A stretch of DNA of 64,000 bases, taken from assembly GCF_016653355.1 (NCBI RefSeq), contig NZ_NHSK01000156.1:1-64000 (forward strand). Reading direction: 5' to 3'. The notes below the pieces were generated by a model. The model did no database searches. It saw only the letters and a program-made list of their open reading frames with translations, and had not been told where the DNA came from. The DNA comes from Rhodoplanes elegans (GTDB taxonomy: Bacteria > Pseudomonadota > Alphaproteobacteria > Rhizobiales > Xanthobacteraceae). Position 1 is the first letter of the stretch. Each line of letters starts with the position of its first letter. A program made the translations under genes and the position numbers. Positions 1 to 64,000 of the stretch are shown here, piece by piece.

Positions 1-1554
1 GACGGTCGGGTGCAGCACGGCGAGCGCCCAGACGGACCGGCCGAGACCAGGCCTGCCGAGAGCCGCCCGGCCGAGACCCGGCCGGCCGGTGATGCCGCGC
101 CGCGGGCCGAGAGCCGCGCCGAGGCCCGGCCGGAACGCGACGCCAATGTCCGCCGGCTGCCGAGCGATTCGACCACCGAGCACTCGCTCGACCTCGGTGG
201 CCGCACCCTGCGCTTCAAGGCGACGGCCGGCTCGATCCCGCTGTTCGAGGGGGAGGGCGGTCCGCTGCGCGCCGAGGTCGGCTACGTCGCCTTCACGATG
301 GCGCCGCCCGCCGGCACGGCCGCCGCCGCGCGCCCCGTCACCTTCCTGTTCAACGGCGGCCCCGGGGCCGCCTCGGCCTATCTCAACATCGGCGCCGTCG
401 GCCCGTGGCGGCTGCCGCTCGACGGCGCCTCCGTCTCGACTCCGCCCGTGCTGCTGCCCAATGCCGAGACTTGGCTCGACTTCACCGACCTCGTCTTCGT
501 CGACCCGCCGGGCACCGGTTTCAGCCGGATCGTCGGCGGCGAGCCGGCGCGGCGGCAGTTCTGGTCAGTCGACGGCGACGCCGAGGCGCTCGCCGTGGTC
601 CTGCGCAAATGGATCGACCAGACGGGCCGGCGCGCCGCGCCGAAGTTTCTGGTCGGCGAGAGCTACGGCGGCTTCCGGGTGCCGAAGCTCGCCCGCGAGC
701 TCGCCTCCGACCAGGGCATCGGGGTGCGCGGCCTCGTGCTGATCTCGCCCGTGCTCGACTTCGCGACCCTCGCCCAGCGACGTCACCTGCCGACGACCTG
801 GACCTACGCCCTGCCGTCGATGGCGGCGGCGGTCCTGGAGGCGCGCGGCGCCTTCTCGCCGGCCGCGCTCGCCGAGGCCGAGCACTACGCCGCGACCGAC
901 TATCTGGCCGATCTCGTCAAGGGCGAGCGCGACCGCGAGGCGGTCGAGCGCCTCTCGGCCCGTGTCGCGGCGCTCACCGGCCTCGACCCGGCGCTGGTGC
1001 GCCGGCTCGCCGGCCGCATCGACACCCGCACGTTCCAGCGCGAGCTGTTCCGCGACCGCGGCCTGGTCGGCAGCGCCTACGACGCGACCGTCACGGCCTT
1101 CGATCCGACGCCCTCGGCGGCCCGTACCCAGTTTCCGGATCCGGTGCTCGATTCGACCAAGGCGCCGCTGACGGCGGCGATGACCGAGCTCTATCGCGGC
1201 CCGCTGAAATGGAGCCACGACCAGCCCTATCGGCTGTTGAACGGCGAGGTGAACGGCCAGTGGAACTGGGGCCGCGGCCGCGCGTCGCCCGAGGTGGTCG
1301 ACGAGGTGCGCACCATCCTGTCGGCCGATCGCGCCGCCCGCATTCTGGTCGTCCACGGGGCGAGCGATCTCGTCACGCCGTACTTCGCCACCAAGCAGAT
1401 CCTCGACCAGCTCCCGGTGTATGGCGAGGCCGACCGGCTGGCCCTGAAGGTCTATCGCGGCGGCCACATGTTCTATTCGGATGACGTGTCGCGAAAGGCC
1501 TTCCGCCAGGACGCCGAGGCCTTCTTTCGCGCGGCGCTGGGGGTTGCTCGGTAG
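1..1554 (+). CDS. Serine carboxypeptidase, peptidase family S10 (5' end open at window edge)
   Basis: Alpha/beta-hydrolase-fold carboxypeptidase of family S10, which removes C-terminal residues from peptides. Numbered from a GTG at 10, the nucleophile Ser218 sits in GESYGGFR, the catalytic Asp453 in GASDLVTPYF and the His486 in GGHMFYSD; an oxyanion-type FNGGPGAAS motif lies near residue 115. The frame is open back to base 1, and the first 50 residues are a low-complexity Glu/Arg/Pro/Ala stretch with no signal peptide. Because bacterial S10 relatives are usually exported, the real start with its signal sequence probably lies upstream of the window. The stop codon lies inside a long palindromic repeat. 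The family call is firm; the natural substrate is unknown. Confidence 0.9.
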   Translation, partial: DGRVQHGERPDGPAETRPAESRPAETRPAGDAAPRAESRAEARPERDANVRRLPSDSTTEHSLDLGGRTLRFKATAGSIPLFEGEGGPLRAEVGYVAFTMAPPAGTAAAARPVTFLFNGGPGAASAYLNIGAVGPWRLPLDGASVSTPPVLLPNAETWLDFTDLVFVDPPGTGFSRIVGGEPARRQFWSVDGDAEALAVVLRKWIDQTGRRAAPKFLVGESYGGFRVPKLARELASDQGIGVRGLVLISPVLDFATLAQRRHLPTTWTYALPSMAAAVLEARGAFSPAALAEAEHYAATDYLADLVKGERDREAVERLSARVAALTGLDPALVRRLAGRIDTRTFQRELFRDRGLVGSAYDATVTAFDPTPSAARTQFPDPVLDSTKAPLTAAMTELYRGPLKWSHDQPYRLLNGEVNGQWNWGRGRASPEVVDEVRTILSADRAARILVVHGASDLVTPYFATKQILDQLPVYGEADRLALKVYRGGHMFYSDDVSRKAFRQDAEAFFRAALGVAR

Positions 1555-1651
1555 GGTGGGCAAAGCCGCGCAGCGGCGTGCCCACGCGGTTTCCCGCCGA
1601 TGGTCAGACAGCGTGGGCACGGCGCGTTCCGCGCCTTTGCCCACCCTACCG
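1549..1651. repeat. Long palindromic intergenic repeat
   Basis: An imperfect 103-bp palindrome. The outer arms GGTAGGGTGGGCAAAG (1550-1565) and CTTTGCCCACCCTACC (1635-1650) are exact reverse complements, and inner arms GTGCCCACGC and GCGTGGGCAC also pair. It fills the space between the S10 gene and the convergent agmatinase gene and overlaps the S10 stop codon, so it may act as a bidirectional terminator. The sequence resembles REP-like elements common in Rhizobiales genomes; that family resemblance is from memory. Confidence 0.85.
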
Positions 1652-1653
1652 CG

Positions 1654-2559
1654 CTACGCAGTGGCGGCCTTCGTCCCCATCAGGGCCAGATACTCCCAGG
1701 CGACCGTGGCGGCGGCGAGCGCGGTGATCTCGGCGACGTCGTAGGCGGGCGCCACCTCGACCACGTCCATGCCGCGGAAGTCGAGATCGCCGAGCCGGCG
1801 CAGGACGGCGAGGAGCTGCCAGCTCGCGAGCCCGCCGATCTCCGGCGTCCCGGTGCCGGGCGCAAAGGCGGGATCGAGCACGTCGACGTCGACCGAGAGA
1901 TAGGTCGGCGCAGCGCCGACCACGGCACGAATCTCCTCCGCTACGGCGGCCGGTCCCATCTCGTGCACGGCCTCGGCCGGAACGATCCGGACACCGCGGG
2001 CGAGCGTCCAGTCGTAGACGTCGGTGCCCATCGGCGAGCGGATGCCGATCTGGATGGTCTTCCGCGGGTCGACCAGGCCTTCCTCGATGGCGTGGAAGAA
2101 CACCGAGCCGTGGGCGTAGCGCTGGCCGAAATTGTCCGGCCAGGTGTCGACATGGGCGTCGAAGTGGACGAGCGCCAGCGGCCCGGTGCGCTTCGCCAGC
2201 GCGCGCAGGAGCGGCAGCGTGATGCCGTGCTCGCCGCCGAGCGCGATCAGGTGGCCGACCGCGGCGGCTTGGCGCTCGATCAGATCGAGACTCTTCGCGA
2301 TGTCGCCGAGCGCGATGGAGAAATCGCCGATGTCGGCGACCGGCATCATCGCCGGCTCGATGCGGTGCACCGGGTGGGCGCCGTCGACCAACATGCGGCT
2401 CGCGCGCCGGATCGCCGCCGGTCCGTCGCGGGCGCCGGAGCGGTTCGTGGTGCCGACGTCGAGCGGGATGCCGGCGACGCAGAAGGTCGCGGCGCGATCG
2501 TATGCCGCCAGCCCCAGGAAGGTCGCCGGCAGTGCGAAGGTGGCGGGCGAGAGGCTCAT
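1654..2559 (-). CDS. speB: Agmatinase (ureohydrolase family)
   Basis: Hydrolyses agmatine to putrescine and urea. The protein has 301 residues, the usual length for ureohydrolases, and carries the manganese-binding signatures GGEHGITLPLLRAL, HFDAHVDTW and SVDVDVLDPAFAPG in order. It follows the arginine decarboxylase gene by 16 bp on the same strand, which supports agmatinase over arginase, guanidinobutyrase or formiminoglutamase: the upstream gene makes agmatine. The ATG at 2559 is the obvious start. The gene ends convergently against the palindromic repeat at 1549-1651. Confidence 0.85.
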   Translation of the reverse strand: MSLSPATFALPATFLGLAAYDRAATFCVAGIPLDVGTTNRSGARDGPAAIRRASRMLVDGAHPVHRIEPAMMPVADIGDFSIALGDIAKSLDLIERQAAAVGHLIALGGEHGITLPLLRALAKRTGPLALVHFDAHVDTWPDNFGQRYAHGSVFFHAIEEGLVDPRKTIQIGIRSPMGTDVYDWTLARGVRIVPAEAVHEMGPAAVAEEIRAVVGAAPTYLSVDVDVLDPAFAPGTGTPEIGGLASWQLLAVLRRLGDLDFRGMDVVEVAPAYDVAEITALAAATVAWEYLALMGTKAATA

Positions 2560-2575
2560 GCGGGGCTCCGCTCCC

Positions 2576-3139
2576 TCACGCCGCGAGCGGCGCGAAGCGG
2601 AACACCGCGCAGGCGACCGCGCAGGTCCACTCGCCCGTGTCGGCGCCGGTCGCCGCCGCGGTCATCGACAGCGTGTCGACGATCAGGTCGGTCGTCTCGT
2701 AGAGCTTGCGGCGCTCGTCCCAGGCGGCGTTGGGGTCGAACTCGATGCCGAGCGTCGAAGCCAGCATGGTGGCGGCCAGGTCCTCGGCATAGTCGCCGGC
2801 CTGGTGCTCGGTCATGCCGTAGCCGTGGTGCTCGGAGATGTATCCGTAGACGGCCGGGTCCTTCGGGCGGGCGAGGCCGATCGAGGCGGCGATTCGGCGG
2901 CCCGGCTCGTTGGTCTCGGCCCGCGCCATCACGCAGAAGGTGATCTCGCCGGGGGCGAGCGTCGGCACGCCTTCCTCGCGCGAGATCAGCCGGCAGCGCG
3001 GCGGTAGGATCGACGACACCGTGACGAGGTTCTGCTGCTCGATGTCGGCGTCGCGCAGCGCATATTCGAAGGCGGTGAGCGGCTGCCTGTGGATGCCCAC
3101 CCCGCGGGTGAGAAAAACCTGGGTCGGAACCGGAAACAT
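2576..3139 (-). CDS. pdaD: Pyruvoyl-dependent arginine decarboxylase
   Basis: Decarboxylates arginine to agmatine with a covalently bound pyruvoyl group formed by self-cleavage. The 187-residue protein contains the family's processing site in the context [11 protein letters not shown], where cleavage between the serines would give beta and alpha chains. [15 protein letters not shown] and the EHHGYG segment also fit the family. The frame is open to 3388, but the ATG at 3139 is preceded by a strong ribosome-binding site (AAGGAGG, 3144-3150), so the longer reading is rejected. It heads a two-gene operon with speB, making a full arginine-to-putrescine route. The pyruvoyl type is better known from archaea and chlamydiae than from Proteobacteria. 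Confidence 0.85.
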
Positions 3140-3393
3140 CGCGCCTCCTTGGGACGGTCCGTCGGTCGGCAGAAAACAATGGACCACAATGGCGACAGTC
3201 CGACAACGCGGAGACCCAGCCAGGGGACATCGCGACGACCGCCGCGGAGGCGGACCGCGTGGAAGGTCCGCACCCGGGCCGGGCCATGACACCTTCGGCG
3301 TGCGAGCGCCGCTGCGGACCGCCCCTCCGGACGGTCTGCGTGAGCGCGCAAAACGTCCTTCGCGACCGGCGGGCCGCCTGTCGGCCATCGCCG

Positions 3394-4314
3394 TCAGGAT
3401 GCGACCGGTTCCGGCTCCAACGCCTGCCAGTAGCGGTCGGGCAGGTGGTCGCCGAGCGCCGGCGCCAGGAGGCGCGACGCCTTACCCTTGAGGTCGGAGC
3501 GGATCAGCGGATCGAGCGACAGCGACACCAGCCGGCGCACCCCCTCGCGCAGCGCGCTCTGCAGGCCGGGCACGAGCTGCGGGTCGTCGCAGGGCGGCGG
3601 CTTCAGGAGCGTCGCGTCGAAGCGGGTGTGGCGCGGGCAGGTCAGGCAGCAGCCGACATGATGGAAGCCGAGGCCGCTCGGCGGCACGGCCGGAACCAGG
3701 TCCTCGCCGTGGACCAGACGGAACGTGCGGGCGCCCAGCACCGCGTCGTAGTCGCGGGCGAAGACCTCGGTGCCGACGCGGGGCATGCCGAACGTGTAGA
3801 CCTCGGGCAGCAGCACGTGCTCGATGACGGCCTGCTGGGCGGCCAGCACGGCGAGCGCCCCGCCGAGGCTGTGGCCGGTGATCAGCAGCCGATGCGACGG
3901 GTCGTGGTCGGCGATCAGGGCGGCGACGTCGGTCCAGGCCGCCGCGAGCGCCGCCGCGAAGCCGCCGTGCAGGCCGTCGTCGTTGACGAAGAAGAGCAGG
4001 TCGGTGAGCCAGTTCGCCAGCACCAGCGGGTCGGTGCCGGCGAAGGCCAGGATGGTGATGCCGGGGCGCCGCAGCACGATCCCGCGCGTCTGCGGCATCG
4101 GCAGCGCCGCGCCGGTCGGCGGGCTGAAGGCGGCGAGCGCGACCCGCCATCGCGCCGCGACGGCGTCGAGCTTCTCCGGCTCGTCCTCGTAGGCGAGCTG
4201 CGCGGCCCAGGCGGTGGCCCGCGCGGTGCCGAGGTCGAATCCCTCGTGCGGCGCGAGGCCATCGAGCGCGTCGGCCGGATAGAATTCGAGCGGCAGGCGG
4301 ACCAGAAACGTCAT
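3394..4314 (-). CDS. Lipase class 3 family protein
   Basis: A 306-residue alpha/beta hydrolase of the fungal-lipase-like class 3 family. The nucleophile elbow GHSLGGALA is clear, preceded by the conserved GDP-like FAGTDPLVL strand and followed by YTFGMPRVG and the [12 protein letters not shown] segment that carries the acid and approaches the His (FHHVG). There is no signal peptide. The ATG at 4314 ([13 protein letters not shown]) is chosen because the longer frame runs through the tRNA-derived attachment site. The substrate is unknown; triacylglycerol or phospholipid hydrolysis is expected from the family. It is the last backbone gene before the integrated element. Confidence 0.75.
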
Positions 4315-4438
4315 CACCCCACCGCCGAGCGTGCGACGGGAATCGCCGGAGCCATGATCCGCGACTATGACCAGAGGCGCCCCGCCGGCCAAGAGCCTGG
4401 CGGCGCGATCGTGGCGAACTATGCGGTGGTCGGAGGGA

Positions 4439-4483
4439 GTGGCTGGGGGACCTGGATTCGAACCAAGACTAGCGGAGTCAGAG
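4439..4483. repeat. Left attachment site (tRNA-Gln 3' fragment)
   Basis: 45 bp identical to 21807-21851. It contains the CCA end, acceptor arm, T arm and anticodon-proximal stem of tRNA-Gln(CTG) read on the minus strand; identity stops at 4484. This is the duplicated crossover region left by integration. Confidence 0.93.
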
Positions 4484-4602
4484 GCCACCACCTGACCTTG
4501 TGGCTGGTTTTGGGAAATTGCTAGGTCATTGATTTTCTTAGGTGTGGACTGTGTCGTACTTACCTCTTGTTGTGGCTCCTTATGCCGTTTTATGGTTCCG
4601 GC

Positions 4603-4633
4603 CGTGACCCAGGCGTGACCTGATCTGTGACCC
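4603..4633 (+). promoter_or_regulatory. Candidate integrase arm sites (left)
   Basis: Three closely spaced direct copies of GTGACC(C/T) at about 4604, 4615 and 4627, between the left attachment site and the integrase gene. Three more GTGACCC copies lie just inside the right attachment site. Matching clusters at both ends fit arm-type binding sites for the integrase; this is inference. Confidence 0.5.
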
Positions 4634-4687
4634 GGGCTCGGATCTAGATCGACGGATTCGCGCCGCCAGACCAACGGAGTCGGTCGC

Positions 4688-5848
4688 GTGCGCCTCACAA
4701 AGTCCGAGATCAACAAGCTCAAGCCCGGCCCTCGGCGGTTCCTCTGGGACGACGAGCTCCGCGGCTTTTGCGTCCGGGTGAACAAGACGCAGGTGTCGTA
4801 CATGGTCGACTTCACGGTCGGCGCCAAGCGCCGCCGGGTGTCGCTCGGCTCGGTTCACCTGCAGCCCCTCGAGAAGGCCCGGGAGAAGGCGGCCGGCATC
4901 CTCCTGGCCGCGCGCGCCGGCACCGACGCCACCGTGACGGATGCCGGTGACCGGGCGATGTTCCGAGCGGTGTGGGACAAGCTCGCGACCGAAGTCGACG
5001 CCCACAAGCTCGCCGAGGCGACGCGGGAATCGTACGCGGAACGCATGAAGCCGATCCTCGCGAAGTTCGGTGACATGGCCGTCGCGGACATCACGGTGGC
5101 CGACGTCGAGGCGTTCGTGTTCGGCCTGAACGGTGAGCGCAATCGGTCCTTCGCGGTGTCGCTGATCCGGAAGACGATCAACTTCGCCAAGAAGGCGAGA
5201 ATCCTGCCGGACAGCCATCGCAACCCGGCCAGCGACGTGAAGACCAAGAAGCCGACGAAGCGGAACAAGGCCCTCTCGGTCGAAACGCTGACCGCATTCG
5301 GACGCGCCCTCGCTGAGATGGAGACCGAGGGGAAGGTGTCGCCATGGCTGGCGAACCTGTTCCGCCTGGCGCTGGTCTGCGGCCTGCGGCCGGGCGAGGT
5401 CCGCACCCTGCAATGGTCGGCCGTCGACTACGCGGCCCGCGAGATGAAGGTGATCGGCAAGGCGGGCGAGCGCCCGATCTACCTCGCCGACGAGGCCATC
5501 GCGATCTTGCGGGCGACGCCGAAGGTCGAGGGTTGCCCGTTCGTGTTCGTCGGCCGGCGGTTCGGAAAGCCGATCGCGGCCGTGCACAAGATGCTGACCT
5601 TGGTGCAGGACCGGGCGAAGGTTCCCCGCTTTCCGCCCTATGCGTTCCGCCACACCGCGGCGACCGGGGCGCTCGGGCGCGGCGTTGACCTCGCCGCGGT
5701 TCAGGCGTTGCTCGGGCACGCCTCGATCCAGACCACCAGCATCTACCTCCACAGCGACGCCGCGCGGCGGAAGGCAGCGGCCGAGCAGGCGGCGGCGGTC
5801 GGCGCCGTGGTGGTGCCGATGAAGCGGGGAGGGAGCCGTGTCAGCTAA
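4688..5848 (+). CDS. int: Tyrosine-type site-specific integrase
   Basis: A 386-residue tyrosine recombinase of the P4-like integrase group: an N-terminal DUF4102-type arm-binding domain (residues 1-80), a core-binding SAM-like domain, then the catalytic domain. Catalytic residues are visible in CGLRPGEVRTLQW (first Arg), AFRHTAATGAL (His-x-x-Arg region, slightly altered), LGHASIQTTSIYLH (second His and the nucleophile Tyr). It starts at a GTG and lies 200 bp from the tRNA-derived left attachment site, so it is the enzyme that integrates and, with the excisionase, excises this element. Its last 11 bases overlap the next gene. Confidence 0.92.
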   Translation: MRLTKSEINKLKPGPRRFLWDDELRGFCVRVNKTQVSYMVDFTVGAKRRRVSLGSVHLQPLEKAREKAAGILLAARAGTDATVTDAGDRAMFRAVWDKLATEVDAHKLAEATRESYAERMKPILAKFGDMAVADITVADVEAFVFGLNGERNRSFAVSLIRKTINFAKKARILPDSHRNPASDVKTKKPTKRNKALSVETLTAFGRALAEMETEGKVSPWLANLFRLALVCGLRPGEVRTLQWSAVDYAAREMKVIGKAGERPIYLADEAIAILRATPKVEGCPFVFVGRRFGKPIAAVHKMLTLVQDRAKVPRFPPYAFRHTAATGALGRGVDLAAVQALLGHASIQTTSIYLHSDAARRKAAAEQAAAVGAVVVPMKRGGSRVS

Positions 5849-6560
5849 TCCTATGCAGGTTGCACAGGAGATTTTTGAACATTGCTGGCGCGATCTGACG
5901 CCCGATCAATGGGACGCTCTTGACGCACTCGGCAACAAAGCCTTCCGCGAGGACCAGGAACGGCGTTCAGTTCTGCTCGGAATTGCGTCCCAGTATCGAA
6001 ACGAAAGAATTGCTGAAAAGGATGGCACGCCTTCCGAGCACACTGAAAAAGCAATCCTGATTGGAAGGTTGGCGGATGAATTGGCTCGCTCCCTGCGGTC
6101 GTATCCGAGGTGGGTCTCATTCATCGATCAAGATGAGATTGTGGGGCATGATGCTGAAGATCGGCAGACGCGTTCGCGAATGCTCCGGTGGGCCTACGCC
6201 GCGCCATCGATGCTCGAACTTCTTGCGGCCGGAGCAAAACGGTCGGCGATCGGGGTTGATCTGGTCGAGGTCGAGAAATCGTACCTTAGAGCGCTTCGGT
6301 TATCCTCCAATGCGAAGGATTGGCCGGCTGCTCGTATGTATTGGCTCTTGTTTAGTCATATGAAGGATAGATGGAGATTTCGTGTCTACGAGACAAAGAA
6401 TGAAACCCCAGCAACACGATTCGTGGCCTATTTCGTTTCCGCAATCGATCCGGTCCGCCAGCCAACGTTGAAGCAGATTTCTCGTGCGATTGCGGACTTC
6501 AAGCGGGCGCCGATTCTGATCGGCGAGTTAGAACGGCTCCGATCGGCAGTCGGAAATTAG
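5838..6560 (+). CDS. Hypothetical protein, cargo-like gene next to integrase
   Basis: A 240-residue protein that I do not recognise. It starts with a GTG overlapping the integrase stop, so it is probably translationally coupled to it. The composition is mainly helical and charged (for example QERRSVLLGIASQ, MLRWAYAAPSMLELLAAG); there is no signal peptide or membrane segment. The gene is clearly poorer in G+C than its neighbours (codons such as AAA, GAT, ATT are frequent), which suggests separate acquisition. Its position between integrase and excisionase is a common cargo slot in phages and satellites, so a defence or superinfection role is conceivable, but nothing in the sequence shows it. 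Confidence 0.6.
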   Translation: MSANPMQVAQEIFEHCWRDLTPDQWDALDALGNKAFREDQERRSVLLGIASQYRNERIAEKDGTPSEHTEKAILIGRLADELARSLRSYPRWVSFIDQDEIVGHDAEDRQTRSRMLRWAYAAPSMLELLAAGAKRSAIGVDLVEVEKSYLRALRLSSNAKDWPAARMYWLLFSHMKDRWRFRVYETKNETPATRFVAYFVSAIDPVRQPTLKQISRAIADFKRAPILIGELERLRSAVGN

Positions 6561-6686
6561 GGACCAGGAGTCACACCTAACAGGGGTTATCGCTGAGCAC
6601 AAAATCCCACTAATTACCGGGGCGCCACGCAACACACGAGGCGCCGTCGCACCAGTTGACAGCGCCTCGCAATCCAGAGGGCGCAT

Positions 6687-6941
6687 ATGTCGACGTCTGA
6701 TTTGCTGCCGCCTGCCGAAGCTGCCGCCTACACGCGCAGGTCTGTGAACACCCTGGCCGGATGGCGTTCGACCGGGGCCGGACCAACGTTCTGTAAGTTG
6801 GGCGGCCGGATCTATTATCGCCGTACTGACCTCGACGCGTGGATCGAGTCGTGCCGTGTGACCAGCACCGCCGAGGCGCGCGCGCTCCCGAAACCGTCGG
6901 TCAAGCCTGCTCGTGGCGCCTCGCTGCAGGGGGCGGCGTGA
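6687..6941 (+). CDS. xis: Excisionase-like helix-turn-helix protein (HTH_17 / AlpA-like)
   Basis: 84 residues with a MerR-type winged helix: LLPPAEAAAYTRRSVNTLAGWRSTG followed by a beta wing ending in IYYRRTDLDAWIE. This is the classic layout of the helix-turn-helix 17 family used as excisionases and AlpA-type activators. The GAGGGCGCAT sequence before the ATG gives a ribosome-binding site. In this element it would bend the attachment sites for excision and/or control the integrase; I infer that from position. The symbol is functional, not an orthology claim. Confidence 0.8.
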   Translation: MSTSDLLPPAEAAAYTRRSVNTLAGWRSTGAGPTFCKLGGRIYYRRTDLDAWIESCRVTSTAEARALPKPSVKPARGASLQGAA

Positions 6942-6944
6942 TCA

Positions 6945-7202
6945 ATGGCCCCCCGTCACACGGCGACGCCCGCCCCCGCGGACACGGGGCACGGGCGTCG
7001 GGATGCTGATCAGCCGGGCGGCGAGATCACCCCGACCATCGCCGACCCCACGCACCAGCCGCAACCGGCCGAGCTGCCGCAAGTCCGCGAGGCCCGCGAG
7101 CGCGACACCGCGGCCCGGGCTCGACTGCGCAGCGGCCGGCCCGAGCCGGAGCCCGGCGAGCCCGAGCGAACCCGGCGACGGCTGCCCGGGAGGTGGTCGT
7201 GA
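6945..7202 (+). CDS. Small low-complexity hypothetical protein
   Basis: 85 residues, rich in Pro, Arg, Glu and Ala with no recognisable fold. It begins 3 bp after the excisionase gene and its stop overlaps the next start (GTGA at 7199), as expected for a compact phage operon. Codon bias alone could produce such a frame in this GC-rich DNA, so it remains tentative. Confidence 0.45.
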   Translation: MAPRHTATPAPADTGHGRRDADQPGGEITPTIADPTHQPQPAELPQVREARERDTAARARLRSGRPEPEPGEPERTRRRLPGRWS

Positions 7203-7522
7203 CGATCGGCCGCCGCCGTCTCCCCCAGCGCCGCGCATCCGAGACGTTCGACCTTGAGGTCGCCGGGCTCACCTACATCGTGACCGCGTCGCGATACGAG
7301 GACGGGCACCTCGGCAAGGTGTTCATCACGTCGCCCAAGCTCGGCAGCGCCGCCGACACCGCGGCCCGCGACGCGGCAATCGTCGCCTCGATAGCCCTGC
7401 AGTACGGGGCACCGGTCGACGTGATCAGGCGCGCACTCTGTCGTGACGGCTCCGGCCGGGCGAACGGGCCGCTCGGCGCCGCCCTGGACCGCCTGGCGCC
7501 GGCGGACGGGAGTCCGACGTGA
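7199..7522 (+). CDS. Phage protein resembling the TSCPD-type C-terminal domain
   Basis: 107 residues. The central part (FDLEVAGLTYIVTASRY, then KVFITSPKLGSAADTAARDA, then IALQYGAPVDVIRRALCRD) recalls the small C-terminal TSCPD-like domain of B12-dependent ribonucleotide reductases, which is common as a stand-alone gene beside phage replication genes in Rhizobiales. The match is by eye. It overlaps the preceding gene and the replication initiator by GTGA junctions, so the three are translationally coupled. Confidence 0.6.
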   Translation: MTIGRRRLPQRRASETFDLEVAGLTYIVTASRYEDGHLGKVFITSPKLGSAADTAARDAAIVASIALQYGAPVDVIRRALCRDGSGRANGPLGAALDRLAPADGSPT

Positions 7523-8478
7523 GCAGTAAGGCCGGCCGGAAGGAGTTCACGCGCGAGGTGTTCGCCTGGCTCGGCCGGATCTGCGCCGACCGGTCCTTGC
7601 CGGCCGCGGCCTTCAGGCTCGCGTTCGCGATCAGTCAGTATTTCAACTTCGAGACGTGCACGAGCGAGGCATGGCCTGGACAAGCGACCCTGGCCACCGC
7701 GATCGGGTCCGATGATCCGCGCAACGTGCGGCGGCTCGCCGGTCAACTCGTCGCGGCCGGATACCTCTCGATCGAGGAACACCGGGGCCGCCACCAGACG
7801 AACGTTTACCGGATGGAAAACCGGACGGCGTTGCCCGGTTTTTCCGGGCAGAAAACCGGACAGCAGCGCCCGGTTATTCGCCGGGAAAACCGGACAGCCG
7901 TGGCAGAAAAACCGGACAATCCTGGTCGGAAAACCGGACAGAATCCGCCAGAAAACCGGACAGGGCTGTCCTACAATCTATCTAATGAACTACCGAAGGA
8001 ACTACCGAAGGAACTATCTAACTCTGCGCGCGAGCGCGCGAGGCGAGATGACCATGACGGCGAACTGTTCGCCGATCAGATCGAGCAGTTAGCGACCGGC
8101 AGGCCGACCAGCGCCAAGCGGCGCACCAAGCAGGCAGGCGACGGGCAGACCGATGAGGCCTTCGCCGAGTTTTGGTCGATCTACCCGCGCCACATCGCCA
8201 AGGCCAACGCCGCGCGCGCGTTCACCGCAGCGCTGAAGGCCGGCACAGATCCGGGCGAGATCATTGCCGGCGCCCAACGCTACGCCGCCGAGCGGGCAGG
8301 GCAGGAGGAGCGCTACACGGCGCACCCGGCGACATGGATCCGCGGCCAGCGATGGCTCGACGACCCGACGCCACGCGGCGGGCGACAGCACGGCCACCGG
8401 CCCGACCGTGCGGCCGGGGTGATGGCGGCGCTCGACATCGCGGCCGGCGGGTTCGGAGGCGACGACGATGGGTTCTGA
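7519..8478 (+). CDS. Replication initiator-like protein with internal origin iterons
   Basis: 319 residues. Residues 20-95 form a winged helix-turn-helix (AWPGQATLATAIGSDDPRNVRRLAGQLVAAGYL), as in phage and plasmid replication proteins. The C-terminal part (FWSIYPRHIAKANAARAFTAAL through HPATWIRGQRWLDDP) is the conserved tail domain seen in phage O-type and DnaT-like replication proteins. Between them, residues 100-155 are a linker encoded by six DNA repeats that fall in different reading frames, so the DNA rather than the peptide is conserved. This parallels the lambda O gene, which carries its origin inside the coding sequence. The start is a GTG coupled to the previous gene. Confidence 0.78.
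   Translation: MSSKAGRKEFTREVFAWLGRICADRSLPAAAFRLAFAISQYFNFETCTSEAWPGQATLATAIGSDDPRNVRRLAGQLVAAGYLSIEEHRGRHQTNVYRMENRTALPGFSGQKTGQQRPVIRRENRTAVAEKPDNPGRKTGQNPPENRTGLSYNLSNELPKELPKELSNSARERARRDDHDGELFADQIEQLATGRPTSAKRRTKQAGDGQTDEAFAEFWSIYPRHIAKANAARAFTAALKAGTDPGEIIAGAQRYAAERAGQEERYTAHPATWIRGQRWLDDPTPRGGRQHGHRPDRAAGVMAALDIAAGGFGGDDDGF
7816..8020 (+). repeat. Iteron array and AT-rich segment: candidate replication origin
   Basis: Six direct copies of GAAAACCGGACAG start at 7816, 7851, 7885, 7906 (one extra A), 7929 and 7951, spaced 21-35 bp apart; the first copy has G for the final A-G pair region. One inverted copy, CCGGTTTTTC, is at 7835-7844. The copies are read as ENRT, KTGQ or EKPDN, i.e. 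in all three frames. Directly after them lies an AT-richer tract (about 7970-8020) with repeated GGAACTA(C/T)C units, suitable as an unwinding element. The layout is that of an iteron origin. Confidence 0.75.
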
Positions 8479-9379
8479 CCTAGCCACTCAGCGCGGCGGC
8501 GGCGCGCCGACCTCTATCCGCCCGCCCGACCTCAGGCAGTTCGACCGGTTCGCCGCGGCCGGTGATCGGCTGATCGCGCTGCACCTGCGGCTGCGGCAGG
8601 CCCGGATCGGCGGGCGAGCCGACTGGACATCGGCCGGCGAGATCGCCGGACTCGAGGCGCTCATCGCCGAGGCGACCGGTCCCGAGACCACCGCCATGGT
8701 CGACCAGCTTCGCCGCGACCGCGCCGCGTTCGATCCGCGCACCGCGTATGCCCGCGACGGCGCGCTGCGGGTCGAGACCGTCGCGGCGTCGGTGGCGATC
8801 CTGCTCGCCGCGTTCCCGTCCGGCCACGCCGACCCTGGGACGTTCGCCCGGATCTTGGTCGCCGAGGTCCACGCGATGGAGCCGACGGCGATCGAGCTGG
8901 AGACCGCGATGCGCGAGCTGCGGCGCGCACCGGAGCGGCGGTTCGTGCCGGCGATCGGCGAGGCCCTGGCCGCGATCGAGCGGGCGCGTGCGACGTGGCT
9001 CCGGCGGTTCGCCGCCGCGGACGCGATCGAGGGCGCCGTCGCCGATCTGCGGCAGGTGCTCGACCAGCGGCGCGTCATGTGGGCGGCGCAGCAGGCCGAG
9101 CAGGCGCGAGAATCCGAGCGCCGGAAGCCGGTCCAGCCCGGCGACCGGGTGAAGCACGTGCAGTGGGGGGGCATGGACTACGGCGTCGGCACGGCAGCCG
9201 AGCCCGGCCCCGAGGTGTCGACCTCTGAGGCGGCCGTGGACTTCGACGACTTCGGGTTTGTCGTCGTGCGGCGCCGAGAACTCCGGCGTCTGCTCCCGGA
9301 CGAGCGCGGCTACGTGCCGGCACCTAACGTCGCCGAGGCTGCGCAGAGCGCGGCCAGCGCCGAGGCCGCGCCGCCGTGA
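8468..9379 (+). CDS. Phage hypothetical protein
   Basis: 303 residues, mostly helical (residues 20-225), with a short beta-rich tail starting at VQPGDRVKHVQWGGMDYGVG that looks like an SH3-like or KOW-like barrel (GDRVKH...GVGTA...VDFDDFG). It starts 11 bp inside the end of the replication gene and ends at a GTGA overlap with the next gene. The location after the initiator suggests a replication-accessory role, but no helicase-loader or primase motif is present. I do not recognise the family. Confidence 0.6.
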   Translation: MGSDLATQRGGGAPTSIRPPDLRQFDRFAAAGDRLIALHLRLRQARIGGRADWTSAGEIAGLEALIAEATGPETTAMVDQLRRDRAAFDPRTAYARDGALRVETVAASVAILLAAFPSGHADPGTFARILVAEVHAMEPTAIELETAMRELRRAPERRFVPAIGEALAAIERARATWLRRFAAADAIEGAVADLRQVLDQRRVMWAAQQAEQARESERRKPVQPGDRVKHVQWGGMDYGVGTAAEPGPEVSTSEAAVDFDDFGFVVVRRRELRRLLPDERGYVPAPNVAEAAQSAASAEAAPP

Positions 9380-9654
9380 CGACGCCAGACCGCCACCCCG
9401 CTCAGTGCCCGCGGTGCCGTCACCGTGGCGCTGTTCCGTGCTCGGCGGCGCCCGACGCTTGGCTCCGCTGCTCGGGCTGCGGCGAGCGCATGCAGGTGCG
9501 CGACGTGATCACGGTCGAGACCCCGACCAGCGGCCGGCGCCGGAGCGCGAGGGCGACGCGCGAGGCCGCGGCCGCCGAGGTGCTGGCACGGCTGCGGGTG
9601 GGCGAGCTCGACGACGATGTGAGCGACCTGTGGGTCGAAGAGGCGGAGGGCTGA
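9376..9654 (+). CDS. Small zinc-ribbon protein
   Basis: 92 residues. Two Cys pairs (CPRCRH near residue 11 and CSGCGE near residue 32) form a zinc ribbon like those in transcription- or DNA-associated phage proteins; the rest is an acidic helical tail. GTG start overlapping the previous stop. Function unknown. Confidence 0.6.
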   Translation: MTTPDRHPAQCPRCRHRGAVPCSAAPDAWLRCSGCGERMQVRDVITVETPTSGRRRSARATREAAAAEVLARLRVGELDDDVSDLWVEEAEG

Positions 9655-9656
9655 TC

Positions 9657-9875
9657 GTGACGGACGAAACCACCACCATCACCGAGACCAGCGATCGCCC
9701 GAAGCGTGAGCACCGAGTCGCCCCGCCGCCGAGCGATCGGCTGGTGCTCGCGTGCTGCCCTGCGTGCGGTCATGTCGGCCCGGTCCGGGAGGCAGCCCTA
9801 TCGCGCTCGCCGCGGTGCTCGGCGTGCGGCTCGACCGCAGCGCCCGAGGTCGGGCGGCTGGCGGGGAAGGTTTGA
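9657..9875 (+). CDS. Small zinc-ribbon protein
   Basis: 72 residues with CPACGH and CSACGS Cys pairs about 20 residues apart, a second zinc ribbon directly after the first. The GTG start at 9657 is preceded by GGAGG (9644-9648), which picks it over the longer open frame. Function unknown; two adjacent ribbons suggest a nucleic-acid-binding or assembly role. Confidence 0.55.
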   Translation: MTDETTTITETSDRPKREHRVAPPPSDRLVLACCPACGHVGPVREAALSRSPRCSACGSTAAPEVGRLAGKV

Positions 9876-9981
9876 CCATGGCGAGGCTCGGCCGGACCCC
9901 GACCCCCATACCACCTCTCGTTAAGGTCGAGGCCGTTTCCCCCGGACCGTCGCTGTCCTCCGAAAATTCCGTCTGCCCAAA

Positions 9982-10524
9982 GTGACTTTTTTTGATCCGA
10001 TGACTCTCGCCGCCGCCCATCGCCTCCGCCGTCTCGCCGCCGCCCTGGCGGCCGGTGAGGCGTTGACGGCGGCCGATGCGGCGTGGCTCGCGGACAGGTT
10101 CGGCGCGTATCTGGACGGCGCCGCGGAAGGTGTGACGCTCGACGACGTGCTCGGCTTGGTGCCGGGTCGCGGTGGCGAGCACTGGTGGCGGACGGAACGC
10201 CGGGCACGCCGCGATGACGCGGTGCGCGCACTCGCCGGGCAGGTCGACGGGCCCGACTCACGCCGGGCGGAGCTGGTCGCGCGCCGGCTCACGCACTACG
10301 CGGCGACCGGCTGGCGGACCGATCGGCGGCTTTCGGAGCCGCCTGTCGACGGTGCCGCGGGGCGGGCCGAGATGTGGATCGCGGTCGCGATGAACGATGG
10401 CGAGCCGCTGTCGGTGCGCACCGTGCGGCGCATCCTCGAGGTCGCCGACGTCCCTGATCAGCTTGGCCACGAAACCCCCCCTTTTCGTGGCCAAGCGCCG
10501 CGCGCAGATTCCACGCACAGATGA
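9982..10524 (+). CDS. Phage hypothetical protein
   Basis: 180 residues from a GTG at 9982, or 174 from the ATG at 10000; neither has a good ribosome-binding site. Helical, Ala/Arg-rich, with WLADRFGAYLDGAAEG and EHWWRTERRARRDDAV segments. The last 60 bases include a 14-bp perfect inverted repeat that makes the C-terminal residues look incidental. It may take the place usually held by a small terminase subunit, but no diagnostic motif is visible. Confidence 0.5.
   Translation: MTFFDPMTLAAAHRLRRLAAALAAGEALTAADAAWLADRFGAYLDGAAEGVTLDDVLGLVPGRGGEHWWRTERRARRDDAVRALAGQVDGPDSRRAELVARRLTHYAATGWRTDRRLSEPPVDGAAGRAEMWIAVAMNDGEPLSVRTVRRILEVADVPDQLGHETPPFRGQAPRADSTHR
10461..10496 (+). promoter_or_regulatory. 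Strong stem-loop at end of early region
   Basis: Perfect 14-bp inverted repeat GCTTGGCCACGAAA / TTTCGTGGCCAAGC with an 8-base C-rich loop, inside the last codons of the gene ending at 10524 and 43 bp before the next start. There is no T run after it, so a simple intrinsic terminator is unlikely; an RNA processing or translational control element, or a protein-binding site, fits better. Confidence 0.55.
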
Positions 10525-10538
10525 CCTAGGAGGCGCTC

Positions 10539-11108
10539 ATGTCGGACGTGCTGAAGTGGATTCGCGATCCGGACGCGGTCGCCGCGGCGACGGCCGACCA
10601 GATCCGCGAGAAGGCGCAGGACGCGCAGGCCGCGAAGCGGGTGGCCGAGGATCAGATCGTCGAGCTCGGCCGGATGCGCGAGGCGCTGCTTCTCGACGCC
10701 GACGACGACAAGATCTTCGCCCTCGATCGCGAGATCCAGACGCACAGCCTGATGATCGAGCGGCTCGAGGTCGTTACGCCGCTGGTCGAGCAGGCGCTGG
10801 CGGCCCGGGTCGCGGCCGACGCGCTGGCGGCGCGGCGCAAGGCGCGGTTCGCCTACCTCGACGCGCTCGTCGCCTATGCGGCCGCATACGCCGAGTTCAC
10901 GGCGCACGGCCGGCGGATTCGCGATGCCTGGACCGCCTCCCAGCGTCATCTCGACGGCATCGACTCGCCGCCGATCGCGAGCGACGAGTTCGCCGCGCCG
11001 ATCCTCAACAGCAACATTGCGTGCCTGGAGGCCGAACTGGTCAAGGCCGAGCTGGCCGAGGCCAAGTCGTCCAAGCCGCCGAAGAAGCGGGAGAAGGCGA
11101 ATGCGTGA
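10539..11108 (+). CDS. Coiled-coil phage hypothetical protein
   Basis: 189 residues, almost entirely helical, with heptad-rich stretches from about 20 to 115 (KAQDAQAAKRVAEDQIVEL, then LVEQALAARVAADALAARR) and a basic C-terminus. The start has AGGAGG seven bases upstream. It opens the structural gene block; scaffold or coiled-coil assembly function is possible but not shown. Confidence 0.6.
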   Translation: MSDVLKWIRDPDAVAAATADQIREKAQDAQAAKRVAEDQIVELGRMREALLLDADDDKIFALDREIQTHSLMIERLEVVTPLVEQALAARVAADALAARRKARFAYLDALVAYAAAYAEFTAHGRRIRDAWTASQRHLDGIDSPPIASDEFAAPILNSNIACLEAELVKAELAEAKSSKPPKKREKANA

Positions 11109-11421
11109 CGTGACCGTGCGGCTCCGGCAGGACTGGTCGGGCCATGCCGCCGACGCCGTGATCGCCGTCGACCAGAGCACCGCCGATTCCCTGATCCGGC
11201 GCGGCGTCGCCATCCCGGCTACCTCGGCACCCCAGAGGCAGGGCCGGGGCGCGGCGCCCATGTTCCCGCCGGGTCGCCCGGTCCGGATGGTGCTCACGCA
11301 AGACTGGCAGGGCCGGGCCCGCGGCGAGGCGGTCGAGGTCGACGGCGCCGTTGCGGCGCTGCTGTTCCAGAGCGGTGCGGCGCGGCGCCCGACCGCAGAG
11401 GAGGCGACCCATGCAGCGTGA
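11101..11421 (+). CDS. Small phage protein with two tandem modules
   Basis: 106 residues made of two copies of one module: VRLRQDWSGHAADAVIAV...LIRRGVA and VRMVLTQDWQGRARGEAVEV...LFQSGAA. The next gene carries a third copy. The pattern (beta strand, D/A-W-x-G, G-x-x-V strand, helix ending G-x-A) suggests a compact barrel with a lid helix. It overlaps the previous gene by 8 bp and the next by 11 bp. Function unknown; a head decoration role is one possibility. Confidence 0.6.
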   Translation: MRDVTVRLRQDWSGHAADAVIAVDQSTADSLIRRGVAIPATSAPQRQGRGAAPMFPPGRPVRMVLTQDWQGRARGEAVEVDGAVAALLFQSGAARRPTAEEATHAA

Positions 11422-11611
11422 CGCGCGCGACAAGATGCTGCGGCCCGGCGAGGGCGGCGACGACAGGGTGCGGGTGTGTCTGCGCCGCGCTTGGCAAGGC
11501 TACGCGGCCGGATCTGTCGTCCCCGTCAGCAAGGCGGAGGCGAAGACGATGGTTGCCAGCGGCATCGCAGACACGGTTGGGGCAGGATCGACCGGATACG
11601 AGACGAAATGA
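11411..11611 (+). CDS. Small phage protein with one copy of the same module
   Basis: 66 residues; VRVCLRRAWQGYAAGSVVPV...MVASGIA repeats the module found twice in the preceding gene. It starts inside the end of that gene and its stop overlaps the prohead protease start (ATGA). Three copies across two genes point to recent local duplication. Confidence 0.6.
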   Translation: MQRDARDKMLRPGEGGDDRVRVCLRRAWQGYAAGSVVPVSKAEAKTMVASGIADTVGAGSTGYETK

Positions 11612-12393
11612 GCACCGAAGACAAAATCATCCGCAAGGCGTTCGCCGGAATCGGCGTCGCCGGCTCGATCGTCGACAAGAACGTGGGTGGCGATCAGCGC
11701 ACGTTCCGAGTGGTCGCGAGCGACGGTAACGTCGACCGTGACGGCGACCGGATCGAGCCGGGCGGCTGGCGGCTCGACGCCGCGCCGACGTGTTTTTTGT
11801 TCAGCCACGACCGCCGGGCCATCGTCGGCGCGGCGGAGAATCTGCGCGTGACGAACGGTCGGCTCGAGGCGGTATGCCGATTTGCTCCACCCGGGGCTTC
11901 CGTCCTCGCCGACGAGGTCTGCGCCCTGGTTCAGGCCGGCATCCTGAAATCGGTGTCGGTCGGCTTCCTTCCGATCAAGGCCGAGCCGATGCAGGGCGGT
12001 GGGTTCCGGATCATCGAAGCCGAGTTGATCGAGATCAGTTGGGTTTCCGCGCCGAGCAACCGCGGTGCCGGCGTGATCTCTTCGTCAGGAGGCAAGAGCG
12101 TGAACCTTTCCGACACGGAGCGCCGCCGCGCGCTGGCGCGTGCCACCGCCGCCCAGGCCGGCGCCGCGGCAACGCTGGCCGGCGCCGCGGCTCAAGCGAC
12201 GCTCGCCGCGACCCGACCCTACGCGCCGGCGAAGACCTATCACGACAAGCACGAGCTTCTGGCCGCCGCGCGAGACGCCGAGGCGGCGGCTCGCCGGACG
12301 CTCGACGGCACCGCGCACGCCCTGCCGATGCCGGCGCAGAGCCGCGGCGTGCGTCTGGTGCGGATGTCAGACGGGTCCGTCATCCTCCGGTGA
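11608..12393 (+). CDS. HK97-family prohead protease (peptidase family S78 / U35)
   Basis: 261 residues. Residues 1-155 carry the herpesvirus-assemblin-like protease fold: FRVVASDGNVDRDGDRIEPGG, the catalytic His in FLFSHD, the Ser in LKSVSVGF and the ELIEISWVSAPSN strand. The remaining 100 residues are an Ala-rich helical tail, as in proteases fused to scaffold-like extensions. In tailed phages this enzyme cleaves scaffold and major capsid protein during head maturation. Here no capsid gene follows, which is unusual because the two genes are nearly always adjacent. Confidence 0.88.
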   Translation: MSTEDKIIRKAFAGIGVAGSIVDKNVGGDQRTFRVVASDGNVDRDGDRIEPGGWRLDAAPTCFLFSHDRRAIVGAAENLRVTNGRLEAVCRFAPPGASVLADEVCALVQAGILKSVSVGFLPIKAEPMQGGGFRIIEAELIEISWVSAPSNRGAGVISSSGGKSVNLSDTERRRALARATAAQAGAAATLAGAAAQATLAATRPYAPAKTYHDKHELLAAARDAEAAARRTLDGTAHALPMPAQSRGVRLVRMSDGSVILR

Positions 12394-12484
12394 CGTGATG
12401 AGCCGCGGCCCGGGGTGAAGCGGCTCCGACAACGGCCCGGCGACGCGCGAGCGCCGCCGGCACCTCTCACCAGGATGGCGCCCA

Positions 12485-12871
12485 ATGCTGAGCCCGGTCG
12501 ACCTCGTGCGCACCCACCTTCTCGCCGACCCGGCCATCACGGCGGCGGTCGGCGGCCGCGTCTTTCATCTCGCCGTGCCGCAGGGCGCGCGGGTGCCGAA
12601 CCTGCTCGTGATCCCGGTCTCGGCCGATCCAGACGAGACGCTCGACCTCGACGGCGACCCGGTCGAGCATCGGGTGGTGGTGGCGGCACGAGCCGACACG
12701 GTGGCCGGCGCCAACGAGATCGGCCGCCTCGTGATAGCGCGGCTCGGCGGGTTCTCCGGCGAGGTCGACGGGCGCCGGGTGGAGCTGATCACGGTGACGG
12801 GCGACGATGGGGAGTGGGTCGACGAGCTGAAGCTGGCCGTGCGGCTGATCGACCTCGAGGTCGCGCTGTAG
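12485..12871 (+). CDS. DUF3168 tail-completion-like protein
   Basis: 128 residues of the DUF3168 (gp17-like) family, which caps or connects the tail in siphophages: LLADPAITAAVGGRVFHLAVP near the N-terminus and DDGEWVDELKLAVRLIDLEV at the end. It follows a 90-bp gap after the protease gene, the place where a major capsid gene would be expected. Confidence 0.75.
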   Translation: MLSPVDLVRTHLLADPAITAAVGGRVFHLAVPQGARVPNLLVIPVSADPDETLDLDGDPVEHRVVVAARADTVAGANEIGRLVIARLGGFSGEVDGRRVELITVTGDDGEWVDELKLAVRLIDLEVAL

Positions 12872-12880
12872 GAGGGCAAG

Positions 12881-13324
12881 GTGGAAGGTCTCGAAAAGTT
12901 CGCCCGCACGCTTCGGGCGCTGAGCGCGGAGAGCAAGGCCGCGCTGCAGGCCGAGACGACCAGGGCGGCCGCCGAGATGGTGACGCTGGCGCGGGCGCTG
13001 GTGCCGGTCAAGTCCGGCCGCCTGCGTGACAGCATCGTGGCGAGCAGCGGCCCGCCGCCAGCGCATGCGCAATTCGCGGGTGGTGGCCGGAGCGAGATCG
13101 CGACACATGTGACGAGCGGTAATACCGGAGCGCGTCACAGCGCGTTGGTCGAACACGGGACGAAGCCTCACACCGTCGACGGTAAGTTCAAGGGTGCGCG
13201 CCACCCCGGCAGTGAGCCGCACCCCTACTTCTTCCCGGCCTACCGGGCGCAGAAGCGGGCGTTTTCCCGCAGAATGAACAAGGCGATGCGCGCCGTTGCC
13301 CGCCGGCACGCCGAGGGCGGGTGA
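12881..13324 (+). CDS. HK97 gp10-like head-tail joining protein
   Basis: 147 residues. TLARALVPVKSGRLRDSIVAS, HSALVEHGTKPH and HPYFFPAYRAQKRAFSRRM are typical of the HK97-gp10 family, which joins neck and tail. A GTG start has AGGAGGG upstream. It overlaps the next frame by a GTGA junction. Confidence 0.82.
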   Translation: MEGLEKFARTLRALSAESKAALQAETTRAAAEMVTLARALVPVKSGRLRDSIVASSGPPPAHAQFAGGGRSEIATHVTSGNTGARHSALVEHGTKPHTVDGKFKGARHPGSEPHPYFFPAYRAQKRAFSRRMNKAMRAVARRHAEGG

Positions 13325-13326
13325 TC

Positions 13327-13584
13327 ATGTCGATTACGACGATCAATGAGATTGCGGCGCGGCTCGCCGAGTTCATGCTGGCGAACGTCGCCATGCCCGG
13401 CGAGGAGCGGGACGAGCGCTTGGCCGAGATGATCGCCTTCCTCGCGCCAGAGGATCAGGCCGCCGCGGTCGCCGAGGCCGAGGCGACGCTGAAGCGTCTG
13501 GCCGCCGACGCTGCGGCGCTCAACGACGCTGCCCTGACGGTGATCGCGATCGCGGGCAACCTGCCGACCGGGGCGAGGGAGTGA
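13327..13584 (+). CDS. Small phage hypothetical protein
   Basis: 85 residues, acidic and helical (GEERDERLAEMIAFLAPEDQ, then VAEAEATLKRLAADAA). A GTG at 13321 coupled to the previous stop is an alternative start. Unrecognised; sits among head-tail joining genes. Confidence 0.55.
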   Translation: MSITTINEIAARLAEFMLANVAMPGEERDERLAEMIAFLAPEDQAAAVAEAEATLKRLAADAAALNDAALTVIAIAGNLPTGARE

Positions 13585-13586
13585 CA

Positions 13587-14189
13587 ATGCCGACAGACCT
13601 CGAGGTGGTGTCGACCCTGCCGTGGCGCCTGCTCGACGCCGCGACGCTACGGGCCAACATGCGCCGATCCTCGGCGACCGAGGACGCGCTGCTCGACACC
13701 TTCATCGCCGCGGCCACGGCACAGGCCGAGAAGCGGACGAAGCTGTCGATCCTCGGCCGCACGCTGCGCCTGTTCCTGCCCGACTGGCCGCTCTCCTATG
13801 TTGAGCTCCCGGCGCCGCCGCTGCGGTACGATCCCGAGGACGGCCCCGAGTCCGCGGTAACCGTGAAGCATCGTGATCAGGACGGCGCTCTCGTCACCAC
13901 CGCGGCCGACGTGCTGCGGCTGGTGCGCGACGCACAGGTCTGGACGCTGGTTCCGGGGCTGACCATGCGGCCCGCGCTGCAGGACAGCCGCCGCGCCGTC
14001 CAGATCGAGTTCACGGTCGGCTATGCCAGCGCCGCCGACGTGCCGCCCGACGTCACCGACGCGATCGTTCTGCTCGCGTCTCACCGTGACGCGAACCGCG
14101 AGGCCGACCCGGCGAAGGTCGCCGGCAACGCCGACCATCTTCTGCGGCCGCACACCGTCGCGACCCGTTACACCCCGTCTTGGGCATAG
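13587..14189 (+). CDS. gp6-like head-tail connector protein
   Basis: 200 residues of the phage connector (gp6/gp15) family. The helical N-terminus SSATEDALLDTFIAAATAQAE is the typical DNA-packaging adaptor motif, followed by a beta-rich centre and VPPDVTDAIVLLASHRDANRE. The ATG at 13587 has GGGAG upstream; a GTG at 13581 is coupled to the previous gene. In complete phages it lies between capsid and gp10; here it comes after gp10 and DUF3168, an inverted order. Confidence 0.8.
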   Translation: MPTDLEVVSTLPWRLLDAATLRANMRRSSATEDALLDTFIAAATAQAEKRTKLSILGRTLRLFLPDWPLSYVELPAPPLRYDPEDGPESAVTVKHRDQDGALVTTAADVLRLVRDAQVWTLVPGLTMRPALQDSRRAVQIEFTVGYASAADVPPDVTDAIVLLASHRDANREADPAKVAGNADHLLRPHTVATRYTPSWA

Positions 14190-14196
14190 GTGAACC

Positions 14197-16182
14197 ATGG
14201 CCGAGGTTCAGATCGCGCGATTGGTCGCCAGTTTCGAGGCGAACTCGCGGAAGTTCGACAGCTCGATTCGCAAGATCGAGGCGGACAGCCGGCGCACCGC
14301 CGCGCTGCTCAAACAACACTTCGGCCCGAGCGCCCGGACGTTCGACGGGCTCGGCGCCTCGGCGCTGCGGGCCGATGCCGTGCTCACGCGGCTGCGACAG
14401 TCGTTGAACCAGAGCGCGGAACGCGGAATGGCGGCTGCCGCGGTGTTCCGCCGGCTGGCCGCGGCGGTCGGCGTGGCTCTCACGGTCCGCGAGGTCGTGC
14501 AGAGCGCGGACGCCTGGCAGCAATATGCAAACAAAATGGCCGGCGCCGGAGCACCCGCCGAGAAGGTCAACGACCAGCTCAACGAGCTGGTGGCCGTCGC
14601 GCTGCGCACCCGCACCGGGCTCGAGCCCGTCGTCGACCTCTTTTCCAAGCTGACGCTGGCGGCGGAGCAGTACGGCCTCAGCGCCGCACAAGCGACGCGG
14701 ATCACGGAGACCGTGTCGAAAGCGATGAAGGTGGGCGGCGCCTCGGTTGCCGAGCAGTCCTCGGCAATCCTGCAGTTGTCGCAGGCGATCGGTTCGGGCG
14801 TCCTGCAGGGTGACGAGCTGCGCTCGCTCCGCGAGAACGCGCCACTCCTGACGAAAGCGCTCGCCAAGGAACTCGGCGTTACGACCGGCAAGCTGAAGCA
14901 GCTCGGCGAAGAGGGCAAGCTGACCGGCGACGTGATTCTCCGGGCGATGCTGAAGGCGAGTTCCGAGATCGACGCCGCATTCGGGAAGACCGTCCCGACC
15001 GTGGCCGACGCCTTCACCAACGCAAAGACGGCATTCACCGCGCTGGTCGGCGAGTTCGACAAGGGCGCCGGGATCACGCGGCAGATCTCGGAAGCGCTCA
15101 CCGGCACCGGGGCCAAGATGGAGGAACTGAAGGCCGGGGCGCAGGGCTGGGGCGCCTACCTCGCGCAGGAAGCCGAGAACGCGCTGAAGAAGGTCAAGCC
15201 GCTCTATGATCTGCTCAACAAGCTCGGCGAGCTGACGCCGATCAGCATCGCGATCTCGACGTTGCGGGACAACACCAGCGAGGCCGAGCGCGGCAAGGCG
15301 ATGTTGCGGCGTGGGCTCGGCAAGCCGCTGGCGACCAAGCCGGAGGAAGTGGCGGCCTTCTACGACATGAGCGGCGCGCCGGGCGAGATCAAGAAGCCGC
15401 CGAAGGACACCAAGAAAATCGACGACGAGATAAAGTCGGTCGAGCGGCGCACCGCGGCCCTGCAGGTCGAAACGGAGGTGGTCGGCAAGTCGGTGCGAGA
15501 GGCCGAGCGGGCGCGGACCATCCACGAGCTTTTAGCCGAGGCGAAGAAGAACGAGATCCCGGTCAGCGACGAGCTGAGGGCCAAGATCGAGGCGGTCGGC
15601 ACCGCCTATGCCGAGCAGGCCGCCAAGCTCGACGAGGCCAGGAAGGCGCACGAGAAGCTGGAGGACGCGCAGCGCGAGATGGCGAGCGCCTCGGCCGAAT
15701 TCGCGAAAGGGTTCCTCTACGACATGCGCGCCGGGGTCAGCGCCACTGAAGCACTCGGCAATGCGCTGGAGCGGCTGGCCGAGCGCATGATGGATCGAAT
15801 GATCGATCAGACGTTCATGTCGCTGCTCGGCCCGACGAGCGCGGGCGGCGCCGGCGGAGGTGGCGCGGGCGGCGGGATCCTGTCGCTGATCACCACGCTG
15901 TTCAAGGGATTCGCGGGCGGCGGGCTGGTGCATGGGCCGGGCTCGTCCACGTCGGATTCGGTCCCGGCCCGGCTGAGCCGCGGCGAGTACGTCGTGAACG
16001 CTGCGGCGACGCGGCGGAGCCTGCCGCTGCTCGAGGCGATCAACAGCGGCGGCCGCCTGGCGGCGTTCGCCTCGGGCGGGCTGGTCGAGCCGCGGCGGCT
16101 CAGTCCGGGCCTCGCCGCTTTCGGTGAAACCTGCCTCACGGTCCAGCCGCCGAGGCGCTACACGATCGAGGTGACACGATGA
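14197..16182 (+). CDS. Tape measure protein
   Basis: 661 residues. Residues 80-290 match the tape-measure domain found near the N-terminus of siphophage tape measures (AGAPAEKVNDQLNELVAVAL, then LQGDELRSLRENAPLLTKAL). A long helical, Lys/Glu-rich centre includes coiled coils, and residues 550-585 are a Gly-rich hydrophobic stretch (GGAGGGGAGGGILSLITTLF). Near the C-terminus GGLVHGPGSSTSDSVPARLS is the segment common to many tape measures. The length implies a tail of only about 100 nm by the usual residue-to-length rule. No tail tube or chaperone frameshift gene precedes it. Confidence 0.88.
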   Translation: MAEVQIARLVASFEANSRKFDSSIRKIEADSRRTAALLKQHFGPSARTFDGLGASALRADAVLTRLRQSLNQSAERGMAAAAVFRRLAAAVGVALTVREVVQSADAWQQYANKMAGAGAPAEKVNDQLNELVAVALRTRTGLEPVVDLFSKLTLAAEQYGLSAAQATRITETVSKAMKVGGASVAEQSSAILQLSQAIGSGVLQGDELRSLRENAPLLTKALAKELGVTTGKLKQLGEEGKLTGDVILRAMLKASSEIDAAFGKTVPTVADAFTNAKTAFTALVGEFDKGAGITRQISEALTGTGAKMEELKAGAQGWGAYLAQEAENALKKVKPLYDLLNKLGELTPISIAISTLRDNTSEAERGKAMLRRGLGKPLATKPEEVAAFYDMSGAPGEIKKPPKDTKKIDDEIKSVERRTAALQVETEVVGKSVREAERARTIHELLAEAKKNEIPVSDELRAKIEAVGTAYAEQAAKLDEARKAHEKLEDAQREMASASAEFAKGFLYDMRAGVSATEALGNALERLAERMMDRMIDQTFMSLLGPTSAGGAGGGGAGGGILSLITTLFKGFAGGGLVHGPGSSTSDSVPARLSRGEYVVNAAATRRSLPLLEAINSGGRLAAFASGGLVEPRRLSPGLAAFGETCLTVQPPRRYTIEVTR

Positions 16183-16934
16183 GTGCAGCCATCATCAGCG
16201 CCGACCCGAGCGGCATCGTCGTTCATTCGGACGGCGCAACCTTCGACCCGCGCGACAGCTATCGCCTGCTCGCGCTTCATTCGAAGGTGGTCCGCCTCAC
16301 GCACGTTCCGGCGCTGCTGGTCGGGTTCGGGTGCGAGGGCTTCACCGAGACCATGGCGATGTGCCGGTCGCCGCTCTGGCGCGACTTCGACGACATGCTC
16401 GGCCGTCTCGCCGACGACGTCCACGCGACGCGCGCTTACCTTCGCGGGACGGTCCGCCGGGGCCGGCCTTGTAGCGCGCTCGTCGTCGCGGGTGGCTGGT
16501 CGGCCGCGCGCTCGGCGTTCGAGCTGTGGCAATGCCTGATCACGGATGAAGACGGCGACGCGGTGCCGGCGCTGGAGCGGCTCGGCGACTGCGTCGTCCT
16601 GCCGATGCCGTCCGACGAGGCCCTGACCGCGGCCGGGTTCCTGGTCGACGATCGGGTCGCCATCACGCCGGACCGGATCATCGATTTCTTCGAGGTGCAG
16701 CGGGCCGAGCCGGGGCGGTCCGTCACGATGAGCGACGACAGCGCGCCGGGGCACGTTGTCGGCGGCTTCGTCGAGTCGACGACGCTGACCATGGTGGACG
16801 GGCAGCCCCGGATCATCAGCACGATCGTGCACCGCTGGCCGGACATCATCGGGGAGCCGATCAGGCCCGGAGGGGGGCACGTGGATATCGCCGCCGGTGC
16901 CCGGACCGCAGCCGTCTCGCCCGCGCGGGACTGA
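16179..16934 (+). CDS. Phage protein, possibly Ntn-hydrolase-like
   Basis: 251 residues, overlapping the tape measure stop by ATGA. The N-terminal SAAIISADPSGIVVHSDGA, followed by a buried strand VPALLVGFGCEGF, resembles the start of proteasome-like Ntn hydrolases seen next to phage tail genes, but the catalytic N-terminal residue cannot be assigned. It is the last gene of the structural block; tail fibre or tip genes that would normally follow are absent. Confidence 0.55.
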   Translation: MSAAIISADPSGIVVHSDGATFDPRDSYRLLALHSKVVRLTHVPALLVGFGCEGFTETMAMCRSPLWRDFDDMLGRLADDVHATRAYLRGTVRRGRPCSALVVAGGWSAARSAFELWQCLITDEDGDAVPALERLGDCVVLPMPSDEALTAAGFLVDDRVAITPDRIIDFFEVQRAEPGRSVTMSDDSAPGHVVGGFVESTTLTMVDGQPRIISTIVHRWPDIIGEPIRPGGGHVDIAAGARTAAVSPARD

Positions 16935-17087
16935 ACCGATTTTTTTTCCGAGTAGTCGCCCCGACCGCGGACGAACCGGCGGGGCAGGGCGGCCGGGGCT
17001 CACGGGCTCCGGCCGCCGTCTCGCCCCCGGCTCGGCTCTGTTCGCTCGCCGGGGGCGAGCGCTGAGGCCGCGCCCGCGCGCGAGGAG

Positions 17088-17192
17088 CTACCCGCCCTTG
17101 TGCCAGTCGTCCGGCCACCGGTCTTCGAGGAAGATGATGATCGCGGCGACCACGGCCGGCCCGAGGATCAGCAGCCACCAGGAGGTCGCCAT
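17088..17192 (-). CDS. Very small single-span membrane protein
   Basis: 34 residues: MATSWWLLILGPAVVAAIII, then a charged tail FLEDRWPDDWHKGG. A single hydrophobic helix with an acidic/basic tail is typical of small holin-like or toxin-like membrane peptides. It begins 18 bp after the stop of the ribbon-helix-helix gene on the same strand, so the two form a little operon. Function is inferred from the hydrophobicity only. Confidence 0.5.
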   Translation of the reverse strand: MATSWWLLILGPAVVAAIIIFLEDRWPDDWHKGG

Positions 17193-17210
17193 GACCGACC
17201 GGCCCGTCCG

Positions 17211-17441
17211 CTACTCGCCGCCGTCCCGCTCGGCCTGCCGCGCCTTCATTCGCTCCCGGCGTGCCAGCTCGCGGTCGACCGCGTCGCGGACGAAATCCGT
17301 CCGGTCCTCACCATCGGACAGCACGGCGGCGATGCGGTCGAAGGTCCCCTCAGGAAACCTCGCCTGCATGTCCTCGGCCCATCGTTTCTTCCGTCCCACG
17401 CGCCGGGGGGTATCGCATACGAGATTTTCTGTCGAGGTCAT
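17211..17441 (-). CDS. Ribbon-helix-helix DNA-binding protein, candidate repressor
   Basis: 76 residues. The C-terminal half, FDRIAAVLSDGEDRTDFVRDAVDREL, has the helix-turn-helix spacing of CopG/MetJ-type ribbon-helix-helix proteins. Upstream, between this gene and the divergent gene at 17527, are three palindromic CTCAT(A)YGAG sites, and a degenerate copy lies in its own coding region. It is probably an autoregulatory repressor or antitoxin. Confidence 0.65.
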   Translation of the reverse strand: MTSTENLVCDTPRRVGRKKRWAEDMQARFPEGTFDRIAAVLSDGEDRTDFVRDAVDRELARRERMKARQAERDGGE

Positions 17442-17446
17442 CTTTT

Positions 17447-17502
17447 TCTCATATGAGATATTGACGGGTCGAAACTCATATGAGATAAATAACTCATACG
17501 AG
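17447..17502. promoter_or_regulatory. Palindromic operator array over a divergent promoter
   Basis: Three copies of the 10-bp palindrome CTCATATGAG at 17448-17457, 17475-17484 and 17493-17502 (the last as CTCATACGAG). For the rightward gene a promoter TTGACG (17461-17466), 17-bp spacer, GATAAA (17484-17489) places one operator upstream of -35, one between -35 and -10, and one just downstream. This geometry is what a repressor needs to block the promoter. Confidence 0.7.
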
Positions 17503-17526
17503 ATACCGAAGCAAGGGGAACCGCAG

Positions 17527-17697
17527 ATGACCAGCCGCAAGACCCTGATCGCCCGCCACCAGCACGCCGGCGCCGCCGAGCTGCAGGTCCGAGCCGACCG
17601 CCTGGCCGAGAAGGTGGCCGCCACCACCAGCGACCGGAAGCGGGCCGAGCTGATCGCCGAGGTCCAGGTCATCGGCGAGCTGCAGGACCGGAAGTGA
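17527..17697 (+). CDS. Small hypothetical protein
   Basis: 56 residues, charged and helical (LQVRADRLAEKVAATTSDRK). It begins with AAGGGG upstream of the ATG and is transcribed divergently from the ribbon-helix-helix gene, under the operator array. Unrecognised. Confidence 0.55.
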   Translation: MTSRKTLIARHQHAGAAELQVRADRLAEKVAATTSDRKRAELIAEVQVIGELQDRK

Positions 17698-17744
17698 GGG
17701 GGCAGGGCGGGGCCTTCGGGCCTCGCCCCACCACGGTGGACACC

Positions 17745-17978
17745 ATGACAAACCTCGCCGCCATCCTCGCCGACTTCGATCCCGCCCTGGTCGCCCGCGA
17801 CGAGTTCGCCGCGGCGCTGGCCGGCTATCCCGAGAGTGCCCGACAGGCCCCGCACCCCGAGGGCGACCACACCAACGCGATGGCGTGGCACGCCGGCGTC
17901 GCGGCTGCGCAGCGCCTCGATCTGGCGCAGACACCGATCCCGGCGCCGCCGGTGCAGGAGAGTGCCGTCGCCGCGTGA
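17745..17978 (+). CDS. Small hypothetical protein
   Basis: 77 residues. MTNLAAILADFDPALVARDE then a GDHTNAMAWHAGVAAAQRLD helix; no known domain. A hairpin-like GGCGGGGCCTTCGGGCCTCGCCCC precedes it in the 47-bp gap. Confidence 0.5.
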   Translation: MTNLAAILADFDPALVARDEFAAALAGYPESARQAPHPEGDHTNAMAWHAGVAAAQRLDLAQTPIPAPPVQESAVAA

Positions 17979-18041
17979 TGCAGTCCGGGCGCCTCGCGGG
18001 ACGCCCTGGCGGCCTCAGGCCGAGCACCAGGAGAGAACACC

Positions 18042-18884
18042 ATGAGCACCACCGAACGGGCCTCGCGCCCGAACGACCCCGCACGCCCGGACGACGCCGC
18101 ATCCGGACGGCTCGCGTCGCGCCGCACCTTCCTCGGCCGCGCCGCTGGGGCGCTCGCCGGAGCGTCTGTCGCCGGCCTCGGAACCGCCGCCGCGGTGCCG
18201 GCCGCGAGCTCGCCGGTGACGCCGGAGGACCCGGCCCTGGTCGCCCTCGGCGAGAAGGTCGGCCCGGCGCTCGACGCCTTCCGCGCCGCCAAGGCGGCGA
18301 AGGCCGAGGCGCGCGCCCGAGCCGAGGCGCTGTGCCCGGCCGTTCCCGCCGATCTGGTGCACCAGGATGGCCGGCAGCCCTTCGTGCTCAACCTGCATGC
18401 CTGCGTCCGGGAGGAGGTCGACGTCGAGGGCCAGCCGGTCCGGCCCCCGGGCTGGCGGGACGCGAGCGGTCGGTGGGAGCAGCCGCGCGGCCGCTCGATC
18501 TACGCCGCCGGCTACATCGAGGAGGCGATCGAGGAGGGGTGGCTGGCCGCGTCGCCCCGGTCGCGGCAGGGCAGGCATGTTCGACACCTCCTCGCCCTGG
18601 CCGAGCAGCACGAGTCGGCGCGGGCCGCCGCGATCGAGATGTCCGGCCTCCCGGCCGCCAAGGAAGCGCTTCGCGCGGCAGAGCGCGATCTCGAGGCGCT
18701 GGCGCAGAACGTGCGCGACACGGAGGCGGCCACCCCGGCCGGCGTTCTGATTATCGCCCGTGTGGCGGCAGCGTTCGGCGAGGCGACGCACCCGGCGACG
18801 GCTGGCGTCGTGCTCGGCCCCGCGCTGGTCGGCGCCGTGCTGCGTGTCATCGACGCGAAGGGGGGAGGCGCAGCCGATGCCTGA
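18042..18884 (+). CDS. Hypothetical protein with twin-arginine-like N-terminus
   Basis: 280 residues. Residues 26-50 read SRRTFLGRAAGALAGASVAG, a good Tat signal match (S-R-R-x-F-L followed by a hydrophobic stretch and AAA before a likely cleavage site). The mature part is helical and charged with no recognised domain. Tat-exported proteins are unusual in a phage-like element; a periplasmic role in lysis or superinfection exclusion is possible but unsupported. Confidence 0.6.
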   Translation: MSTTERASRPNDPARPDDAASGRLASRRTFLGRAAGALAGASVAGLGTAAAVPAASSPVTPEDPALVALGEKVGPALDAFRAAKAAKAEARARAEALCPAVPADLVHQDGRQPFVLNLHACVREEVDVEGQPVRPPGWRDASGRWEQPRGRSIYAAGYIEEAIEEGWLAASPRSRQGRHVRHLLALAEQHESARAAAIEMSGLPAAKEALRAAERDLEALAQNVRDTEAATPAGVLIIARVAAAFGEATHPATAGVVLGPALVGAVLRVIDAKGGGAADA

Positions 18885-19011
18885 GCCCCTCGCCGCGATC
18901 GCCGTCCTCGCCGCGATCGTCTCGGCCCTCGCCGGCTTCGCCGCCGGCCGGGCCTCGGCCGCCCTGCCGCAGCACTGCGGCGTCACCATCCTCCGGAGGA
19001 ATGCACCATGA
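18877..19011 (+). CDS. Very small membrane protein
   Basis: 44 residues: a single hydrophobic helix (LAAIAVLAAIVSALAGFAAG) then ASAALPQHCGVTILRRN. The ATG follows GGGGGGAGG and overlaps the preceding stop by 8 bp; its own end overlaps the next start. Holin-like size and topology, but no family match. Confidence 0.55.
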   Translation: MPEPLAAIAVLAAIVSALAGFAAGRASAALPQHCGVTILRRNAP

Positions 19012-19559
19012 AAGACACCAAGCCCGTGAGCGCACAGGACATCGCCTTCGACATGGAGGAGAGCCTGAACGCCGCCCGCGACCTCGTGCGCGCCGTCATG
19101 CTCGCGGCGGGCTCGCTGCAGGTTCCGGAGCGGCACGCCATGTTCAGACTGGCCGAGGTGATCGGCGAGCGCCTGGAAGCCGTCGAGGATCAGCGGATGC
19201 AGATCGTTCGCCTCGGCCACGACGGCGCACCCGCTGCGGTCGAGTCCGCGCCGGACCCGCGCGCCACCTTCACGGCGATGCTCGGCCGGCTGGTGCTGGT
19301 CGACGAGACGCTCCGGGCGCGCCACGTCGGGCCGGGCTTCGCCTATGACGGCGAGGCGGGCGACCGGGTGATCGCGCTGTGCTCGCGGCTGGCGGGCAGC
19401 TACGACGAGAACAGCCGCGACGATCAGGACGCCGACCAAGCGATCCGCGACTTCGCCGCGGCCTACGGGGTGGATCTCGATTGGCTCTGCACCGGCACCC
19501 TGACGGGGCTCATCGTGAAGGCGGCGGCCGCGAAGGCGGGAGGGGCGGCCGATGCGTGA
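19008..19559 (+). CDS. Hypothetical protein
   Basis: 183 residues, ATG coupled to the previous gene. Helical; the C-terminal segment FAAAYGVDLDWLCTGTLTGL looks like the end of an XRE-type domain (the AYGVDLDWLxTG motif is common in phage regulators), but a full helix-turn-helix is not evident. Probably part of the regulatory module with the next gene. Confidence 0.5.
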   Translation: MKDTKPVSAQDIAFDMEESLNAARDLVRAVMLAAGSLQVPERHAMFRLAEVIGERLEAVEDQRMQIVRLGHDGAPAAVESAPDPRATFTAMLGRLVLVDETLRARHVGPGFAYDGEAGDRVIALCSRLAGSYDENSRDDQDADQAIRDFAAAYGVDLDWLCTGTLTGLIVKAAAAKAGGAADA

Positions 19560-20037
19560 CCACACCCCTTCGGACGCTCGCCGCCAGCGCCGCCCGGTCG
19601 GGCCCCCCGTCGCGCCGGTGTTCGTCGATCCTGCCAAGTTTCCGGACGTCTACGCCCTCACGGCCGACGGGGATTGCATGGGTGCCGAACTGCCGAATGG
19701 GGCCAAGCTCGGATTCACCACGGCCGAGCGGCCACGTCGGGGCGATATCGTCGTGCTGTGGTTCCGGCCCGGCAGGGTGCCGGCGGGGCCGCATCAGGCT
19801 CGCGTGAAGCGACTGGTGAGGGAGCCGCCGTCATGGGTGTCGTTCCCCCACCAGGACGTCCCGGGGTCCGAGGTCGAACCGTTCCTCGCCGTGGAGATGA
19901 CGCACCCGCCTCGGCGGTTCGAGATCCGGTGCGCCGACCTCTTGGCGATGCACAAGTTCATCGGCGTCATCCCACCCGAGCGCCTCGCTTGGCCGAAGGT
20001 TCCGGCCGAGGCGGTCGCTTTGGACGGGCGGCCGTGA
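19552..20037 (+). CDS. S24/LexA-fold-like protein
   Basis: 161 residues. FPDVYALTADGDCMGAELPNG followed by ERPRRGDIVVLWFRPG and a VKRLV strand is the layout of the signal-peptidase-like S24 fold of phage repressors (the residue after D-C-M would be the expected catalytic Ser region, here not canonical). There is no N-terminal DNA-binding domain, but the preceding coupled gene may supply one. By-eye assignment. Confidence 0.5.
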   Translation: MRDHTPSDARRQRRPVGPPVAPVFVDPAKFPDVYALTADGDCMGAELPNGAKLGFTTAERPRRGDIVVLWFRPGRVPAGPHQARVKRLVREPPSWVSFPHQDVPGSEVEPFLAVEMTHPPRRFEIRCADLLAMHKFIGVIPPERLAWPKVPAEAVALDGRP

Positions 20038-20152
20038 TCGAACGCCGGTCGGTGGCGGCCGAGGCCTGACCACCAGCACCGCCCGCTCGGCTCCGGCCGG
20101 GCGGGTCTTCACATGCCGGCTGTTGGGCCGTTATCACATGCATGCAACTGTC

Positions 20153-20181
20153 TTGACATGCAAGCATATGAGTGTACTGTA
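20153..20181 (+). promoter_or_regulatory. Candidate promoter with nearby repeated motif
   Basis: TTGACA (20153-20158) and, 16 bp on, TACTGT sit in an AT-rich pocket upstream of the gene at 20229. The sequence CAAGCATATGAG occurs twice, over the promoter and just before the ribosome-binding site, and its CATATGAG core is shared with the operators at 17447-17502. Control by the same repressor is a reasonable inference. Confidence 0.5.
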
Positions 20182-20228
20182 TGTGCATGCTTATCGATGG
20201 CCGACAAGCGCAAGCATATGAGGGAGTC

Positions 20229-20927
20229 ATGAAGCGGATTGTGAACGGGGTCACCTACAACACCGACACGTCTGTCAAGATCGGTCGGTACTGTTTCGAG
20301 AACGACGACAATGTCGATTGCGTGGCCACCCTCTATCAGACCCGCGGTGGAGCGTTCTTCGAAGTCGAGGAAGGCGCGAAGAAGGTATGGAATCAGCGCG
20401 AACAGAAGGAACAAGCCCGCGAATACTCGACGGTTACGCCGATGAGCGTGGAGCAGGCGCAGAAGTGGATTCTGGAGATCGATAATGTCGAGATCTTCCA
20501 GAACCCGTTTGGCGACCCGCCCGAGGCCGCGGCCGAGGACTCGCCCGGCGCGACGATCTACGTCCGGGTGCCGGAGTCCTTTAAGCGCCGGATCGAGCGC
20601 GAGGCCACTGAGAACAAGGCATCGGTGAACAACTGGATGATGCGCTGCGCCGAGCGCTGCATGGAAGATAGCGACATCCGGAACGCGAAGGGGTTGGTCC
20701 ACGCATGGGACATTGCTGCGACTTTCCGCGCCCACAACAACGACGGTGAATGGAGTCGTGAGACCTGCATCGAGGCGCTCGCCGAGGTCGCGAATCTCAT
20801 CGAACGGTACTGTGAAGACCGCTTCGGAACTGACGCGCTCGCCAACGCCACGGTGGACCCGGATTCAACGCTCGAATCGTATCGGAAGCGCTTCGAGGCC
20901 TACGCCAGTGGCGAGACCCGCGAATGA
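20229..20927 (+). CDS. Protein with a C-terminal Arc/HicB-type ribbon-helix-helix domain
   Basis: 232 residues. The N-terminal part (MKRIVNGVTYNTDTSVKIGR and LYQTRGGAFFEVEEG) is a domain seen widely in mobile elements of actinobacteria and proteobacteria. The centre, TIYVRVPESFKRRIEREA...SVNNWMMRCAERCME, is an Arc-like ribbon-helix-helix, implying DNA binding. The start ATG with GAGGGAG upstream is preferred to an upstream ATG at 20172. Possible role: element-stability or transcriptional control. Confidence 0.65.
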   Translation: MKRIVNGVTYNTDTSVKIGRYCFENDDNVDCVATLYQTRGGAFFEVEEGAKKVWNQREQKEQAREYSTVTPMSVEQAQKWILEIDNVEIFQNPFGDPPEAAAEDSPGATIYVRVPESFKRRIEREATENKASVNNWMMRCAERCMEDSDIRNAKGLVHAWDIAATFRAHNNDGEWSRETCIEALAEVANLIERYCEDRFGTDALANATVDPDSTLESYRKRFEAYASGETRE

Positions 20928-20990
20928 TGACCCAGCCCGCCGGGTCCGCACGGCGGGCGCTTGTACAAGCCGCATGCGAGAGGAGGGACC

Positions 20991-21257
20991 ATGACCGACC
21001 AAGTCGAGAAGGCTGCGAGGCAGTTCGCGAACTACGCCGCTGTGCACCCGGAGCTCAGCGCCGACGAGATGAAGCAGTGGTGCCGCACATCCTGCGAGTG
21101 CCACGCTATCGAGGGCCAGGAAGAGGCGGTTGCCGCGATGGCGCTGGAGCTACTTCCCGGCCTTCGTGCCGCCCACGAGGCAGAGACGCTGTCCCCTGAG
21201 CAGTGGGAGCAGGTCATGCGGCTGGTGGAGGCGATCAGCGGGAAGCGGCCCGAGTAG
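20991..21257 (+). CDS. Small hypothetical protein
   Basis: 88 residues, helical and acidic, four Cys in the middle (KQWCRTSCECHAIEGQEEAV). The ATG is preceded by GAGGAGGGA. A terminator follows directly. Unrecognised. Confidence 0.55.
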   Translation: MTDQVEKAARQFANYAAVHPELSADEMKQWCRTSCECHAIEGQEEAVAAMALELLPGLRAAHEAETLSPEQWEQVMRLVEAISGKRPE

Positions 21258-21284
21258 CGCGTCATGATCCCGGCGAACGTTTGA

Positions 21285-21311
21285 GGGCCGCTCCGGTGGG
21301 GCGGCCCTTTT
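21285..21311 (+). terminator. Rho-independent terminator
   Basis: Stem GGGCCGC / GCGGCCC (21285-21291 and 21301-21307), a 9-base loop, then TTTT. It closes the rightward gene block of the element. Confidence 0.8.
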
Positions 21312-21436
21312 CGTTCGGAGCCTCGCCCCGGCCGTGAAGGCCGAGGCGAGGGCAGATTCGATGGTCGGCGGGACCGTTGAAATCTGCGTCGCGCAACCTG
21401 TCCGGACGCAACCGGAGCGTCAATTGCCTCGCAGGA

Positions 21437-21706
21437 CTACTCCCGGCGCATCGTCGCCGGGTCGAACGGCCCGACCGCCTCGACACGGGCTCGGAACGCC
21501 GCCTTGGCCGCGTCCAGGCTGTCGGCGTCGCCGCGGTCGGCCGCGCTGTTCGGGAACAGGTAGAACGACCAGAACCACGCCCACGACCCGCCGGCGCGCT
21601 GCACCCGCATGATGCGACCGATCGCACGGCCGTCTGTGACCACGGTCCAGTCGTCGGGCAGGGGCGTGCCGGTCGGGATCTCGGTCGGGCGGAGGGCGAG
21701 GTTCAT
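21437..21706 (-). CDS. Hypothetical protein
   Basis: 89 residues. RIMRVQRAGGSWAWFWSFYL and AADRGDADSLDAAKAAFRAR resemble small proteins often found in rhizobial prophages; no assigned function. It is the last gene before the right attachment site and is convergent with the terminator. Confidence 0.55.
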   Translation of the reverse strand: MNLALRPTEIPTGTPLPDDWTVVTDGRAIGRIMRVQRAGGSWAWFWSFYLFPNSAADRGDADSLDAAKAAFRARVEAVGPFDPATMRRE

Positions 21707-21731
21707 GTCCCCAGGCGGTGCGCCGAAAAGC

Positions 21732-21770
21732 TGTGACCCGCCTGTGACCCGGCCTTCCGGCCCGTGACCC
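21732..21770 (+). promoter_or_regulatory. Candidate integrase arm sites (right)
   Basis: Three direct GTGACCC copies (about 21733, 21744, 21764) between the last gene and the right attachment site, mirroring the left-end cluster at 4603-4633. Confidence 0.5.
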
Positions 21771-21806
21771 GCTCTAACGCAAGTACCTGACGAGAAATGT
21801 GAATTG

Positions 21807-21851
21807 GTGGCTGGGGGACCTGGATTCGAACCAAGACTAGCGGAGTCAGAG
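21807..21851. repeat. Right attachment site (within tRNA-Gln)
   Basis: 45 bp identical to 4439-4483. It covers the 3' two thirds of the intact tRNA-Gln gene, so integration left a functional tRNA on this side. Confidence 0.93.
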
Positions 21852-21881
21852 TCCGCTGTTCTACCATTAAACTATCCCCCA
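21808..21881 (-). tRNA. tRNA-Gln (anticodon CTG)
   Basis: 74 nt including an encoded CCA. The acceptor stem TGGGGGA pairs with TCCCCCA, the anticodon stem GCGGA/TCCGC encloses CTCTGAC with anticodon CTG, and the T arm has GGTTCGAATCC. This is the integration target of the element to its left. Confidence 0.95.
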
Positions 21882-22275
21882 AGACTCCCGAGCGGCATCA
21901 GTCGCTGCACTCGGAAATCGTCCGGTCCCGAAACGTGTTCCGGGATCGGGGTCGGCGGCGGTTCTTTTAGCGAGTCTCCGTCCTCGGGTCTAGGGGGTCT
22001 GTGGCAGGCGCGCGATGCGGGGGCCGACCGGCATCCTGCCGCTCGTGGCCGGATGGGTGCCAGGGCGATGGCGGGTGGGCAGCGGGGGCGCCGCGAGCGC
22101 GGGCCGTTGGTCGCGAGCTTGGTGGCCAGTGCTTCCGTCGACAGCCGCTCGCTTGACCCTGCACGGGCCTGGTAGCTATATCCAATATGATACAGCACGG
22201 CGCCGTCGCGCGATCCTCGACCCGGTCGGTCGACCGGGTCGCCCGGACGGGCGCCGCCCAGCAGGAGTGCCCGTC
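21882..22275. other. Intergenic region before modA
   Basis: 394 bp with no convincing gene. It contains the modA promoter candidate and a local AT-rich patch around 22173-22193 that stands out from the GC-rich surroundings. Confidence 0.6.
22153..22181 (+). promoter_or_regulatory. Candidate modA promoter
   Basis: TTGACC (22153-22158), 17-bp spacer, CTATAT (22176-22181), 95 bp before modA. The adjoining GCTATATCCAATATGATA is weakly palindromic and could be a degenerate ModE-type operator; that is speculative. Confidence 0.45.
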
Positions 22276-23064
22276 ATGATTCGTCCGCTCGTCCATGCCC
22301 TGGTCGGGGCGCTGCTCGCCGTGTCGACCGGCTTCACCGCGGCGGCTCAGGACAGTGCGCCCGTCACGGTGTTCGCCGCCGCCTCGTTGCAGAACGCGCT
22401 GAACGACATCGCCAAGCAGTTCACCGCGGAGACCAAGCAGCCGGTGCGGTTCTCCTACGCGGCCTCCTCGACGCTCGCGCGCCAGATGGAGCAGGGCGCG
22501 CCGGCCGACCTGTTCGCCTCCGCCGACCTCGAATGGATGGACTGGGCCGAGCAGAAGAAGCTGATCGATCCGAAGTCGCGCGTCAGCCTTCTCGGCAACC
22601 GCCTCGTCGTGGTGGCGCCGACCGACGGCAAGCTTGCCACGGTCGATCTCACCAAGGACGGCCTGAAGGCGGCGCTCGGCGACGGCCGGCTCGCCACCGG
22701 CGCGGTCGCCTCGGTGCCGGTGGGCAAGTACGCCAAGGCGGCGCTGCAGACGCTCGGCCTGTGGGGCGAGGTCGAGCCGAATCTCGCCCAGGCGGAGAGC
22801 GTGCGGGCCGCGCTGGTGCTGGTGGCGCGTGGCGAGGCGTCGCTCGGCATCGTCTACGAGACCGACGCCAAGGTCGAGCCGCGCGTAAAAGTGGTCGCCG
22901 TGCTCCCGGCCGACTCGCACGCCCCGATCGTCTACCCGTTCGCCCTGACCGCGACCGCCAAGGGCGACGCCCCGGCGAAGTTCCTGGCCTATCTCTCGCA
23001 GCCCAAGGCCCGTGCCGTGTTCGAGGCGGGCGGCTTCACGGTGCTGAAGCCGGCCGGGCACTGA
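22276..23064 (+). CDS. modA: Molybdate ABC transporter substrate-binding protein
   Basis: 262 residues. A signal peptide (residues 1-27, cleaving after AAAQ-like sequence) precedes VTVFAAASLQNALNDIAKQF, the diagnostic ModA start. ASSTLARQMEQGAPADLFASAD and GEASLGIVYETDA are the oxyanion-binding and hinge motifs. It captures molybdate in the periplasm for the ModBC importer; modB and modC are not next to it here, which is odd because the three are normally one operon. ATG at 22276 with CAGGAG upstream. Confidence 0.92.
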   Translation: MIRPLVHALVGALLAVSTGFTAAAQDSAPVTVFAAASLQNALNDIAKQFTAETKQPVRFSYAASSTLARQMEQGAPADLFASADLEWMDWAEQKKLIDPKSRVSLLGNRLVVVAPTDGKLATVDLTKDGLKAALGDGRLATGAVASVPVGKYAKAALQTLGLWGEVEPNLAQAESVRAALVLVARGEASLGIVYETDAKVEPRVKVVAVLPADSHAPIVYPFALTATAKGDAPAKFLAYLSQPKARAVFEAGGFTVLKPAGH

Positions 23065-23215
23065 GCCCGGCCGCCGGTCCGTCCCGCGCCGCGGCGTCGC
23101 GCCGCCGGGGCGGGCCTTTGCGTCGCCGCGTCGGATTTGCTTCAAGGGCGGCGGCCGGGAATGGGCGCGCCGACGCCGCGCTCCGGCCGTGCCCTGAAGG
23201 CCCGCCGGAGGTTCG

Positions 23216-23977
23216 ATGTCCCGTCTGTCCGTCCCGTCCCTGCAGGTGCCTGCGGGCGCGCTCGCTCCGGCGCTGCCGCCGCGCCGCCGTGCCGCGCTGG
23301 CACTCGCGGCGATCCTCGGCACCGGCGTCGTGGTCGGCCTCGTGTTCGGGCTGTGGCCGCGGCTCGATCTCGCCGTGACGTCGCTCGCCTTCGATCCGGC
23401 GCTGCGCCTGTTCGCCTACACCTACACGCCGTCCCTGCAGGCGATCCGCGACGTCAACGACACCATCGTGCGGGCCGTCGCGATTTCCGCCGGCGTGATC
23501 CTGATCCTGTGGCTCGCCGCCCCGCGGGTCGCCGCGGCACGGCTGCCGCAGGCGCTGTCGCTGCGCGCCGCGCTGTTCGTGCTGGCGACCCTCGTGGTGG
23601 CGCCCGGGCTGATCATCAACGGCATCCTCAAGCCCTTCGGCGGGCGGCCGCGGCCGATCGAGGTGACGCAGTTCGGCGGCACGCTCGATTTCGTGCCGTG
23701 GTGGAGCCCGTTCGGCCGCTGCGATTCGAACTGCTCGTTCGCGTCGGGCGAGATGTCGAGCGCGATGTGGCTGCTCGCCGTCGCGGTGCTGCTGCCGCCA
23801 CGCTGGCGCCCGCTCGGCATCGTCGCGGTGCTCGCCTGGGCGCTCGCGGTCGGCGGCGTGCGCATCGCCATGGGCGGGCATTTCACGTCCGACGTGCTGA
23901 TGTCGGCGGTCATCACGGCGCTGACCGTGTGGGTGCTGCACGCCCTGATCCTGCGGCCGGGCGAGCGGACCGCCTGA
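23216..23977 (+). CDS. PAP2-family membrane phosphatase
   Basis: 253 residues, about six membrane helices. The phosphatase signature is complete in outline: KPFGGRPRP (KX6RP), SFASGEMSS (the PSGH equivalent with Glu in place of His) and GGVRIAMGGHFTSD (RX5HX3D). Family members dephosphorylate phosphatidic acid, undecaprenyl pyrophosphate or lipid A 1-phosphate. The adjacent, convergent glycosyltransferase also uses lipid-linked sugars, so an envelope-lipid role is likely. Confidence 0.82.
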   Translation: MSRLSVPSLQVPAGALAPALPPRRRAALALAAILGTGVVVGLVFGLWPRLDLAVTSLAFDPALRLFAYTYTPSLQAIRDVNDTIVRAVAISAGVILILWLAAPRVAAARLPQALSLRAALFVLATLVVAPGLIINGILKPFGGRPRPIEVTQFGGTLDFVPWWSPFGRCDSNCSFASGEMSSAMWLLAVAVLLPPRWRPLGIVAVLAWALAVGGVRIAMGGHFTSDVLMSAVITALTVWVLHALILRPGERTA

Positions 23978-23988
23978 CGATCAGTCGG

Positions 23989-25539
23989 TCACGGCCACGG
24001 GCACACGGCGAGCGGCGGCAGCGGGTCCTTCGGGCCGGTGAGCCGGAAGGCGTGGAAGCCGCGCGGGCCGCCCGTGCCTTCGCCGGTGCGGGTGATGCCG
24101 AGCGGCTCGACGGTCGCCACATGCGGCCTTATGCGCGCCTCGTCGCGGCACACCGTCACCAGCAGCACCGGCCCGGCGGTCTGCGGACCATACGGCGTGC
24201 CGAGATCGAACGAGGGAATCTCCTCGGTCCGCCACGACAGCACCGGGATCCCTTCGTCGCGCAGATAGTAGAGGAGGGCGCCGAGGTCGCCGCGGGAATC
24301 GCTGACGATCGCGGTCGCCCCGGCGGCGCGTGCCGCGGCCCCGGCCTTCTCCGCGAAGTCGCGCCAGCCGAGCGTGCGCGAATACGGGTTGGGGTTCTTC
24401 AGCAAAGGCAGCGCGACGCGGTCGGCGACCACGTCGCCGACCAGCAGCAGCGCTTGCGTCACCGCGCCGATCACCAGGCTCGCGGTGATCCAGCCGAAGG
24501 CGCGCTCGCGCACCAGCGTCGCCGCGGCGACGACGACGCCGGACACGAAGGCGACGGCGGCCCAGTTCGCATAGGCGTGCACGGTGACGGCGAAGGCGGT
24601 GACGAGCGCGACCGGGAACAGCGAGAAGGCGATCATCACCCGGTCGGCCTCGGGGAGGCGCCCGCGGAAAAGCCGCACCGTGACGACGATCATCACGGCG
24701 AAGATGACGGGTCCGAACACGCCGAATTGCGCGCCGAGGAACTCGAGCGCCCGCAGCGCGCTCCAGCGCACCTCCTCGCCGATGACGAGGCCGCCGGTGT
24801 GCTTGAACGTGATGAAGCCGGTCGCGGCGTTCCAGATCAGGTTGGGCGAGACGACGACGAGCGCGACGAGAAGCGCCACCCACAGATGCGGGCCGCGCAG
24901 CAGCGCGCGGGCGCGCGGGCTGACGATCGCCGCGATGACGATGCCGGGCACGATGTAGATCATCGCGTATTTGGCGAGCAGCCCGAGGCCGGTGGCGACG
25001 CCCATCAGGAGCGCGTGGCGCCAGCGTGGTGCCTCGAGGAGCTTCACATAGGCGTAGAGCGCCACGGCCCAGAAGAACAGCAGCGGCACGTCGGTCGAGA
25101 CGATGCGCGACGAGAACGCCGCGCCGGTGGTCAGCGCCGTCATCAGCGCGGCCCAGAAGCCGGTGCGCTCGTCGTAGAGGGCGCGGCCGATCGCGTACAC
25201 GACGAGGCTGGTGCCGCAATAGAAGATCGGCGCCGGCGCCCGCACGCACCATTCGGCCTCGCCGCAGACGCGCTCGGCGCCGAAGATGATCCAGGCGAGC
25301 AGCGGCGGCTTCGAGTAGTAGCCGAAGGCGAGGTTCTGGGCCCACGACCAGTACTGCGCCTCGTCGTAGAAGAGGTCGACGATCGAGTAGCGCAGCCCGA
25401 CGAGCCGCAGTGCGGTGAGCGCCAGCAGGATGACGACCAGCAGCGGGAGATGGTCGAGCGGCTTGCGGGGCGCCGCGAGATCGCCCGTCGCGGGTCGCAC
25501 GGCGTCGATCGGGGTCTTCAGGGGGAGGGCGCTTCGCAT
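23989..25539 (-). CDS. GT39/ArnT-like membrane glycosyltransferase
   Basis: 516 residues, about 12 membrane helices and a periplasmic C-terminal domain. The first loop holds VDLFYDEAQYWSW with the conserved Asp59-Glu60 pair, and YYSKPPLLAWI follows, the signature of dolichyl-phosphate-mannose/ArnT-type transferases that move sugars from polyprenyl phosphate carriers. The acceptor could be lipid A, a protein or a polysaccharide. It is convergent with the PAP2 gene. Confidence 0.82.
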   Translation of the reverse strand: MRSALPLKTPIDAVRPATGDLAAPRKPLDHLPLLVVILLALTALRLVGLRYSIVDLFYDEAQYWSWAQNLAFGYYSKPPLLAWIIFGAERVCGEAEWCVRAPAPIFYCGTSLVVYAIGRALYDERTGFWAALMTALTTGAAFSSRIVSTDVPLLFFWAVALYAYVKLLEAPRWRHALLMGVATGLGLLAKYAMIYIVPGIVIAAIVSPRARALLRGPHLWVALLVALVVVSPNLIWNAATGFITFKHTGGLVIGEEVRWSALRALEFLGAQFGVFGPVIFAVMIVVTVRLFRGRLPEADRVMIAFSLFPVALVTAFAVTVHAYANWAAVAFVSGVVVAAATLVRERAFGWITASLVIGAVTQALLLVGDVVADRVALPLLKNPNPYSRTLGWRDFAEKAGAAARAAGATAIVSDSRGDLGALLYYLRDEGIPVLSWRTEEIPSFDLGTPYGPQTAGPVLLVTVCRDEARIRPHVATVEPLGITRTGEGTGGPRGFHAFRLTGPKDPLPPLAVCPWP

Positions 25540-25617
25540 GGATCCGGTCGCGGCGTTGTCGGGCCGCCCCGTCTACCAGCCGCCTCCGGGCGATTCAATG
25601 AAGGGGGGGCGCGGGCG

Positions 25618-25806
25618 TGGTCGTCCCGGGGCGTGCGTACCCCGGACAAGGCGCAGCAGGCCAAAGGCCTGATGCGCCGCAGAGCCGGGGCCCAGGGACG
25701 TCAAAGACAGACGCCTGCCGGTCTCGCCCTCCGAGCCGCCCGTCGTAGCGCTCCTGGGTCCCGGCTCACGGTGCACCGCTGCGCGTCGCACCGCGTCCGG
25801 GACACG
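25618..25806. repeat. Dispersed intergenic repeat, copy 1
   Basis: A GC-rich imperfect palindrome with GAGCCGGGGCCCAGG in one half and CCTGGGTCCCGGCTC in the other, ending in a CCGGGACACGGG motif. A diverged second copy is at 36729-36890. No gene is seen in this stretch. Confidence 0.65.
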
Positions 25807-25812
25807 GGCGCA

Positions 25813-25975
25813 GTGCACAGGCCGGGATCCGGGGCGGCCTGCAAGGCCGAACCCGGATCCCGGCCCAGCATGCGGTGTTCGCCGCTGGATTCCGGGTTCG
25901 CGCCGGAGCCTGCGCCCGGACGGCGCGAAGCGCCGATCCGGGTGGCGCGCCCCGGAATGACGGCGAGATACGGAC
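25813..25975. repeat. Second intergenic palindromic repeat type
   Basis: Contains CCGGGATCCGG and CCCGGATCCCGG arms, then TGGATTCCGGGTTCGCGCC, GGACGGCGCGAAGCGCCGATCC and CCCCGGAATGACGG. This pattern is common between genes in Rhizobiales. It fills the rest of the gap between the glycosyltransferase and transporter genes. Confidence 0.6.
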
Positions 25976-25987
25976 CGCTGCCGTGCC

Positions 25988-27625
25988 TCACCCCCTGCGG
26001 GAAATGTCGACGCCCGACTCGGTGGCGATGTCGACGTCCTTGGTGTCGCGCAGGAAGATGGCGCCGACCAGCACGGTCATGCCGGCGACGGCGATCGGGT
26101 ACCACAGGCCGGCATAGATATCGCCCGTGGAGGCGACGATCGCGGTGGCGAGGAGCGGCAGCATGCCGCCAAACCAGCCGTTGCCGATGTGGTAGGGCAG
26201 CGACATCGAGGTGTAGCGGATGCGGGTCGGGAACATCTCGACCAGGAACGCCGCCATCGGTGCGTAGACCATGACGACGTAGAGCACCATCACGAGCAGC
26301 ACGAGCTCCGCCATCACCCAGTCGACCTTCGCCGGGTCGGCGTAGGGCGGGTAGCCGGCGGTCGCGAAGGCCGCCTCCCAGCGCGGCTGGTCCCAGCCCT
26401 CGACCCGCGTGTCGCCGATGATCAGCGTCACCGGCCCGCCCGGCGCGTCGGCCTTCTGGAACGAGACGCCGCGCTTGGTGACGAAGTCCTGGGCGCGGTC
26501 GCAGTCGGAGAAGTCCGACCACGGCCCGACGAAGACGTGGACGCGGCAGTCCGTCCGGTCGGCCGAGATGGTGATGGTCGAGCGCGCCTGGAAGGCCGCG
26601 AGGTCGGGGTTCACGGCCTGCGTCAGCACCTGGAACAGCGGGATGTAGGTCGCGGCGGCGAGCAGGCAGCCGAGCAGGATGATCTTCAGCCGGCCGACCC
26701 GGTCGGACAGCCATCCGAACGCGATGAACAGCGGCGTGCCGACCAGCAGGGACAGGCCGACCAGCATGTAGGCGAGCACGTAGTCGAGCTGCAGCGTGAT
26801 CTGCAGGAAGAACAGCGCGTAGAACTGGCCCGTGTACCAGACGACGCCCTGGCCGGCCGTCGCGCCGAGCAGCGCCAGCATCACGTACTTGTTGTTCGGC
26901 CAGCGGAAGAAGCTCTCGGTCAGCGGCGCCTTGGAGCCTTTGCCCTCCTCCTTCATGCGCTGGAAGATCGGCGTCTCGTTGAGCCGCAGCCGGATCCAGA
27001 TCGACAGCACGAGGAGCGCCAGCGAGACGACGAAGGGAATGCGCCAGCCCCACGAGGCGAAGCTGTCGGCGTCCATGGCGAGGCGGGCGATGCCGATCAC
27101 CAAGAGCGCCAGGAAGAAGCCGAGCGTCGCCGTCGTCTGGATGAAGCTCGTGGCGAAGCCGCGGTTGCGCGGCCGCGCGTGCTCGGCCACGTAGGTCGCC
27201 GCCCCGCCGTATTCGCCGCCGAGCGCCAGGCCCTGGATCAGGCGCAGCCCGACGAGCAGCAAGGGCGCGGCCCAGCCGATGGTGTCGAAGGTCGGCAGAA
27301 GGCCGACCAGGAAGGTCGCCCCGCCCATCACGAAGATGGTGACCAGGAACGTGTACTTGCGCCCGACCAGGTCGCCGATGCGGCCGAACACCAGGGCGCC
27401 GAACGGCCGCACCAGGAAGCCCGCCGCATAGGTCGCGAAGGCGGAGAGCAGGGCGGCCGTGTCGTTGCCGGGCGGAAAGAACAGCGCGGCGAAGAACGGC
27501 GCCAGCGTCGCGTAGAGATAGAAGTCGTACCACTCGAAGACGGTGCCGAGCGACGAGGCGAAGATGACGAACTTCTCGTCCTTCGTCATGCCGGCGCCGC
27601 GCGCCGAAATCCGGCTCCTGTGCAT
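25988..27625 (-). CDS. MFS transporter, metabolite:H+ symporter family
   Basis: 545 residues. The N-terminal half has SSLGTVFEWYDFYLYATLAP, the hallmark of the metabolite:H+ symporter family (citrate, alpha-ketoglutarate, proline/betaine, shikimate), and GRIGDLVGRKYTF for the MFS loop. About 12 helices. An extra stretch of about 90 residues (from TISADRTDCRVHVFVGPW to DPAKVDWVMAELV) interrupts the C-terminal half between two helices and would form a soluble loop with three Cys; it is not part of the family core. Start at 27625 is preferred on a weak GAGGCACGAG Shine-Dalgarno; an ATG at 27589 is the alternative. Substrate unknown. Confidence 0.82.
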   Translation of the reverse strand: MHRSRISARGAGMTKDEKFVIFASSLGTVFEWYDFYLYATLAPFFAALFFPPGNDTAALLSAFATYAAGFLVRPFGALVFGRIGDLVGRKYTFLVTIFVMGGATFLVGLLPTFDTIGWAAPLLLVGLRLIQGLALGGEYGGAATYVAEHARPRNRGFATSFIQTTATLGFFLALLVIGIARLAMDADSFASWGWRIPFVVSLALLVLSIWIRLRLNETPIFQRMKEEGKGSKAPLTESFFRWPNNKYVMLALLGATAGQGVVWYTGQFYALFFLQITLQLDYVLAYMLVGLSLLVGTPLFIAFGWLSDRVGRLKIILLGCLLAAATYIPLFQVLTQAVNPDLAAFQARSTITISADRTDCRVHVFVGPWSDFSDCDRAQDFVTKRGVSFQKADAPGGPVTLIIGDTRVEGWDQPRWEAAFATAGYPPYADPAKVDWVMAELVLLVMVLYVVMVYAPMAAFLVEMFPTRIRYTSMSLPYHIGNGWFGGMLPLLATAIVASTGDIYAGLWYPIAVAGMTVLVGAIFLRDTKDVDIATESGVDISRRG

Positions 27626-28020
27626 CGTCTCGTGCCTCGGCGTTTCCGATCTGTGGTTTCTTGGGGTTGGGACCGTCCGGCCGAACCGGCTCGTCCGACC
27701 CAAGGTGTAGGACGCGCGGGGCCGAAAAGTCTCTCCGGATCTTCGCGGGATAGTCGAAAGTCGAAGCGGCCGCCGCGCGCCGCAGGCCGCGGCCGCTCGT
27801 CCGGCGCCGGCCCGGCGCGACGCGCGCGCCCTCGTGCAGGCCGGGAAAGGTCTGGAATCGTTAGGGTTAAAGGGTGAAATCGCGGCTCCTGCGAGGTGAA
27901 CCGAGGGGAATCTCAAAAGTTGTCCGCTGTGGTGGACGAGCGGGCGGGATCCGCGCGGGGGATGTCGCGCGACGTCTCGTGGCGCGACGACCGACGCACC
28001 GATGGGCGGCAGGAGGGGGC
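27626..28020. other. Divergent intergenic region
   Basis: 395 bp between the transporter gene and the exported protein gene. The sequence from 27860 to 27930 is comparatively AT-rich (TTAGGGTTAAAGGGTGAAAT) and may hold promoters; no gene, RNA or clear terminator seen. Confidence 0.5.
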
Positions 28021-28557
28021 ATGGATCGCAGGCGGATCATCGAAGCGGGGCTCGTCGGGCTCGCTCTCTCGACGGCCGTCGTCGCGACGTCCACGGTCGC
28101 CCAGGACAACGGACCGGTGATCGTGATTCCGGGCCGGCGCGACGTCCCGGTCTTCGTCAACGGGCGCGAGGCGTCCTATGCGGTCGTCGAAGGCGACTGG
28201 GGGCTCTACCGGGCCGGCTGGATCGGGCCGACCGTCATCCAGCCGCTGTGCTGCAGTCCCGGACCGAATGTCGGGCGCCACCGCCCGTATTATCCGAGCT
28301 CGGGCGAGCTGCCGCGGCTCGGCCGGCTCGAATACGATCCCGACAAGGGCAAGCCGCCGAAGCCGGCGGAGGCGTTCCATCAGTCGTGGCAGGCGAAGTC
28401 GGACGACAATCCGGTCACGCTGATGCCGCCCGACTATTCGTACAACATGCCGGGCGGCCTCGTGGTGACGCCGCCTTGGGGCGGGCCGGGTCCGGCGCCG
28501 GGGCCGGGTCCGTGGCCGCCACCGCGGCCGCGGAACGGCGGCGGGGGACGGCGGTGA
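28021..28557 (+). CDS. Exported Pro/Gly-rich protein of unknown function
   Basis: 178 residues. Signal peptide in residues 1-27 (IIEAGLVGLALSTAVVATST, then VAQ), a small beta-rich domain (GPVIVIPGRRDVPVFVNGRE) and a Pro/Gly-rich tail after residue 145. A CC pair (PLCCSPGPN) is the only Cys cluster. The next gene has a similar CC-containing exported product, so the two may share a role in the envelope. Confidence 0.7.
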   Translation: MDRRRIIEAGLVGLALSTAVVATSTVAQDNGPVIVIPGRRDVPVFVNGREASYAVVEGDWGLYRAGWIGPTVIQPLCCSPGPNVGRHRPYYPSSGELPRLGRLEYDPDKGKPPKPAEAFHQSWQAKSDDNPVTLMPPDYSYNMPGGLVVTPPWGGPGPAPGPGPWPPPRPRNGGGGRR

Positions 28558-28682
28558 GCCGTCGGACCGGCCAGGGCGGCGCGGCGAAGCGGCCGCTTTC
28601 CGTGCCGGCGGGTCCGGCGTAGGGTTTTCGTCGGTGGCGGAGTCGAGTCCGCCGACCGCAGTGACGACCAGAGGGACGGGTC

Positions 28683-29261
28683 ATGCGTCGCAGCGTTCAG
28701 GGTCTGAGGTTCGGGGTCGTCGCCGCGGCGGCCATCGGAGCCGTCACGGTGGTCGGAAGCGGAGCGGCGTTGGCCCAGGGCTGTTGCGTCGGTGGACCCG
28801 TGGTCGTCTACGGCGCCGCGCCGGTGCCGCCGGCGGTGCCGCCCACCGGCTACATCCTCGACCCCTCCGATGCGCGCCGTCCCATGTACGTGGTCGACCA
28901 GGGCCCGCTCTATCGCGGCCCCGGCATCTATGCGGTGCCGACCTTCTCGGAGGGCGGCTACGCCTACACGATCCGCTATCCTTATACCTGGGGGCCGGCC
29001 CACCGGCCCTACAAGCGATGGTACGGGCCGCGTCGCTACGGCTATGTCGGCCCGAGCGATCTCGGCGTCGCCGAGCGGGTCGCCGGGGCGCCCCCTTACG
29101 GCGCCTACGAGGTGCGGCCGGCGCCGCGCGCCAAGGTGATCGACGTCACCCGGGTCGCCCGCGCCGAGGTGATCGACGGCCCGGCGAGCGATCCTGTCGC
29201 CACCGGCTCGGTGCCGAAACGTCCGGCCCCGAAGGCGGCGCCGCGCGCGCCCGGCCGCTGA
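28683..29261 (+). CDS. Exported Tyr-rich hypothetical protein
   Basis: 192 residues with a signal peptide (VVAAAAIGAVTVVGSGAALA, then Q). The mature protein starts GCCVGGPVVVYG and is rich in Tyr, Pro and Gly (YAYTIRYPYTWGPAHRPYKR). No domain recognised. Follows a related exported gene by 125 bp. Confidence 0.7.
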   Translation: MRRSVQGLRFGVVAAAAIGAVTVVGSGAALAQGCCVGGPVVVYGAAPVPPAVPPTGYILDPSDARRPMYVVDQGPLYRGPGIYAVPTFSEGGYAYTIRYPYTWGPAHRPYKRWYGPRRYGYVGPSDLGVAERVAGAPPYGAYEVRPAPRAKVIDVTRVARAEVIDGPASDPVATGSVPKRPAPKAAPRAPGR

Positions 29262-29285
29262 GGATCGACGGAGCCGACACCTCGC

Positions 29286-29960
29286 GTGGGCTACTATTGG
29301 CGCCAGGCCCGGATCCTGCTGCATCACGCCGTCTACGACCGCACGCGTGACGCGCTCGAGCGCTGGCCGAGCGGGCGTGCCCGCACGGTCGCGGCGGCCG
29401 ACATCGTCGGGGCGCCCGCGGCGTTGCAGGACCGCCGCTACGAGGCCTTTCCGCGCCTGCCGCTCCTGTGGGCGCTCGACGCGCTGGCGATCGATCCGGC
29501 CGAGACCACCTTCGTGGACTACGGAGCGGGGCGCGGCCGGATGCTGCTCGCCGCGGCCGGGCGGCCGTTCCGCCGCTGCGTCGGGGTGGAGTTCTCGGCC
29601 AGCCTGGTGGCCGAGGCGCGTGACAACATTTCCGCCTGGCCGGCCGAGCGCCTCGCCTGCCGCGATCTCTCGGTCGTGCATGCGGACGCGGCCGATTACG
29701 TGCCGCCCGCCGGCGACCTCGTGCTGTTCTTCTACAACCCGTTCGCCCGCGAGGTGCTCGACCGCGTCGCCGACCGGCTCGAGGAGGCGGCCGCGGCCGA
29801 GCCGCGAAACATCCGGATCGTCTACGTCAATCCGCGCGGCTGGGCGCTGTTCTTCGGACGGCCGGCGTTCCGCCGGCTCGCCGTCCCCCTCGCGGCGCGG
29901 GCGAAGCTCGCACTCCTCGGTGCCGGGCCGATCGCGTTCTTCACGGTCGAGCCGTCGTGA
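29286..29960 (+). CDS. Class I SAM-dependent methyltransferase-like protein
   Basis: 224 residues from a GTG. The SAM-binding motif I is TTFVDYGAGRGRMLLAAA (residues 75-95) with the acidic post-motif GVEFSASLVAEA, and motif IV-like DLVLFFYNPF (residues 140-150). The NPF sequence resembles small-molecule or N-methylating enzymes but the substrate is not evident. Its end is convergent with rlmB. Confidence 0.75.
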   Translation: MGYYWRQARILLHHAVYDRTRDALERWPSGRARTVAAADIVGAPAALQDRRYEAFPRLPLLWALDALAIDPAETTFVDYGAGRGRMLLAAAGRPFRRCVGVEFSASLVAEARDNISAWPAERLACRDLSVVHADAADYVPPAGDLVLFFYNPFAREVLDRVADRLEEAAAAEPRNIRIVYVNPRGWALFFGRPAFRRLAVPLAARAKLALLGAGPIAFFTVEPS

Positions 29961-29999
29961 GGCGGCCCGTTCGGCCGGGCGGCGCGCCGGCCGGCCCGG

Positions 30000-31019
30000 T
30001 CAGGCGCCGGCCTTCAGCCGCGTGTGGGCGACATAGAGGGCGAGCGCCGTCGCGTTCGACACGTTGAGGCTGGTGATCTGGCCCGGCAGGTCGATGCGGG
30101 CGACCGCGTCGCAGGTCTGCCGGGTGAGCTGGCGCAGGCCCTTGCCCTCGGCGCCGAGCACCAGCGCCAGGGGGCCGCGCAGGGGCGTGTCGGCGAGATC
30201 GGCCGTCCCCTCGCTGTCGAGCCCGACCGTCATCCAGCCGTTGTCCTTCAGCGCCGTGAGCGCCCGCGCGAGGTTGCCCACCGTGACGATCGGCACGATG
30301 TCGAGGGCGCCGGACGCGGCCTTGGCGAGCACGCCGGTCGCCTCCGGGCTGTGGCGCGCCGTGGTGACGACGGCGGCGACCGCGAAGGCGGCGGCCGAGC
30401 GCATGATGGCGCCGACATTGTGCGGATCGGTGATCTGGTCGAGCACCAGCACCAGCCCCTCGGCCGGCAGCTCGGAGATGTCGGGCGACTCGAGCGGGTC
30501 GGCCTCGGCGAGCAGGCCCTGATGCACCGCCTCGGGGCCGACGATCGCGGCGATCTCGTCGGGCCGCACCAGGGTCGGAGCGACCGGGGTCGACACGCCC
30601 TCCTCGGCGAGGCGGTGGGCGGCATTCTCGGTGGCCAGCAGGCGGCGGAAGCGCCGCGCCGGATTCTCCAGCGCCGCCTTCACGGTGTGCCAGCCGTAGA
30701 GAATCGCCGGGCCGTCGCCGCGCGACTCGGGCCGGCCGCGCCGGGCGAAGGCCGCCTTCTTGCGCGAGCCGTCCTTTGGGAACCGATTCTTGCGGTCCTT
30801 GCCGGGCCCGGCCTTGCGCGTGTCGTCCCGGCGCGTGTCGTCCCTGCGGGGTTCGTCCTTGCGATCGTTCTTGCTGGCCCAGGGCGTCACCGCGCCGGCG
30901 GCGCGCCCGCCCTCCGGCCGCCCGCCTTCGGGCCGCCACGGCCGCTTACCGCCGGATCCGGCTCCGGCCGACCCGGATCCGGATCGGAACGGCTTATGCG
31001 GGCGGTCGCGGTCGGTCAT
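30000..31019 (-). CDS. rlmB: 23S rRNA 2'-O-ribose G2251 methyltransferase (TrmH/SpoU family)
   Basis: 339 residues. The N-terminal 100 are a basic, disordered tail that includes RRDDTRRDDTRK. Then comes the SpoU substrate-binding domain (ILYGWHTVKAALENPARRFR) and the knotted catalytic domain with LDQITDPHNVGAIMRSAAAF, GPLALVLGAEGKGL and PGQITSLNVSNATAL. The TrmH-type knot motifs are all present. The ATG at 31019 is chosen because earlier parts of the frame are non-coding in character. RlmB is assigned by similarity to the 23S type; a tRNA target cannot be excluded. Confidence 0.88.
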   Translation of the reverse strand: MTDRDRPHKPFRSGSGSAGAGSGGKRPWRPEGGRPEGGRAAGAVTPWASKNDRKDEPRRDDTRRDDTRKAGPGKDRKNRFPKDGSRKKAAFARRGRPESRGDGPAILYGWHTVKAALENPARRFRRLLATENAAHRLAEEGVSTPVAPTLVRPDEIAAIVGPEAVHQGLLAEADPLESPDISELPAEGLVLVLDQITDPHNVGAIMRSAAAFAVAAVVTTARHSPEATGVLAKAASGALDIVPIVTVGNLARALTALKDNGWMTVGLDSEGTADLADTPLRGPLALVLGAEGKGLRQLTRQTCDAVARIDLPGQITSLNVSNATALALYVAHTRLKAGA

Positions 31020-31308
31020 GGTCGGGTCCGGCTCGGGTCTCTGGAACGGATGGGTCGGGACTGCATAGCGGGGCAGGGCGCACGGCGCCACTGCGGCATT
31101 GCCGAAGGTTCCGCGGCTGTCGAGCGACGGGGCCGCCCGGACCGTCCGCGAGACTGTGCGGACCGGCTTTGCGGACCGGGCTTTTTCGTGTTGACACCCG
31201 GGGGAGGGCCACCCATAAGAACGGCCCGACGCGCGGCGCACCCGCCGGTCTTCCGGACACCTCGACCGTGGTCCGGACCGTGGACCGAGACGCTGCCGAG
31301 CGCGACGT

Positions 31309-31393
31309 GGGGGAGTGTCCCGAGCGGCAAAGGGGGCGGACTGTAAATCCGCTGGCTATGCCTTCGTAGGTTCGAGTCCTACCTCCCCCACCA
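31309..31393 (+). tRNA. tRNA-Tyr (anticodon GTA)
   Basis: 85 nt with encoded CCA. Acceptor GGGGGAG/CTCCCCC, anticodon GTA in GCGGACTGTAAATCCGC, a long variable arm (TGGCTATGCCTTC) and T arm GTAGGTTCGAGTCCTAC. Preceded by a 289-bp gap. Confidence 0.95.
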
Positions 31394-31737
31394 TCCGCTT
31401 TCTAACACCCTGAATTCAATGACATAATTGAGCTGCCTCCCGCACCATTGCGAGGTTGCGGGAACTGTCGCGCGCAAAATCGAATGGCACGGCGCGCAAG
31501 ATCAGGTGGCAGCGGTTCCGGTTTGGATGAAGCGCGCCTTCGAAGGCGGGTCTCGACGGGCGCGAGGCTGATGCCCTCGAGCGGCATCGCCGCGACCGGC
31601 CGTGCCGGCCGGTGCTTCGCCCATCGTCGACGCGGTCCAGCCCGGCGCACCGTTCGGGTCGCGTGTGTTGCGCCGGCGTTACCGCCCGTCGGGCGTCCCC
31701 CTGCTAGCCTGACGGTGTGGATTCGCAGGGGCTCGTC
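31394..31737. other. Intergenic region, tRNA-Tyr to omp
   Basis: 344 bp with no supported gene. It carries an ATTGAGCTGCCTCCCG stretch but no clear promoter or terminator. Confidence 0.5.
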
Positions 31738-32595
31738 ATGATCCGACAGGTGGTCCCGGTGCTCGCGGGACTGCCGCTCGCAACGACGGCGCAGGCGGCC
31801 GATCTCGCCGTGAGGGCGCCGCCGCCGCCTGCGCCGAGCTGGACCGGCGTCTATGTCGGGGCGACGTTCGGCGGCGCTTGGGCCGACCGTGACCTGCGCC
31901 TCTTCGGCAACGATCTCCCGGCCACCAACCGGCTCGCCGCGATCAGCAACTTCGTTGGCAATCAGCCGGTCGTGGCGCCGGGCTTTTCGGCCGGTTTGAT
32001 CACGGGCGGCCTGGAGGCCGGCTTCGACGTGCAGGCCAGCGCCGCCGTGGTGGCCGGCTTCGTCGCCGACGTCAGTCTGATGTCGCTCGAAGGCAGCGGC
32101 GTTGGCACCAGCGCTCTGTTTCCGCCGAGCTACACCCAGACGCTCACCGCCGATCAAAAGGTCGACTGGTGGGGCACCCTGCGGGCGCGGGTCGGCTGGC
32201 TCGCCACCGACAACCTGCTGCTCTACGCCACCGGCGGCCTCGCCTACGGACAGGTCGAGCGGTCCGCCGCCTACCGGTTCGACGGGCCGCCCGGGGCGAT
32301 CGCCGGCGGCGTCGGCGGCGTGTCGTATCGGTGCCCGGCGCCGGGCCAGACCTGCTTCGCGGGATCGGCGTCGGGAGTCGAGCTTGGGTTCACGGCCGGA
32401 GCCGGAGCCGAGTTGCTCATCGCCCGGCAATGGAGCCTCAAGGCGGAGTATCTCTATGTGAGCCTGGGCCGCGCCTCGGTCGATGCCGTCGCGCTCACGC
32501 TCCTGAACGCGTCCGACCGGGCGAGCTCCTTCACCGCCGACTTCGGCCGGACCGATTTCCAGGTGGCCCGCGGCGGCATCGTCTACCGCTTCTGA
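31738..32595 (+). CDS. Omp25/porin-family outer-membrane beta-barrel protein
   Basis: 285 residues. A signal peptide (residues 1-21, ...TTAQA) is followed by the ADLAVRAPPPPAPSWTGVYV motif that is typical of rhizobial Omp25/Omp31-like eight-strand barrels. Strands end with aromatic residues (GGLAYGQVERSAAYRF, KAEYLYVSLG) and the C-terminus is GIVYRF, ending in Phe as needed for Bam assembly. Structural role in the outer membrane. Confidence 0.88.
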   Translation: MIRQVVPVLAGLPLATTAQAADLAVRAPPPPAPSWTGVYVGATFGGAWADRDLRLFGNDLPATNRLAAISNFVGNQPVVAPGFSAGLITGGLEAGFDVQASAAVVAGFVADVSLMSLEGSGVGTSALFPPSYTQTLTADQKVDWWGTLRARVGWLATDNLLLYATGGLAYGQVERSAAYRFDGPPGAIAGGVGGVSYRCPAPGQTCFAGSASGVELGFTAGAGAELLIARQWSLKAEYLYVSLGRASVDAVALTLLNASDRASSFTADFGRTDFQVARGGIVYRF

Positions 32596-32808
32596 GGCCA
32601 GACCCGGGCCGCCGCGGAAGGTCGACCGCCCTGGCCGGATGCGGCGGCGGGGCGCCGGGCCCGGACGGCGTCGTCAGCGTGACCGGCGCCCCGCCGGGCG
32701 ATCGTGACATTCCGGGCGGCGGATGCCGGAACGCGGCTCCGCCCATTCTTGGCCACGCCGCTCGGCCCGCCGCGATGGCGGCGTCCAGGAGCGGCCGGCC
32801 GGTGCGCC

Positions 32809-32985
32809 TCAACGGCGATGCTTGCTGCGGGCCGATGTCGACTCGGTGCTGTCGATGAGCCCGAAGGCCTCGAGGCTTTCGCGGGCCCGCTCGGACACGG
32901 CGGCCGGGTGACGGCGGAAGGTGTCGAGGATCGCCAGCAGCGCGGTGGGCGGATCGTCGGACTTCGGGTTCGGGGTCGGGCTCAT
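32809..32985 (-). CDS. Small hypothetical protein
   Basis: 58 residues starting MSPTPNPKSDDPPTALLAIL, with helical ESLEAFGLIDST. Start at 32985 taken because the ORF further upstream has no ribosome-binding site. Unrecognised; may be spurious. Confidence 0.4.
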   Translation of the reverse strand: MSPTPNPKSDDPPTALLAILDTFRRHPAAVSERARESLEAFGLIDSTESTSARSKHRR

Positions 32986-33764
32986 GGGGGTGCCTCGTTT
33001 GGTCTCTCTATCTGTGAGTGCCTGCTGTCGACAGGTTCTAAGGTGGCTTCGGGTTACCAGGATCGTCCGAGCCGTCAAGTCTCCGCTTGACGGATCACCG
33101 CAATGCAAAGAGATCATGCCGGCAAATTCGCCTTTGCCGACAAGCACGCATGCACTCGCTGCATTCCCACTGTGCGAAGACTTGCACAGCTTCGTAAAAC
33201 ACAGCTTACGGACCTAGACTACGTCCGGGCACAGTTTTGGACCACCCGGGTCGGTTTTCGGATTTATTTGCGGCGCACCCTGGACCGACTCGCCGGGCCT
33301 GGCCCGCCGCGGCCCGCCACGCGCCGGGTTTTGCCCGGGAGCCTCCCGGACCCGGCGGCCCGCCGGCGGCCGATGCGCGAGGGCCCGTTCACACCCGCCC
33401 GAGACCGGTGAGCACCGGGGTAGGGGGCGTGGGGCGGACCGTGGCCCTTTTGGCGCGCGCGGGTGGGAGCCCGACGCAGTTGCCGTACCGGTCGGCGGGC
33501 GGGACGCCATCGAGGGCGCGCGCGGGCCGGTCGACGCCGCGTCGGATCGCGAGCCTGCGACCCGGAAAAAGCGCCTCTCGAGGACAGCCTCGCGGCGGGC
33601 CCGACGGGGGCCGCGCCGAAGCGCTGCGGCGCGCGCGAGCGGCCGCCAGCGACGGTCCGGAGGAGCGGCTGCACCAGGGTTGAAGTCGCCCCGGTCTTGT
33701 GCGAGAAGCCGACCGTGCCGCAAAGGCCGCGTCCGGCCACCGCAAGGCGACCGTGAACGCTGCG
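32986..33764. other. Long gap without supported gene
   Basis: 779 bp before tRNA-Gly. The first 250 bp (33000-33250) are of average GC and may carry a promoter; the rest is very GC-rich. Several open frames exist in both directions but none has a recognisable domain or start; the longest minus frame reads through the tRNA. Confidence 0.6.
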
Positions 33765-33838
33765 GCGGGTGTAGCTCAATGGTAGAGCAACAGCCTTCCA
33801 AGCTGATGACGAGGGTTCGATTCCCTTCACCCGCTCCA
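33765..33838 (+). tRNA. tRNA-Gly (anticodon TCC)
   Basis: 74 nt with encoded CCA. Acceptor GCGGGTG/CACCCGC, D arm with TAGCTCAATGGTAGAGC, anticodon TCC within CAGCCTTCCAAGCTG, T arm GAGGGTTCGATTCCCTTC. Confidence 0.95.
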
Positions 33839-34135
33839 GTTCTTTTTCCGGACCCAAATCAATCACGTGGTGTGCGGCTGGCGGTGGGTTCCGTGACGGA
33901 TTCGGCAAAGGTCGGTGTGGCGGTGCTGTAACCGCTGACCCGCCCTCGCGGCGATCCCGCGGTGGCTTCCGCGGAGGTGCGAACGCGCGAGGGATCGGGC
34001 GCTGCCTTCGGACGCTCAGCTCGGTCGTCGAGGTTCGGCACGATAGGCGCCTTCGGGCATGGGCTCGGCAACGGATCGGGCTTTGCGGCGCGTTGCGCCG
34101 TGTCGGGGTACGCGCGCGCGACGCGGTCGTCCGGG

Positions 34136-34648
34136 TCACCTCGCTGACGGCTCACGCCGGCCCGCCAGCTGGAGGCCGTCGCGGATGTTGAGGCCGATCA
34201 GGGCGAGGTTGACGGGGCCGGCCAGGAGCTCGAGCGCCTGCACGGCCTGGAACGTCGGCCCGAAGTCGCCCCGCGCCGACAGCACCGCGAGCGTGACGGC
34301 GCAGGGGACCAGGATCAGCACGCCGTTCGCCGCGATCACCGGCATGCGGCGCTGCTTGGCGCGGATCGCGGGCGTGGTGCTCCACGCGGTGGCGTTCGAT
34401 CGGAAGGCGGCACCGCCGGCGAGGCGGAACCCGGACAGACCCGTGACGGCGAGGATGGGCACCAGCAGCAGGAGCGCCCAGGCGATCGCCTGCTTGACCG
34501 CGGCGACGGTTCCGAGATCGGCGAGCAGCTCCGACCAGACCGTGGTGGTCCAGAAGGTCAGGATGGTCAGGAACGCGGCCGTCCCGGCGAGGCCGTGGAC
34601 GACGGGCAGGGCGCCGACGGGAGCCGGGCGGCTGGCGGTCGCGGACAT
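34136..34648 (-). CDS. Membrane protein of unknown function
   Basis: 170 residues, four predicted membrane helices (AAFLTILTFWTTTVWSELL, AIAWALLLLVPILAVTGL, ANGVLILVPCAVTLAVL, LELLAGPVNLALIGLNI). AGGAGGAG precedes the ATG at 34648. It follows the MarR regulator in an apparent operon, so it may be the regulated target. No family recognised. Confidence 0.7.
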   Translation of the reverse strand: MSATASRPAPVGALPVVHGLAGTAAFLTILTFWTTTVWSELLADLGTVAAVKQAIAWALLLLVPILAVTGLSGFRLAGGAAFRSNATAWSTTPAIRAKQRRMPVIAANGVLILVPCAVTLAVLSARGDFGPTFQAVQALELLAGPVNLALIGLNIRDGLQLAGRREPSAR

Positions 34649-34678
34649 GGCAGTCTCCTCCTGTCGCAAGGGATCGGG

Positions 34679-35230
34679 TCAGGTGGTGTCCGGGACGGTC
34701 TCGCCAGCCGCGCCGGACCGGGTCTCGGGCCCGGTCTCGTCGCCGGCGGCGAGGGCCGCCTCCAGCCGCGCCACGAGGGTGCGCATGACGGCGGTGGCGC
34801 CGACGATGTCGTCCGCCGACAGGCCGTCGGCGATGAGCCCGTCGGCGAGGCCGTTCGACCAGCCGACATGGCGCAGGATCGCGGCGTCGTAGGTGGCGCG
34901 GCCGTGCGCCGACAGCACGACCAGCTTGGCGCGGCGGTGGTGCGGGTTGGCGGCGAAGCCGACCAGCCCCTCGGCCGCCATCACGTCGACGACGCGCTGC
35001 ACCGACTGGCGCGTGAGGCCCATGTCGCGGGCGATATGGGCGACCGGGGCGCCGCGCCCGGCCATCGCGATGGCGCCGAGGACCTGCCAGCGCGCGCTGG
35101 TCAGGCCGATCGGCGCGACCAGCCGGTCGCCGGCGGCGAGCAGGCGGCCGTTGAGCCGGAAGGTCTCCAGCATCAGCGCCGTGAGGGCATCGCCCTCGGA
35201 GGTCTGGGTCTCGTGGAAGCGTCCTAACAT
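34679..35230 (-). CDS. MarR-family transcriptional regulator
   Basis: 183 residues. LTSARWQVLGAIAMAGRGAP, VAHIARDMGLTRQSVQRVVD and LVGFAANPHHRRAKLVVLSA are the winged-helix motifs of MarR proteins. It starts at the ATG 35230; a TTG at 35242 is possible. A 14-bp palindrome lies 20 bp upstream. MarR proteins usually respond to phenolic or lipophilic compounds and repress their own operon. Confidence 0.85.
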   Translation of the reverse strand: MLGRFHETQTSEGDALTALMLETFRLNGRLLAAGDRLVAPIGLTSARWQVLGAIAMAGRGAPVAHIARDMGLTRQSVQRVVDVMAAEGLVGFAANPHHRRAKLVVLSAHGRATYDAAILRHVGWSNGLADGLIADGLSADDIVGATAVMRTLVARLEAALAAGDETGPETRSGAAGETVPDTT

Positions 35231-35249
35231 GACAGGATGCAAACATAAC

Positions 35250-35263
35250 GACAGTATGCTGTC
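35250..35263. promoter_or_regulatory. Candidate MarR operator
   Basis: GACAGTATGCTGTC, a perfect GACAG-N4-CTGTC inverted repeat, 20 bp before the regulator start. A TGACAGG half-copy overlaps the start codon. Suits a MarR dimer repressing its own operon. Confidence 0.55.
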
Positions 35264-35341
35264 AATAAGCTGGCAGGGGCGTGACCCGGCCCGGCGCGGG
35301 TCGGTGCTGGCTATTCGGGGCGTGGTGTGGGACAGGGGCGC

Positions 35342-36703
35342 ATGACGCCTTCAGCCCGCATCGCCGCCGCCATTGCGGTCCTCGCCGACATCGAGGCCCG
35401 CCGCCGTCCCGCCGCCGACGCCCTCAAGGACTGGGGCCTGTCGCACCGCTTCGCCGGGTCCGGCGACCGCGCCGCGATCGCCGGCCTCGTCTACGACGCG
35501 CTGCGCCGCAAGGCTTCGGCGGCCCATCTCCTGGGCGCGACCACGTCGCGGGCGGTCGTCCTCGGCATGCTGCGGCTGGACCGCGGCCTCGACCTGGCGG
35601 CGTTGGAAAAGCTGTTCGATGGCGGCCGTTTCGCCCCGGATCCTCTGACCGCGGACGAACGTGCGGCGGTGTCCGCCGCGACCGACGGCGGCGCGATCGG
35701 CGACGCCCCCGCCCATGTCGCCGGCGACTATCCGGAGTGGCTCGACCTGCCGCTCGCCCGGGTGTTCGGCGACGACCGCGTCACCGAGGGGCGGGCGCTG
35801 GCGCACCGGGCGCCGCTCGATCTGCGGATCAACACGCTCGCCGCGTCGAAGGAGACGGGACGCGACGCCAACGCTCCGCGGGACAAGGATGCTCTGCGGG
35901 ACAAGGTTTTGGCCGAGCTCTCGCATCTGAAGCCGCAGCCGACCCGGTGGTCGCCGGTCGGCCTGCGCGTCGCCATCGGGGCGGATGCCAAGAGTCCGCC
36001 CGTGCACGCCGAGCCCGCCTTCATCAAGGGCCAGATCGAGGTGCAGGACGAGGGCTCGCAGGTCGCGGCGTTGCTGGCCGCGGCGCGGCCGGGCGAGCAG
36101 GTGATCGACCTGTGCGCCGGCGGCGGCGGCAAGACGCTGGCGCTCGCCGCCAGCATGGAGAACAAGGGCCAGCTCTACGCCACCGACCTCGACAAGCGCC
36201 GCCTCGCGCCGATCCATGCGCGCCTCGAGCGCGCTGGCGTCCGCGACGTCCAGGTCCGCACGCCGCGCCCCGACATCGACGTGCTCGACGATCTCTCCGG
36301 CCGCGCCGACCTGGTGGTGGTCGACGCGCCCTGCACGGGCACCGGGACGTGGCGCCGCAACCCGGACGCCAAGTGGCGGATGCGGCCGGGCTCGCTGTCC
36401 GAGCGTCTCGCCCAGCAGAAGACCGTGCTCGACCGCGCCGCCGGCCTGGTGCGGCCGGGCGGCCGCATCGTCTACGTCACCTGCTCACTGCTCGCCGACG
36501 AGAACACCGATCAGATCCAGGCCTTTCTCGGCCGCCACCCGGGTTTTGTCCCGGTGCCGCCGGAGAAGACCGTCTCGGTGCTGGGCGACAAGGCGCCGGC
36601 CTTCCTCGACTCGGTCCTGACCTTCCCCGAAGGCCTGCTGATGACCCCCCGCCGCACCGGCACGGACGGCTTCTTCGTCGCCGTGCTGCGCCGGGAGGGG
36701 TGA
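35342..36703 (+). CDS. RsmB-family RNA cytosine-C5 methyltransferase
   Basis: 453 residues. An N-terminal NusB-like RNA-binding domain (IAAAIAVLADIEARRRPAAD...) precedes the NOL1/NOP2/Sun domain: VIDLCAGGGGKTLALAA (SAM), VDAPCTGTGTWRRNPDAKWR (the catalytic Cys motif IV) and IVYVTCSLLADEN (motif VI with the second Cys). ATG at 35342. The family methylates C967 of 16S rRNA in E. coli; the exact cytosine here is not provable from sequence. Confidence 0.88.
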   Translation: MTPSARIAAAIAVLADIEARRRPAADALKDWGLSHRFAGSGDRAAIAGLVYDALRRKASAAHLLGATTSRAVVLGMLRLDRGLDLAALEKLFDGGRFAPDPLTADERAAVSAATDGGAIGDAPAHVAGDYPEWLDLPLARVFGDDRVTEGRALAHRAPLDLRINTLAASKETGRDANAPRDKDALRDKVLAELSHLKPQPTRWSPVGLRVAIGADAKSPPVHAEPAFIKGQIEVQDEGSQVAALLAAARPGEQVIDLCAGGGGKTLALAASMENKGQLYATDLDKRRLAPIHARLERAGVRDVQVRTPRPDIDVLDDLSGRADLVVVDAPCTGTGTWRRNPDAKWRMRPGSLSERLAQQKTVLDRAAGLVRPGGRIVYVTCSLLADENTDQIQAFLGRHPGFVPVPPEKTVSVLGDKAPAFLDSVLTFPEGLLMTPRRTGTDGFFVAVLRREG

Positions 36704-36728
36704 CGCCCGGCCACGACCTCTCGGCCTC

Positions 36729-36890
36729 GTGCCCCGGACGACGCGCAGCCGGCCGGAGGCCGGGATGCGTGGCGAGCCGGGGCCCAGGGGCCCGCACGCG
36801 AGGAGTATCAGAGAGCAAGTCGCCTGATCGCCCCTGGGTCCCCGTTCGCGTCGCTCCGCGCCGCGCCCGGGACACGGGGCTGCGGCCCAG
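36729..36890. repeat. Dispersed intergenic repeat, copy 2
   Basis: Shares GCGAGCCGGGGCCCAGGG, CCTGGGTCCC and CGGGACACGGG with the element at 25618-25806 but in a diverged form. No gene in the interval between the methyltransferase and the transferase. Confidence 0.6.
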
Positions 36891-36918
36891 GCGGCACCGT
36901 GCCTCCGGGGCGCCGCCG

Positions 36919-37854
36919 TTATTCCGCGTCCTTGTCCTTCTCCGCCTTCGCCGTGCCGCCCGGCTGCCAGGCCGCGACCGTCGCGAGGTCGGTCTCCACG
37001 CTCCAGCGGCCCGGCTTTCCCGGGCGGGCGGCGGCGTCGGCGAGCAGGGCGCGGAACTCGCTCCGCGGCACCGTGCGGAATCCCATGTCCAGGATGGTGG
37101 GCGTCGGCCACTTGCCGTCGTCGAGCAGGAAGCCCCACTGCGCCAGATGCCAGTGCAGCACCGTGAAGCCGATCTTCGAGGTGTTGGGCTCGTGCGAGAA
37201 CTGCGACTCGGTGAAGAAGGCGCCGCCGGCCGCCACCCCGTAGCCGCCGCCGACCAGCTCGCCCGCCTCGTTCCACACCTCGAAGGAGTGGACATGGCCG
37301 GCGTCGAACGCCTCGGCATAGAGCCGCATGATCCGCGGCGTGATCCAGGTGAGATGCCAGCGCCCCGCCCGGCGCCCCGCGCAGGCCGTGATCACGCCCT
37401 CGAAGTCGCGGTCGAACGTGACGCTATACCGGCCCTGCCGCATCTGGCGGCGCAGCCGCTTGGCGATGTGCAGCTCGTCGAGCAGCAGGATGCAGCGCTC
37501 GGTGGGCGAAATCCATTTCAGCGGCCCGACATGGGCGAACGGGAACAGGCCGCGCCCATAGGCCGCCGTCAGCGTCGCGGGCGAGGCGTCGTCGACGATG
37601 CCGCACACCCCGAACGGGTTCACGGTACGGTCCGGATCGGGCAGGCCCGCGGGTCGACCGAGGAGGTCGCGCGCCCACAGCCGCGCCAGGCCCGGCAGTC
37701 CTTTCGCACGCGGGCCTTTCAGCGACCAGGCCGTGCCGAGCGCGATGCGCTGAAGCCGCTGGGCGGGGCTTTCCCGGAACAGGGCGCGGCGGCGGGCGTC
37801 CGCGTCGGCGCCCGCGTCGGGGCAGGGGGTGGCGACGGCCGGGGACAGGGGCAT
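36919..37854 (-). CDS. Leucyl/phenylalanyl-tRNA-protein transferase-like
   Basis: 311 residues. The C-terminal 220 match the Aat fold: [53 protein letters not shown] and the conserved [20 protein letters not shown]. This enzyme adds Leu or Phe to N-degron proteins. The N-terminal about 85 residues are an extension without known domain. The WxSP motif differs slightly from the canonical W-x-S-P-x-x-R (here KWISPTERC). It could be the canonical Aat or a longer alphaproteobacterial paralogue. Confidence 0.75.
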
Positions 37855-38035
37855 GGCAGGCTCGCTTCGCGCGCGGGACGGGCGCTCGTCGGCCGGATCA
37901 TCGCCGGTCCGCCTTTCGGGACTATTACGAAGGAGCGAGCACGACGGAGCGAGACGCCGCTTCGCCCACGATTTCACCGTGGGTTGCGGGCGGCCCGGAT
38001 TGCGGCGGAGCCCCCGATCCGCTAACCCCAGCGCC

Positions 38036-39586
38036 ATGAAACACGACAAGATCCTCATCGTCGACTTCGGCTCCCAGGTCACCCAGCTCATCGCCCGCCG
38101 GGTGCGCGAGGAGGGGGTCTATTCCGAGATCGTGCCCTACCAGAAGGCGGCCGAGGCCTACGCCGCGATGCGCCCGAAGGGCATCATCCTGTCGGGCGGC
38201 CCCGCCTCGGTGCACGAGGAGGGGGCGCCGCTGCCGCCGACCTCGCTCTACGAGGCCGGCGTGCCGATCCTCGGCATCTGCTACGGCGAGCAGGCGATGG
38301 CCCACCAGCTCGGCGGCCTGGTCGAGGGCGGCCACCACCGCGAGTTCGGCCGCGCCGAGGTGCAGGTCACCGACGAGTGCCTGTTGGTCGACGGCATCTG
38401 GCAGGTCGGCGAGAAGTATCCGGTGTGGATGAGCCACGGCGACCGCGTCACCCGCCCACCCGAGGGCTTCAAGGTGGTCGGCACCTCGCCGAACGCGCCG
38501 ATCGCGATCATCGCCGACGAGACCCGCCATTTCTACGGCACCCAGTTCCACCTCGAGGTGATGCACACGCCGCACGGCGCGCTGCTGCTGCGCAACTTCG
38601 TGCGCAAGGTCGCGGGTTGCGAGGGCGACTGGACGATGCGCACCTTCAAGGAGGAGGCGATCGAGAAGCTGCGCGCCCAGGTCGGCGACGGCAAGGTGAT
38701 CTGCGGCCTCTCGGGCGGCGTCGACTCGGCGGTCGCCGCCGTGCTGCTGCACGAGGCGATCGGCAACCAGCTCACCTGCGTCTTCGTCGACCACGGGCTT
38801 CTGCGCCGCGGCGAGGCCAAGCGGGTGATCGCGATGTTCCGCGGCCACTACAACATCCCGCTCGTCCACGTGAACGCGCGCGAGCAGTTTCTTGCCGCGC
38901 TCGACGGCGTCACCGACCCGGAAGACAAGCGAAAGATCATCGGCAAGGCTTTCATCGACATCTTCGAGGAGGAGGCCAAGAAGCTCGGCGGCGCCGAGTT
39001 TTTGGCACAGGGCACGCTCTATCCGGACGTGATCGAGAGCGTCTCGGCGACCGGCGGCCCGTCGGTGACGATCAAGTCGCACCACAATGTCGGCGGCTTG
39101 CCCGAGCGCATGAACATGAAGCTCGTCGAGCCGCTGCGCGAATTGTTCAAGGACGAGGTCCGCGCGCTCGGCCGTGAGCTCGGGCTGCCCGACGTGTTCG
39201 TCGGCCGCCACCCGTTCCCGGGCCCCGGCCTCGCGATCCGCTGCCCGGGCGAGATCACGGCCGAGAAGCTGGAGATCCTCCGGTATGCGGACGAGATCTA
39301 CATCGAGGAGATCCGTCGCGCCGGCCTCTACGACGACATCTGGCAGGCCTTCGCGGTGCTCCTCCCGGTCAAGACCGTCGGCGTGATGGGCGACGGCCGC
39401 ACCTACGACTACGTCGTCGCGCTGCGCGCCGTCACCTCGACGGACGGCATGACGGCCGACTTCTACCCCTTCGACATGAAGTTTTTAGGCCACGCCGCCA
39501 CCCGCATCATCAACGAGGTGAAGGGCGTGAACCGCGTGGTCTACGACGTGACGAGCAAGCCGCCCGGGACGATCGAGTGGGAATGA
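38036..39586 (+). CDS. guaA: GMP synthase (glutamine-hydrolysing)
   Basis: 516 residues. Class I glutamine amidotransferase domain ([20 protein letters not shown], catalytic Cys in ILGICYGEQ, His-Glu in FHLEVMHT), then the ATP pyrophosphatase domain with P-loop [14 protein letters not shown] and the C-terminal dimerisation part ending [12 protein letters not shown]. Converts XMP to GMP with glutamine and ATP. Its 3' end is the left border of a genomic island; the reading frame is intact, so GMP synthesis is preserved. Confidence 0.96.
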
Positions 39587-39712
39587 TTCAGGCCCATCCG
39601 GCGCTATCCCAAAGCACGCCAGAATACGCCGCAACGCACTGATAAAACAAATAAAATAAGCCAAAGACGTTCGGGAACTATCGGTCGGCAGAGATCGCCG
39701 CTGACGTACTCC

Positions 39713-39864
39713 CTGACGGTACGGCTCCCCGTTGCGAAATCTGATTTCATCCGATACCGTCAGCGTCTGGGCACCGTGTGACGGTCTTTTTTGTGACCTA
39801 AGATACTGTAATAAAAAGAGATTTAGTCGCTCAGGGTCCAGAAAACGGCCTGACGGTCTTTTTT
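39713..39864. promoter_or_regulatory. Repeated motifs upstream of the guaA-island integrase
   Basis: TGACGGTCTTTTTT at 39779-39792 and 39851-39864, CTGACGGT at 39713-39720, and its reverse complement ACCGTCAG at 39756-39763. Positions between guaA and the integrase suit integrase arm sites or autoregulation. The second copy is about 17 bp from the integrase start. Confidence 0.55.
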
Positions 39865-39880
39865 CGAGGAGGCGGCCCAA

Positions 39881-41161
39881 ATGCTGACGGACTCAGCGCT
39901 TAAGCACCTGAAACCAAAAGACAAAATTTATAAGGTGACGGATCGGGACGGCATGTACGTGCTGGTGAAGCCATCCGGGACACTCACCTTTCGGATGGAC
40001 TACCGGATGAATGGGCGGCGCGAGACCGTCACCTTCGGGAAGTACGGTCCTGCGGGGCTGTCCCTCGCTCGAGCACGAGAGCTGTGCATCGACGCCAAGC
40101 GGGCGATCAGCGAGGGACGATCGCCGGCGATCGAAAAGCAGCGGGAGAAGCGTCGGCTCTTGGAAGCGAAGAGCTTTGGTCAGTTCGGCGAGAAATGGCT
40201 GACCGCGGGGCCGATGGCGGACAGTACGCGGGCGATGCGCCGGTCAATCTTCGAGCGCGAGCTGCTGCCGAAGTGGCGCAACAGGCTGCTGACCGAGATC
40301 ACACCGGATGACCTCCGGGCTCTTTGCGGGGCGATCGTCGAGCGGGGCGCGCCCGCCACGGCGATCCACGTCCGCGACATCGTCAAGCAAATCTACGGCT
40401 TCGCGATCCTGCACGGGGAGAAGGTCGCCAATCCCGCTGATGATGTGGGGCCGTCCTCGATCGCGACATTCGTGCCGAAGGACCGATCGCTCTCGCCTAC
40501 TGAGATCAGGATCATGCTCAAGCTGATTGAGAAGGTCGCGACACTGCCGACAATCAGGCTCGGCATGCGCCTCTACCTACAGACCATGGTGCGCAAGAGC
40601 GAGCTGCAGGACGCCACGTGGGACGAAGTCGATTTCGAGAATGCCGTGTGGACGATTCCGAAGGAGCGCATGAAGCGTTCGAAGGCGCACAACGTGTATC
40701 TGTCGCGGCAAACACTCGACATCATGATCGCGCTGAAGACCTGCGCAGGGAATTCGCGATACCTGTTGCCGTCGCGGTACGACGCGGATGCGCCGATGTC
40801 GCGCGCGACGTTCAACCGGGTAACCTACTCGGTTGTTGAACTGGCGAAGAAGGAAGGTCTGCCACTCGAGCCATTCACGGTTCACGATCTCCGAAGGACG
40901 GGATCCACGCTGCTCAACGAGCTCGGTTTCAATAGCGACTGGATCGAGAAGTGTCTTGCGCACGAGGATGGTCGTTCGTCACGTGGCGTCTATAACAAGG
41001 CGGAGTACGAAGTTCAGCGTCGCCACATGATGCAGGAGTGGTCGGACATTATCGACGCCTGGGTCGCTGGGAAGAAGCGCGTCCCGGTACTCATCCCGCC
41101 CTCGATGCCGCTGCTTGAACCCGACCCGGCTCTCGAACAGGGCGCGACCGCCGCTGCCTGA
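39881..41161 (+). CDS. int: Tyrosine-type integrase (P4-like), guaA site
   Basis: 426 residues with N-terminal DUF4102 arm-binding domain (LTDSALKHLKPKDKIYKVTD, VTFGKYGPAGLSLARARELC). Catalytic elements: YLQTMVRKSELQDATWDEVD (Arg), HDLRRTGSTLLNE, CLAHEDGRSSRGVYNKAEY (Tyr). The integrase targets the guaA 3' end, judged from position. AGGAGG 8 bp before the ATG. Its end overlaps the antisense AlpA gene. Confidence 0.9.
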   Translation: MLTDSALKHLKPKDKIYKVTDRDGMYVLVKPSGTLTFRMDYRMNGRRETVTFGKYGPAGLSLARARELCIDAKRAISEGRSPAIEKQREKRRLLEAKSFGQFGEKWLTAGPMADSTRAMRRSIFERELLPKWRNRLLTEITPDDLRALCGAIVERGAPATAIHVRDIVKQIYGFAILHGEKVANPADDVGPSSIATFVPKDRSLSPTEIRIMLKLIEKVATLPTIRLGMRLYLQTMVRKSELQDATWDEVDFENAVWTIPKERMKRSKAHNVYLSRQTLDIMIALKTCAGNSRYLLPSRYDADAPMSRATFNRVTYSVVELAKKEGLPLEPFTVHDLRRTGSTLLNELGFNSDWIEKCLAHEDGRSSRGVYNKAEYEVQRRHMMQEWSDIIDAWVAGKKRVPVLIPPSMPLLEPDPALEQGATAAA

Positions 41162-41387
41162 CATCAGGAGATTGAGCTCGGGGCACAGGAGTTGATCGAC
41201 GCGAGGCAAGCCAGGCTTCGACCTCCGCCAAATCCCAGACGACACAGCGTGGCGATAGGGCGAAGCGTCTGGGAAACTCGCCACGCTGTTCCATCTCGTA
41301 GATGGTGCTGTCGGCGAGAGGCACCATTTCGCGCAATTGGTGTCGACGGATAGTCCGCTTAATCGGGCCGTCATTCCGCTGAGCCAT
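41091..41387 (-). CDS. AlpA-family regulator
   Basis: 98 residues. TIRRHQLREMVPLADSTIYE and GEFPRRFALSPRCVVWDLAE, VEAWLASR are the AlpA helix-turn-helix and wing. AlpA activates prophage integrase and excision. The 71-bp antiparallel overlap with the integrase 3' end is unusual and suggests one regulates the other. Confidence 0.8.
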   Translation of the reverse strand: MAQRNDGPIKRTIRRHQLREMVPLADSTIYEMEQRGEFPRRFALSPRCVVWDLAEVEAWLASRRSTPVPRAQSPDVRQRRSRPVREPGRVQAAASRAG

Positions 41388-41986
41388 CTTCGTCTCCTCA
41401 ATTCCTCCTCTTGAGGAAATGAACGCGATAGGCTCCGAAAGGGAAGGGCGGAAATTCAGACGTGGGATAGCAGGCTACTGTGGCGTACAAAAAGAAAGTT
41501 GTCTGGCTGGTGATCGATGCACTCATCTCCAAAAGATGCGGTGCTCTGGAGGTCAGGTCACAAGTTCGAAGTGTGTCGGGTGCGGTGCTTCGTGGTAAGA
41601 CGACTGGATGCTATGCGCACGGCATTGCATCGCAGGGTAGCGGTCGCAGCCTAGCGTAGGTGGCGCCCCAGCGTAGATGAAACTGATAACTACGTTTTCG
41701 CTGGGACGGGATGATAATGCAGCGGATCAGCATCGGATGCCGCCAAGAGCTACCGAGATCCACCTATACTACTGGATAGCTGATCGATGCGATCCCCAGC
41801 CCTCCATCTCTCCCGGACCGTCGATCGTGACATCAGATAACTTGCTGTTGCCCCATGGTTTTGTGGAATTTTGCCAAGCAAGATTTTCATGAACGGGTCT
41901 CATGAAAGCTATCCGATTTCGGCATCTAACCCGTTTGCGCGTTAGCTCCTACCTTTATGAGACCCCATTCTCTCGAAGGAACCATC
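41388..41986. other. Intergenic region, AlpA to exported CMD protein
   Basis: About 600 bp, moderately AT-rich. A 9-bp inverted repeat GGGTCTCAT (41895-41903) / ATGAGACCC (41957-41965) flanks the likely promoter of the next gene and may be an operator. A 71-codon frame at 41677-41892 has no features and is not called. Confidence 0.5.
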
Positions 41987-42754
41987 ATGAAACCATTGGC
42001 CGCAGCTCTCATCACCGCAGCACTTTCTGGTGGAGCGGTATTGGCCCAGGATAACAGGTATCCCATCATGTCCAATAACATCGAGCGCGTGGCGCCCGCA
42101 CTGGAGCGCTACACAACTGAAGGGCTGTTCGGTAAGGTGTGGGGCGACGCGTCGCTTTCGGCACGAGACCGCAGTCTCGTGACTGTCGCGATCCTGATCG
42201 CCCGCAATCAGACTGGCGAATTATCGGATTACATCACGCGGGCGCTTAATTCCGGTGTGAGCGCGCGGGAGATTTCCGAGACCATCACGCATCTCGCTTT
42301 CTATGCAGGCTGGGGCAACGCCATGTCGGCGGTCGATGCCGCCGCTAAAGCCTTCGAGGCAAAGGGCGTGGCGGCGAACGATCTGCCCGCGATCAAGCCA
42401 GAACTTCTGCCTTTAAATCAAGAGGCCGAGAACGTCCGAGAGACGCGTGTCCGATCCGACTTTGGCAACGTATCCCAAGGTGTCGTCGACAACACGCGCG
42501 AATTCCTGTTCCGCGATCTATGGCTCCGGCCCGATCTGGCGCCACGCGACCGAAGCCTGATAACGGTCGCAGCTCTCATTGCGTCCGGACAGGTGGCGCA
42601 GATGCCGTTCCATCTGAATCGGGCAATGGACAACGGCCTCACACGGGAGGAGGCCGGTGGCGTGCTGGCGCATGCAGCCTTCTACACCGGCTGGCCGAAC
42701 GTTTTCACGGCTCTTCCGGTCGCCAAACAGGTGTTTGAGAGCCGCAGGAATTGA
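41987..42754 (+). CDS. Exported carboxymuconolactone decarboxylase-family protein
   Basis: 255 residues. Signal peptide MKPLAAALITAALSGGAVLA then QDN. Two AhpD/CMD-like repeats (residues 40-120 and 170-250): RDRSLVTVAILIARNQTGEL and RDRSLITVAALIASGQVAQM, each followed by HLAFYAGW or HAAFYTGW. The redox Cys pair typical of AhpD is absent, so it is not a peroxidase partner of that type; a gamma-carboxymuconolactone-like or unknown periplasmic role. GAAGGA ribosome-binding site supports the start at 41987. Confidence 0.8.
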   Translation: MKPLAAALITAALSGGAVLAQDNRYPIMSNNIERVAPALERYTTEGLFGKVWGDASLSARDRSLVTVAILIARNQTGELSDYITRALNSGVSAREISETITHLAFYAGWGNAMSAVDAAAKAFEAKGVAANDLPAIKPELLPLNQEAENVRETRVRSDFGNVSQGVVDNTREFLFRDLWLRPDLAPRDRSLITVAALIASGQVAQMPFHLNRAMDNGLTREEAGGVLAHAAFYTGWPNVFTALPVAKQVFESRRN

Positions 42755-42811
42755 TTCTGCGCCAATCGTCGCCCTTCCGGTTCTAACGCGAGGAAGGGCG
42801 GCGCACTTCTG

Positions 42812-43099
42812 CTATTGATGCGCACGCATCTGACGCGCTGTGAACACGTAATCGGTTGCAGCTTGCGGCTGATGACAAGAGGCGCAGCGCGACCCGTCCT
42901 CGCTCATGTTCGGGGTTCGATCCGGGGCGAACTCACGAAACAACCACGCACCAGCTCCCGACACGGATTCCCACGCCTGACGTTTTTCCATGACGATGTA
43001 ACGGTAGAGTGCGCCGTTGCGATAATCCTCCATCATGATGACCGTACCATCGGGAAGAGGTTGGTTGGCCTTGGCGGCGGCGATCGCCTCGGGAGCCCG
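42812..43099 (-). pseudogene. Cytochrome P460 gene fragment (5' truncated)
   Basis: The frame reads PLPDGTVIMMEDYRNGALYR, then WESVSGAGAWLFREFAPD and ends with the heme c-binding motif CASCH, matching the C-terminal half of cytochrome P460. Coming from the 5' side the frame meets a stop at 43100-43102, and no start, signal peptide or N-terminal half is present. The break sits next to the second integrase, so integration there may have removed the 5' part. Confidence 0.75.
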
Positions 43100-43277
43100 T
43101 TAAGCTGCCCATCCGAAATATACGACAGGGTACGCTATGGTACTCTATCTATCTGATCTGACTGGATTTTCAAAAAGCCGAGGAGCACGTTGTTATCCGA
43201 CACTGCGCTGCAATTTCCGCCCGGGTGCTTACGTGGTGCTTACGCGAGAAGTCGGCGTGGCGATCTGAGAGAATGTG

Positions 43278-44636
43278 ATGGCCAAGATCACCAAGAGGGT
43301 CGCCGACGCCGCCGAAGTGCGGGAGAAGGACTACGTCATTTGGGATGACGAGTTGCCCGGCTTCGGCCTCCGCGTTTTCACCTCGGGCAAGCGAAGCTAC
43401 GTCATCCAATATCGTGCAGGTGGTCGCTCGCGTCGCTACACCATAGGCCTTCACGGAGTCTGGACCCCGGAGACGGTCCGTCAGGAGGCGAAGATCCAAT
43501 TCGGCCGGATCGCGCAGGGCAACAATCCCGCCGAGGAACGGCACCTCGATCACAAGGCGCTCACCGTCAAGGAACTTTGCACATTGTACATGGCGGATCT
43601 CGAGGCTGGTCTCATCCTCGGGAAAGGCGGACGGTCAAAGAAGCCGAGCACTATCACCGTCGACGTCGGCCGCATCCACCGGCACATCATCCCGCTGATC
43701 GGCATGCGGCGCGTGAAGGATCTGACGAAGGCTGACATTAACAAGGTCCTGAAGGACATCATGGCTGGAAAGACCCGGGTGTCCGTCAAAACCAAAAAAC
43801 TTCGCGGCAAGGCCATCGTGCGAGGTGGAGCTGGAACCGCAACCCGAACGGTCGGCTTGCTTGGTGGTATTCTCACCTATGCCGTCGAAGCCGGCATCAT
43901 AGAGAGCAATCCGGCACACGGCATCCGCAAGCCGAAAGACAATGTGCGAACGCGTCGTTTGTCTGAAGCGGAGTATCGCATCCTCGGCCAGATGCTGCGC
44001 GACGCGGCGAGGCAAGAAAAATACATTACGACTGTGGACATCATTCGTCAGATTGCTCTGACAGGTTGCCGACGCAGCGAGATGATCCACTTAAAATGGT
44101 CGGAGGTCGACAGCGAGGCGAGCTATCTGCGCCTGCATGACAGCAAGGAAGGAAAATCGATTCGCGCAGTCGGTCTGCCGGTCATTGAGTATTTCGATTG
44201 CCGGCGCTTGGGCGCCGTTGGCACTTATGTTTTTCCCGGGCAGGGCGAGGACAATGCGTTCGGCAGCTTCTCGAACCACTGGGAGCAGATCTTCAAAAAG
44301 TCGCCGCTGTCGGATGTCACGCCGCACGTGCTGCGTCATAGCTTCGCTAGCATCGCGAACGACCTGGGATTCACCGAAGTCACGATCGCAGCCTTGGTAG
44401 GCCACTCAAAGGGGTCCGTTACGAGCAAATACATCCACACTCTCGACACGGCGCTCGTGATGGCTGCGGACACGATCGCGGGCTACATCCAAGGCCTGCT
44501 CGATGGCATTGAGTTCAAGCACACGGCGTATGCACTTGATCGTGACTCACGAAAGGCGGCACTTGCGCGTTTCTTGAGCAGGGCAGTTGGAGAACAAAGT
44601 ATCGCGGGCGAAGCTGACGCGCGCTGGGCTGCCTGA
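43278..44636 (+). CDS. int: Second tyrosine-type integrase (DUF4102 family)
   Basis: 452 residues. ITKRVADAAEVREKDYVIWD and SYVIQYRAGGRSRRYTIGLH form the arm-binding domain; ALTGCRRSEMIHLKWSEVD, VTPHVLRHSFASIANDLGF and LVGHSKGSVTSKYIHT hold the catalytic Arg, His-Arg and Tyr. It is not close to the first integrase in sequence, so it belongs to a separate or nested element. GTGCTTACG occurs twice just upstream (about 43225-43245), possible arm sites. No clear partner attachment repeat was seen. Confidence 0.9.
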   Translation: MAKITKRVADAAEVREKDYVIWDDELPGFGLRVFTSGKRSYVIQYRAGGRSRRYTIGLHGVWTPETVRQEAKIQFGRIAQGNNPAEERHLDHKALTVKELCTLYMADLEAGLILGKGGRSKKPSTITVDVGRIHRHIIPLIGMRRVKDLTKADINKVLKDIMAGKTRVSVKTKKLRGKAIVRGGAGTATRTVGLLGGILTYAVEAGIIESNPAHGIRKPKDNVRTRRLSEAEYRILGQMLRDAARQEKYITTVDIIRQIALTGCRRSEMIHLKWSEVDSEASYLRLHDSKEGKSIRAVGLPVIEYFDCRRLGAVGTYVFPGQGEDNAFGSFSNHWEQIFKKSPLSDVTPHVLRHSFASIANDLGFTEVTIAALVGHSKGSVTSKYIHTLDTALVMAADTIAGYIQGLLDGIEFKHTAYALDRDSRKAALARFLSRAVGEQSIAGEADARWAA

Positions 44637-44720
44637 ATGATCAGATCCTCAAGCGGCTTCTTAGTCTAGTCGATGTCGTCGAGCCCTATGTCCTGCCGGA
44701 CGCATCCACCGAGGCGGATT

Positions 44721-45694
44721 TCATGATTTCGTTGTTGGCTGCTCCCCTTCGTTTACGCGCAAAACTGCCTCATCGGCGGCAGTCCTGGTCCATCGGAACG
44801 GCACGCCCTCGATCCACATCCGATGCATGATCACCGCCAACCGGCGAGCCACGGCGACTTGAGCGCGCATCTTGCCGCGCCGGCGGGCGACCTCAACGCC
44901 CCATCGCTTCAGCCAACTCCAACGCTGCACCCGGGTCAGCAGGACATTGGCTGCCTCGCAGAGTAACGGAGTAACGACCGCATCATCCGATCGCCGCATC
45001 GGCTGATTCCGCCACTGCGATCTGTTTCGCCGGAAGCGCATCTTCGGGGAGTGAGGCCAAAATGAGCACCGACAAGAGAGGATTTGGCAAAGCGCGTCGG
45101 ATCCTCGACAGCCGTGCGGAACGCCAGCGCAGTGACCGGACCCACGCCCGGCACCGTCACCAACAATCGGCAGATGGGATCGGCCTTCACCGCCGCCAGC
45201 ACCAGGCCGTGAAGGTCGTCCAGACGGCGAACTGTCTCCTGGCGAACCGCGAGAATCGGACCAACGACCCGTTTGAGAAGCTCATCGCCATCCACGAGCT
45301 CGCGCACGCGCCGCTCCAGCCGAGCTGCGTCGATTTTGCCAACCTTCAAGCCGAACGCCTTGAGAATGCCGTGCAGATGGTTGTCCAGCATGACCCTGGA
45401 CTTGACCAGCCTCTCGCGGCTGCATAGCAGCGCTCGCAGCTTGCGGGTCGCTCGGGTCTTGACGTGAACGACGCGATACCAACCGGCCTGCAAACCATCA
45501 TGCGTCGCAGGCGCCAGCGATCCGGCCTCGAGACCGACCCGTTCGAAACTCAACCCAGTTTGCGTCAACCAGGCGGCGATCGTCTCGGGCTCGGAGCCGA
45601 CGCGCCCCTCCTTCACGACCTTGCGTTTCTCGTCGACGATGCAGATCGACGTCTCGCTCAACGACACATCAAGTCCGGCATAGTGCTGCTTCAC
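44721..45694 (-). pseudogene. IS110-family transposase with frameshift
   Basis: Starts at the GTG 45694 with GGAGGACACCC upstream. The first frame has the DEDD RuvC-like N-terminus (KQHYAGLDVSLSETSICIVD, VGLEAGS) and the C-terminal transposase_20 domain (VPGVGPVTALAFRTAVEDP). After GDRMMRSLL the frame is lost at an 8-bp tandem duplication (44961-44976), and the rest (CEAANVLLTRVQRWSWLKRW) continues in another frame to 44721. IS110 elements lack terminal inverted repeats, so ends cannot be set. Confidence 0.85.
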
Positions 45695-45986
45695 GGGTGT
45701 CCTCCATAGGGTTGCTGCACGGCGGATCAAGTGATTCGACCCGCTTCAGCCTGGAGGATCGCCGGCTAACCGTCATCGGGGCCGGGGCGCCAAACAACCC
45801 GATTGCCCCATCTCCGAATTTGTGATGCCCAATCATCCACATGGGAGGGAGACTCGAATACAACCGACCAATTGAAAAAAAGGTCGGAGTTTTCCCAACT
45901 CCAGTTGGCATATGTTGAGACAAGCAGGAAACGGACACTGCCGCAGCAATCTAACCGAGAATGGAATGCCATGGGAGAGCATTTCT

Positions 45987-46514
45987 CTACTTCGCCTTCA
46001 CTTCAACCGTTGCGTCAGCCAGTCGCTGATACAGATTTCGGCGGCGGATGATTGGCCACCAGTCGTATAAAAACGTCTCGATCGGCTTCCAATTGGCGAC
46101 CCAGCCAAAAATGATGAGACTCTCCTCGAAAACGCGGTTAAGTGGCGGTGGAGCCGTGGCGTGGATAGCCTGACTTGCAACGATGGCAGCCGCTAGCACA
46201 GACAAGCCGACTGCAAGGGAACGCCATCCGATCCGAAACGTCTCTCGAAGATCGAAGGATGCCTGCTCGACACGGTGAGTGAAATGTTGCCTTATTCCGG
46301 CAGGCACTTCTTGCGCATATGGCTGCGTGAGTTGCGACTCGGAAAGATAGACCACGAGATGGATGGGCTGATTTCTCGGCAACTCACGTGCCCAATTGAT
46401 AATGAATTCTTCTGCGTCCCGGTCTAGGTCTCGCTCGCGAAACGGATAGGGATCGAGGGTATGAAAGAGTTGCGACATATCCTCGATGCGAACCTCGATC
46501 GTGTCGTCCGGCAT
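45987..46514 (-). CDS. Membrane protein of unknown function
   Basis: 175 residues, last gene of the leftward operon. N-terminal half is soluble and charged (TIEVRIEDMSQLFHTLDPYP); residues 95-120 are a hydrophobic helix (IGWRSLAVGLSVLAAAIVAS) and a second lies near ESLIIFGWVANWKPIE. It starts 1 bp after the DUF5335 stop, so the two are coupled. No family recognised. Confidence 0.6.
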   Translation of the reverse strand: MPDDTIEVRIEDMSQLFHTLDPYPFRERDLDRDAEEFIINWARELPRNQPIHLVVYLSESQLTQPYAQEVPAGIRQHFTHRVEQASFDLRETFRIGWRSLAVGLSVLAAAIVASQAIHATAPPPLNRVFEESLIIFGWVANWKPIETFLYDWWPIIRRRNLYQRLADATVEVKAK

Positions 46515-46515
46515 C

Positions 46516-46857
46516 TCACCGTTCCGGCGGTGGCAGCATCAGCGGATCCATCAGTTTGACGATTTGCTTTCGGCTCTCTCCATCGACGATCTCCAAGCTC
46601 GAAAAGCCGGCCGCGTCCTCGTCCGCAGCCAAGCTCCGGGGCTTATGGATGATGTGATCGAGGTTTTCGAGAGCCACCTCGATGATATCGTCCTTCGGAT
46701 CATAAGTGACGCCAAAGATGGGAACTTGCTTGGCAGCGATTTGGTCTCCTATAGGCAGGGCAGCGACCTCAATCTGAGCCCGCTTGCCTTCCAGGCCCTT
46801 GGAGATTCGATCGCAGTATGATTTCCATTCGCTCTTTTGGAGTTGGCGGATAGGCAT
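46516..46857 (-). CDS. DUF5335 family protein
   Basis: 113 residues. ALPIGDQIAAKQVPIFGVTY, YDPKDDIIEVALENLDHIIH and DGESRKQIVKLMDPLMLPPP are the conserved blocks of DUF5335, a small family often found beside Hsp20 and stress genes. GAGGAG precedes the ATG. Biochemical function is not known. Confidence 0.75.
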   Translation of the reverse strand: MPIRQLQKSEWKSYCDRISKGLEGKRAQIEVAALPIGDQIAAKQVPIFGVTYDPKDDIIEVALENLDHIIHKPRSLAADEDAAGFSSLEIVDGESRKQIVKLMDPLMLPPPER

Positions 46858-46905
46858 TGTTTCAAGCTCCTCGTTGAGTGCACTTGTTGAATTCTAAAAC
46901 CAGAC

Positions 46906-48225
46906 TCAGAGACCTTCAGGCGCGCCCGCAATAGCAAAAGTCAGAACGTCGGTCGAAAATGTCGTCTTTGCGGTATGTCTAACCAAATCCGGCTCGATCG
47001 ATTCGATCCTATTCCGCCATTGTTGAATGTAGTCGATACCTTGCGCCATGCGTTGTACAGCAAGAAGTTTTGCGGAAATGGCCGAAGTGCCATCCATCGA
47101 TACGGGCAACATGTCCTTGAGATAGGACTTTGCCGCTGCGATTTCTTCATCTGAAATATCTCCTTGAGCCGCACGGCGCCACACCGCCTGAACTGTTTCG
47201 ATGGCGGTTTTTGCCTTGGCGTTTTCGGTCGCAAACCGACCGATGAGAAGATCGGCTTGCAAAAGCGTCTCCGCGGCCGTGCGAATTGAGTACACGAGCC
47301 CCTTCCGCTCTCGCAGTTCGACGAACAGGCGCGACGTCAGCGTGCCACCTCCCAAGATATGATTAAGCACAAGCAATGGAAAATACTCCGTCGACGTTGG
47401 AGAGGCGCCCGGGTGACCGAAAACGCATGCGGATTGCGGGAAAGGCAAACGGACAGCGACCGGCGAAAATATTTGATATTCGGCCTTCGCGAGAGCGCTT
47501 ATTCCTTGTTTCTTCGACGCATTTTGGAAACCGCGATCAAGCAAGTCCGCCAACTCGGCGGCACTCACGTCGCCTGCCGCTGCCACAACGAGTTTTGCAT
47601 TCGACAACCGAGACTGAAAGTGTCGCAAATCAGACGCCATAATGCGCCCATTCGCTTCACGGGAGCCAAGCGGAGGATTTCTGTAGGGATGATCCGGGAA
47701 GGCAGCCTTCCACCACGCAAGCGAAGCCGCATAGGCTGGATCATTGTCGAGGCGCGCGAGTTCAGCGTCCCGCTTGATCCTAATCCGTTCAATGGCGTCG
47801 AGATCGAAGCGCGGTTGCGATAGAGCCAACCGTAGCAGATCGAATGCACGGTTTCGATGCTCGCGCGTGACCTCAAGACGCCCGACGAGGGCATCTCTGT
47901 CCGCGGCAAAGGTTAGCGTGGCTCCAATATCGGCGAGCTGTTCCTGAAAAGTCGTAGCGTCAAATTTACCGGCACCCTCCAGAAACATTTGAGCGGCGAA
48001 ATTTGCGAGTCCTTGCTTATCGTCAGGATCAGAAGCAGAGCCAACTCCAACCAAGGCAAAGTCGACGACAATGATGGGGAGGTGATGAGATTCTGCTAGC
48101 CAAGCCAAGGCTCCAGAAGAGCTGGTAACAGTCCGAATATCTAATGGAAATGCGTGGTGGGTTTGCATAAACATAAAAGCCGTCACCCATAGAATTTTGA
48201 AGGCAATTTTTACCCGAGCAGACAT
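46906..48225 (-). CDS. M16-family peptidase, non-catalytic-type subunit
   Basis: 439 residues with a signal peptide (FKILWVTAFMFMQTHHAFPL). The fold matches M16 peptidases (GLANFAAQMFLEGAGKFDAT at the place of the HxxEH helix, then GGGTLTSRLFVELRERKGLV), but the zinc motif is degenerate: there is no HxxEH. Such subunits pair with an active partner, here the next gene upstream, which ends 4 bp before it. Together they would form a periplasmic heterodimer degrading peptides. Confidence 0.85.
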   Translation of the reverse strand: MSARVKIAFKILWVTAFMFMQTHHAFPLDIRTVTSSSGALAWLAESHHLPIIVVDFALVGVGSASDPDDKQGLANFAAQMFLEGAGKFDATTFQEQLADIGATLTFAADRDALVGRLEVTREHRNRAFDLLRLALSQPRFDLDAIERIRIKRDAELARLDNDPAYAASLAWWKAAFPDHPYRNPPLGSREANGRIMASDLRHFQSRLSNAKLVVAAAGDVSAAELADLLDRGFQNASKKQGISALAKAEYQIFSPVAVRLPFPQSACVFGHPGASPTSTEYFPLLVLNHILGGGTLTSRLFVELRERKGLVYSIRTAAETLLQADLLIGRFATENAKAKTAIETVQAVWRRAAQGDISDEEIAAAKSYLKDMLPVSMDGTSAISAKLLAVQRMAQGIDYIQQWRNRIESIEPDLVRHTAKTTFSTDVLTFAIAGAPEGL

Positions 48226-48229
48226 GTTT

Positions 48230-49636
48230 TTACCTGTCGACCAACAGCAACGATGTTACCGACCGCGTCGGCTGGAAGAGATCGCGGGCCGCCACCGCGA
48301 TGTCGTCAGGGGTCACGGCGGAAATCAAATCTTGCCGTCGCTCAATGTCGGGCAGAGCAGCCCCGGTCGCCAGCGCAGCGCCAACCGCAAGTGCAGCTTT
48401 GTAGGTCCCATCGCGGGCTTGCAGGTCGGCCATAATGAGCTTCTGTCTTGCGCGCGTCAGATCGGCAGGATTGTTTGAAATAGTTTTCGCCAAGGCATTG
48501 AGCTCCTCGTCGATCGCGCGCTCCAAGTCCTCCAAAGCAACTCCAGGTTTGGGGATGGCATTGATCGCGAACATTGTTTCATCAATCGCGGCGGGGTCGT
48601 AGCTCGCGGACACGTCGGCCGCCAATCTGCGCTCCATCACCAGGCGACGATGAAGAATGCCGGTTGGTCCACCGCCAAGCAGTTCGGCCAGAATCTCTAT
48701 TGCAATTGTCTTGGGTCGATCTGCAGTCCCATGGGAAGGCGCCAAATACAGGCGGAGCCAAAGGGGCCGGCCGACCCGCGGATCCTTCATAACGATGCGC
48801 CGCTCCGCAAGCGAGGGCGGTTCGGTGGCGCGTTTACGCGTTACGGCGTAAGCAGCCAGCTTCCCGTAATGCTTGGTCGCAAGATGCCTGAGCTGCTCGA
48901 AATCGATGTCGCCGGAAATTACCAAAAGCGCATTACTGGGGGTATACCATCGACGATAGAAAGAAAGTGCGTCTTCTTGAGTCCAAGAGCGAATTTCGTG
49001 CATCCAGCCAATGACGGGAATTCCATAGCGATGGTTGAGAAAAAGCGACGCAAGTGCTTGTTCGAGAAGCAATGCTTCCGGATTGTTGTCTGTACGCAAG
49101 CGCCGTTCTTCGACAATCACCTCTCGCTCGACAGCGACTTGTTGCGGAGTGAGCGCGAGATTGACCATGCGGTCGGCCTCAAGCTCCATGATTCTCTCAA
49201 GGTGGGCAGAGCCTACGGTCGCGTAGTAGGCGGTAAAGTCATAAGATGTGAATGCGTTGAGCTCGCCTCCAACGTCGCCAATGAAGCGGGCATAAGAGTC
49301 GCCCGGATTGGTCGGCGTTCCCTTGAACATCAAATGCTCGAAAAAGTGGGCGAGACCCGATTTTCCCGGCTCTTCGTCGGCTGAGCCCACGCGGTACCAA
49401 AGCATGTGAGTGACGATCGGCAGACGGCGATCAGGCACATAGATGACCTTCATCCCGTTCGCCAGTTCGAAAATCTGGGAATTTAGCGATCCTGCTTGAG
49501 CGACTGTCAGCAAGCTGCTCATTGCCGCAACGCCGATTGTCAATGCCCAAGTCCAAGCGATAGCTGTGAACGACAACCTCGCACGAAGCGCAACGGTAGC
49601 GCCCCAGCCTCTCGCCAATGAACTCCAAGAGGACAT
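48230..49636 (-). CDS. M16-family zinc metallopeptidase, catalytic subunit
   Basis: 468 residues from the ATG at 49636 (a TTG at 49651 is possible). Signal-anchor-like N-terminus, then the inverted zinc motif HFFEH (residues 97-101) with the downstream Glu in ELEADRMVNLAL, and EVIVEERRLRTDNNPEALL. It follows the DegP gene by 16 bp. Together with the degenerate partner it forms the paired Zn-protease genes also reported in gammaproteobacterial stress-tolerance islands. Confidence 0.88.
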   Translation of the reverse strand: MSSWSSLARGWGATVALRARLSFTAIAWTWALTIGVAAMSSLLTVAQAGSLNSQIFELANGMKVIYVPDRRLPIVTHMLWYRVGSADEEPGKSGLAHFFEHLMFKGTPTNPGDSYARFIGDVGGELNAFTSYDFTAYYATVGSAHLERIMELEADRMVNLALTPQQVAVEREVIVEERRLRTDNNPEALLLEQALASLFLNHRYGIPVIGWMHEIRSWTQEDALSFYRRWYTPSNALLVISGDIDFEQLRHLATKHYGKLAAYAVTRKRATEPPSLAERRIVMKDPRVGRPLWLRLYLAPSHGTADRPKTIAIEILAELLGGGPTGILHRRLVMERRLAADVSASYDPAAIDETMFAINAIPKPGVALEDLERAIDEELNALAKTISNNPADLTRARQKLIMADLQARDGTYKAALAVGAALATGAALPDIERRQDLISAVTPDDIAVAARDLFQPTRSVTSLLLVDR

Positions 49637-49652
49637 GGACGATGAACTCAAC

Positions 49653-51041
49653 TTATGTGATCAAGATAAAGAGTGACATGTCTTCGCGCAGCACGTCGAG
49701 CGCGGCGACGCGGCCTGCCTCCTGCAGTGCTGCCTGGAACTCCGCAACATTACGCACGGGCTTACGGTTGACGGCGACAATGACGTCGCCGGCGCGCAAG
49801 CCACGTGCCGCTGCCGGGCTGCCGGCTTCGACTTCTGCCACAACAACGCCTTGGACCTTGCCGTACATGGGCATGCCCGGACCGATTTCGCGCACGGTCG
49901 CGCCACGCAACCGCGGGATGACTGCACCCTTGTCGGTTTGCAATGCGGCCGTTTGAGGAGAGGCTGAGCTCCGCTCGACGCGCGCGCGTAGCCGCCGCTC
50001 CGCGCCGTTTCGCAGGATCGTCAACTCAACATCCTCACCGACCCGGGTCAATCCAATGCGGTTGCGCAGATCGGATGCCCCGCGCACCGGCCGCCCGCCG
50101 AGGGCGGTCACGACATCTCCTGCCTTTATGCCGGCCTTGTCGGCCGCCGACCCGGGCTCGACCTGCACCACGACGGCACCTTCGCTTGTCCTGGATATAT
50201 CCATCGCTTTCGCAATATCGGGAGTGAGGTCCTGCACCACGAAACCGAGCCGGCCGCGCTGAACTTCGCCGTAGCGAATGAGCTGATCCATGACGGAGCG
50301 AGCCATGTTGCTCGATACCGCAAAGCCGATCCCGACATTTCCGCCGGAGGGTGCAACAATGGCCGTATTGATCCCGATCAGTTCGCCACTGAGGGACACC
50401 AGGGCCCCACCGGAATTGCCCGGATTGATCGAGGCGTCGGTCTGGATGAAGTCCTCGTAGCCTTCGGCATTGATGCCGCTGCGCCCAAGTGCGCTCACAA
50501 TGCCCATCGTCACGGTCTGCCCGAGGCCAAACGGATTGCCGATGGCAAGAGCATAATCACCGACGCGCACCTTATCCGAGTCGGCAAGCGGAAGCTGCGT
50601 CAGGCGATCGGCTTCGATTTGCACCAGGGCGATGTCGGTTGCAGAATCGCTGCCGATGAGCTTTGCCTTGAATTGTCGGCGGTCGCGTAGCGTGACGACG
50701 ATCTCGGTCGCCTTGTCGACGACATGATGATTGGTGATCACGTAACCTTTGCCGGCGTCGATGATAACACCCGAACCCGCGCTCATCTGCGGGGGAATTT
50801 TGTCGGGGTCCGGGAGCTCAAAGAATCGGCGAAAAAACGGATCCCGGAGCAGTGGATTATCCTGCACCGGCGATCGCGACAGCACGGAAATATTAACTAC
50901 CGCGGGCGCCACTTTTTCGACCAGCGGAGCGAGGGTTGGCTGCGACGGAATGAGTGCTGCCTGTTGCGCGACTGCGGGAGCGCTCCCGATCACGGCGGCA
51001 AAGCACAGGGTCAGAAGGACAGTTCGCACGTGCATTCTCAT
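49653..51041 (-). CDS. DegP/HtrA-like periplasmic serine protease (Do family)
   Basis: 462 residues. Signal peptide VRTVLLTLCFAAVIGSAPAV, trypsin-like domain with catalytic His106 (VITNHHVVD), Asp136 (TDIALVQ) and Ser210 (GNSGGALV), then two PDZ domains (GFVVQDLTPDIAKAM... and VVVAEVEAGSPAAARG...). Positions nearly equal those of E. coli DegP. The start at 51041 has AAGGTGG seven bases upstream and is preferred to 51056. It follows the third Hsp20 gene by 29 bp. Corresponds to the DegP copy of stress-tolerance islands. Confidence 0.92.
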   Translation of the reverse strand: MRMHVRTVLLTLCFAAVIGSAPAVAQQAALIPSQPTLAPLVEKVAPAVVNISVLSRSPVQDNPLLRDPFFRRFFELPDPDKIPPQMSAGSGVIIDAGKGYVITNHHVVDKATEIVVTLRDRRQFKAKLIGSDSATDIALVQIEADRLTQLPLADSDKVRVGDYALAIGNPFGLGQTVTMGIVSALGRSGINAEGYEDFIQTDASINPGNSGGALVSLSGELIGINTAIVAPSGGNVGIGFAVSSNMARSVMDQLIRYGEVQRGRLGFVVQDLTPDIAKAMDISRTSEGAVVVQVEPGSAADKAGIKAGDVVTALGGRPVRGASDLRNRIGLTRVGEDVELTILRNGAERRLRARVERSSASPQTAALQTDKGAVIPRLRGATVREIGPGMPMYGKVQGVVVAEVEAGSPAAARGLRAGDVIVAVNRKPVRNVAEFQAALQEAGRVAALDVLREDMSLFILIT

Positions 51042-51070
51042 CGTAGCCACCTTCATTGAGGGCTTCTGGA

Positions 51071-51577
51071 TCAAGCGCGCCGCACAGTAATCCGCTTTGT
51101 GGTGGCCGCTGCTTCCGGCTTTTTTGCAAGCTTGACGGTCAAGACACCATTCTTGAACGTGGCGTTGGCGGAGTCGAGATCGACGGTATCGGGAAGCGGG
51201 ATGACGCGTTCGACTGAGCCAAAGGTCCGTTCCTGGAGATAATAGTCCTTCTCCTTTTTCTCGATCTCCGATTTTTTCTCGCCGCGAATGGTCAGTACGC
51301 CTTCGGCAAGACTGACGTCGATGTCTTTCTCGTCCATGCCGGGCAGTTCCGCCGTGACCTCGATTTCTTTGTCGGTTTCCGAAAGATCTACGCTCGGCAT
51401 GGAGACCGACCATGCGGAAGATGTTGAGGGCCAGGGCAGATCGAAGCCGCGCCAGAAATTGTCGAACGCGCGGTTGATGTCGCTCTGCAGCGAACGGAGC
51501 GGCTCGCCTTGCTGCTCGCGCCGCACCGGCACCTGCCGCTTGCCCCAATTCCATGGGATAAGATCGCGAATCTTCAT
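51071..51577 (-). CDS. Small heat-shock protein (Hsp20)
   Basis: 168 residues. The alpha-crystallin domain runs from SMPSVDLSETDKEIEVTAEL to TVKLAKKPEA, with GVLTIRGEKKSE and the G-V-L motif in FKNGVLTVKLA. N-terminal WPSTSSAWSVS is disordered. An ATP-independent holdase keeping denatured proteins soluble. Third and most canonical Hsp20 of the leftward operon. Confidence 0.9.
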   Translation of the reverse strand: MKIRDLIPWNWGKRQVPVRREQQGEPLRSLQSDINRAFDNFWRGFDLPWPSTSSAWSVSMPSVDLSETDKEIEVTAELPGMDEKDIDVSLAEGVLTIRGEKKSEIEKKEKDYYLQERTFGSVERVIPLPDTVDLDSANATFKNGVLTVKLAKKPEAAATTKRITVRRA

Positions 51578-51597
51578 CTTAGTCCTCCTCCGAGCGG

Positions 51598-51981
51598 CTA
51601 TGCGGCGCGCACGTTGATCTTCTTGGCCGGCGATGGCGTGGTCTTCGGCAGGGTCAGCCGCAATACGCCGTCCTTGAATTCGGCATCGATGCGGTCTCCA
51701 TCGACAAGTTCGGACAGCGTGAATACACGCTCGTAGTTGCCGTCCTCATATTCCGCATGGACCAGCGTATATCCTTGAGGAGCGAACGGCTTGGCGCTGG
51801 CGGCGATGGTCAACGTTCGCTTGTCCAGCGTGACGTTGAGACTCTGTGGGTCGGCCCCCGGCATTTCCAGCAGCATGACCACCGCATCCTTGGTCTCGTA
51901 GATGTCGGCCGGCGGGAGGAATGTCGGAGCTTGGCTTACAGTTTCGGTTTGCGCTGTTGCGGCTGATGAGTTGTCGGTCAT
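51598..51981 (-). CDS. Small heat-shock protein (Hsp20)
   Basis: 127 residues from the ATG at 51981 (GTG at 52002 possible, which would overlap the previous gene). Alpha-crystallin domain from PPADIYETKDAVVMLLEMPG to FKDGVLRLTLPKT, with short N-terminus. Divergent from the other copies, which suggests hetero-oligomer formation or separate substrates. Confidence 0.88.
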   Translation of the reverse strand: MTDNSSAATAQTETVSQAPTFLPPADIYETKDAVVMLLEMPGADPQSLNVTLDKRTLTIAASAKPFAPQGYTLVHAEYEDGNYERVFTLSELVDGDRIDAEFKDGVLRLTLPKTTPSPAKKINVRAA

Positions 51982-51998
51982 GGAGAAACTCCGCTCGT

Positions 51999-52439
51999 TC
52001 ACGCCGGGTTGATCTTAATCTGGCGGGGCTTGTCGGCAGGCGGTCGCGGCAGTTCGAGAATGAGCACGCCACGCTCAAAGCGAGCTGAGGCCTTCTCGGA
52101 GTCCACGCGGAAGGGAAGAACAAGCGTCCGGGCAAAAGAGCCGGTCGCGCGCTCCTCGCGGTGTACCGTCGCGTCCTTGCCAGGCGCCGCGGGCTCGCGC
52201 TTCCCGCGCAGCGTCACCGTATCCTGGTGCACCGTGATGTCGATCTGGTCGGGTGCAACACCCGGAACTTCAGCAGTGATGATGGCGCCGTCCGCCCCCG
52301 CCCAGACGTTGACGGGCGGGTACTCTGCCGGGACGGCCAATCTGAAGCCGCCGAATGCCCGGTTCATTTCTTCCTGAAGTCGGCGCATGTCGCGCGCAAC
52401 CTCCGGCCATCGGCCGCCGAGCGCTAGATCAGTTAGCAT
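51999..52439 (-). CDS. Small heat-shock protein (Hsp20), first gene of leftward operon
   Basis: 146 residues. The alpha-crystallin domain spans VNVWAGADGAIITAEVPGVA to FERGVLILELPRPP, with a QIDITVHQDTVTLRGKREPA strand pair. AAGGGAG lies before the ATG. It is nearest the divergent regulatory region and so is the promoter-proximal gene. Confidence 0.9.
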   Translation of the reverse strand: MLTDLALGGRWPEVARDMRRLQEEMNRAFGGFRLAVPAEYPPVNVWAGADGAIITAEVPGVAPDQIDITVHQDTVTLRGKREPAAPGKDATVHREERATGSFARTLVLPFRVDSEKASARFERGVLILELPRPPADKPRQIKINPA

Positions 52440-52527
52440 GCCAAAGCTCCCTTTATCCGTTCAGATCAACCAATAGCGCCATCAGGCATCGGCGCCTTGA
52501 CATCAATGCTGCATTTCCATGGCTCAG

Positions 52528-52545
52528 CATTGACGATCGTCAATG
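52528..52545. promoter_or_regulatory. FNR/FixK-type palindrome between divergent operons
   Basis: CATTGACGATCGTCAATG, an 18-bp perfect palindrome whose core TTGAC-GATC-GTCAA fits the CRP/FNR-family (FixK, NnrR) consensus TTGAY-N4-RTCAA. A looser outer pair, TCAATGCTG / CAGCATTGA, surrounds it. It lies 90 bp from the Hsp20 start and 190 bp from hdeD, in a 299-bp gap with no gene. Confidence 0.6.
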
Positions 52546-52738
52546 TGGCCTACGGAGCCAGATGCAATCAATCGTCACAGGTGAAGCGTATCAGGCTTGC
52601 ATGCAAGGGCATCAGGCGGGCCTGCATATTGGGTCACTGCGCCAAGTCCGAGGGCGATGCGGCTCACGATGCGTAGCAGCGGTCAAGTCGAACAGCTATT
52701 AATGACGCTATTCGGCAAGTTGATGGAAGGGGCCTATC

Positions 52739-53353
52739 ATGAGCTACCAGAGTTTTGCAGAAAAAGACGTCAGCTATGATGATTCTGGCCGTCGCCTGTT
52801 GTGCTCGTTGAGCACCAATTGGTGGACATTTGTAATTCGCGGCGTGTTGGCATTGCTTCTCTCTGCCCTGGCATTCTGGATGCCAACGCAGGCGTTGCTG
52901 GCATTTACGCTCGTTTTTGGTGCTTTCTCGTTTGCCGACGGGGTGTTGGTTTTGATCGCGGCAGTGTACAATATCCGCAAAGGCGAGCGCTGGGGATGGC
53001 TTGCCTTCAGCGGCATCCTGGGCGTTCTAACTGGCATTGTGGTGATCGTCTGGCCGCTTACGGCTACGTTGGCGCTCGCGTCGTTTTTATGGGCGAGCAT
53101 TGCGGTCTGGTCGATCTTTACCGGCGCCTTTGAAATTATTGCCGCCATACGCCTTCGTCATGAAATTAGGGGCGAAATCTGGCTGATTCTCAGCGGAGCG
53201 ATTTCAGTGGTCCTAGGAGGGATTGTTGTCTGGCTATTCCTGACCAGACCTATTGAAACCTTTGTAGCCGCCGGTTGGCTCTTGGCGACCTACGCCTTGT
53301 TTTCTGGCATCATTCTCACGATCCTAGGGCTGAGGCTGCGCCGACTGCGCTGA
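52739..53353 (+). CDS. hdeD: HdeD-like membrane protein (DUF308)
   Basis: 204 residues, six membrane helices, each with DUF308 spacing: VIRGVLALLLSALAFWMPTQ, ALLAFTLVFGAFSFADGVLV, LAFSGILGVLTGIVVIVWPL and later FTGAFEIIAAIRL, SGAISVVLGGIVVWLFL. HdeD proteins give acid resistance in E. coli; an HdeD copy is standard in gammaproteobacterial stress-tolerance islands. It heads the rightward operon. Confidence 0.85.
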   Translation: MSYQSFAEKDVSYDDSGRRLLCSLSTNWWTFVIRGVLALLLSALAFWMPTQALLAFTLVFGAFSFADGVLVLIAAVYNIRKGERWGWLAFSGILGVLTGIVVIVWPLTATLALASFLWASIAVWSIFTGAFEIIAAIRLRHEIRGEIWLILSGAISVVLGGIVVWLFLTRPIETFVAAGWLLATYALFSGIILTILGLRLRRLR

Positions 53354-53502
53354 TGGATTAGGTCGAGCCCCCGGATCGCCGAGTGGGCCGCTCGTCTGGC
53401 GGCTTTGCGTCGAGCCCCCAACCGTAGCAGAATTGGCGTGTGCGCATCGGCCCGGTAGACCGCGGGCCGGTCAGGGAAAACCAATGGTTCGGGGAGCCTT
53501 GC

Positions 53503-54414
53503 TTGAACGAAGACCCCTACAGCGTGCTCGGCGTCAAGAAGGACGCGAGCCAGGACGATATCCAGAAAGCCTACCGCAAGCTTGCCAAGAAGCTGCACCC
53601 CGACCTCAATCCCGGCAACAAGCAGGCCGAGGATCGGTTCAAGGCGGTTTCCGCCGCCTACGACCTCCTGAGCGATCCCGAGAAGCGTGCCCGTTTCGAC
53701 CGCGGCGAGATCGATGCCTCGGGCCAGGAGCGGCCGCGGCAGCGCTACTATCGGGATTTCGCCGGCGGGGCGGCCGGTGACCATCCTTATGCATCTTCGG
53801 AGGGATTCTCCGATTTCAGCGACGAGGGCGATCTGTTTTCCAGCCTGTTCGGCCGGGGTGGCCGGATGAACCTGAAGATGCGCGGGCAGGACGTGCATTA
53901 CCGCCTGCCCGTTGAGTTCCTAGAGGCGGTCAATGGTGCGAAGCGCCGCATCACGCTCTCCGACGGTTCAACCATCGATATTACCGTGCCGCCTGGCGCG
54001 CACGACGGCCAACTTTTGCGGCTTGCCGGAAAGGGGGGCGCGGGTATCGGCGGCGGCCCTACCGGTGACGCCTTCATTGAAATTGTTGTGAAGCCACATC
54101 CGCTGTTCACGCGCAAAGGTGACGATATTCATCTGGAACTGCCGGTGTCCATCACCGAAGCTGTACTGGGCGGTAAGATTTCGGTTCCTACCCCGACCGG
54201 GGCGGTCACGATGAACGTCCCCAAGGGCTCCAATACAGGCACAGTCCTGCGCCTGCGCGGCAAAGGTGTCGCTCGCGCGGATGGAACGCGGGGGGATGAA
54301 TACGTCAAATTGAGGGTCGTTCTGCCGGACAAGCCGGACCCGGAGCTGGAAAAATTCGTCCAGAACTGGACGGCCGGCAAAGCCCACGATCCGCGCCGCG
54401 GCATGGAGGCGTAG
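53503..54414 (+). CDS. cbpA: CbpA-like DnaJ co-chaperone
   Basis: 303 residues from a TTG at 53503 (GGGGAG upstream; a GTG at 53440 gives 324). J domain with HPD (residues 32-34) and [14 protein letters not shown]; then a Gly/Ser linker; two DnaJ C-terminal peptide-binding domains ([40 protein letters not shown]). No zinc-finger Cys, so a type II (CbpA) co-chaperone that stimulates DnaK. Next gene is its modulator. Confidence 0.9.
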
Positions 54415-54765
54415 ATGCTCGACATCCACGAATTCGTTCTCCGCGTGCGCATCGCTTCCGACATCGTGGAGACCTGGGTCGAGGAAGGATGGCTACGCCC
54501 GCAACGTACCGATAAAGGGCTGGCCTTTACGGAAATGGATGTTTCTCGCGCGCAATTGATCCGCGATCTGCGCGAGGACCTGGGGGTCAATCAAGAGGGC
54601 GTCGCCATTATTCTTGACCTCATCGACCAGATGCATGGTCTGAGAAAGACGCTTCGCGAATTGTGCGAAGCCGTTGGTGGTCAGCCGACCGATCTGCAGC
54701 AGCAAATCCTTGCCGATATGCGCAGTCGGCGGCCGATTCCAATGAAAGGTCCAGAAAGCCCATGA
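54415..54765 (+). CDS. cbpM: CbpM-like chaperone modulator
   Basis: 116 residues, MerR-like fold: FVLRVRIASDIVETWVEEGW, then LAFTEMDVSRAQLIRDLRED and LDLIDQMHGLRKTLRELCEA. CbpM binds the J domain of CbpA and blocks DnaK activation and DNA binding. Starts immediately after cbpA, which confirms the pairing. Confidence 0.87.
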   Translation: MLDIHEFVLRVRIASDIVETWVEEGWLRPQRTDKGLAFTEMDVSRAQLIRDLREDLGVNQEGVAIILDLIDQMHGLRKTLRELCEAVGGQPTDLQQQILADMRSRRPIPMKGPESP

Positions 54766-54798
54766 CGATGCTCGATTCATCACTGCTGGAGAGGCGCC

Positions 54799-56676
54799 AT
54801 GCAGTTCAGTAAGGAAACGACGTTCAACATCTGGTACGTCGTTGCGGCCATTTTTGGCGTGTTGCTGATCCAGCATTTCTGGATCGAGAGCCAGCGCGTC
54901 GAGCCCATCCCCTATAGCGAATTCGAGCGTTACCTCGATGATGGAAAGATCAACAACATCGTTGTCGGCAATCAGTTCATCCGCGGTTACTTCAAGGAAC
55001 CGCGCGAAGGTCGCACGCAATTTGTCACCACGCGGGTCGATCCGGCTTTGGCCCAGAAGCTTGCGGAAAAAGGCGTACGCTTTACTGGCGCCGTCGAAAG
55101 CACGTTTCTGCGCGACGTTCTTTCCTGGGTGCTTCCCATCCTGCTTTTCTTCGGCCTGTGGATGTTCGTGTTCCGGCGGATTGCCGAGAAGCAGGGGCTG
55201 GGCAATTTCCTGCCGATCGGCAAGAGCAAGGCCAAGGTCTATGTAGAGAAGGATATCAAGGTCACGTTCAACGACGTCGCCGGCGTCGATGAAGCCAAGG
55301 AAGAACTGAAGGAGGTCGTCGCTTTTCTGCGGGCGCCGCAGGACTATGGCCGGCTCGGAGCACGCATCCCGAAGGGCGTCCTCCTGGTGGGACCGCCCGG
55401 CACCGGCAAGACGTTGCTCGCGCGCGCGATCGCAGGCGAGGCCGGAGTGCCGTTTTTATCGATCAACGGCTCCGAGTTCGTGGAGATGTTCGTCGGTGTT
55501 GGGGCGGCGCGCGTGCGCGACCTGTTCGAGCAGGCGAGAAGCATGGCGCCATGCATTATATTCATCGATGAGCTCGACGCCCTCGGTAAGGCGCGTGGCG
55601 CGTTTCCCGCGGTCGGAGGTCATGACGAGCGCGAACAGACGCTTAATCAGCTTCTGGTTGAGTTGGATGGCTTCGATCCGGCCCAGGGCATCGTTCTCCT
55701 GGCCGCCACCAACCGGCCGGAAATTCTCGATCCGGCCCTTTTGCGCGCGGGCCGCTTCGATCGCCAGGTTCTCATCGACCGTCCTGACAAGACGGGACGT
55801 GTGCAGATTCTCAAGGTGCACATGCGCAAAGTGACGCTGGCCGAGGATGTCGACGCGGAAAAGATCGCGGCTCTGACCACGGGATTTACCGGCGCCGACC
55901 TCGCCAATCTGGTCAACGAAGCCGCCCTCCTGGCCACCCGCCGGGGCGCGTCGGCGGTGGCCATGCAGGATTTTACCGCGGGCGTCGAACGCATCGTTGC
56001 GGGTCTGGAAAAGAAGAATCGACTGCTCAATCCGGACGAACGAAAGGTTGTTGCTTATCACGAGATGGGCCATGCGCTGGTGGCGCTGGCGATGTCCAAG
56101 ACCGATGCCGTGCACAAGGTCTCGATCATTCCGCGCGGGGTGGGCGCGCTTGGCTATACGATTCAGCGGCCGACCGAGGACCGCTATTTGATGACCCGCG
56201 ACGAACTCGAAGCCAAAATCGCTGTTCTGTTGGGCGGACGCGCGGCCGAAAAATTGGTGTTTGGCAAGCTCTCGACCGGCGCCGCCGACGATCTCGCCAA
56301 GGTGACCGACATCGCGCGCAATATGGTCGTGCGCTACGGCATGGACGAAACTCTCGGCTATGTCGTGTACGAACCCGAACGGCCCTCGTTTTTGGGCAAC
56401 GTTCCGGGCCCGGCGCCAAACGAGCGTCATTTCAGCGAAGCAACGGCCGAAACGATCGACGCAGCCGTGAAGTCGATCGTGCATGCGGTATTCGACCGGA
56501 CGACCGCAATCCTTACGGCCAACCGTGACGTTCTGGAGCGATGCGTCAAATCCCTGCTCGAAAAAGAGACCTTGAACGAAGACGAACTGCGCGAACTCAC
56601 CCGCGACCTGCGCTTGTCGGACGCTCAGGCCGTACCTTCGCTGGCTGTGACGGCAGCGCAAGTCGCGAGGACGTGA
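54799..56676 (+). CDS. ftsH: FtsH-family AAA+ membrane protease
   Basis: 625 residues. Two membrane helices flank a periplasmic loop ([20 protein letters not shown] and [20 protein letters not shown]). AAA+ core: Walker A GPPGTGKT at residue 198, Walker [34 protein letters not shown]. Zinc site HEMGH (residues 421-425; most FtsH proteins have HEAGH) with downstream Asp. It is shorter at the C-terminus than chromosomal FtsH copies. Degrades misfolded membrane and soluble proteins. The second FtsH is a known part of P. aeruginosa clone C stress islands. Confidence 0.95.
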
Positions 56677-56679
56677 CCG

Positions 56680-57417
56680 ATGTTTCCGATCCAAAACGGC
56701 GTACCGCACCGCAGCGCGCCATTCGTAACCTGGAGCCTGATCGCGATCAACGTAGCTGTGTTTCTTTACCAGGTCAGTCTTCCGGCACCGGCGCTGGATC
56801 GATTCCTGGTGGAATACGCACTCATTCCCGGACGCTATTTCGTTCCGCTGCCCTTTCTGCCCGAGCCCACGCTTCAGGATTATCTACCGTTTCTCACCAA
56901 CATGTTCCTGCACGGCGGTTGGCTGCATCTGATCTTGAACATGTGGACGTTGTTTCTGTTCGGGCCGACGGTCGAAGATCGAATGGGAAGAAGCCGCTAC
57001 CTGCTTTTCTATTTGATTTGCGGGATCGCTGCCTCGACAGCGCATGCGTATTTTAATGCAACATCGTTTGTTCCGGCTTTGGGCGCCTCCGGTGCGATCG
57101 CCGGCGTCATCGGCGCCTTCGTCCGTCTTTTTCCGCTGGCGAATTTGATCGTCGTCATTCCGATCTTCTTCTTTCCGTTCTTTTTTGAAGTTCCGGCACT
57201 TTTGTTCGCTGGATTGTGGTTTCTCATGCAATTCGTGCAAGGAACGATCGAGCTTGTCAGCCCCTCGACGGGGGGCGGCATCGCGTGGTGGGCGCATATC
57301 GGCGGATTCATAGCCGGCGTGCTGCTGACATCGCTTCTGACGCGACCGCGACGAACCTATCGCAAATACTACCTCGACGAAGGAATCTATGGTTTCACGC
57401 CGAATGGCCGACGCTAA
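56680..57417 (+). CDS. Rhomboid-family intramembrane serine protease
   Basis: 245 residues, six to seven membrane helices. Catalytic Ser137 in ALGASGAIAG and His206 in IAWWAHIGGF; conserved HGGWLHLILNMWTL. Starts 3 bp after ftsH. Cleaves transmembrane substrates; in this operon probably joins FtsH in membrane-protein quality control. Confidence 0.9.
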   Translation: MFPIQNGVPHRSAPFVTWSLIAINVAVFLYQVSLPAPALDRFLVEYALIPGRYFVPLPFLPEPTLQDYLPFLTNMFLHGGWLHLILNMWTLFLFGPTVEDRMGRSRYLLFYLICGIAASTAHAYFNATSFVPALGASGAIAGVIGAFVRLFPLANLIVVIPIFFFPFFFEVPALLFAGLWFLMQFVQGTIELVSPSTGGGIAWWAHIGGFIAGVLLTSLLTRPRRTYRKYYLDEGIYGFTPNGRR

Positions 57418-57438
57418 GCACCCCGGAGATCTGCTTTC

Positions 57439-58269
57439 ATGAGCTTTAATGATATCTTTTGGCTGTTCTTCATGTTCACGGCCCTGCAGCCCCTGCTGCG
57501 GCAGCGCATGCTGGAGGCGATGCGAACACGAAAAATAGCGCAGATCGAACGCGATCGGAACTCCCGCGTGATCCTGCTGGTGCATCGGCAGGAAACAATG
57601 CGACTGCTTGGCTTTCCGCTGATGCGTTACATCGACGTGAACGACTCCGAGGATGTCCTGCGCGCCATTCACATGACTGATGACGAAGTGCCGCTCGACA
57701 TCGTGCTTCACACCCCCGGCGGTCTCGTGCTTGCCGCTTTGCAGATTGCGCGCGCAATCCGCGCGCACAAGGCGAAAGTCACCGTCTTCGTGCCTCATTA
57801 TGCGATGTCGGGCGGTACGCTCATTGCACTCGCGGCCGATGAGATCGTCATGTGCCGACATTCCGTGCTCGGCCCCATCGACCCGCAGCTCGGACAATCG
57901 CCCGCTGCCTCTCTGCTCAAGGTGGTCGAGCAGAAGCCGATTGCAGAGATCGACGATCAGACCCTGCTCCTTGCGGATGTCGGCCGCAAGGCTATCGCCC
58001 AGGTCAAGGCGGCGGCGAAGGAGCTTCTTGCCGACAAGATGGCCGAGGACAAGGCTGAAGCGCTCGCTGAAAAGCTATCGACCGGACAATGGACGCACGA
58101 CTATCCGATTTCGCCCACGGAGGCCAAAGACCTGGGCCTTCCGGTCAGCACGAACATGCCGGACGCCGTGCTTGAGCTGATGACCCTTTATCCCCAGCCG
58201 GTGCGGTCGCAGGGGGGCGGGGTCGAATATCTCCCGGTGCCGCGCCAGAAGGAAGCGTTGCGAAAGTGA
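57439..58269 (+). CDS. SDH-family Clp-fold serine proteinase
   Basis: 276 residues with an N-terminal membrane anchor (FNDIFWLFFMFTALQPLLRQ). Clp/crotonase-fold motifs: DIVLHTPGGLVLAALQIARA and the Ser in HYAMSGGTLIALAADEIVM; then HSVLGPIDPQLGQSPAASLL. This is the serine dehydrogenase proteinase family (PF01972-like). Membrane-bound peptidase in the same operon as rhomboid and FtsH, suggesting that cleavage products pass from one to the other. Confidence 0.85.
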   Translation: MSFNDIFWLFFMFTALQPLLRQRMLEAMRTRKIAQIERDRNSRVILLVHRQETMRLLGFPLMRYIDVNDSEDVLRAIHMTDDEVPLDIVLHTPGGLVLAALQIARAIRAHKAKVTVFVPHYAMSGGTLIALAADEIVMCRHSVLGPIDPQLGQSPAASLLKVVEQKPIAEIDDQTLLLADVGRKAIAQVKAAAKELLADKMAEDKAEALAEKLSTGQWTHDYPISPTEAKDLGLPVSTNMPDAVLELMTLYPQPVRSQGGGVEYLPVPRQKEALRK

Positions 58270-58322
58270 CTTGAACCAGTGCAGCCAGAGATAAGTCGGC
58301 GGCGCAGCAGATGGAGCCAATT

Positions 58323-58811
58323 ATGAAATTGCTCGAACACTTGGACATCAAGACAACGCAATGGGAGGTGGCCAGCGCCTACGAGAAGTTCGAGCAAGTG
58401 GTCGTTCTCATTCTGACCGGCCTGATCATCGTCGTTATCGCCACCGCGGTCTGGCATCTGGCAATTAAGGTCCTGTTCGGTCTCGTGCTGGCCAGCTTTG
58501 ATCCGACAGAACCCGCCGTTTTCCAGACAATCTTTGGGATGATTTTTACCGTGATTATCGCGCTCGAATTCAAGCATTCCATCCTGATTATGGTGAAACG
58601 CGAACAAAGCGTCGTGCAGGTGCGCACGGTCGTCCTGATTGCAATGCTGGCTGTGATCCGGAAATTCATTATCATTGATATTTCCGCAGCGACCGCAAAT
58701 CAGATGTTCGCATTGGCGGCTGGGGTTATCGCGCTCGGCGCCGTCTATTGGCTCGTCCGCGATCAGGACCGAAAGGCCGAGATCGCAGAGCGAGAGAGGC
58801 AGACAACATGA
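58323..58811 (+). CDS. psiE: PsiE-like membrane protein
   Basis: 162 residues, four membrane helices (FEQVVVLILTGLIIVVIATA, AVFQTIFGMIFTVIIALEFK, VVLIAMLAVIRKFIIIDISA, FALAAGVIALGAVYWLVRDQ). The pattern EFKHSI and VRKFIIID is typical of PsiE family. PsiE is phosphate-starvation inducible in E. coli and a fixed member of stress-tolerance islands; mechanism unknown. Start 58323 has GGAG upstream; ATG 58311 is alternative. Ends with ATGA overlap to the next gene. Confidence 0.85.
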   Translation: MKLLEHLDIKTTQWEVASAYEKFEQVVVLILTGLIIVVIATAVWHLAIKVLFGLVLASFDPTEPAVFQTIFGMIFTVIIALEFKHSILIMVKREQSVVQVRTVVLIAMLAVIRKFIIIDISAATANQMFALAAGVIALGAVYWLVRDQDRKAEIAERERQTT

Positions 58812-59248
58812 GTCAACACGTCACACATATCGTTTGCCCGCATTGCGATGCCGTCAACCGGATTCCGGCAGATAAGCCGTCCAAAGAGGCCAAATGCGGC
58901 CGCTGTCATCGTACGCTTTTTGACGGCCACCCGGCGGAAGTCACAAACGAACAGCTTGAGAAGCACATCAAGTCAAACGAAATCCCGGTCGTCGTCGATT
59001 TTTGGGCGCCATGGTGCGGACCCTGCCGCATGATGGCTCCCGCTTATGAGCGTGCTGCCGGACAACTGGAGCCGAACGCGCGGTTGCTGAAGTTGAACAC
59101 CGAGAATGAACCAGACGCTGCCCAGCGTTACAGCATAAGTTCGATTCCAACCCTGATCATGTTCCGTAACGGCCAGGTTATCGATCGTATGAGCGGGGCC
59201 ATGGACGAACGCCGCCTTCATCAATGGATTATGTCACACGCGCATTGA
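58808..59248 (+). CDS. trxC: Thioredoxin 2-like protein with N-terminal zinc ribbon
   Basis: 146 residues. Zinc-binding Cys10-x2-Cys13 and Cys30-x2-Cys33 at the N-terminus, then the thioredoxin fold with WCGPC (Cys70, Cys73) and SSIPTLIMFRNG (cis-Pro). Reduces disulfides in the cytoplasm; the zinc ribbon is the TrxC hallmark and makes it oxidative-stress tuned. In gammaproteobacterial islands a thioredoxin holds the same place. Confidence 0.9.
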   Translation: MSQHVTHIVCPHCDAVNRIPADKPSKEAKCGRCHRTLFDGHPAEVTNEQLEKHIKSNEIPVVVDFWAPWCGPCRMMAPAYERAAGQLEPNARLLKLNTENEPDAAQRYSISSIPTLIMFRNGQVIDRMSGAMDERRLHQWIMSHAH

Positions 59249-59281
59249 CGCGTTCGTGTATCGACAACCGAGAGTCCGCCA

Positions 59282-59944
59282 ATGACGCGTCGACGAAAAC
59301 CTGAAGCCGACATTTCAAAAGCTGAAGACGATCCGGTGATCGAAGCGGATATCGAGTCTTTCCCTGCGAGCGATCCGCCGGCCTGGATTCCCGCGCGCAT
59401 CGGTCCTGCCGTGCCAATTCGGCCTGAGGAGCTTTCAAGTGCTCGAAATGAGGAGAAAACCATGCATGACACCCGAATCGATTTGCCGTCCAACGTCCGT
59501 GGAACTGTCATCGGGTTGCTTCAGGCACGCCTAGCGGACGCCGCTGATCTTGCGAGCCAAGCCAAACAAGCCCATTGGAACGTCAAGGGACCAAGCTTTA
59601 TAGCGCTGCACGAACTGTTCGATCAAGTCGCAACGACCGTGCGTGAGCATACGGACATGATCGCCGAACGCATCACAACGCTTGGCGGTACGGCCGAGGG
59701 CACGGTACGAGCGGCTGCCAAGCAATCGACACTGAAAGAATACCCTATCGATATCATTGAAGGGCGTGCCCACGTCGCCACCCTTGCGGATGCGCTTGCC
59801 TCATTCGGCGCAAAGGTCCGAAGCAACATCGAGGAGGCGGCAGAGGCTGGTGACCAGGGAACCGCCGACCTGTTTACCGAGATATCGCGAAGTATCGACA
59901 AGACACTTTGGTTTGTTGAAGCCCACGGACAGGCGAAGTCATGA
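59282..59944 (+). CDS. dps: Dps-family ferritin-like DNA-protection protein
   Basis: 220 residues, or 160 from the ATG at 59462 (AGGAG upstream), which matches normal Dps length. Dps motifs: LLQARLADAADLASQAKQAH, HWNVKGPSFIALHELFDQVA and AERITTLGGTAEGTVR, with the ferroxidase His/Asp/Glu. The 60-residue N-terminal part (ESFPASDPPAWIPARIG) is a short motif known from other small proteins and may be a separate, coupled or fused peptide. Stores iron and protects DNA from oxidants. Confidence 0.85.
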   Translation: MTRRRKPEADISKAEDDPVIEADIESFPASDPPAWIPARIGPAVPIRPEELSSARNEEKTMHDTRIDLPSNVRGTVIGLLQARLADAADLASQAKQAHWNVKGPSFIALHELFDQVATTVREHTDMIAERITTLGGTAEGTVRAAAKQSTLKEYPIDIIEGRAHVATLADALASFGAKVRSNIEEAAEAGDQGTADLFTEISRSIDKTLWFVEAHGQAKS

Positions 59945-60055
59945 GCCTTTGAAACGATGGAATCGCCCAAGAAGAAGCCGCACATCTGTTGCTCACCCGA
60001 AACGCCTAAAGGCGACAACTCTTCATTTCCTTAGAAAGCAGAGACGCAATTGCAG

Positions 60056-60979
60056 ATGACCGCAAACTCGGGCCAAAACGCCAATCATTTCGGCTGGAAC
60101 ATCGTCACGCACGGCCTGCATGGACATCCGTTTCTGCGCCAGAAGATTCACAGTAAGATTCGAACCCTTGAAAGGCATCTGCAGCGTTTCCCGGCGGATG
60201 CAGTACATCTTCTCATTGAGCTTGAACGACATCCCCGCAAGGAAGAACACCGCGCCGTTTTGACGCTTCGGCTCCCGTCGCACATTCTGCATGCTGACAA
60301 GTCGGCAAAATCGGTCATTGCCGCCTTGTCGAGCGCGGTGAAGGCGCTTCTGGAAGAATTAAGGGATCTCAAAGAGAGGCTGCGGGAAGAGCCACAATGG
60401 AAGCGCAAGACGAGGCGCAATAAACTGTCTTTCTCTTCCGTGCCGAGAGAGAGCGGCGCGGAGCCGCAAAGTGCTACTGCAATGCGCGAAGCCTTCGTTG
60501 AAAGTCATCGTAGCCGTTTGACGCGGTTTGCGCGCAGAGTTGCCAATCGCGCTCGCAGCCAAGGCGACCAGATCACCGACCGCGAGCTTGCGGAATTAGT
60601 CGGGGAGGCAGAAGACAAGCTGGCGGCTTTGTCGAAACGTCAAAAGCCGACAAATGATCGCGCGCAGCTCTATCGCCTCGTCCGCGAGGCGATCGCACAG
60701 CGCGGCGGCGGCTCACGAAAAGAGCATACTCCGAGTGCGCCCTCATCGCCGACCGAAGGAACCTCTCCAAAATCCGGTTTGTTGTCGGCGATGGATCAGG
60801 TGCTAGCTACATTATCCCCCTTCGAGCAAGAAGTTTTCGATTTGCATTACGTCGAAGGCTTCGAGACCTACGAGATCGCAATGATCGCCCGAAAGCCGGA
60901 GAGTCAGGTTAAGGACGCTATTCAGGCCATCGAGAATCAAATCCGCGGGAGCCTGCGGTCCGAGCCGGTTGAGAAATAG
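60056..60979 (+). CDS. HPF/RaiA-like domain fused to a sigma-70 region 4-like domain
   Basis: 307 residues. Residues about 8-120 form a ribosome-hibernation (S30AE) domain: WNIVTHGLHGHPFLRQKIHS, VHLLIELERHPRKEEHRAVL, HADKSAKSVIAALSSAVKAL. A charged linker follows, then LSAMDQVLATLSPFEQEVFD, LHYVEGFETYEIAMIARKPE and SQVKDAIQAIENQIRG, a sigma-70 region 4 helix-turn-helix. No region 2 is visible, so it is not a complete sigma factor. A TTG at 60050 is an alternative start. It might tie ribosome hibernation to transcription. Confidence 0.75.
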   Translation: MTANSGQNANHFGWNIVTHGLHGHPFLRQKIHSKIRTLERHLQRFPADAVHLLIELERHPRKEEHRAVLTLRLPSHILHADKSAKSVIAALSSAVKALLEELRDLKERLREEPQWKRKTRRNKLSFSSVPRESGAEPQSATAMREAFVESHRSRLTRFARRVANRARSQGDQITDRELAELVGEAEDKLAALSKRQKPTNDRAQLYRLVREAIAQRGGGSRKEHTPSAPSSPTEGTSPKSGLLSAMDQVLATLSPFEQEVFDLHYVEGFETYEIAMIARKPESQVKDAIQAIENQIRGSLRSEPVEK

Positions 60980-61016
60980 CAACATAGCACCGAAGGGGTG
61001 CTAGGGAGTCGATGCC

Positions 61017-61433
61017 ATGGCACTTGGCGATATCGAGCGATGGATGTGGGCAGACGCTTGCGATCTCCTGGCTCGCGCGGAGCGCCTACATCGTCAATTT
61101 TTCACGCCTCTTGCCGTCGAAGGTGCAATCGGTTGGTCGCCACCTGTTGACCTGTATGAGACGGAAAGCGAATTCATAGCGCTAATCGCGTTGCCTGGCG
61201 TGGCCCCGGGCGATGTCGAGATCAGGCTCCTGGGGCGGACGCTTGAAGTGCGTGGCCATCGTCGGCTACCGGCATTGGTTAGAGGCGCGGCCATTCATCG
61301 GCTTGAGATTCCTCAGGGACGTTTTTTGCTTCGATTCACGCTTCCCGAGGCGGCCGCAGCGCTTGCGGCGCGGGGGTTTGAGGATGGCTGCCTCCTTCTC
61401 CGTCTCGCCAAATCGGCACAAGGCGCAAAATGA
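61017..61433 (+). CDS. Small heat-shock protein (Hsp20), coupled to lon
   Basis: 138 residues. The alpha-crystallin domain (WSPPVDLYETESEFIALIAL to GFEDGCLLLRLAKSA) is present but degenerate; the usual G-V-L becomes G-C-L. An ATGA overlap with lon shows translational coupling, which suggests it hands substrates to Lon. Fourth Hsp20 of the island. Confidence 0.85.
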   Translation: MALGDIERWMWADACDLLARAERLHRQFFTPLAVEGAIGWSPPVDLYETESEFIALIALPGVAPGDVEIRLLGRTLEVRGHRRLPALVRGAAIHRLEIPQGRFLLRFTLPEAAAALAARGFEDGCLLLRLAKSAQGAK

Positions 61434-63796
61434 TGAACGAACAAGTCTCGCCATCAAAAAACCAGAGCAACACCGAGCTCCCGCCGGGCGCATTGATCTT
61501 GCTGCCCGTGCGCAACATGGTGCTGTTTCCCGGCGTTGTGATGCCGCTGACGGTGGGGCGGCCACGCTCTCAGGCCGCCGCCCAGGAAGCATTGCGCGGT
61601 GAGCGGCCGATCGGCATCGTGTTGCAAACCGATCCGACAGTGGACGAGCCGGGCGACGAGCAGCTTCATCGTATCGGCACGGTCGCGGAAATCCTGCGCT
61701 ACGTGACGGCGCCGGACGGCACCCATCATCTGATCGTCCGCGGCACGCGCCGGTTTCGCATCCAAAGCGTCTTGCCAGGATATCCCTTTCTGGCCGCGCA
61801 GGTGGAGGAAATCGGGGAATCCGAAGTTCTCACGCCGGAAATTGAAGGCCGGATGCAATTGCTGCGACAGCGGGCTCACGAGGCCATGCAGCTCTTGCCG
61901 AACGTGCCGGCGGAGCTTGTCGCGGGACTCGACGGAGTTCAGTCCGCCGCGGCGCTGGCCGACTTCGTCGCCAACCTGATGGACATCAAGCCTGCGGATA
62001 AGCAGGACATCCTCGAAACATTCGACGTCAAAACGCGGCTCGACAAGACCATTCGGTTCCTGACCGAGCGGATTCAGGTGCTCCGCATCAGCAAGGAGAT
62101 TGGCGAGCAGACGCAGGAAACACTCAGTACGCAGCAACGCGAGCATATCCTGCGCGAGCAGATGCGACAGATCCAGCGTCAACTCGGCGAATCCGACGAT
62201 CGGTCCGCGGAACTGGAAGAATTGAAGCGCGCCATCGAAGCGGCCGGAATGCCGAAGGAGGTCGAGGATCAGGCCGAGAAGGAGCTGCGGCGTCTCGAGC
62301 GGATGCCGGATGCCGCCGGCGAGTACTCGATGATCCGCACCTATCTCGACTGGCTGATTGAATTGCCGTGGTCAAAGCTTGCCGAGGAGAGAATCGACAT
62401 TCCAGAGGCGCGCCGCATCCTCGACGAGGACCACTACGATCTGGACAAGGTCAAGAAACGCATCCTCGAATACCTCGCGGTGCGCAAGCTCAATCCGGAT
62501 GGCAAGGCGCCTATTCTATGTTTTGTCGGCCCGCCGGGCGTGGGCAAGACCTCGCTCGGCCAGAGCATCGCCCGGGCGACCGGACGTCCCTTCGCGCGCC
62601 TGAGCCTCGGCGGCGTTCACGACGAGGCGGAAATTCGCGGTCACCGCCGAACCTATATCGGTGCGCTGCCCGGCAACATTATTCAGGCCATTCGCAAGGC
62701 AGGCGCCCGCAATCCGGTCCTGATGCTCGATGAGATGGACAAGCTCGGCGCCGGTTTTCACGGCGACCCGTCATCGGCCCTTCTCGAAGTGCTCGATCCC
62801 GAGCAGAACCGCACGTTCCGCGACAACTATCTAGGCCTGCCCTTCGACCTGTCGAAAGTGCTGTTCATCGGAACCGCCAATATTCCGGACAGCATTCCCG
62901 GTCCTCTGCGTGACCGCATGGAGATGATCTCGGTCCCCGGTTACACCGAAGACGAAAAACTGCAGATCGCCAAGCGCTACCTCGTCAAGCGGCAGTTCGA
63001 TGCGGCCGGGCTGAAGCCCGAGCAATGCGAGATCGCCGACGAGGCGCTCCTTGGAATCATCCGGCATTACACGCGGGAAGCCGGCTGCCGTAACCTGGAG
63101 AGAGAAATCGGAGCACTCTGCCGCCACGCTGCGATGCGGATTGCCGAGGGCAAAGATATTGCGGTCAAGATTGGCGAGGAGGACTTGACGACGGTTCTCG
63201 GGCCCCATCGCTTCGAGGATGAAGTCGCGATGCGCACCAGCGTGCCTGGTGTTGCCACCGGACTTGCCTGGACGCCGACCGGCGGCGACATCCTGTTCAT
63301 CGAGGCGGCGCGCGTGCCCGGAAGCGGCAAGCTCATTCTGACGGGGCAACTTGGCGACGTGATGAAGGAGAGTGCGCAGGCGGCACTCAGTCTTGTCAAA
63401 TCCCGTGCCGAGAGCCTCGGTATCGACGTCGCCCAATTCGAAAAGTCCGACGTCCACGTTCATGTGCCTGCCGGTGCCATCCCGAAGGACGGCCCGAGTG
63501 CGGGCGTTGCCATGTTCATCGCCTTGACCTCGCTGCTTACCGGCCGTACGGCACGAAGCGACACCGCGATGACAGGCGAGATTTCGCTTCGTGGACTGGT
63601 TCTTCCGATCGGCGGTGTCAAGGAAAAGGTCCTCGCTGCGGTGCGGGCAGGCATCGAAACGGTCATGCTTCCCGAACGAAACAAGAAGGATCTCGAAGAT
63701 GTCCCTTCTGATGCGCGGCAACGGATCAAATTCGTTTGGATGAAGACCGTTGACGATGCTGTCGCCGCGGCACTTGAACCGCCTAAGGGCAAGTAA
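61430..63796 (+). CDS. lon: Lon ATP-dependent protease
   Basis: 788 residues. LON substrate-binding N-terminus (LILLPVRNMVLFPGVVMPLT), coiled coil, AAA+ with Walker A GPPGVGKTS at residue 367 and Walker B PVLMLDEMDKL, then the Ser-Lys protease domain: Ser690 in PKDGPSAGVAMF and the catalytic Lys in GGVKEKV about 42 residues later. Complete. It is probably an extra copy beside the chromosomal lon. Degrades damaged and regulatory proteins in the cytoplasm. Not a usual member of the gammaproteobacterial cassette. Confidence 0.95.
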   Translation: MMNEQVSPSKNQSNTELPPGALILLPVRNMVLFPGVVMPLTVGRPRSQAAAQEALRGERPIGIVLQTDPTVDEPGDEQLHRIGTVAEILRYVTAPDGTHHLIVRGTRRFRIQSVLPGYPFLAAQVEEIGESEVLTPEIEGRMQLLRQRAHEAMQLLPNVPAELVAGLDGVQSAAALADFVANLMDIKPADKQDILETFDVKTRLDKTIRFLTERIQVLRISKEIGEQTQETLSTQQREHILREQMRQIQRQLGESDDRSAELEELKRAIEAAGMPKEVEDQAEKELRRLERMPDAAGEYSMIRTYLDWLIELPWSKLAEERIDIPEARRILDEDHYDLDKVKKRILEYLAVRKLNPDGKAPILCFVGPPGVGKTSLGQSIARATGRPFARLSLGGVHDEAEIRGHRRTYIGALPGNIIQAIRKAGARNPVLMLDEMDKLGAGFHGDPSSALLEVLDPEQNRTFRDNYLGLPFDLSKVLFIGTANIPDSIPGPLRDRMEMISVPGYTEDEKLQIAKRYLVKRQFDAAGLKPEQCEIADEALLGIIRHYTREAGCRNLEREIGALCRHAAMRIAEGKDIAVKIGEEDLTTVLGPHRFEDEVAMRTSVPGVATGLAWTPTGGDILFIEAARVPGSGKLILTGQLGDVMKESAQAALSLVKSRAESLGIDVAQFEKSDVHVHVPAGAIPKDGPSAGVAMFIALTSLLTGRTARSDTAMTGEISLRGLVLPIGGVKEKVLAAVRAGIETVMLPERNKKDLEDVPSDARQRIKFVWMKTVDDAVAAALEPPKGK

Positions 63797-63810
63797 CGCT
63801 AGCGTCGGCA

Positions 63811-64000
63811 ATGCTGGAATTCGTCATCACCGCATTTGTCACATTCTTTGTGGTGATAGATCCGCTCGGGATTCTCCCGATCTTTATGGCTTTGACCGGA
63901 AAGAAGAGCGTCGGCATCCGGAAGCAAATTGCAGTTCGTGCCATCATTCTCGCTTCCGTAATTTTGATCGCGTTTGCGTTTGCCGGCGACACTGTTTTTC
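63811..64000 (+). CDS. MarC-family membrane protein (cut by window end)
   Basis: First 63 residues. FVITAFVTFFVVIDPLGILP and IFMALTGKKS are the N-terminal helix and loop of the MarC/UPF0056 family, then RAIILASVILIAFAFAGDTV is the second helix. Despite the name MarC is not part of multiple antibiotic resistance; function is unknown. It follows lon by 14 bp and continues the operon. Confidence 0.8.
   Translation, partial: MLEFVITAFVTFFVVIDPLGILPIFMALTGKKSVGIRKQIAVRAIILASVILIAFAFAGDTVF

Follow-up and report, generated by a model that had tools for sequence, protein, structure and literature searches.

The window, a 64,000-nucleotide stretch of Rhodoplanes elegans DNA, carries in a stress island the gene of a 307-residue protein, P0001, in which an N-terminal S30AE domain of the ribosome-hibernation (HPF/RaiA) family is followed by a C-terminal domain akin to region 4 of ECF sigma factors (Table 1). 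The analysis directly establishes this domain arrangement, the recurrence of the arrangement, its place in stress islands and the charge reversal in the recognition helix. The best reading, favoured here tentatively, is that of a sigma mimic linked to a domain of ribosome hibernation and not of a sigma factor that itself reads −35 elements; the way in which it would work is proposed below. The first-pass annotation of this DNA knew of no characterised protein of this architecture, and no paper joining a hibernation domain to a sigma domain was found in the open-access literature.

Table 1. The S30AE-sigma fusion gene of the window, its parts and its neighbours
Feature	Position	Strand	Remark
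FtsH	54799..56676	+	Same island
Rhomboid protease	56680..57417	+	Same island
SDH-type ClpP-fold protease	57439..58269	+	Same island
PsiE family protein	58311..58811	+	Same island
Thioredoxin TrxC	58808..59248	+	Same island
Dps gene	59282..59944	+	Upstream, 111 nt before the fusion
S30AE-sigma fusion gene P0001, 307 aa	60056..60979	+	Single open frame, ATG to stop; relatives share the same start ATG
S30AE (HPF/RaiA) domain, residues 15-110	60098..60385	+	Pfam PF02482, 36.0 bits; same position in whole-genome search
Basic KRKTRR motif directly after the S30AE domain, residues 116-121	60401..60418	+	Alignments
Helical middle region, residues about 140-217	60473..60706	+	Possible sigma region-2 remnant, putative
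ECF-type sigma region-4 domain, residues about 238-301	60767..60958	+	Profile and fold matches
−35 recognition helix in acidic form, residues 282-296	60899..60943	+	Net charge −2; helix charge comparison
7-bp hairpin in the 37-nt gap between fusion and hsp20	60985..61003	.	Listed as terminator-like on the − strand only
Hsp20 gene	61017..61433	+	Downstream, 37 nt after the fusion
Lon protease gene	61430..63796	+	4-nt overlap with hsp20

The gene is open from the ATG at 60056 to the stop at 60979, the one frame of 307 codons that the first-pass annotation had described. Comparison with an 80%-identical paralogue (L002) gives a dN/dS of 0.167 overall, with 0.108 for residues 1-125, 0.256 for residues 126-235 and 0.176 for residues 236-307; judged from these ratios, both ends of the gene are under purifying selection. 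A chance or frame artefact is ruled out by the overall ratio together with the conservation of both ends in relatives. The fusion is not a matter of chance, because distant proteins repeat this two-domain arrangement, with related N-terminal halves and independently sigma-related C-terminal halves. These relatives fall into short forms, P0001 among them, and long forms such as L003 (449 residues as called, with an S30AE match of 24.3 bits), which carry a conserved E-F/Y-x-QPD-D/E linker that the short form lacks.

The HPF/RaiA-type N-terminal part proposed at first pass is upheld by both domain and profile searches. Pfam S30AE matches P0001 at an E value of 1.2e-8 and 36.0 bits, above the curated cut-off of 23.7. 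This cut-off is passed by seven of the 20 members scanned, and 16 of the 20 match at E up to 0.01; four of the 20, namely three orf11 proteins and L064, gave no direct Pfam S30AE match. A profile of four N-terminal rows (the window protein, two 79% relatives and one long form) finds HPF-family proteins among PDB sequences at E values of 2.8e-5 to 4.2e-5. Its best seven PDB sequences all belong to the HPF/YfiA family, the HPFs of Listeria and E. coli scoring 2.8e-5 to 3.7e-5, and the P0001-family profile matches nearly the whole length of E. coli HPF. The AF2 model of this half, used to look for the beta-alpha-beta-beta-beta-alpha fold of the S30AE family, is of low confidence (pLDDT 63, pTM 0.45). 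With it, Foldseek ranks HPFs first and second, yet only at E 0.063, and VIA-align gives HPF rows Z scores of 3.8-4.5 with the best unrelated row at 5.7, and thus does not single out HPFs. At the position of the KRKTRR motif, KRxxRR or RRxxRR is present in all 23 fusion proteins compared. A basic net charge where the S30AE domain ends was rejected as a marker, being non-discriminating in a loose alignment (+1 to +8 in 23 of 23 members versus +1 to +6 in five other S30AE proteins). By membership of the S30AE family, P0001 would be expected to bind ribosomes. Long HPF bears a C-terminal PF16321 dimerisation domain; P0001, in contrast, has no PF16321 match at E up to 0.1 and carries the sigma-like module in its place. 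The only other S30AE protein found in the genome of the window (L053 1252-1830, contig C61) has a cold-shock-like C-terminal stretch at 22.2 bits, below the cut-off of 27.

The C-terminal half was likewise described at first pass as sigma-70 region 4-like, and several lines of comparison agree. Sigma70_r4_2 aligns with residues 245-289 of P0001 at E 5.2e-5 and 23.3 bits, just below the cut-off of 25.7, which two 80%-identical relatives (L002 and L004) exceed at 27.5 bits, the S30AE cut-off being passed as well. Together with L038 and L044 these make four of the 20 members scanned that pass the Sigma70_r4_2 cut-off, and all four pass both curated cut-offs within one protein; PF04545 is above its own cut-off in L042 and L037. 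Against 29 sigma-4 controls, hhalign yields 97.3 for the short-form region 4 and 98.0 for the long-form one. The AF2 model of P0001 is poor overall (mean pLDDT 52). VIA-align superposes its residues 237-305 on region 4 of E. coli sigma-E with −35 DNA (2h27_D) with a Z score of 11.6 and an rmsd of 1.5 over 69 residues, making this structure the best fold neighbour of the C-terminal domain. A profile built from 17 long-form rows retrieves sigma factors at a best E of 6.2e-10, a protein of the HPF family at 3.2e-5 and the sigma-like domain of PhyR at 4.5e-5. An unrelated helix-turn-helix is ruled out for the C-terminal half of P0001 by the sigma-4 profile and fold matches. The sigma side of the family has been glimpsed before, since RefSeq/PLSDB annotation already calls several long forms sigma factors.

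Between the two domains of P0001, the AF2 model places helices at residues 140-168, 175-194 and 200-217 with low confidence, and a subthreshold TIGR02937 alignment spans residues 148-297. Taken alone, this middle stretch reaches an hhalign value of 6.4 against five ECF factors and 4.5 against the long forms, and a sigma region 2 in P0001 was dropped on this comparison. The corresponding long-form stretch reaches 53.8 against the five ECF factors. The whole-length ECF model TIGR02937 scores 44.3 bits in L003 and 42.9 bits in L007 versus a cut-off of 42.9, and most long forms retain a region 2.2-like motif, D-[LIV]-V-D-[EA] (for example DLVDAT or DIVDE). Pfam sigma region 2 (PF04542) is unlisted for any of the 20 members scanned at E up to 0.1, or up to 1 in one scan. 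The fusions thus have the fold and sequence of region 4 in common with ECF sigma factors (TIGR02937/Sigma70_r4_2), two long forms lying at or just above the ECF cut-off. Unlike those factors, they have an S30AE domain in front and an acidic recognition helix, and P0001 is without an established region 2.

In sigma-E, contacts to the −35 element are made by basic residues of the recognition helix. Controls for the charge of this helix were drawn from four genomes, at 30 of the 79 places with a Sigma70_r4_2 match at E up to 1e-5; one LuxR-type control was dropped, leaving 29 that are mostly ECF-type and were taken by profile match. The 15-residue helix is basic in all 29, with a net charge of +1 to +5 and a mean of 3.38. 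Among 23 fusion proteins aligned for the same purpose, L045 (unaligned) and L049 (partial) were dropped. Each of the remaining 21 (18 long and 3 short, several of them nearly identical), all fully aligned, has an acidic helix, with a net charge of −1 to −4 and of −2 in P0001, so the two ranges have zero overlap. The PhyR of the window genome has a helix of net charge 0. With its recognition helix acidic, the module is most naturally taken to have lost promoter recognition, and direct −35 reading by the region-4 domain is disfavoured on the same ground. The first-pass annotation had offered two roles for this domain: promoter control through −35 contact, which the charge comparison weakens, and an adaptor or anti-sigma-type function, which fits it better. 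Its interpretation as a whole is partly supported.

A module of sigma shape that does not read DNA has a precedent in PhyR, where it titrates an anti-sigma factor. Fusion members and PhyR are alike in a sigma-shaped module lacking a strongly basic recognition helix, and weak PhyR-domain matches occur in members: NF006623 at 29.2 bits (cut-off 240) in P0001, and in L043 PF22233 at 25.6 bits (cut-off 27; the highest among members) and PF22029 (PhyR_sigma2) at 20.1 bits. All such scores lie below the curated cut-offs. P0001 differs further in that Pfam gives no match to a response-regulator receiver domain; it is not a PhyR, because this domain is missing. In the window genome, PhyR and an ECF-type sigma gene lie about 1 kb apart on contig C153.

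The stress-operon setting seen at first pass is supported, with FtsH, rhomboid protease, SDH protease, PsiE, TrxC and Dps genes before the fusion and Hsp20 and Lon genes after it. Beyond lon follow MarC-type, Kef-type, DnaK and ClpB genes, mostly outside the window, and the island also has an HdeD-like DUF308 protein and DegP. The core of the tLST/LHR islands is named as dna-hsp20-clpK(clpG) in the part of PMC8290217 drawn on here. In a check for this core, the downstream ClpB scores 1408 bits, above its cut-off, and the ClpK and ClpG models remain below theirs. A promoter scan of 59900-61450 returned a single site, on the − strand inside the fusion gene, and Rfam and tRNA searches returned 0 hits each in the stretches searched. 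A phage-type integrase gene after guaA and a second integrase nearby (window 37829-41161 and 43275-44636) are consistent with insertion of an island beside guaA. A second tLST-like island on contig C2 of the same genome (L034 9983-15780) holds the other short copy; read by its frames, the start of its FtsH passes straight into sequence of the SDH protease with no rhomboid gene seen, unlike the R. serenus island (L032), in which FtsH, SDH protease and rhomboid are all present.

The first-pass annotation had suggested looking for fusions in other tLST-like islands, and S30AE-sigma fusions do occur in tLST/LHR-type stress islands of alpha-, beta- and gammaproteobacteria, with intact frames in all three classes. 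Besides the further short copy on C2, the window genome has one long form on C5. In five alphaproteobacterial long-form islands, the large AAA protein encoded next to the fusion resembles ClpK, with 1600-1610 bits where the cut-off of the model is 1900. The fusion lies between the ClpK-like AAA gene and HdeD in Paracoccus and Caulobacter; in Sphingobium, HdeD follows the fusion and the annotation shows no AAA gene upstream, and in Roseomonas an NDUS4-like gene separates the fusion from HdeD. Small NDUS4-like (complex I accessory) proteins near HdeD were seen in alphaproteobacterial islands at L035 12247-12807, L042 11750-12310, L045 8759-9298 and L048 5152-5733. On two Burkholderiaceae plasmids (L038 7986-13394 and L043 9001-14485), the fusion precedes GroES-GroEL-DnaK, with Hsp20 genes nearby on the opposite strand.

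The full fusion is rare in genome surveys. With L003 as query it was found in at least 3 of 385 genomes of the class (G000, G292 and G433), and with the long-form profile in at least 3 of 398 genomes of the phylum (G000, G997 and G1139); both surveys score at most four candidates per genome, which makes these counts lower bounds. In the phylum survey, a contig end falls inside the fusion gene of G854. Among the other 248 of the 252 phylum genomes that matched at all, G602 scores 93.5 bits; the remaining ones among the matches listed reach 46 bits or less, in the sigma part. A tblastn search of L003 against 72,556 plasmid records matched 86, in 17 of which a single place spans 80% or more of the query; P0001 as query gave no match to plasmid records. 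Viral contigs searched with P0001, L039, L043 and L044 gave no match, and query A3 alone gave one locus. Two further proteins, at L015 (1003 onward) and L065 (1384 onward), are sigma-like with a W-F/Y-QP-E/D linker resembling that of the long forms and have no S30AE match. The sigma-like module is separable, since such S30AE-less relatives exist.

Matches in Klebsiella and Acinetobacter are hypothetical proteins encoded just after hdeD-GI and, in Klebsiella, before trx-GI. They correspond to orf11 of the tLST, because this gene order agrees with that given in the consulted part of PMC8290217. In the excerpts used of the tLST/LHR literature (PMC7685784, PMC8290217, PMC5383660, PMC4563881 and PMC8407380), orf11 is described as hypothetical. 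Three orf11 proteins in Pfam have a weak sigma-4 match only and no S30AE. A combined alpha and beta N-terminal profile, searched against 2781 local open frames plus targets, still picks up all six orf11 N-termini at 50-59 bits alongside P0001 at 52.7 bits, and with the C-terminal profile orf11 scores about 130 bits. Along its whole length, Klebsiella orf11 aligns with Cupriavidus L044 at 32% identity (361 residues; E 3e-33, the local set searched being small). L044 in turn scores above both Pfam cut-offs, at 29.2 and 36.2 bits. On these comparisons orf11, in E. coli, Klebsiella and Acinetobacter, is assigned to the long forms. It has the same layout as P0001 and differs from it in its greater length, its EFYQPDD linker and an S30AE domain that lies below Pfam detection; orthology of the two sigma-like halves is unsupported by hhalign of short versus long halves. 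DNA like orf11 is present in 152 of 5426 complete E. coli genomes and at least 80% covered in 144, at 156 chromosomal and 44 plasmid places. Close copies differ by few changes with dN/dS of 0.60-0.67, and constraint is not apparent among them.

Whether short and long forms descend from one fusion event depends on the half considered. Whole proteins of the two forms align in hhalign at 98.4 over 280 columns, with decoys reaching 2.0 at best (120 of 300). This value is carried by the N-terminal halves, which align at 98.5; the C-terminal halves reach 10.7 and region 4 alone 37.5. A single family collinear throughout was accordingly rejected. By these alignments and those with the sigma-4 controls, the S30AE domains of both forms are one family and the C-terminal halves are each sigma-related. 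Compared by profile, both halves lie nearest to ECF factors, and a search with the short C-terminal profile retrieves an ECF factor and no long form. The fusion may have arisen twice, because hhalign does not tie the sigma-like halves to one lineage, or the two forms may be one diverged lineage. Findings on one form therefore need not hold for the other.

Several accounts of the fusion can be set against these data. A true, divergent ECF sigma factor would use S30AE as a regulatory sensor, held on or released from idle ribosomes, and would then direct core polymerase to stress promoters. This account is unlikely: the whole-length ECF matches of L003 and L007, the region 2.2-like motif, the ECF affinity of both C-terminal halves and the sigma-E fold neighbour on DNA all speak for it, and it is opposed by a helix that is acidic in every fully aligned member versus basic in every control, by the missing PF04542 and by scores of P0001 below the sigma cut-offs. 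Somewhat unlikely, too, is a pure hibernation factor without a role in transcription, in which the C-terminal module would stand in for the dimerisation domain of long HPF, linking ribosomes or shielding them. The module does occupy the position of that domain, PF16321 is absent from five of five genomes of the window's genus and found in five of five other genomes tested, the only other S30AE protein found in the window genome ends in a cold-shock-like stretch, and a loss of basic charge from the helix would be neutral. Replacement of long HPF nonetheless fails to explain the distribution, because G009, G053 and G100, of the same genus and without PF16321, have no P0001 match either and because long HPF and the fusion coexist in G184, G292 and G433. 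The occurrence of the long-form sigma-like module without S30AE (L065, L015) also argues against a purely ribosomal function.

That the gene is passenger cargo, decaying or without effect on its host, is improbable. In its favour, the portion of PMC8407380 relied on here names 7 of 13 genes, orf11 not among them, as required for resistance to heat or chlorine in an E. coli deletion series and reports membrane lipid oxidation as unchanged upon orf11 deletion, and LHR2 carries an interrupted orf11 according to the section used of PMC5383660. Against it stand the dN/dS of P0001 versus L002, with both ends constrained, and that of the long alphaproteobacterial copies L035 versus L031 (0.331), as well as the intact frames in three classes and the orf11-like DNA at least 80% covered in E. 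coli genomes. A ribosome-tethered sigma mimic is favoured, because a sigma-shaped module that, like the one of PhyR, probably does not read DNA is joined here to a domain from a family that docks on idle 30S subunits. The same deletion series and the interrupted copy count against this mimic as well, as do, at the level of sequence, the L003 score just past the ECF cut-off and the region 2.2-like motif of most long forms, as expected of a working sigma factor.

In the proposed working of the mimic, the S30AE domain would bind idle 30S subunits in their mRNA channel, and the sigma-shaped C-terminal module would act as a protein-binding sigma mimic. Docked and free states would show the sigma-like face differently to a partner, which could be an anti-sigma factor or RNA polymerase; both the binding of this partner and its coupling to ribosome binding are inferred. 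In cells under stress or in stationary phase, the quantity of idle ribosomes would thereby adjust stress-gene transcription, and the idle ribosomes themselves might be protected as well. It is possible, albeit doubtful, that such proteins form a novel type of stress regulator whose hibernation domain reports the idle-ribosome pool to transcription via a sigma decoy. This type would include orf11, may have originated twice (as short and as long forms) and would have been carried by islands and plasmids into three proteobacterial classes.

The part of the tLST/LHR review PMC8290217 drawn on gives no function for orf11 and describes the factors of island expression as not fully elucidated. The islands in question give heat and chlorine tolerance to food and hospital bacteria. 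With orf11 and its relatives recognised as S30AE-sigma fusions, the role of orf11 becomes testable. Should both halves prove functional, a single mobile protein would link ribosome hibernation with stress transcription.
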